Part shown: positions 1 to 14,414 of the stretch, in pieces
How positions within the stretch are numbered: position 1 is the stretch's first letter
Layout: every line of letters begins with the position of its first letter
Assembly (NCBI GenBank): GCA_021821425.1
Contig: JAKACL010000038.1
Location: 1-14,414, forward strand
Length of the DNA: 14,414 nucleotides
Direction: 5' to 3'
Source of the DNA: Pseudomonadota bacterium
Lineage (GTDB): Bacteria; Pseudomonadota; Gammaproteobacteria; Burkholderiales; Thiobacillaceae
The notes under the pieces: model-generated
What the model was told of the DNA's origin: nothing
What the model saw: the letters and a program-made list of their open reading frames with translations, nothing else
Database searches by the model: none
Made by a program: the position numbers and the translations under genes

Positions 1-96
1 TTGCGGCGGGCGATTTACCTGAGCCCGAATTTGGCCTTCCTGCGTTTCGCATTCAGGATGTGGCTGCCGCGTCCCTCAGATCGCGAATCCGGTTAG
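1..96 (+). CDS. 3' end of an unidentified protein (partial)
   Basis: Frame 1 is open from the window edge to a TAG at 94-96 and encodes about 31 residues ending in WLPRPSDRESG. Third codon positions are mostly G or C, as in the genes that follow, which favours this frame over frame 3 (also open, to a TAA at 144-146, overlapping the next gene). The fragment is basic and hydrophobic, and it could be the tail of a glycosyltransferase or membrane protein. No family can be named from so little sequence. It would be the gene immediately upstream in the plus-strand run, 39 nt before the methyltransferase start. Confidence 0.35.
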   Translation: MRRAIYLSPNLAFLRFAFRMWLPRPSDRESG

Positions 97-121
97 AGAC
101 CAAAGATCCATCCTCGGACAC

Positions 122-128
122 AAGGGAG
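122..128 (+). promoter_or_regulatory. Shine-Dalgarno site of the methyltransferase gene
   Basis: AAGGGAG lies 7 nt upstream of the ATG at 136. It is one of the few clear ribosome binding sites in the window. It decides between the ATG at 136 and the in-frame GTG at 130, which would almost touch the site. Confidence 0.6.
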
Positions 129-135
129 AGTGCAT

Positions 136-921
136 ATGCGCGATAAAAGACAAGTCATACAGGATGACGATTATTCGTTTCCTTATCACTACGTGCCGCA
201 GTTCGAGCCTGGCTACACGCAGACTTACTCATGGTCGTGGGGGCTGTATTACGTCAGCGCGATGCAATTCGTGCTGGAGCAGGTCAAGCATCGAAATCCT
301 GCCTCGGTGGCAGATATCGGCACCGGGGATGGCCGTTTGGTGCGGGAACTGTCGATCATGCTGCCCGATGCGCGCATAGCCGGCGTGGATTATTCGGACC
401 GTGCAATCCAGCTGGCGCGGGCGCTGAATCCGACTCTCGACTTTCGCTGTCTCGACATCACACGCGAGCCGGTGGGTGAAACCTTCGATGTTCTGACCCT
501 GATCGAGGTTTTCGAACACATCCCACCTGATATTGCAGATGCGTTCGTAGCGGCCCTTCACCCCCTTCTGCGCGAAGATGGCTGCCTGCTGGTGACCGTT
601 CCCCATGAAAACATCCGGGTCTCGGCCAAGCATTTCCAGCATTTCTCGGCCCAAAAATTGCTGAACTATTTCGAACCCCATTTCATCCTTGAAGAAACCG
701 CCTTTCTCGACAGGCGTAGCCCCATGGTCAAGCTGATCAGAAAAACGCTGGAGAACAAGTATTTCATCCTGGCCCACTGGGGAATCCGCAATCGCCTTTA
801 CAGGATGTACAAGCATTTTTTCCTGCTTTCGGACGAGCCTCATTGCGGGAGGATATTCATGCGCTTCCGTCCCAGGCCTGCCGAACCGTCAGGAACCCGA
901 ATCAAATCAACATCAATATAG
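136..921 (+). CDS. Class I SAM-dependent methyltransferase
   Basis: The gene encodes 261 residues. A Rossmann-type SAM-binding core is visible: motif I VADIGTGDGRL at about residues 58-68, an acidic strand-2 end in GVDYSDRAIQLA, then the LIEVFEHIPP segment typical of Methyltransf_11/23 proteins. The protein is soluble, with no signal peptide or membrane segment. The N-terminal 45 residues are rich in Tyr and Trp and could contribute to acceptor binding. In this context the likely substrate is a sugar or sugar-lipid intermediate of the exopolysaccharide (inference); O- versus N-methylation cannot be told. The ATG at 136 is preferred over GTG 130 because of the AAGGGAG site. A GT2 gene follows after 17 nt, so the two are probably co-transcribed. 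Confidence 0.85.
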   Translation: MRDKRQVIQDDDYSFPYHYVPQFEPGYTQTYSWSWGLYYVSAMQFVLEQVKHRNPASVADIGTGDGRLVRELSIMLPDARIAGVDYSDRAIQLARALNPTLDFRCLDITREPVGETFDVLTLIEVFEHIPPDIADAFVAALHPLLREDGCLLVTVPHENIRVSAKHFQHFSAQKLLNYFEPHFILEETAFLDRRSPMVKLIRKTLENKYFILAHWGIRNRLYRMYKHFFLLSDEPHCGRIFMRFRPRPAEPSGTRIKSTSI

Positions 922-938
922 ACATCAACAACACGATC

Positions 939-1850
939 GTGGAAGCCAGCATCATTATCTGCACCTACAACCGGGCCGAGTCTTTACGGGACACGCTGGG
1001 ATTCTTGCGTGCGCTCGAGGTGCGCCCTGGCGTACAGTGGGAAGTGATCGTCGTCGACAACAACTCGAAAGACCACACGCGCCAGGTCGTCGAGAAAGCA
1101 CAACACGACTGGCCACAGCTGCGCTATGCGTTCGAGGCCAAACAGGGGCTTTCCCACGCGCGCAATCATGGGATCGGCTGTGCGCAGGGCGAGGTCATCC
1201 TGTTCACGGATGACGACGTGCTGCCCGAGCCGGGCTGGCTGGAGACTACGTTGACCGGACTCGAAAAATACGGCGCCGATGCCTCCGGGGGCTACATCGC
1301 CCCGATCTGGGAAACGCCACCGCCAGACTGGCTGACCGAGCGGTTTTACGGATTTCTGGCGGTGCGAACGGATCGCACGGATGACTACCTCATCAGCAGC
1401 ACGGACCAGATGCCATTCGGTGCCAACATGGCGTTCCGAAAAAGCGTGTTCGACAAGGTTGGACTGTTCGACACCAGTCGCGGTCGCAAGGGCACAGTGC
1501 TGGCCAGCGGCGAGGATGGCGAGATGTTCGAGCGCATTCTAGCGGCGGGCTGCAAAGCGGTTTTTCTCGGCCAGTCGCGTGTGCATCACAAGGTTGAAGC
1601 GTTTCGCCTGACAAAGCGCTATTTTCGTCGCTGGCGCTTTCAGACGAGCCGGAATATTGCACAAAGCCGCGGTCTCACAGGGGATCGGCGGATTTTCAAT
1701 ATCCCGCTTTTCGTTTTTCCCCAGCTGATGCGGGCCGTCCTGCGTATGGCGTGGGGACACCTGACCCAGCCCCGCGACGAGGCCTTCAATCGGGAGATCG
1801 TCGTCTTCCATTTTCTGGGCCTGATCCAGGGCCTTTACCGCGCGCGCTGA
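939..1850 (+). CDS. Family 2 glycosyltransferase (GT-A fold)
   Basis: The gene encodes about 303 residues from a GTG at 939. The protein opens directly with the GT2 nucleotide-sugar strand (ASIIICTYNRAESL) and continues with VIVVDNNSKD. It has a metal-binding acidic triplet FTDDDVLPEPGWL (D91-D93) and a SGED motif (E192-D193) supplying the likely catalytic base. It is predicted to be a cytoplasmic or membrane-associated inverting sugar transferase acting on a lipid-linked intermediate; donor and acceptor are unknown. A TTG at 843 keeps the frame open farther upstream, but that would add a non-conserved Asn/Ile-rich leader overlapping the methyltransferase, so GTG 939 is chosen although no Shine-Dalgarno is visible. 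Its first domain resembles the GT2 domain of the next gene, 3 nt downstream, suggesting an old duplication. Confidence 0.88.
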   Translation: MEASIIICTYNRAESLRDTLGFLRALEVRPGVQWEVIVVDNNSKDHTRQVVEKAQHDWPQLRYAFEAKQGLSHARNHGIGCAQGEVILFTDDDVLPEPGWLETTLTGLEKYGADASGGYIAPIWETPPPDWLTERFYGFLAVRTDRTDDYLISSTDQMPFGANMAFRKSVFDKVGLFDTSRGRKGTVLASGEDGEMFERILAAGCKAVFLGQSRVHHKVEAFRLTKRYFRRWRFQTSRNIAQSRGLTGDRRIFNIPLFVFPQLMRAVLRMAWGHLTQPRDEAFNREIVVFHFLGLIQGLYRAR

Positions 1851-1853
1851 CTC

Positions 1854-4800
1854 GTGGCCGATTCTCTCACCATCCTGATCTGCACCCACAATCGCGCAGA
1901 CCTGCTCGAACGGGTTCTGACGTCGATCAATGCGGCCAAGCATCCTGCCATGCCGACGAAAATCCTTGTCGCTGCCAACGCCTGCACCGACGACACCGTG
2001 GAACGCATGCGGGCGTATCAGGCCCTGCAGGCCGAGCGTGGCTGGATTCCCTTGCGGGTGATCGAGGTGCCAGCACCCGGCAAGTCACATGCCCTCAATC
2101 GTGCGATTCCGGAAATCGACACTGAACTGACCGCCTTCGTCGATGACGACCACCGGGTTGATGAGAACTACCTGGTCGCCATCGAACAGGCTGTACACGC
2201 GTGGCCGGATGCTGGCTTGTATTGCGGGCGTATCCTCCCGGACTGGGACGGTACCGAGCCCGAGTGGGTTCACGATGAGGGGCCGTACCGCATCTACCCG
2301 TTGCCGGTTCCGCGCTACGACCAGGGCGACGAAGCCAAGACAATTTCCCCTGACAAAGGCCCCATCCCCGGCGGAGGAAATCTCGTGGTCCGCCGCGCAG
2401 TATTCGAACTGACAGGGCAATTTTCGACCGAGCTTGGTCCGCACGGGCACGATCTGGGGGGCGGAGAGGACAGCGAATACGTGATGCGCGCAATGACGCG
2501 CAGCGTGCGCTGCCAGTATGTGCCGGGCATGGTGCAATATCATTATGTCGACACCGAGCGCCTGCGGCTGGGCTACCTGCTCAAGAAAAGCTACCATCGC
2601 ACTCGCTCGACTTCGCGCATTCATGGGAGCGGTTCTGTACCGCTTTACATGTGGCGCAAGCTTGGCGAGTATGTGTTCCATAGCCTACTGAGCCTGTCGT
2701 GGGCACGGCGCCGCTTTTATTGCATGCGCACAGCCGCAGCGCTCGGTGAAATACAGGGCCGTCGCGAGTCGGGGCATCGAAAGAAGAAACTCGTCCTCCC
2801 ACCCGACCAGGGCATGGTCGCTGTCCAGCTGCTGTCGCCCATCACGGTCGCGTGCGCCCTGATCGCCTGGTTCGCGAGCGGCGATGCCAAATGGGCAGGC
2901 CTGCTGCCCGCTACCGGAGCGGCCTCGCTGGGGGCGGTCGCGCTGCTCGCCAAGTCGCTGGTCAATTTCTCGCAGACCGGGCCGCGCATGCACGAGAAAG
3001 TGCTCACACACTACCGGCGCTACACCCTGTTGGCGCTGGCACGCCTGACTGCCTGGACGTTTGCGCTGATGTTGTTCACCGGCGGCGCTGGGGTGTTGCT
3101 GTACTTCATGCTCAACACTGTAATCGGTGCGTCATGGTCGATGGGCCTGGCATTCATCGCCGCCATTCTGGGCGTGCTGGGCGCGTTCGCGCTGCAATTC
3201 ATTCGCAAGTTGCGCTTCAATCCCGGCCTCCTGGTGGCGTCGATGCATTACCGCATGAGCCGGCTGTACCTGCTTTGGCAGGGGATGACGCCGGCCCGGA
3301 TCGCGAGCCTGCAAGGCGGCGCGATGGGCCTTGTCGGGCTGCTGCTCGCGGCCGCCAGCTGGCAATTATCGAAAGAGGGCCGACTCGGCGACCTCATGGC
3401 GCTGTGGGCGGCCATACTGTTTTTTGTAGGGACAACCACCTGGGCGAGCTGGCAGCCGCTGGCACGTGCCCCGCGCATGCGGCCCGTACGCGCAGCCGAT
3501 GCGCCGCCCAATATCCTGATGATCGGCTCCGACACGCTGCGCGCCGACCGGCTGGGTGCATTGGGCTACCGCCGCGCGCTGACGCCCAACATCGATGCGC
3601 TGGCTGCATCCGGCACTTTGTTCTCAAACTGTTATGTGCCCTGCGCGCGCACCGCACCCAGCCTGATCTCGATGCTTACCGGCACCTGGCCGCACACGCA
3701 CGGCATCCGTGACAACTTCATACCCGATGGGGATACGCAGCTCAAGATGGATGCGCTGCCCACGCTGTTAAGGCAGGGGGGCTATCGCACCGCTGCAATC
3801 TCGGACTGGTGCGGCGCCGACATGGGCAAGTTTTCGTTCGGCTTCGACTACACCGACCTGCCGGAAGACCAGTGGAACCTGAAATACCTGATCCGCCAGG
3901 GGCCCAAGGACCTGCGCCTGTACATTTCGCTGTTCACCCACAACCGGCTTGGCCGCCTGTTTCTGCCGGAGCTGTACTACCTGGGCGGCGTGCCGCTGAC
4001 ACAGCCGCTGGGCAGGCGTGCACGGCGGCTGGTATCGCGCCTGGCCGAAAGTGCGGAGCCTTTTTTCCTCAATGTGTTTTATTCCACCACACACCCGCCG
4101 TTTGCTTCCGAGTGGCCGTGGTACACGCGCTTCGCCGATCCGGGATACTCAGGCGAATCCAAGTTCGCGATGACGCGTCTCACCGACCCGTTCGACATCA
4201 TTCGCCGCCAGGGCGCGCCGAAGGAGGAGTTCGACCTCGACCAGATCATCGATCTGTACGATGGGTGCGTGGCGGAATTTGACGATGAAGTGGGGAAGAT
4301 GCTGTCTCATCTTGAAACATGCGGGTTGTCGAGCAGCACGGTTGTTGTCGTCTACTCCGATCACGGCATGGAATTCTTCGAGCATGACACCTGGGGCCAG
4401 GGCAACTCAGCCGTCGGTGAAGCCAGCCCGCGGATCCCGCTTGTCATCCGTGATCCGCGCCTGACGCCCGCAGGGGAAATAGACCGGGTGGTGCGTTCGA
4501 TCGATCTGGCCCCCACCCTGCTTGAACTTGCCGGCCAGCCCCCGGCTCCTGCGATGGACGGGGTATCGCTTGCGGGCTGCCTGTCAGCGAACGGCGTCTG
4601 CCCGGAGCTCGACGCCTTCAATGAAACCGGCATCTGGATCACCGACATTCCCGGTCTGCCCGAGGACCATCTGCGCTATCCGGATTTGCTGGAGCTGATG
4701 GAGGTGCCGGATCGGGCCAGCGGCACGTTGGCGATCAAACAGGAATACGGCGAGGGGATACTTGCCGCCAAGGACCGTATGCTCCGTCATGGCCGCTGGA

Positions 4801-4961
4801 AACTCGTGTATCAGCCGCTCAATAGCAACTATGTACTGCGCCTGTACGATCTGGAATCCGATCCAGCCTGCCGCCACGATGTGTCAGCACAACATGCCGA
4901 CATCACTGCGGATTTGTGGGAACGCCTGCAAGCCTTTGTTGACCGGACTGAGCACCTGTGA
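1854..4961 (+). CDS. Fusion: GT2 glycosyltransferase - membrane segments - alkaline-phosphatase/sulfatase-superfamily domain
   Basis: The gene encodes 1035 residues, with a GTG start 3 nt after the previous stop. Residues 5-280 are a GT2 domain: LTILICTHNRADLL, the DDD metal triplet at 97-99, and GGGED with E205-D206. Residues about 322-533 hold five or six hydrophobic segments (near 323-341, 348-368, 391-421, 428-450, 488-508 and 514-533). From residue 552 an alkaline-phosphatase-superfamily domain begins: PNILMIGSDTLRADR with metal ligand D560, TAPSLISMLTG with T600 in the nucleophile slot, and YSDHG with D836/H837. Classical sulfatases have Cys or Ser in C/S-x-P-x-R at the T600 position. 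Thr there is used by phosphoethanolamine and phosphoglycerol transferases such as EptA and LtaS, so phospho-group transfer or phosphodiesterase chemistry is more likely than sulfate hydrolysis (inference). The frame is open throughout, so this looks like one polypeptide. Confidence 0.85.
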   Translation: MADSLTILICTHNRADLLERVLTSINAAKHPAMPTKILVAANACTDDTVERMRAYQALQAERGWIPLRVIEVPAPGKSHALNRAIPEIDTELTAFVDDDHRVDENYLVAIEQAVHAWPDAGLYCGRILPDWDGTEPEWVHDEGPYRIYPLPVPRYDQGDEAKTISPDKGPIPGGGNLVVRRAVFELTGQFSTELGPHGHDLGGGEDSEYVMRAMTRSVRCQYVPGMVQYHYVDTERLRLGYLLKKSYHRTRSTSRIHGSGSVPLYMWRKLGEYVFHSLLSLSWARRRFYCMRTAAALGEIQGRRESGHRKKKLVLPPDQGMVAVQLLSPITVACALIAWFASGDAKWAGLLPATGAASLGAVALLAKSLVNFSQTGPRMHEKVLTHYRRYTLLALARLTAWTFALMLFTGGAGVLLYFMLNTVIGASWSMGLAFIAAILGVLGAFALQFIRKLRFNPGLLVASMHYRMSRLYLLWQGMTPARIASLQGGAMGLVGLLLAAASWQLSKEGRLGDLMALWAAILFFVGTTTWASWQPLARAPRMRPVRAADAPPNILMIGSDTLRADRLGALGYRRALTPNIDALAASGTLFSNCYVPCARTAPSLISMLTGTWPHTHGIRDNFIPDGDTQLKMDALPTLLRQGGYRTAAISDWCGADMGKFSFGFDYTDLPEDQWNLKYLIRQGPKDLRLYISLFTHNRLGRLFLPELYYLGGVPLTQPLGRRARRLVSRLAESAEPFFLNVFYSTTHPPFASEWPWYTRFADPGYSGESKFAMTRLTDPFDIIRRQGAPKEEFDLDQIIDLYDGCVAEFDDEVGKMLSHLETCGLSSSTVVVVYSDHGMEFFEHDTWGQGNSAVGEASPRIPLVIRDPRLTPAGEIDRVVRSIDLAPTLLELAGQPPAPAMDGVSLAGCLSANGVCPELDAFNETGIWITDIPGLPEDHLRYPDLLELMEVPDRASGTLAIKQEYGEGILAAKDRMLRHGRWKLVYQPLNSNYVLRLYDLESDPACRHDVSAQHADITADLWERLQAFVDRTEHL

Positions 4962-4994
4962 CCTGCTGATGGGTGGCGCAGGTATCCGGCGCGG

Positions 4995-5765
4995 TCAATC
5001 CGGACAAAAGCGGCAGTAGGGATTATTCGGCGAACCTATTTTCGGTTGCTCGCCCGGCGCAGGGGCAGCAGCGGGTTCTGCCTTGTCGGGCTCGGCCGGC
5101 GCTGCGGTCACCGCAGCTGGCGCGACATCTGCCGGTGTGGCGGCTTCCGTGTCAGCCTCCCGCGCCGATCGAATCGGTTCAGGATACGGCAGCTTGCCGC
5201 CCAGTTCGCTGTAACGACGTTGCAGGCTTCTGGTATCGGGGTTGTGCCGCAAGCCTTCGCTGACCGTTTCCAAGGCCTTGCCGCGATTTTTCATCTTGCC
5301 GTACAGATCGGCCAGCGTCAGGTAGGCGCGCGGCTGCTTGGGATTCAGTTCAATTGCCTGGAGCAGGTTGCTCACTGCTTCGCCGTCACGTTTCATCATC
5401 GACAGGGCGATGCCGCGATTCATCAGGATTTCCGGGCGCATGTAAAAGTCGGGCGCAGCATGCGTCAATACATAGTCGAACTCCCTCACAGCCGCACCCA
5501 GGGTTTCGTTTTTCTTGGAGCTTGACGAACCGCGTACATGGTTCAGCAATTTCAGTCCGACACAGTAGTGATGGATATGAATGAAATCGCTTCCCATGGT
5601 TTTTTGCCAGTTTTTGAACGCATCCGATCCCTGGTTGAAACGCGCTGCGCAATACGGCGGCAGCGCGGCCATCTCAGCCTGCGTGGGCTCCCAGGCGGCC
5701 TTTGCCGATGCAATGGGCAACAGCATGACAAGCCATGAAAGCAGTACTTTGTCAAAATTTCTCAT
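4995..5765 (-). CDS. Secreted TPR-repeat protein with C-terminal YCRFCPD tail
   Basis: The gene encodes 256 residues. A signal peptide is visible (K6, hydrophobic VLLSWLVMLLPIA, likely cleavage after A23 in AKA), so the protein should be periplasmic or exported. The mature N-terminus carries LPPYC (C39) and a histidine-rich IHIHHYC (H63, H65, H66, C68). TPR-like helices follow at about 110-185 (RPEILMNRGIALSMM..., AYLTLADLYGKMKNRGKAL). A Pro/Ala-rich linker then leads to NPYCRFCPD with C251 and C254. TPR proteins usually scaffold complexes, so a role in assembling the export or polymerisation machinery is plausible but unproven. The start is supported by an AGAGGA site 9 nt upstream of the ATG. 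The gene lies 38 nt behind the GT2 gene and is the last of the minus-strand run, convergent with the fusion gene. Confidence 0.8.
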   Translation of the reverse strand: MRNFDKVLLSWLVMLLPIASAKAAWEPTQAEMAALPPYCAARFNQGSDAFKNWQKTMGSDFIHIHHYCVGLKLLNHVRGSSSSKKNETLGAAVREFDYVLTHAAPDFYMRPEILMNRGIALSMMKRDGEAVSNLLQAIELNPKQPRAYLTLADLYGKMKNRGKALETVSEGLRHNPDTRSLQRRYSELGGKLPYPEPIRSAREADTEAATPADVAPAAVTAAPAEPDKAEPAAAPAPGEQPKIGSPNNPYCRFCPD

Positions 5766-5803
5766 CGAATCGAGTCCTCTTTGTATCCAAACATGCGTTT
5801 CGA

Positions 5804-6670
5804 TTATTCGGCGGCATTGATTTCACGGATCGCAAGCCAGTCGAACAGGGTATTCAAGCCGCGCCATTCAAGACGGAGCACTTCAGGAAAACGCGGGTAC
5901 AGATTACGGATATGCTGCGGAAGCAATTCGAAGCCGTCGGGTTGAATGGCTTTCCCCAGCATTTTGTTCTGGTAACCCCGCACGCTGTAGCGTACGCGCC
6001 GCCTGAAATATTTTTTCCATTCGCGCGGCAACCAGGGCGAGACGGAGTCGAATTCGAATCCCGCTTCGTGGGCCACGGTCACCTTGTTGTTGTCCCAGCG
6101 TGTGTCTCCGCGCAAATCCCACTTCAGCATCGCCCCCATCAGCGCGTCCTCACCGATGGTGCCAATGGGCATATTGATCGCCCGGCTGCGGATACGTTCA
6201 ACAAAGGCGCCGCGCAGCCCATACAAGTTGCCTGCAACACCCTTGTTTTCCAGCATGTCACGCTTGAATGCCTCGATGCCGCGTCCACTTTTTGGCAAGG
6301 CGGACACGCCATTGGCCTGCGAATTCTGCTTCAGCGCCAGCGCCATGGCATCAAGCGCACCCGGTGTGGCGCGCACATCGCCATCGATGAAAAAATAGTG
6401 CGAAGCCTCGCGCGGCGACGCCTCATGGACAAACACATTCCAGGCATTGGCCTTGTCGCCCAGCGCGATGGAGACGAGATGGACATTGGGATGGCGGGTC
6501 GCGTATGCGCGCACCAGCGTTTCGGTTCGATCGGTGCAGGCATTCGCCAGCACATAACATTCGATTGTGTGACGGGTGGAAACCTGCAGGCTGTCGAGGC
6601 AGGCAATGATGTTGCGTGCCTCATTATGGGCAAAGACAGCGACGGGCCAGGCTTGCGGAGTGTCAGTCAT
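5804..6670 (-). CDS. Family 2 glycosyltransferase
   Basis: The gene encodes 288 residues. The GT-A signature is VAVFAHNEARNIIACLDSL at the N-terminus, NACTDRTE near residue 45, and the DxD motif FFIDGDVRATPGALD (D96, D98). A downstream IGEDALMG gives the acidic pair usually near the catalytic base. A basic stretch WKKYFRRRVRYS may bind phosphate or lipid. It is probably a cytoplasmic transferase adding a sugar to a lipid-linked glycan; specificity is not visible. It begins 26 nt after the GT4 stop and has no clear Shine-Dalgarno, so translation may depend partly on the upstream cistron. The ATG at 6670 is used because the GT fold starts about eight residues later. Confidence 0.88.
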   Translation of the reverse strand: MTDTPQAWPVAVFAHNEARNIIACLDSLQVSTRHTIECYVLANACTDRTETLVRAYATRHPNVHLVSIALGDKANAWNVFVHEASPREASHYFFIDGDVRATPGALDAMALALKQNSQANGVSALPKSGRGIEAFKRDMLENKGVAGNLYGLRGAFVERIRSRAINMPIGTIGEDALMGAMLKWDLRGDTRWDNNKVTVAHEAGFEFDSVSPWLPREWKKYFRRRVRYSVRGYQNKMLGKAIQPDGFELLPQHIRNLYPRFPEVLRLEWRGLNTLFDWLAIREINAAE

Positions 6671-6696
6671 GAATGGGGGTCAAGGTCGAAGGGCTG

Positions 6697-7833
6697 TCAG
6701 GTTAGGTTCCGGGTTTTTTCGGCGACACGTTCCCAGGAAAATTCGCGTTCGACTCTAAGCAGAGCATGGTGCCCCATTTCCTCGGTAAGCGCAGTCCGGG
6801 TCAACAGGCTGCGCAAGGCGTCCGACACGGCATCCACCGTCGCGCCATCCACCCGAACGCCGGTTTGTTGGTGCAGCACCGCCGATCCCGTGCCCCCTGC
6901 TTCGCCCGCCAGGCTCGGCTTCCCGCACGCGGCCGCCTCGATGAACACCATGCCGAATCCCTCGTTGTCGCCATTGATGTCGCGATTGGGCATGGCGAAC
7001 ACATCGCAGGCATTCATCCAGCGCGGCAGGTCGGCCTCGCTCACCGCGCCCATCCGGTGGACGACATCCCGCACATTATGTTCCGCGATCAGGCCATCGA
7101 GGTAATCGGCGTCCTCGCCGATGCCGGCGATGACATAGCGCACCGGAATGCCCTGGGCATGCAGTTGCGCGACGGCACGGATCATCTGGTCGAAGCCCTT
7201 GCGGCGCGACAGCCGGCCGACCGAGAACACCAGTTTGTCGTCAGGCCGAATGCCGAGCTCTTCACGCAGACCGCTGACGTCCAGGCCTGGCCTGAATACC
7301 GACACGTCGACGCCCGGATAGATGATTGCGATGCGTCCCGGGTCGATACCCATGCCGAGCAAGGTATCGCGGGTGTGCTCGCTGTTCGCGATCACGCGGT
7401 TTGCGTGGCGCAGCGCGAAGCGCATTGCCTTGTATTTTCCACCGCGTCCCCAGGTGGTCAGTTCTTCGCCATGCGCATAGATTACGACCGGGCGAAACGT
7501 CAGGCGCGCCACCGCCCATGCCACCAGACCTTCGGGCAGGGCGCGAAAGGCATGGACCGCATCGAAACGGTGACTCAGCGCCAGTGCCAGCGACTTGAAG
7601 AAGAAGCGCGCGTACATTGCCAGCGATTCAGGACGCAGCCAGGGCACGCGCTTGAGGTTCAGGCGATGAATGGTATTGGGGTGGACGGCGTCGACCGCCT
7701 GCGCGCCCGGCACATCGGCGGTAACGATGTGGATTTCCTTGCCGCCCAGGCGCTTGTAAACTTCGGCCGCCCACACGGCGGTGCCGCCCTTGGTGGGCAG
7801 GAAGAGTTCGGTGAGGACGAGCAGGCGGTTCAT
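6697..7833 (-). CDS. Family 4 glycosyltransferase (GT-B fold)
   Basis: The gene encodes 378 residues, the usual GT4 length. The N-terminal acceptor half has LTELFLPTKGGTAVWA, matching the glycine-rich loop of GT4 enzymes. It also has IYAHGEELTTWGRG and VIANSEHTRDTL. The donor half has VYPG-like IYPGVDVSVFRP (171-182), SVGRLSRRKGFDQ (204-216) and the EX7E motif between E291 and E299 in EGFGMVFIEAAACGKPSLAG. These mark a retaining nucleotide-sugar transferase, probably acting at the cytoplasmic membrane face during repeat-unit assembly (family knowledge plus context). No Shine-Dalgarno is seen before ATG 7833. A dispersed palindromic repeat sits just upstream and separates this gene from the preceding GT2 in the same run. 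Confidence 0.92.
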   Translation of the reverse strand: MNRLLVLTELFLPTKGGTAVWAAEVYKRLGGKEIHIVTADVPGAQAVDAVHPNTIHRLNLKRVPWLRPESLAMYARFFFKSLALALSHRFDAVHAFRALPEGLVAWAVARLTFRPVVIYAHGEELTTWGRGGKYKAMRFALRHANRVIANSEHTRDTLLGMGIDPGRIAIIYPGVDVSVFRPGLDVSGLREELGIRPDDKLVFSVGRLSRRKGFDQMIRAVAQLHAQGIPVRYVIAGIGEDADYLDGLIAEHNVRDVVHRMGAVSEADLPRWMNACDVFAMPNRDINGDNEGFGMVFIEAAACGKPSLAGEAGGTGSAVLHQQTGVRVDGATVDAVSDALRSLLTRTALTEEMGHHALLRVEREFSWERVAEKTRNLT

Positions 7834-7856
7834 GGATATCGGTTTAATGATCTAGC

Positions 7857-7922
7857 TGGATCGCCGTGGCCCTTTTGGCCTCGCGATGACGGGGAGCGCT
7901 GCAAGCGAAACGAAGCAATCCA
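7857..7922. repeat. Dispersed palindromic (REP/MITE-like) intergenic element
   Basis: This 66-bp element fills most of the 113-bp gap between two minus-strand glycosyltransferase genes. Its ends are inverted: TGGAT at 7857-7861 and ATCCA at 7918-7922. Inside is a hairpin in which ATCGC (7860-7864) and GGCC (7868-7871) pair with GGCC (7877-7880) and GCGAT (7882-7886). It resembles from memory the family of intergenic repeats reading roughly TGGATTGCTTCG...CGCGATGACG that occurs in many copies in several proteobacterial genomes. Only one copy is in this window, so its repeat nature rests on that resemblance and on the symmetry. It could affect transcript processing or attenuation between the two genes. 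Confidence 0.55.
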
Positions 7923-7946
7923 CAGGCGCTGGTTGTTCATGGCATG

Positions 7947-8873
7947 TCATCCCCGGAGCATCGACAACACCGTGCGCAGGTTTTGCCAGTTGGGCCGTTC
8001 GACGAAGGAAGGCAGCACGGCCTTGACTGCGGCGGCGCGCTGACCGCTTTTGCTGAGCGCGCAACCCAGGTTGTAGCGCGCACTGGCCATCCGCTCGGCC
8101 ACACCTGTCTGCACGGCGGCGGGGAAATTTTCTGCCAGCCGTGCCAGGTCGGTCAGCGTGCGCACGTTTTCGCGCTGCGCCGCCACCGGATCGCGCCGGG
8201 TGGCGCTGCCGCCGTGGATCACATAGACGCCGAGGCTCTGGCACGCCACGCCGATGCGGCGACTGCCCGCCACCAGCCGGGTGAGGAAATGTACGTCTTC
8301 GCAGACCTTGTATCCGGTGGGGTAGCCGCCCAGTTCGATGAAGCGCGCGCGCGGCACCGACAGCGTGTGGGTGTCGCCGAAATGGTCGGCGACGAAGGCG
8401 GCGATTTCGGCGGGGGTTTCGATCACCGCCCGCGCCGCGCCGGATGCCTTCGCCAGCATCATGCGTCCGGATGCGTGCTGCGCCATCGAGGTGCCGAGTA
8501 ATGCGCCGGCATCGTCGCGGTATTCGTAGTCGCCGGTCAGGCAATCCAGCGGCGCGCCCTCGGCGATCCATTCGGCATGCAGCCGGATGCGGTCGGGCGC
8601 ATACCAGTCGTCGGCATCCAGAAACGCCAGCCAGTCGCCGGTGGCCGCGGCAGCACCGGCATTGCGCGCGACCGAGACGCCGCGGTTGCGCTGCCGGATC
8701 AGGCGCACGCCGTCGAATCCCGCCGCGACTTCGGCTGTAGCATCGGTCGAACCGTCGTCGACGACCAGAATTTCGTGCGCAGGCCAGTTTTGCGCGCGCA
8801 CCGACTCGATCGCGCGCGCCAGCGTGGCGGCGGCGTTGAAGGCGGGAATGACGACCGAGAAGCGCGGGCTCAT
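7947..8873 (-). CDS. Family 2 glycosyltransferase
   Basis: The gene encodes 308 residues. The GT-A core is very clear: FSVVIPAFNAAATLARAIESV at residues 5-25, ILVVDDGSTDAT near 35-46, GVSVARNAGAAAATGDW, and the metal-binding LDADDWYAPDR (D86, D88). The C-terminal third (after about residue 210) is helical and Arg/Ala-rich without recognisable motif. The product is predicted to add one sugar of the repeat unit; the sugar is unknown. The ATG at 8873 overlaps the stop of the deacetylase-like gene as ATGA (4 nt), which indicates translational coupling with that gene and supports this start. Confidence 0.92.
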   Translation of the reverse strand: MSPRFSVVIPAFNAAATLARAIESVRAQNWPAHEILVVDDGSTDATAEVAAGFDGVRLIRQRNRGVSVARNAGAAAATGDWLAFLDADDWYAPDRIRLHAEWIAEGAPLDCLTGDYEYRDDAGALLGTSMAQHASGRMMLAKASGAARAVIETPAEIAAFVADHFGDTHTLSVPRARFIELGGYPTGYKVCEDVHFLTRLVAGSRRIGVACQSLGVYVIHGGSATRRDPVAAQRENVRTLTDLARLAENFPAAVQTGVAERMASARYNLGCALSKSGQRAAAVKAVLPSFVERPNWQNLRTVLSMLRG

Positions 8874-10063
8874 GCGCGCGCCCCCAGCAGCGCCAACGGC
8901 AGCGCAAGGCCACTGAGCTGCGCGATCCGGCGAAAGCGCGGGATCTCGGGCAGCCGTGCCCGCCAGGCGGAAAGCCGCAGTTTGAGCCGGTTTTCGATCC
9001 AGTCCGGGTCGCGCTGCCGGATTGCGCGCGCAAGTTCGAGCGGCGTGACAAAGCGCAGGTCGGGACAGCGGGCGAGCGCATCGCGCAGGCCGGTTTCAAG
9101 CGCGGCCAGGCTGGCGTCCGGCGCATGCAGGAAATTGAAGCGGTGGGTTTCTACGAGGCAGGCGCGGCCCTGCCAGGTGCGGGTGATCAACCCGTCGACC
9201 AGGCGCTGCGGCGCATGCCCCAGTGCGGGTTCGAAATAGACGTCGCGAACCAGATAGATTTGGCCGGCGAGCGAACGCTCGCCTGTCAGCAGGGTGGCAT
9301 CGACGCAGCCGGGTTGGCCGGCAGCATTGCGGCAGGTGGCACGGCAGCCGGGCGTGATGACGGTGTCGATCCCAACCTGCGCCCACGCGGCTTCTACCGC
9401 ATCGGTCCAGACGAAGGTGGTGGCGACGGCCACCTGCGGCGCGCTGCCGAACAGGGTTTGATAGGCCTGTGCTTCGGCGGCAACCGCCTGCCGGATCGCA
9501 TCGGCCGTCAGCGCGCGCGACGGCAGGCCGGATGCATCGACCCAGCGGCTTTGCAGCGGCGAGGGCAAGCCTTCGGTCGTGGCAGGCGCGGACGCGGTGA
9601 GCCAGTCGCGCACGGCGGCGTCGTGCTGCGCCGCGGTCATCAGCGCCGGCGGCCAGTAATGGCACTGGCCATGCAGCTGCGGTGCGAACACGCCGGCGGC
9701 GATGCCCGACTTCATGGCGGCACGCACGGCGTCGAAGCGGGCGTCGGCCAGCGGCAACGCATGGTATTCGCTGCAGTCGGAGGCGGCGATGCGCGGGCCG
9801 TCGGGGACTTCCAGGATCACGCCGAGGGTCATGACCGCCGACCGACCGCTGCGGTCGCGGATGCCTTGCAGTACAGCGGACAGGCGGGCCAATGCCCCGC
9901 CCTGTTCCAGCGGGCCCGCGCCCCAGTCGTCGCTTTCGATGACCAGTACCGGATGGCGCAGCACCGGCTCGCGCCAGCGGGCCGCGAGCGGACGGGCAAA
10001 GGCCAGCAGCACGCTGCCCCACAGCAGCAGCAGCGCAGCAAGCACAAGCGCCAATGCGGTCAT
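8870..10063 (-). CDS. Membrane-anchored polysaccharide deacetylase-like (NodB/CE4-type) protein
   Basis: The gene encodes 397 residues. An N-terminal hydrophobic helix (residues 3-23, ALALVLAALLLLWGSVLLAFA) suggests a membrane anchor or uncleaved signal. The catalytic-looking region starts at LVIESDDWGAGP with D45-D46, then LHGQCH with H131 and H135. That is the HxxxH arrangement which, with an Asp, binds metal in carbohydrate esterase family 4. Later elements are TFVWTDAVEAAW (217-228), a Cys-containing insertion (C240, C244, C253) and LVETHRFNF (303-311). The likely role is removing N- or O-acetyl groups from the nascent polymer (inference). The sequence is distant from textbook NodB proteins, so confidence in activity is moderate. 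The start ATG overlaps the sulfotransferase stop by one base (TGATG). Confidence 0.75.
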   Translation of the reverse strand: MTALALVLAALLLLWGSVLLAFARPLAARWREPVLRHPVLVIESDDWGAGPLEQGGALARLSAVLQGIRDRSGRSAVMTLGVILEVPDGPRIAASDCSEYHALPLADARFDAVRAAMKSGIAAGVFAPQLHGQCHYWPPALMTAAQHDAAVRDWLTASAPATTEGLPSPLQSRWVDASGLPSRALTADAIRQAVAAEAQAYQTLFGSAPQVAVATTFVWTDAVEAAWAQVGIDTVITPGCRATCRNAAGQPGCVDATLLTGERSLAGQIYLVRDVYFEPALGHAPQRLVDGLITRTWQGRACLVETHRFNFLHAPDASLAALETGLRDALARCPDLRFVTPLELARAIRQRDPDWIENRLKLRLSAWRARLPEIPRFRRIAQLSGLALPLALLGARA

Positions 10064-10980
10064 CAATACCCCATCCGGCCGGCCACGTCCGCCACCTGCG
10101 GCAGCACGCGCTCGATCTTGTCGCGGTTGCGGCCATCCTTCCATTTGTCGAGGCGGATTTCGGAGAAGGCGTTGTAGGGAATGTCGAGCACATCGGCGCA
10201 ATGCGCCTGCAGGCGGGCGTCGAAGTCGAGGCCGCAGCCTTCGAACACCTGGCGGAAGGTGGCGACCGGGTCGCGCAGAAAATCCTCGTAGAACACCTCG
10301 ACCCACTGCCCGACGGGGAGTTGCGCCTTTGCTTCGAGGATGGCCTGGTTGATCGCCTTGTACTGGAAGGCGGCGACGTCTTCGACCGGCGCATTGACAT
10401 ATTCGCGCCAGCCGTCGGCCAGAAAGAAGCACCACTGGGTCAGCGTGCCGTTTTCCACCATCACCCGGGCCGGCAGGTCGTTCGACCAGGTGGCGAATTC
10501 ATCGGGTTTGCGCCAGCCCTCGATCAGCGAATTGAGGTTGTCGCCGGGGCTGCGCTTGACGAAGACGAATACCGCGTCGGGGAATAACGCCTGCAGGTAG
10601 GGCACGCACAGCCCGTTCTGGTTGTTCTTGTCGACCCAGCGATGGCGGCCGGTCCAGCTGTAGAAATAGCGGCTGACGGTGTCACGGTCGGCTGCACTGG
10701 CGTCGTCCGCATCCAGCGCATGGGTGTCCCAGTGCTTGTCGGACAGGGGATGCAGGCCGGTCCAGTAATCGTGGGTTTCGCGTTGCAGGGTGCCGAGCTC
10801 GCGCGACTCGGACAGAGTCTTGTAGACCAGCGTGGTGCCGGCGCGCGAGCAGCCGACGACGATGACGGGGCGCTGCGCGGGCGGCCGCGAAATCGACCAG
10901 TGCATGCTGCGCGCGTTGCGCTGCAGGCGGCGTGCATGCCAGGCAAGGGTCTTGCCGACTTTGGTGAGGAATGCGTTCAA
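10063..10980 (-). CDS. PAPS-dependent sulfotransferase
   Basis: The protein has about 305 residues if started at TTG 10980. The 5'-phosphosulfate-binding loop is PVIVVGCSRAGTTLVYKTL (near residues 38-56), and the 3'-phosphate motif is FVKRSPGDNLNSLIEGW (R/S-P-x-D...S, near 140-156). Both are standard for Sulfotransfer_1/3 families that transfer sulfate from PAPS to a hydroxyl or amine. The substrate is presumably a sugar of the exopolysaccharide (context). The start is uncertain. An ATG at 11076 extends the frame by 32 residues with poor codon use across the probable promoter of the divergent gene, and an ATG at 10905 would remove a good-looking N-terminal helix. A weak AGAAAG precedes TTG 10980. 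The gene is translationally coupled to the deacetylase-like gene by TGATG. Confidence 0.85.
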   Translation of the reverse strand: MNAFLTKVGKTLAWHARRLQRNARSMHWSISRPPAQRPVIVVGCSRAGTTLVYKTLSESRELGTLQRETHDYWTGLHPLSDKHWDTHALDADDASAADRDTVSRYFYSWTGRHRWVDKNNQNGLCVPYLQALFPDAVFVFVKRSPGDNLNSLIEGWRKPDEFATWSNDLPARVMVENGTLTQWCFFLADGWREYVNAPVEDVAAFQYKAINQAILEAKAQLPVGQWVEVFYEDFLRDPVATFRQVFEGCGLDFDARLQAHCADVLDIPYNAFSEIRLDKWKDGRNRDKIERVLPQVADVAGRMGY

Positions 10981-11095
10981 CGGGCTGGGCTTTCTGACAA
11001 TATGCCGGTCCTGGCGAACATACAGGATTCGTGCCAAGGGGCAGGCTCGTTTATATTGGCGGACATTATCCCGCATCACACCGACACAACACACC
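10981..11095. promoter_or_regulatory. Divergent intergenic region, probable promoter(s)
   Basis: This 115-bp segment separates the divergent sulfotransferase and asparagine-synthase-like genes and is visibly richer in A+T than either. A TATATT at 11052-11057 could be a -10 element for the plus-strand gene, but the matching -35 is poor. On the minus strand TTGGCA (11033-11038) is -35-like without a good -10 at the right spacing. No operator palindrome or riboswitch is evident. The assignment rests mainly on gene orientation and composition. Confidence 0.35.
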
Positions 11096-12922
11096 ATGGA
11101 TGGCATTTTTGGCTGGCTGGGCGATCACGGCGCGCATCAGGATCTGATCCGGCATATGGGCGACGCGGCCCGTCTCTCGAAGGAAAGCACCCCGCACACG
11201 CACAGCACCCCGCAATTGGGCATGGCGGCCGCATCGCGCTTCGGCAAGGCGGTCCTCCATCTGGAAAACGGGCTGGCCGTCGCGCTGAACGGGCGGCCGC
11301 GTTTTCTCGACGACGATCTGTCCGCGCTCGCGCAGCAGCGGAACCCGGCCGCGGCGGCGGCGCACGGCTGGCTGCGTCATGGCGAAAAGCTGCCGGCGCG
11401 GATGCACGGCACCTTCGCCCTCGCTGTGCTGGAGCCGCAGAAAAAAGCCGCGTTTCTGGCGCTCGATCGCGTCGGCGCCGAACGCCTGTGCTTCGCCCGG
11501 CACGGCGGCCACCTGGCATTCGGCAGCAGCGCGCAAAGCGTGGCGTCCCACCCCGCCGTGGGCCATGTCATCGACCCGCAGGCGATTTACGACTACCTCT
11601 ATTTCCACGCCATTCCGGCGCCGCGCAGCCTCTACCAGGGCGTAAAGAAGCTGCTGCCGGGCCAGTACGCCGTGCTGCGCGACGGCCGCCTCGCCACCGG
11701 CTTTTACTGGCAGGCCGATTACAGCCCGGTGGACGCCGGCTTCGCACGCCATCGCGCCGACTTCCGCGACACGCTGACGCAGGCCGTGCGGGACGCCGAT
11801 GCGCCGGCCACCGCGGCGTTTCTTTCCGGCGGCACCGACAGCTCGACCGTGGTCGGCGCGCTTACCGCCGCGCGCGGCGCCCCGGTCGACACCTTTTCGA
11901 TCGGCTTCGACGCCGCGGGCTTCGACGAGATGGAATACGCGCGCTGCGCCGTCGAGCGCTTCGGCTGCAACAGCCACGAGTACTACCTGAAGCCGGCCGA
12001 CATCGTGACGGCGATTCCCCTCATCGCGCGCGAATACGACGAGCCGTTCGGCAATGCGTCGGCGGTGCCGACCTACTTCTGCGCCAGGGCCGCACGTGAA
12101 GCCGGTTTCCAGAACATGTTCGCCGGCGATGGCGGCGACGAAATTTTCGGCGGCAATGCGCGCTACGCCAAGCAGGGCCTGTTCGAGGCCTATGCCCGCC
12201 TGCCCGCCGTGCTGCGACGCGGCCTGATCGAGCCGATCGCAAATCTGCCAGGCCTTTCGGACAGGTTTCCGCTGTCCAAGCTGAAAAGCTACGTCGCCCA
12301 GGCGCGGATCGGGCTGCCGCTGCGGCTGGAAAGCTACAACTTCCTGCACCGCACGCCGCTCGACCAGATTTTTTCCGCGGATTTCATCGGGAGCGTCGAC
12401 CCCGCGACGACCGATGCCGCGTTGACCGAGGTGTATCAGCGCACTGCTTCGGACCACTACCTCAACCGCATGATGCACCTGGACCTGAAATTCACGCTGG
12501 CCGACAACGACCTGCGCAAGGTGGGCACCATGACCGAGGCCGCGGGCATCGAAGTGCATTACCCGCTGCTCGACGACCGCATGGTGGCCTTCGCCAACCA
12601 CCTGCCCGCCGACTACAAGGTGCGCGGGCAGAAGCTGCGCTGGTTCTTCAAGGAAGCGCTCGCCGACCTGCTTCCGGAAAAAATCATCAACAAGAGCAAG
12701 CACGGCTTCGGCCTGCCGTTCGGCGTATGGAGCAATGAATATGCCCCGCTCGGCGAGCTGGTCGGCGACAGCCTGTCGGACGTCAAAAAACGCGGCTGGA
12801 TCCAGCCAGCCTACCTCGACCATATGCTCGCCATGCAGCGTGGGCCGCACGCCAGCTACTACGGCGTGATGATCTGGGTGGTGGTGATGCTGGAGCAATG
12901 GATGGCGGCAAACGAGCACTGA
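11096..12922 (+). CDS. Asparagine-synthase-like amidotransferase lacking the catalytic Cys
   Basis: The gene encodes 608 residues from ATG 11096. It begins MDGIFGW, where glutamine-dependent asparagine synthases begin MCGI: codon 2 is GAT (Asp), so the Ntn glutaminase nucleophile is absent. The glutaminase domain is also shrunken. NGRPRF (65-70) stands where NGEIYNH is expected, although the later FALAVLEPQ...ALDRVG...LCF strands remain. The synthetase domain looks intact: the pyrophosphate loop FLSGGTDSS (242-250), DTFSIGFD, and FAGDGGDEIFGG near 345. Related proteins in polysaccharide loci amidate sugar acids or otherwise form amides with ATP. beta-Lactam and carbapenam synthetases are known relatives that lost the Cys and use another nucleophile. 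Free ammonia or an amino sugar as nucleophile is therefore possible (inference). No Shine-Dalgarno is obvious. Confidence 0.88.
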   Translation: MDGIFGWLGDHGAHQDLIRHMGDAARLSKESTPHTHSTPQLGMAAASRFGKAVLHLENGLAVALNGRPRFLDDDLSALAQQRNPAAAAAHGWLRHGEKLPARMHGTFALAVLEPQKKAAFLALDRVGAERLCFARHGGHLAFGSSAQSVASHPAVGHVIDPQAIYDYLYFHAIPAPRSLYQGVKKLLPGQYAVLRDGRLATGFYWQADYSPVDAGFARHRADFRDTLTQAVRDADAPATAAFLSGGTDSSTVVGALTAARGAPVDTFSIGFDAAGFDEMEYARCAVERFGCNSHEYYLKPADIVTAIPLIAREYDEPFGNASAVPTYFCARAAREAGFQNMFAGDGGDEIFGGNARYAKQGLFEAYARLPAVLRRGLIEPIANLPGLSDRFPLSKLKSYVAQARIGLPLRLESYNFLHRTPLDQIFSADFIGSVDPATTDAALTEVYQRTASDHYLNRMMHLDLKFTLADNDLRKVGTMTEAAGIEVHYPLLDDRMVAFANHLPADYKVRGQKLRWFFKEALADLLPEKIINKSKHGFGLPFGVWSNEYAPLGELVGDSLSDVKKRGWIQPAYLDHMLAMQRGPHASYYGVMIWVVVMLEQWMAANEH

Positions 12923-12929
12923 GTGCCAT

Positions 12930-12971
12930 GGCCTCGGGCTTGGCAGCCCCACCCCTCGCTGCTGAGAGGCC
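12930..12971 (+). terminator. Structured intergenic segment after the asparagine-synthase-like gene
   Basis: Seven bases after the stop an outer stem GGCCTC (12930-12935) pairs with GAGGCC (12966-12971). It encloses an abutting hairpin GGGCT (12936-12940) / AGCCC (12945-12949) with loop TGGC. No T-run follows, so it is not a textbook intrinsic terminator. Its place directly after a gene and before a convergent gene makes a role in ending or protecting the transcript reasonable. Confidence 0.3.
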
Positions 12972-13011
12972 CACCGCGTTGCCCTCCAGGCAGTTGGTCG
13001 ATTGCGTGAAG

Positions 13012-13028
13012 TCCACGCTTTTCGTGGA
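13012..13028. terminator. Hairpin between convergent genes
   Basis: TCCACG (13012-13017) and CGTGGA (13023-13028) form a 6-bp stem around CTTTT. It lies downstream of the stop codons of both convergent genes (12922 and 13055). Neither strand has a U-tract after it, so it is only a candidate terminator or 3'-end stabiliser. Confidence 0.3.
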
Positions 13029-13054
13029 AGAAATCGGGGCGAGGGTGCGCCCGC

Positions 13055-14383
13055 CTACATGTTGATGCGCCCCCCCGCCCCCACATGGTCGAAGCGACTG
13101 GACGGATGCAAGGGCACGCCGCTTCGCACCGGAATCGGGGCAGGCGCAGCTTTGCCCAGCACACCCGAAAACTTGGCGGTCAGGACGAGAATAATCATCA
13201 GGTGATAGGGCAGGTCGAAGTAGCCCATTCCAAGGAACGCGCCGCCTGCAGCATAGCCAATCAGGCTCACCTGTATCATGGACGCCAGATCGGATGCCCA
13301 TTTGTTTTCAGGGTCTTTTTTACATCGATTGATGACCTGCTGGGCGCGAATCCACGCCAGCAGACCAAGCAGCATGAACAGGCCGAAGCCGATGAATCCC
13401 TGTTCGCCCATGATCTCGAAGTAAATACTGTGCACGTCACGCGTATTGAACGGGTTGGGTGCATATTGCCGGAAGACGGGCGGCCGCCACATTTCAAAGC
13501 CACCGCCGGTAACGCGATCCTTGGCCACGTTGTATGCCGTATGCCAGGCGTTGATCCGGCCTTGTGCCGACTGGTCTTCCTCATAGGTTTGAATGGTATT
13601 CATGCGGTCGTACCATTCCTGCGGCATGACCATGGCGATGATGCCGACGGCCATCGCCATATAGATGCCGGTAACGATTTTGTTGCGGCTTTTGAGCCAC
13701 AGGAAAACGCCCATCGCCACAATGGCCACGAGCCCCCCGCGCGACTGGCTGCCCACCGCGGCGACGCCGGTCAACACCATGGCACTTGCAAGTCCGATCT
13801 TGACCCACTTCTTGACTTCCTGAAGGTGCAAATAGCGGATCAGCGGGATCGCCATCACCATTGCCAGCGCCAGTTCGTTGTTGCCGCCAATGAAGGTTTC
13901 CGCCGGACCCTGCACCCGGTAGGCCCCGCCATTGATGATGGTGAAAATTCCGCCCTTGATGCCATAAAAGCCGAATGACACGGCGATCACCCAGATCAGC
14001 CAATGCAGCTTGTGACGGTCGTTGATGATCAGCGCAGTGAGAAAAATCATCAGCTGGATCTTCCACACCTTGTCCCACTGCAACCAGGCATCGGTGGGAT
14101 AAAAGGCAAAGAACGTGGTGAACAGCATCCAGCCTACGAAGATCAGCAGCAGGACCGTCTCGCGCGACCAGACCATTTCTTTTTTCTCTTTCGAGAACAT
14201 GAAAGCGGCGATGGTGACGAGCCCGACCACCATGGCGAAGGGGAAATCGTAAGCAAAGCCCCATGCCAGCCGGTGCGGGTTCATGTAGCCCAGCCACGAC
14301 CACAGCAAGATACCCAGCCAGGGACGTTTGAAAACAAACGGCAGCAAGCTGAAAATAACGCCGGTAACGAAAAGGTCTCTCAT
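13055..14383 (-). CDS. Exosortase A-associated O-antigen ligase/polymerase-like membrane protein
   Basis: The gene encodes 442 residues with roughly ten to twelve hydrophobic segments. The N-terminus MRDLFVTGVIFSLLPFVFKRP and WSWLGYMNPHRLAWGFAY (28-45) match my memory of the family called putative O-glycosylation ligase, exosortase A-associated (TIGR03097). Wzy/WaaL-like features are GSQSRGG with R215, GRINAW with R276, a loop TGGGFEMWRPP, and DVHSIYFEIMGEQG with H318 and E327, equivalent to the periplasmic His/Glu region of the Wzy_C family. The protein would polymerise or transfer undecaprenyl-linked glycan at the periplasmic face. True ligase activity has not been shown for this family as far as I know. 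The last 30 residues are a soluble Pro/Gly-rich tail. The ATG probably overlaps the upstream stop (ATGA). Confidence 0.9.
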   Translation of the reverse strand: MRDLFVTGVIFSLLPFVFKRPWLGILLWSWLGYMNPHRLAWGFAYDFPFAMVVGLVTIAAFMFSKEKKEMVWSRETVLLLIFVGWMLFTTFFAFYPTDAWLQWDKVWKIQLMIFLTALIINDRHKLHWLIWVIAVSFGFYGIKGGIFTIINGGAYRVQGPAETFIGGNNELALAMVMAIPLIRYLHLQEVKKWVKIGLASAMVLTGVAAVGSQSRGGLVAIVAMGVFLWLKSRNKIVTGIYMAMAVGIIAMVMPQEWYDRMNTIQTYEEDQSAQGRINAWHTAYNVAKDRVTGGGFEMWRPPVFRQYAPNPFNTRDVHSIYFEIMGEQGFIGFGLFMLLGLLAWIRAQQVINRCKKDPENKWASDLASMIQVSLIGYAAGGAFLGMGYFDLPYHLMIILVLTAKFSGVLGKAAPAPIPVRSGVPLHPSSRFDHVGAGGRINM

Positions 14384-14414
14384 GGCTTCCGCGTCCCCAT
14401 TGTTTCAGGATTGA
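14380..14414 (-). CDS. Possible 3' end of an upstream gene (partial)
   Basis: A frame open from the right edge ends with TGA at 14382-14380, giving ...NPETMGTRKP. That stop overlaps the ligase ATG as ATGA, an arrangement common in such operons and also used elsewhere in this window. About ten residues are too few to name a product. Another frame is also open here, so the call rests on the overlap alone. Confidence 0.28.
   Translation of the reverse strand, partial: NPETMGTRKP

Follow-up and report, generated by a model that had tools for sequence, protein, structure and literature searches.

Membrane proteins of the LtaS/EptA/OpgB type consist of an N-terminal membrane bundle followed by a domain of the alkaline phosphatase (AP) superfamily. 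LtaS and EptA use a Thr nucleophile, and in the known Thr-nucleophile membrane relatives the catalytic domain faces outward. For phosphoethanolamine transferases, a periplasmic catalytic domain is described in the abstract of PMC12344761. The S1 formylglycine sulfatases and phosphonate monoester hydrolases (PF00884; 6hr5, 4uph) share the fold of the AP domain analysed here. The HpsE-like and EpsD-like glycosyltransferases of family GT2 in exopolysaccharide (EPS) loci are stand-alone proteins. The name wbbL denotes a glycosyltransferase. In the Fig. 5 legend of PMC4784049 and in tables of PMC3684757, a gene labelled 'sulfatase (wbbL)' lies inside an EPS cluster tied to flocculation or biofilm; in the tables of PMC3684757, none of the transposon insertions is marked in that gene.

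A single polypeptide with two catalytic domains

The window, a stretch of 14,414 nucleotides, contains a gene at positions 1854..4961 (+) that begins with GTG three bases past the stop codon of an upstream GT2 gene and encodes 1035 amino acids. The uninterrupted 1035-codon frame proposed in the first-pass annotation was confirmed, with no internal stop, as was the completeness of both the GT2 and the AP-superfamily domain. A Pfam domain search of the product matched PF00535 (GT2) to residues 6-184 (E 3e-13, 50.5 bits against a gathering threshold of 23.3) and PF00884 (Sulfatase) to residues 552-894 (E 1e-45, above cut-off). AlphaFold2 modelling of the whole fused protein yielded a mean pLDDT of 88.1 and a pTM of 0.85. 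The product is one polypeptide that links a GT2 head through six hydrophobic segments to an AP-superfamily domain with the S1 sulfatase fold, and this layout is conserved. The earlier statement that no characterised protein with this layout is known agrees with our literature search of titles and abstract beginnings, in which none was found.

Fusion of two genes by an assembly or sequencing error has a negligible probability. Nothing was found in its favour beyond the occurrence of split forms elsewhere, and it is refuted because independent genomes carry the same single frame, among them the named isolates Thiobacillus thioparus DSM 505 (L011) and Thiobacillus denitrificans RG (L038) as well as Aromatoleum anaerobium (L046) and Thauera sp. 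28 (L060).

The GT2 head comprises approximately residues 1-310 (1854..2783, +). Its DDD motif at 97-99 (2142-2150, +) and the acidic GED motif at 204-206 (2463-2471, +) were located in the translated frame as previously claimed; D97 is present in 53/53 and D98 and D99 in 51/53 fused rows of alignment A3. The head shares the GT2 match and motifs with the HpsE-like and EpsD-like enzymes, from which it differs in being part of a fusion, and every match of those models to it was below the curated cut-offs.

The AP domain (residues 552-1035; 3507..4958, +) has the S1 sulfatase/phosphonate monoester hydrolase fold, but the formylglycine motif is absent. Thr600 (3651..3653, +) occupies the position of the sulfatase formylglycine Cys/Ser and Leu604 that of the signature Arg in all three alignments shown, so that the signature reads T-A-P-S-L in place of C/S-x-P-S-R; Thr600 is found in 79/79 rows and Leu604 in 78/79. 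Asp836-His837 of the SDHG motif (4359..4364, +) are, by family analogy, predicted metal ligands together with Asp560 (3531-3533, +), and T600, D560, H747, D836 and H837 are all identical in 79/79 rows. The active-site Lys that follows SDHG was not found in residues 838-860 of the window's protein; Gln849, present in 79/79 rows, stands opposite the Lys in the alignment with 6hhm, while in the two other alignments shown the Lys falls 1-2 residues later.

Since Thr600 and Leu604 replace the signature Cys/Ser and Arg, the domain is not a formylglycine sulfatase, and a plain sulfatase was rejected on motif. The names arylsulfatase and sulfatase-like hydrolase/transferase, under which relatives appear in databases, are for want of the formylglycine site probably misleading as to function. 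The domain further differs from the S1 enzymes in being membrane-anchored and fused to GT2. The Thr and Asp/His ligand positions typical of LtaS/EptA/OpgB are present, as placed by the sulfatase alignment and with roles assigned by analogy, whereas the fusion is nearer to the S1 sulfatases in sequence, carries a GT2 head and is predicted to be inverted in the membrane, its catalytic domain lying inside. None of the phospho-transferase family models reached its cut-off (LapC/YejM, 20.6 bits against 825; CptA, 18.8 against 404; LTA synthase, 17.9 against 970). No LtaS/EptA-type structure appeared among the Foldseek/VIA matches listed, which says little because sulfatases and phosphonate monoester hydrolases fill those listings. 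The only hint of phosphoglycerol was a CDP-glycerol glycerophosphotransferase domain (PF04464), fused at the C-terminus of one relative (P0102) and fused or nearby in just 2/80 loci; phosphoglycerol transfer was not adopted as a specific claim.

Membrane topology and competing readings of the AP domain

Six membrane segments were obtained both from hydropathy averaged over 72 aligned rows and from the AlphaFold2 model, the rows being the window plus 71 of 80 loci, with nine left out as truncated, open-ended or lacking a qualifying frame. In the model they span residues 319-341 (2808..2876), 345-370 (2886..2963), 381-424 (2994..3125; longer than the membrane), 430-455 (3141..3218), 480-507 (3291..3374) and 511-532 (3384..3449), all on the forward strand. 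A strongly positive stretch at 451-486 (3204..3311, +; mean K+R of 6.04 in 53 fusions) is predicted to be cytoplasmic; it extends into helix 4 on one side and helix 5 on the other and contains short helices at 457-463 and 468-477 in the AlphaFold2 model.

Helix 1 is missing in most standalone relatives, which have no GT2 head. Among 72 fusions and 84 standalone proteins examined, 7 and 10, respectively, were left out because the anchor motif was missing; helix 1 was clearly hydrophobic in 62/65 anchored fusions, with the other three scoring 1.17-1.28 against a threshold of 1.4, and there was no room for it in 65/74 anchored standalone proteins. AlphaFold2 modelling of one standalone relative gave five membrane helices. 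An extra hydrophobic segment is present in eight standalone proteins, including P0184, where the loop charges still keep the AP domain inside. From the 'five or six' segments originally suggested, six therefore holds for the fusion, while most headless relatives have five; the odd number of passes on which the first-pass annotation had built its topology is not supported.

Loop counts of K+R favoured the cytoplasm as the site of the AP domain in all 53 fusions and all 25 standalone proteins; of the 79 rows counted, one (873 aa) belongs to neither size class. As controls, three E. coli proteins with a periplasmic AP domain were used, and the rule as run was right for 1/3: lapC was placed on the correct side, bcsG was a near-tie (3 vs 4) leaning to the wrong side, and opgB was wrong, becoming right only when a fourth segment below threshold was counted post hoc. 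Based on helix parity and loop charges, both catalytic domains probably lie on the cytoplasmic face. The cytoplasmic GT2 head of the earlier proposal is retained, while its periplasmic hydrolase is not supported. Because both the six helices and the K+R counts point to an AP domain inside the cell, coupling of sugar addition to modification of the glycan after flipping loses its basis, and trans-membrane coupling was set aside as the leading model.

An AP domain that is nevertheless periplasmic and acts on the flipped glycan in the manner of LtaS/EptA/OpgB, with GT2 in the cytoplasm, is considered unlikely, although it is the strongest of the competing readings. The outward-facing Thr-nucleophile membrane relatives speak for it, as does the charge rule having misjudged or nearly tied 2/3 periplasmic controls. 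So do four nearly invariant cysteines that would suit disulfides and hence a periplasmic domain (Cys593, Cys597 and Cys805, each in 53/53 fusions and 25/25 standalone proteins; Cys1006 in 53/53 and 24/25). It is opposed by the six predicted membrane helices and by positive-inside counts in 78/78 rows, and the absence of just helix 1 in most headless forms would not be needed with an outward-facing AP domain. Somewhat less probable still is an AP domain editing or transferring sulfate esters of a sulfated EPS, with Thr replacing formylglycine: the defining residues of sulfatases are missing, Cys/Ser being changed to Thr, Arg to Leu, and the Lys after SDHG being absent. A catalytically dead domain serving as scaffold or sensor like LapC/YejM has a precedent in E. 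coli LapC, an AP-superfamily membrane protein annotated as LPS signal transducer, but the complete identity of T600, D560, H747, D836 and H837 is hard to explain without catalysis, which leaves this reading a low probability.

Spread of the family and apparent exchange of the GT2 head

A full-length search identified at least 1293 homologues from 7995 scored candidates; among the 120 matches listed, identity was 73-100% with at least 94% of the query covered. A scan of genome contigs with the patterns DQWNLKY and CYVPCART confirmed 130 relatives, from which 80 loci were kept, mainly of Thiobacillus and relatives; the conservation of these two patterns across the 80 loci is accordingly ascertained rather than found. 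Host taxa carrying the family in EPS loci are Thiobacillus, Nitrotoga, Thauera and Aromatoleum.

The survey of fused and split loci revealed the fusion to be widespread. The notion that the two activities are normally separate proteins holds in part, the fused form being common in the family and the split form common as well. Rows P0122-P0157, apparently truncated fusions for the most part, were kept out of the standalone count. In 11/13 split or standalone loci, a same-family GT2 head was found as a separate gene within the fetched stretch, immediately adjacent in 5 of those 11 and on the opposite strand in L140. No head gene was seen in the fetched stretch of the split loci L133 and L139; nor was it seen in L143 and L144, which have a different N-terminal extension and lie outside the 13. 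The 11 loci were counted toward functional coupling of head and chassis.

The module junction was placed at approximately residues 305-320 (2766..2813, +), where identity starts rising between close relatives with unlike heads. Eight such pairs were analysed. At the two sharpest breaks, identity rose from 40% to 97% for L001/L025 (30-residue windows starting at 286 vs 316) and from 43% to 80% for L014/L034 (windows starting at 301 vs 331); the climb was more gradual in the remaining pairs, and L050/L068 barely shows a break before residue 400. At least three GT2 head types occur on one conserved membrane-plus-AP chassis. For a tree of AP domains, 184 sequences were reduced to 126, of which 121 had a head state and 5 were left without one, and at least 22 head-state changes were found; head type B (10 rows) alone needed 9 changes, and starred branches force 8 of these. 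Judged from these alignments and the tree, the GT2 head appears to have been swapped repeatedly for other heads on a constant chassis.

Exopolysaccharide context and proposed role

The fused gene is part of an exopolysaccharide locus of the exosortase-A (XrtA/PEP-CTERM) kind, marked by the exosortase-A-associated O-glycosylation ligase TIGR03097 at 13055..14383 (-; E 6.8e-188, 624.6 bits). Directly upstream lies the separate GT2 gene (843..1850, +), HpsE-like by a profile match below that model's cut-off, and a sulfotransferase (PF13469; 10063..11106, -) belongs to the same locus. TIGR03097 was above cut-off in 38/40 genomes with the AP domain vs 7/40 without it, the latter being the first listed in two draws and not a random sample. 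A Wzx-like gene cluster was found in 21/80 loci, and representatives of neighbour clusters 6, 12, 13, 14, 17, 28 and 33 matched no family at the thresholds used.

The 'sulfatase (wbbL)' genes Tmz1t_3253 of Thauera aminoaromatica MZ1T and RGS1_10427 of Rubrivivax gelatinosus lie in the same kind of EPS locus. The double annotation suits a fusion, and the T. aminoaromatica S2 genome (L072) has the GT2-membrane-AP fusion. By analogy, the published genes are probably the same fusion.

At roughly even odds, we propose that the protein works in EPS assembly by an XrtA-type pathway, as an enzyme anchored in the membrane and carrying two catalytic heads, both of them cytoplasmic, with the AP step preceding flipping. 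The GT2 head would transfer a single sugar from a nucleotide-sugar onto the undecaprenyl-linked EPS repeat while this is being built. Next to it at the inner leaflet, the metal-dependent Thr-nucleophile AP domain would form or cleave a phospho(di)ester, either on that glycolipid or on its carrier, by phospho-alcohol transfer or hydrolysis, and a Wzx flippase would then carry the unit across the membrane. With the membrane-plus-AP chassis constant and the GT2 head exchangeable, for one of at least three types or for a separate neighbouring gene, EPS repeats with differing sugars would share the AP step. More tentatively, the family may represent a cytoplasm-facing, membrane-anchored Thr-nucleophile AP chassis that stays fixed in EPS assembly while varied GT2 heads are fitted to it time and again, phospho-decorating or editing lipid-linked repeats before the flip, with helix 1 having been gained to keep the fused head inside.

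If the AP domain is cytoplasmic, the protein would mirror the LtaS/EptA plan in inverted orientation. A Thauera and a Rubrivivax locus of this type are reported to be linked to flocculation or biofilm. The most interesting new point is the modularity, with GT2 heads changing near the domain junction; if true, interchangeable GT2 heads would be a natural, testable case of EPS repeat diversification by module swap.

The fused gene and its family

The frame at 1854-4961 (+) was found to run from a GTG to its stop codon without interruption, encoding a fusion protein of 1035 amino acids, and to start 3 bases 3' of the stop codon of the upstream GT2 gene. A Pfam search located GT2 families inside residues 5-232 and sulfatase-type families inside 552-911, with no Pfam family matched by the residues in between. 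The AlphaFold2 model, built on a 79-row alignment (mean pLDDT 88.1, pTM 0.85), consisted of an N-terminal part of helices and strands, six long helices after it, and a C-terminal domain that again mixes helices and strands. Open frame, Pfam and AlphaFold2 agree on the single 1035-codon frame with a GT2 domain, membrane segments and an alkaline-phosphatase-superfamily (AP) domain that the first-pass annotation had described, and the motifs DDD (97-99) and GED (204-206) were found at the positions it had given.

In a full-length search of 5.8 billion proteins, from which 7995 candidates were scored, at least 1293 relatives were found at E ≤ 0.001. The best 120 of these covered at least 94% of the query at 73-100% identity, and 119 of the 120 matches listed had GT2 as well as sulfatase Pfam labels; the remaining one (P0047), which has a shortened start, had sulfatase labels only. 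A scan of genome contigs with family-derived patterns verified 130 relatives and gave 80 loci, in which the presence of CYVPCART and DQWNLKY, being the bait patterns, is no independent evidence. These loci came chiefly from Thiobacillus and Hydrogenophilales, with a smaller share from Nitrotoga, Sulfuricella, Aromatoleum, Thauera and some bins labelled gammaproteobacterial. Both searches bear out a conserved single polypeptide, and we conclude that the GT2-membrane-AP fusion is real and widespread within its clade. It is already in the databases, under a name that we consider misleading. In the available parts of two published reports, the exopolysaccharide (EPS) clusters of Thauera aminoaromatica MZ1T (PMC4784049) and Rubrivivax gelatinosus (PMC3684757), which are important for flocculation and biofilm, each include a "sulfatase (wbbL)" that carries no mark as a hit there and is probably the fusion gene.

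Locus context

In the window, the fusion is preceded by a methyltransferase and a GT2 gene and followed by TPR, GT2, GT4, GT2, a gene with a weak GH57-like match, a sulfotransferase (10063-11106), an XrtA-type (exosortase-A) amidotransferase scoring under the cut-off of its model, and TIGR03097, the XrtA O-ligase. The GH57-like frame (8870-10435 (-); E 9.4e-4, below cut-off) we read as deacetylase-like; in its upstream part it runs into the sulfotransferase gene, which makes a later true start probable.

TIGR03097 scored above its cut-off in 38 of 40 AP-domain genomes and in 7 of 40 genomes lacking the domain; for a PF13469 sulfotransferase (E ≤ 0.001) the figures were 38 of 40 and 12 of 40. 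Sulfotransferase-like genes occurred in 48 of the 80 loci and lay directly upstream of the fusion in 15 of 78. This enrichment in genomes and frequency in loci suggest that the EPS may be sulfated. Of the 80 loci, 21 had a Wzx-like cluster and 26 a DltB-like one.

A PF04464-type domain (CDP-glycerol:poly(glycerophosphate) glycerophosphotransferase) was fused or adjoining in 2 of the 80 loci. P0102 and L053 (Candidatus Nitrotoga sp. 1052) carry it as a fourth, C-terminal domain on the fusion, and in L079 the next sizeable gene (7817-9148) encodes a relative 55% identical to that domain. The genome of L053 (G006) also holds, on contig C30, a second AP-domain relative that is split into two fragments and interrupted by in-frame stops.

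Membrane topology

Family hydropathy (72 rows) revealed six segments, and the AlphaFold2 model of the fusion likewise has six. Of 65 anchored fusions (72 examined), 62 had a clearly hydrophobic first helix, and in the remaining three it scored 1.17-1.28 against a threshold of 1.4. Among 74 anchored standalone proteins (84 examined), which lack a fused GT2, there was no room for this helix in 65, an additional hydrophobic segment in 8, and room but no segment in 1; the AlphaFold2 model of one of the standalones, P0168 (pLDDT 86.6, pTM 0.90), has five membrane helices (6-35, 51-87, 93-118, 143-170 and 174-195). GT2 enzymes require cytoplasmic nucleotide-sugar, and with the GT2 domain in the cytoplasm an even number of helices would place both catalytic domains inside; five-helix standalones with the N-terminus outside would have the AP domain inside likewise. 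The cross-membrane mechanism proposed in the first-pass annotation, in which a periplasmic AP domain was coupled after flipping to a cytoplasmic GT2, is thus left unsupported.

Counts of K+R in the loops pointed to a cytoplasmic AP domain for all 53 fusions (mean difference 12.6) and all 25 standalones (mean 11.4), the window's fusion having 22 versus 3 on the two sides. On even parity and these charges an AP domain in the periplasm would be less likely, yet four nearly invariant AP-domain cysteines (593, 597, 805 and 1006), of which two closely precede the nucleophile, stand against the inside model. The charge rule also had weak controls, three E. coli proteins whose AP domain we take to be periplasmic: lapC was correct (12 versus 5), bcsG came out almost even but tilted to the wrong side (3 versus 4), and opgB was wrong as run (1 versus 6 with three segments) and correct only if a fourth, weaker segment was counted. 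On these predictions both catalytic domains are probably inside, the parity argument bearing most weight and the charge rule less.

Split forms and probable exchange of GT2 heads

Fused GT2 heads comprise at least three types: A, the window's own; B, about 40% identical to A (e.g. L025, L028, L034); and C, about 20% identical to A (L039, L043, L044, L051, L058). The membrane block and AP domain of the B and C examples are 58-86% identical to the window's. Two draws, of 399 and 369 genomes, contained the AP domain (E ≤ 1e-60) in 19 and 21 genomes respectively. Of the 41 places, 23 were classed as fusions (19 with head type A, 3 with B and 1 with C), 13 as standalone or split and 2 as carrying another N-terminal extension, while 3 at contig ends were left without class.

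Searching with the excised AP domain recovered proteins of about 700 aa that share the membrane block and the AP domain (the latter 60-65% identical) but have no GT2; the matches ranked above them seem for the most part to be truncated fusions. Among 13 split or standalone loci with longer flanks (L131-L142, L145), 11 encoded a same-family GT2 head separately, as the next gene in L136, L137, L138, L141 and L145 and on the opposite strand in L140; no such gene was found in the flanks of L133 and L139. The fusion thus brings together genes that mostly lie close to each other even where they are separate. The membrane-AP proteins of L125/L143 and L128/L144 carry an N-terminal addition of about 215 residues that is none of the three heads, and in a Pfam search this part of the L144 protein matched no family.

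Sliding-window identity in eight different-head pairs rose from low in the head to high near the junction, most sharply in L001/L025 (40% to 97%, windows starting at 286 to 316), with L014/L034 also among the sharpest (43% to 80%, 301 to 331). The rise was gradual in other pairs, the window's fusion and L025 reaching 80% only from the start at 361, and L050/L068 was an exception, with 27-60% across starts 286 to 391. A quick tree of 126 AP domains (121 with one of four head states; 41 of 123 inner branches open) needed 22 head-state changes, a count that would be inflated if recombination inside the AP domain occurred. Type B (10 rows) needed 9 changes, 8 of them forced by starred branches, and was scattered as widely as chance would allow, 101 of 500 shuffles giving a count as low; the 4 rows of type C needed 4 changes and are still compatible with a single origin. 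Despite the limits of the tree, the simplest reading of these sequence comparisons is repeated head exchange.

In 8 of the 80 loci (L034, 9053-9979; L059, 2540-3469; six more), a gene at or adjoining the fusion start encodes a member of a protein family of some 309 aa with no Pfam match. The fusion beside it has a type B head in 7 of the 8 and type A in one (L063), so that the GT2 head may travel with the neighbouring gene. The more interesting picture is that of a constant membrane-AP chassis, its active site probably inside, with exchangeable GT2 heads.
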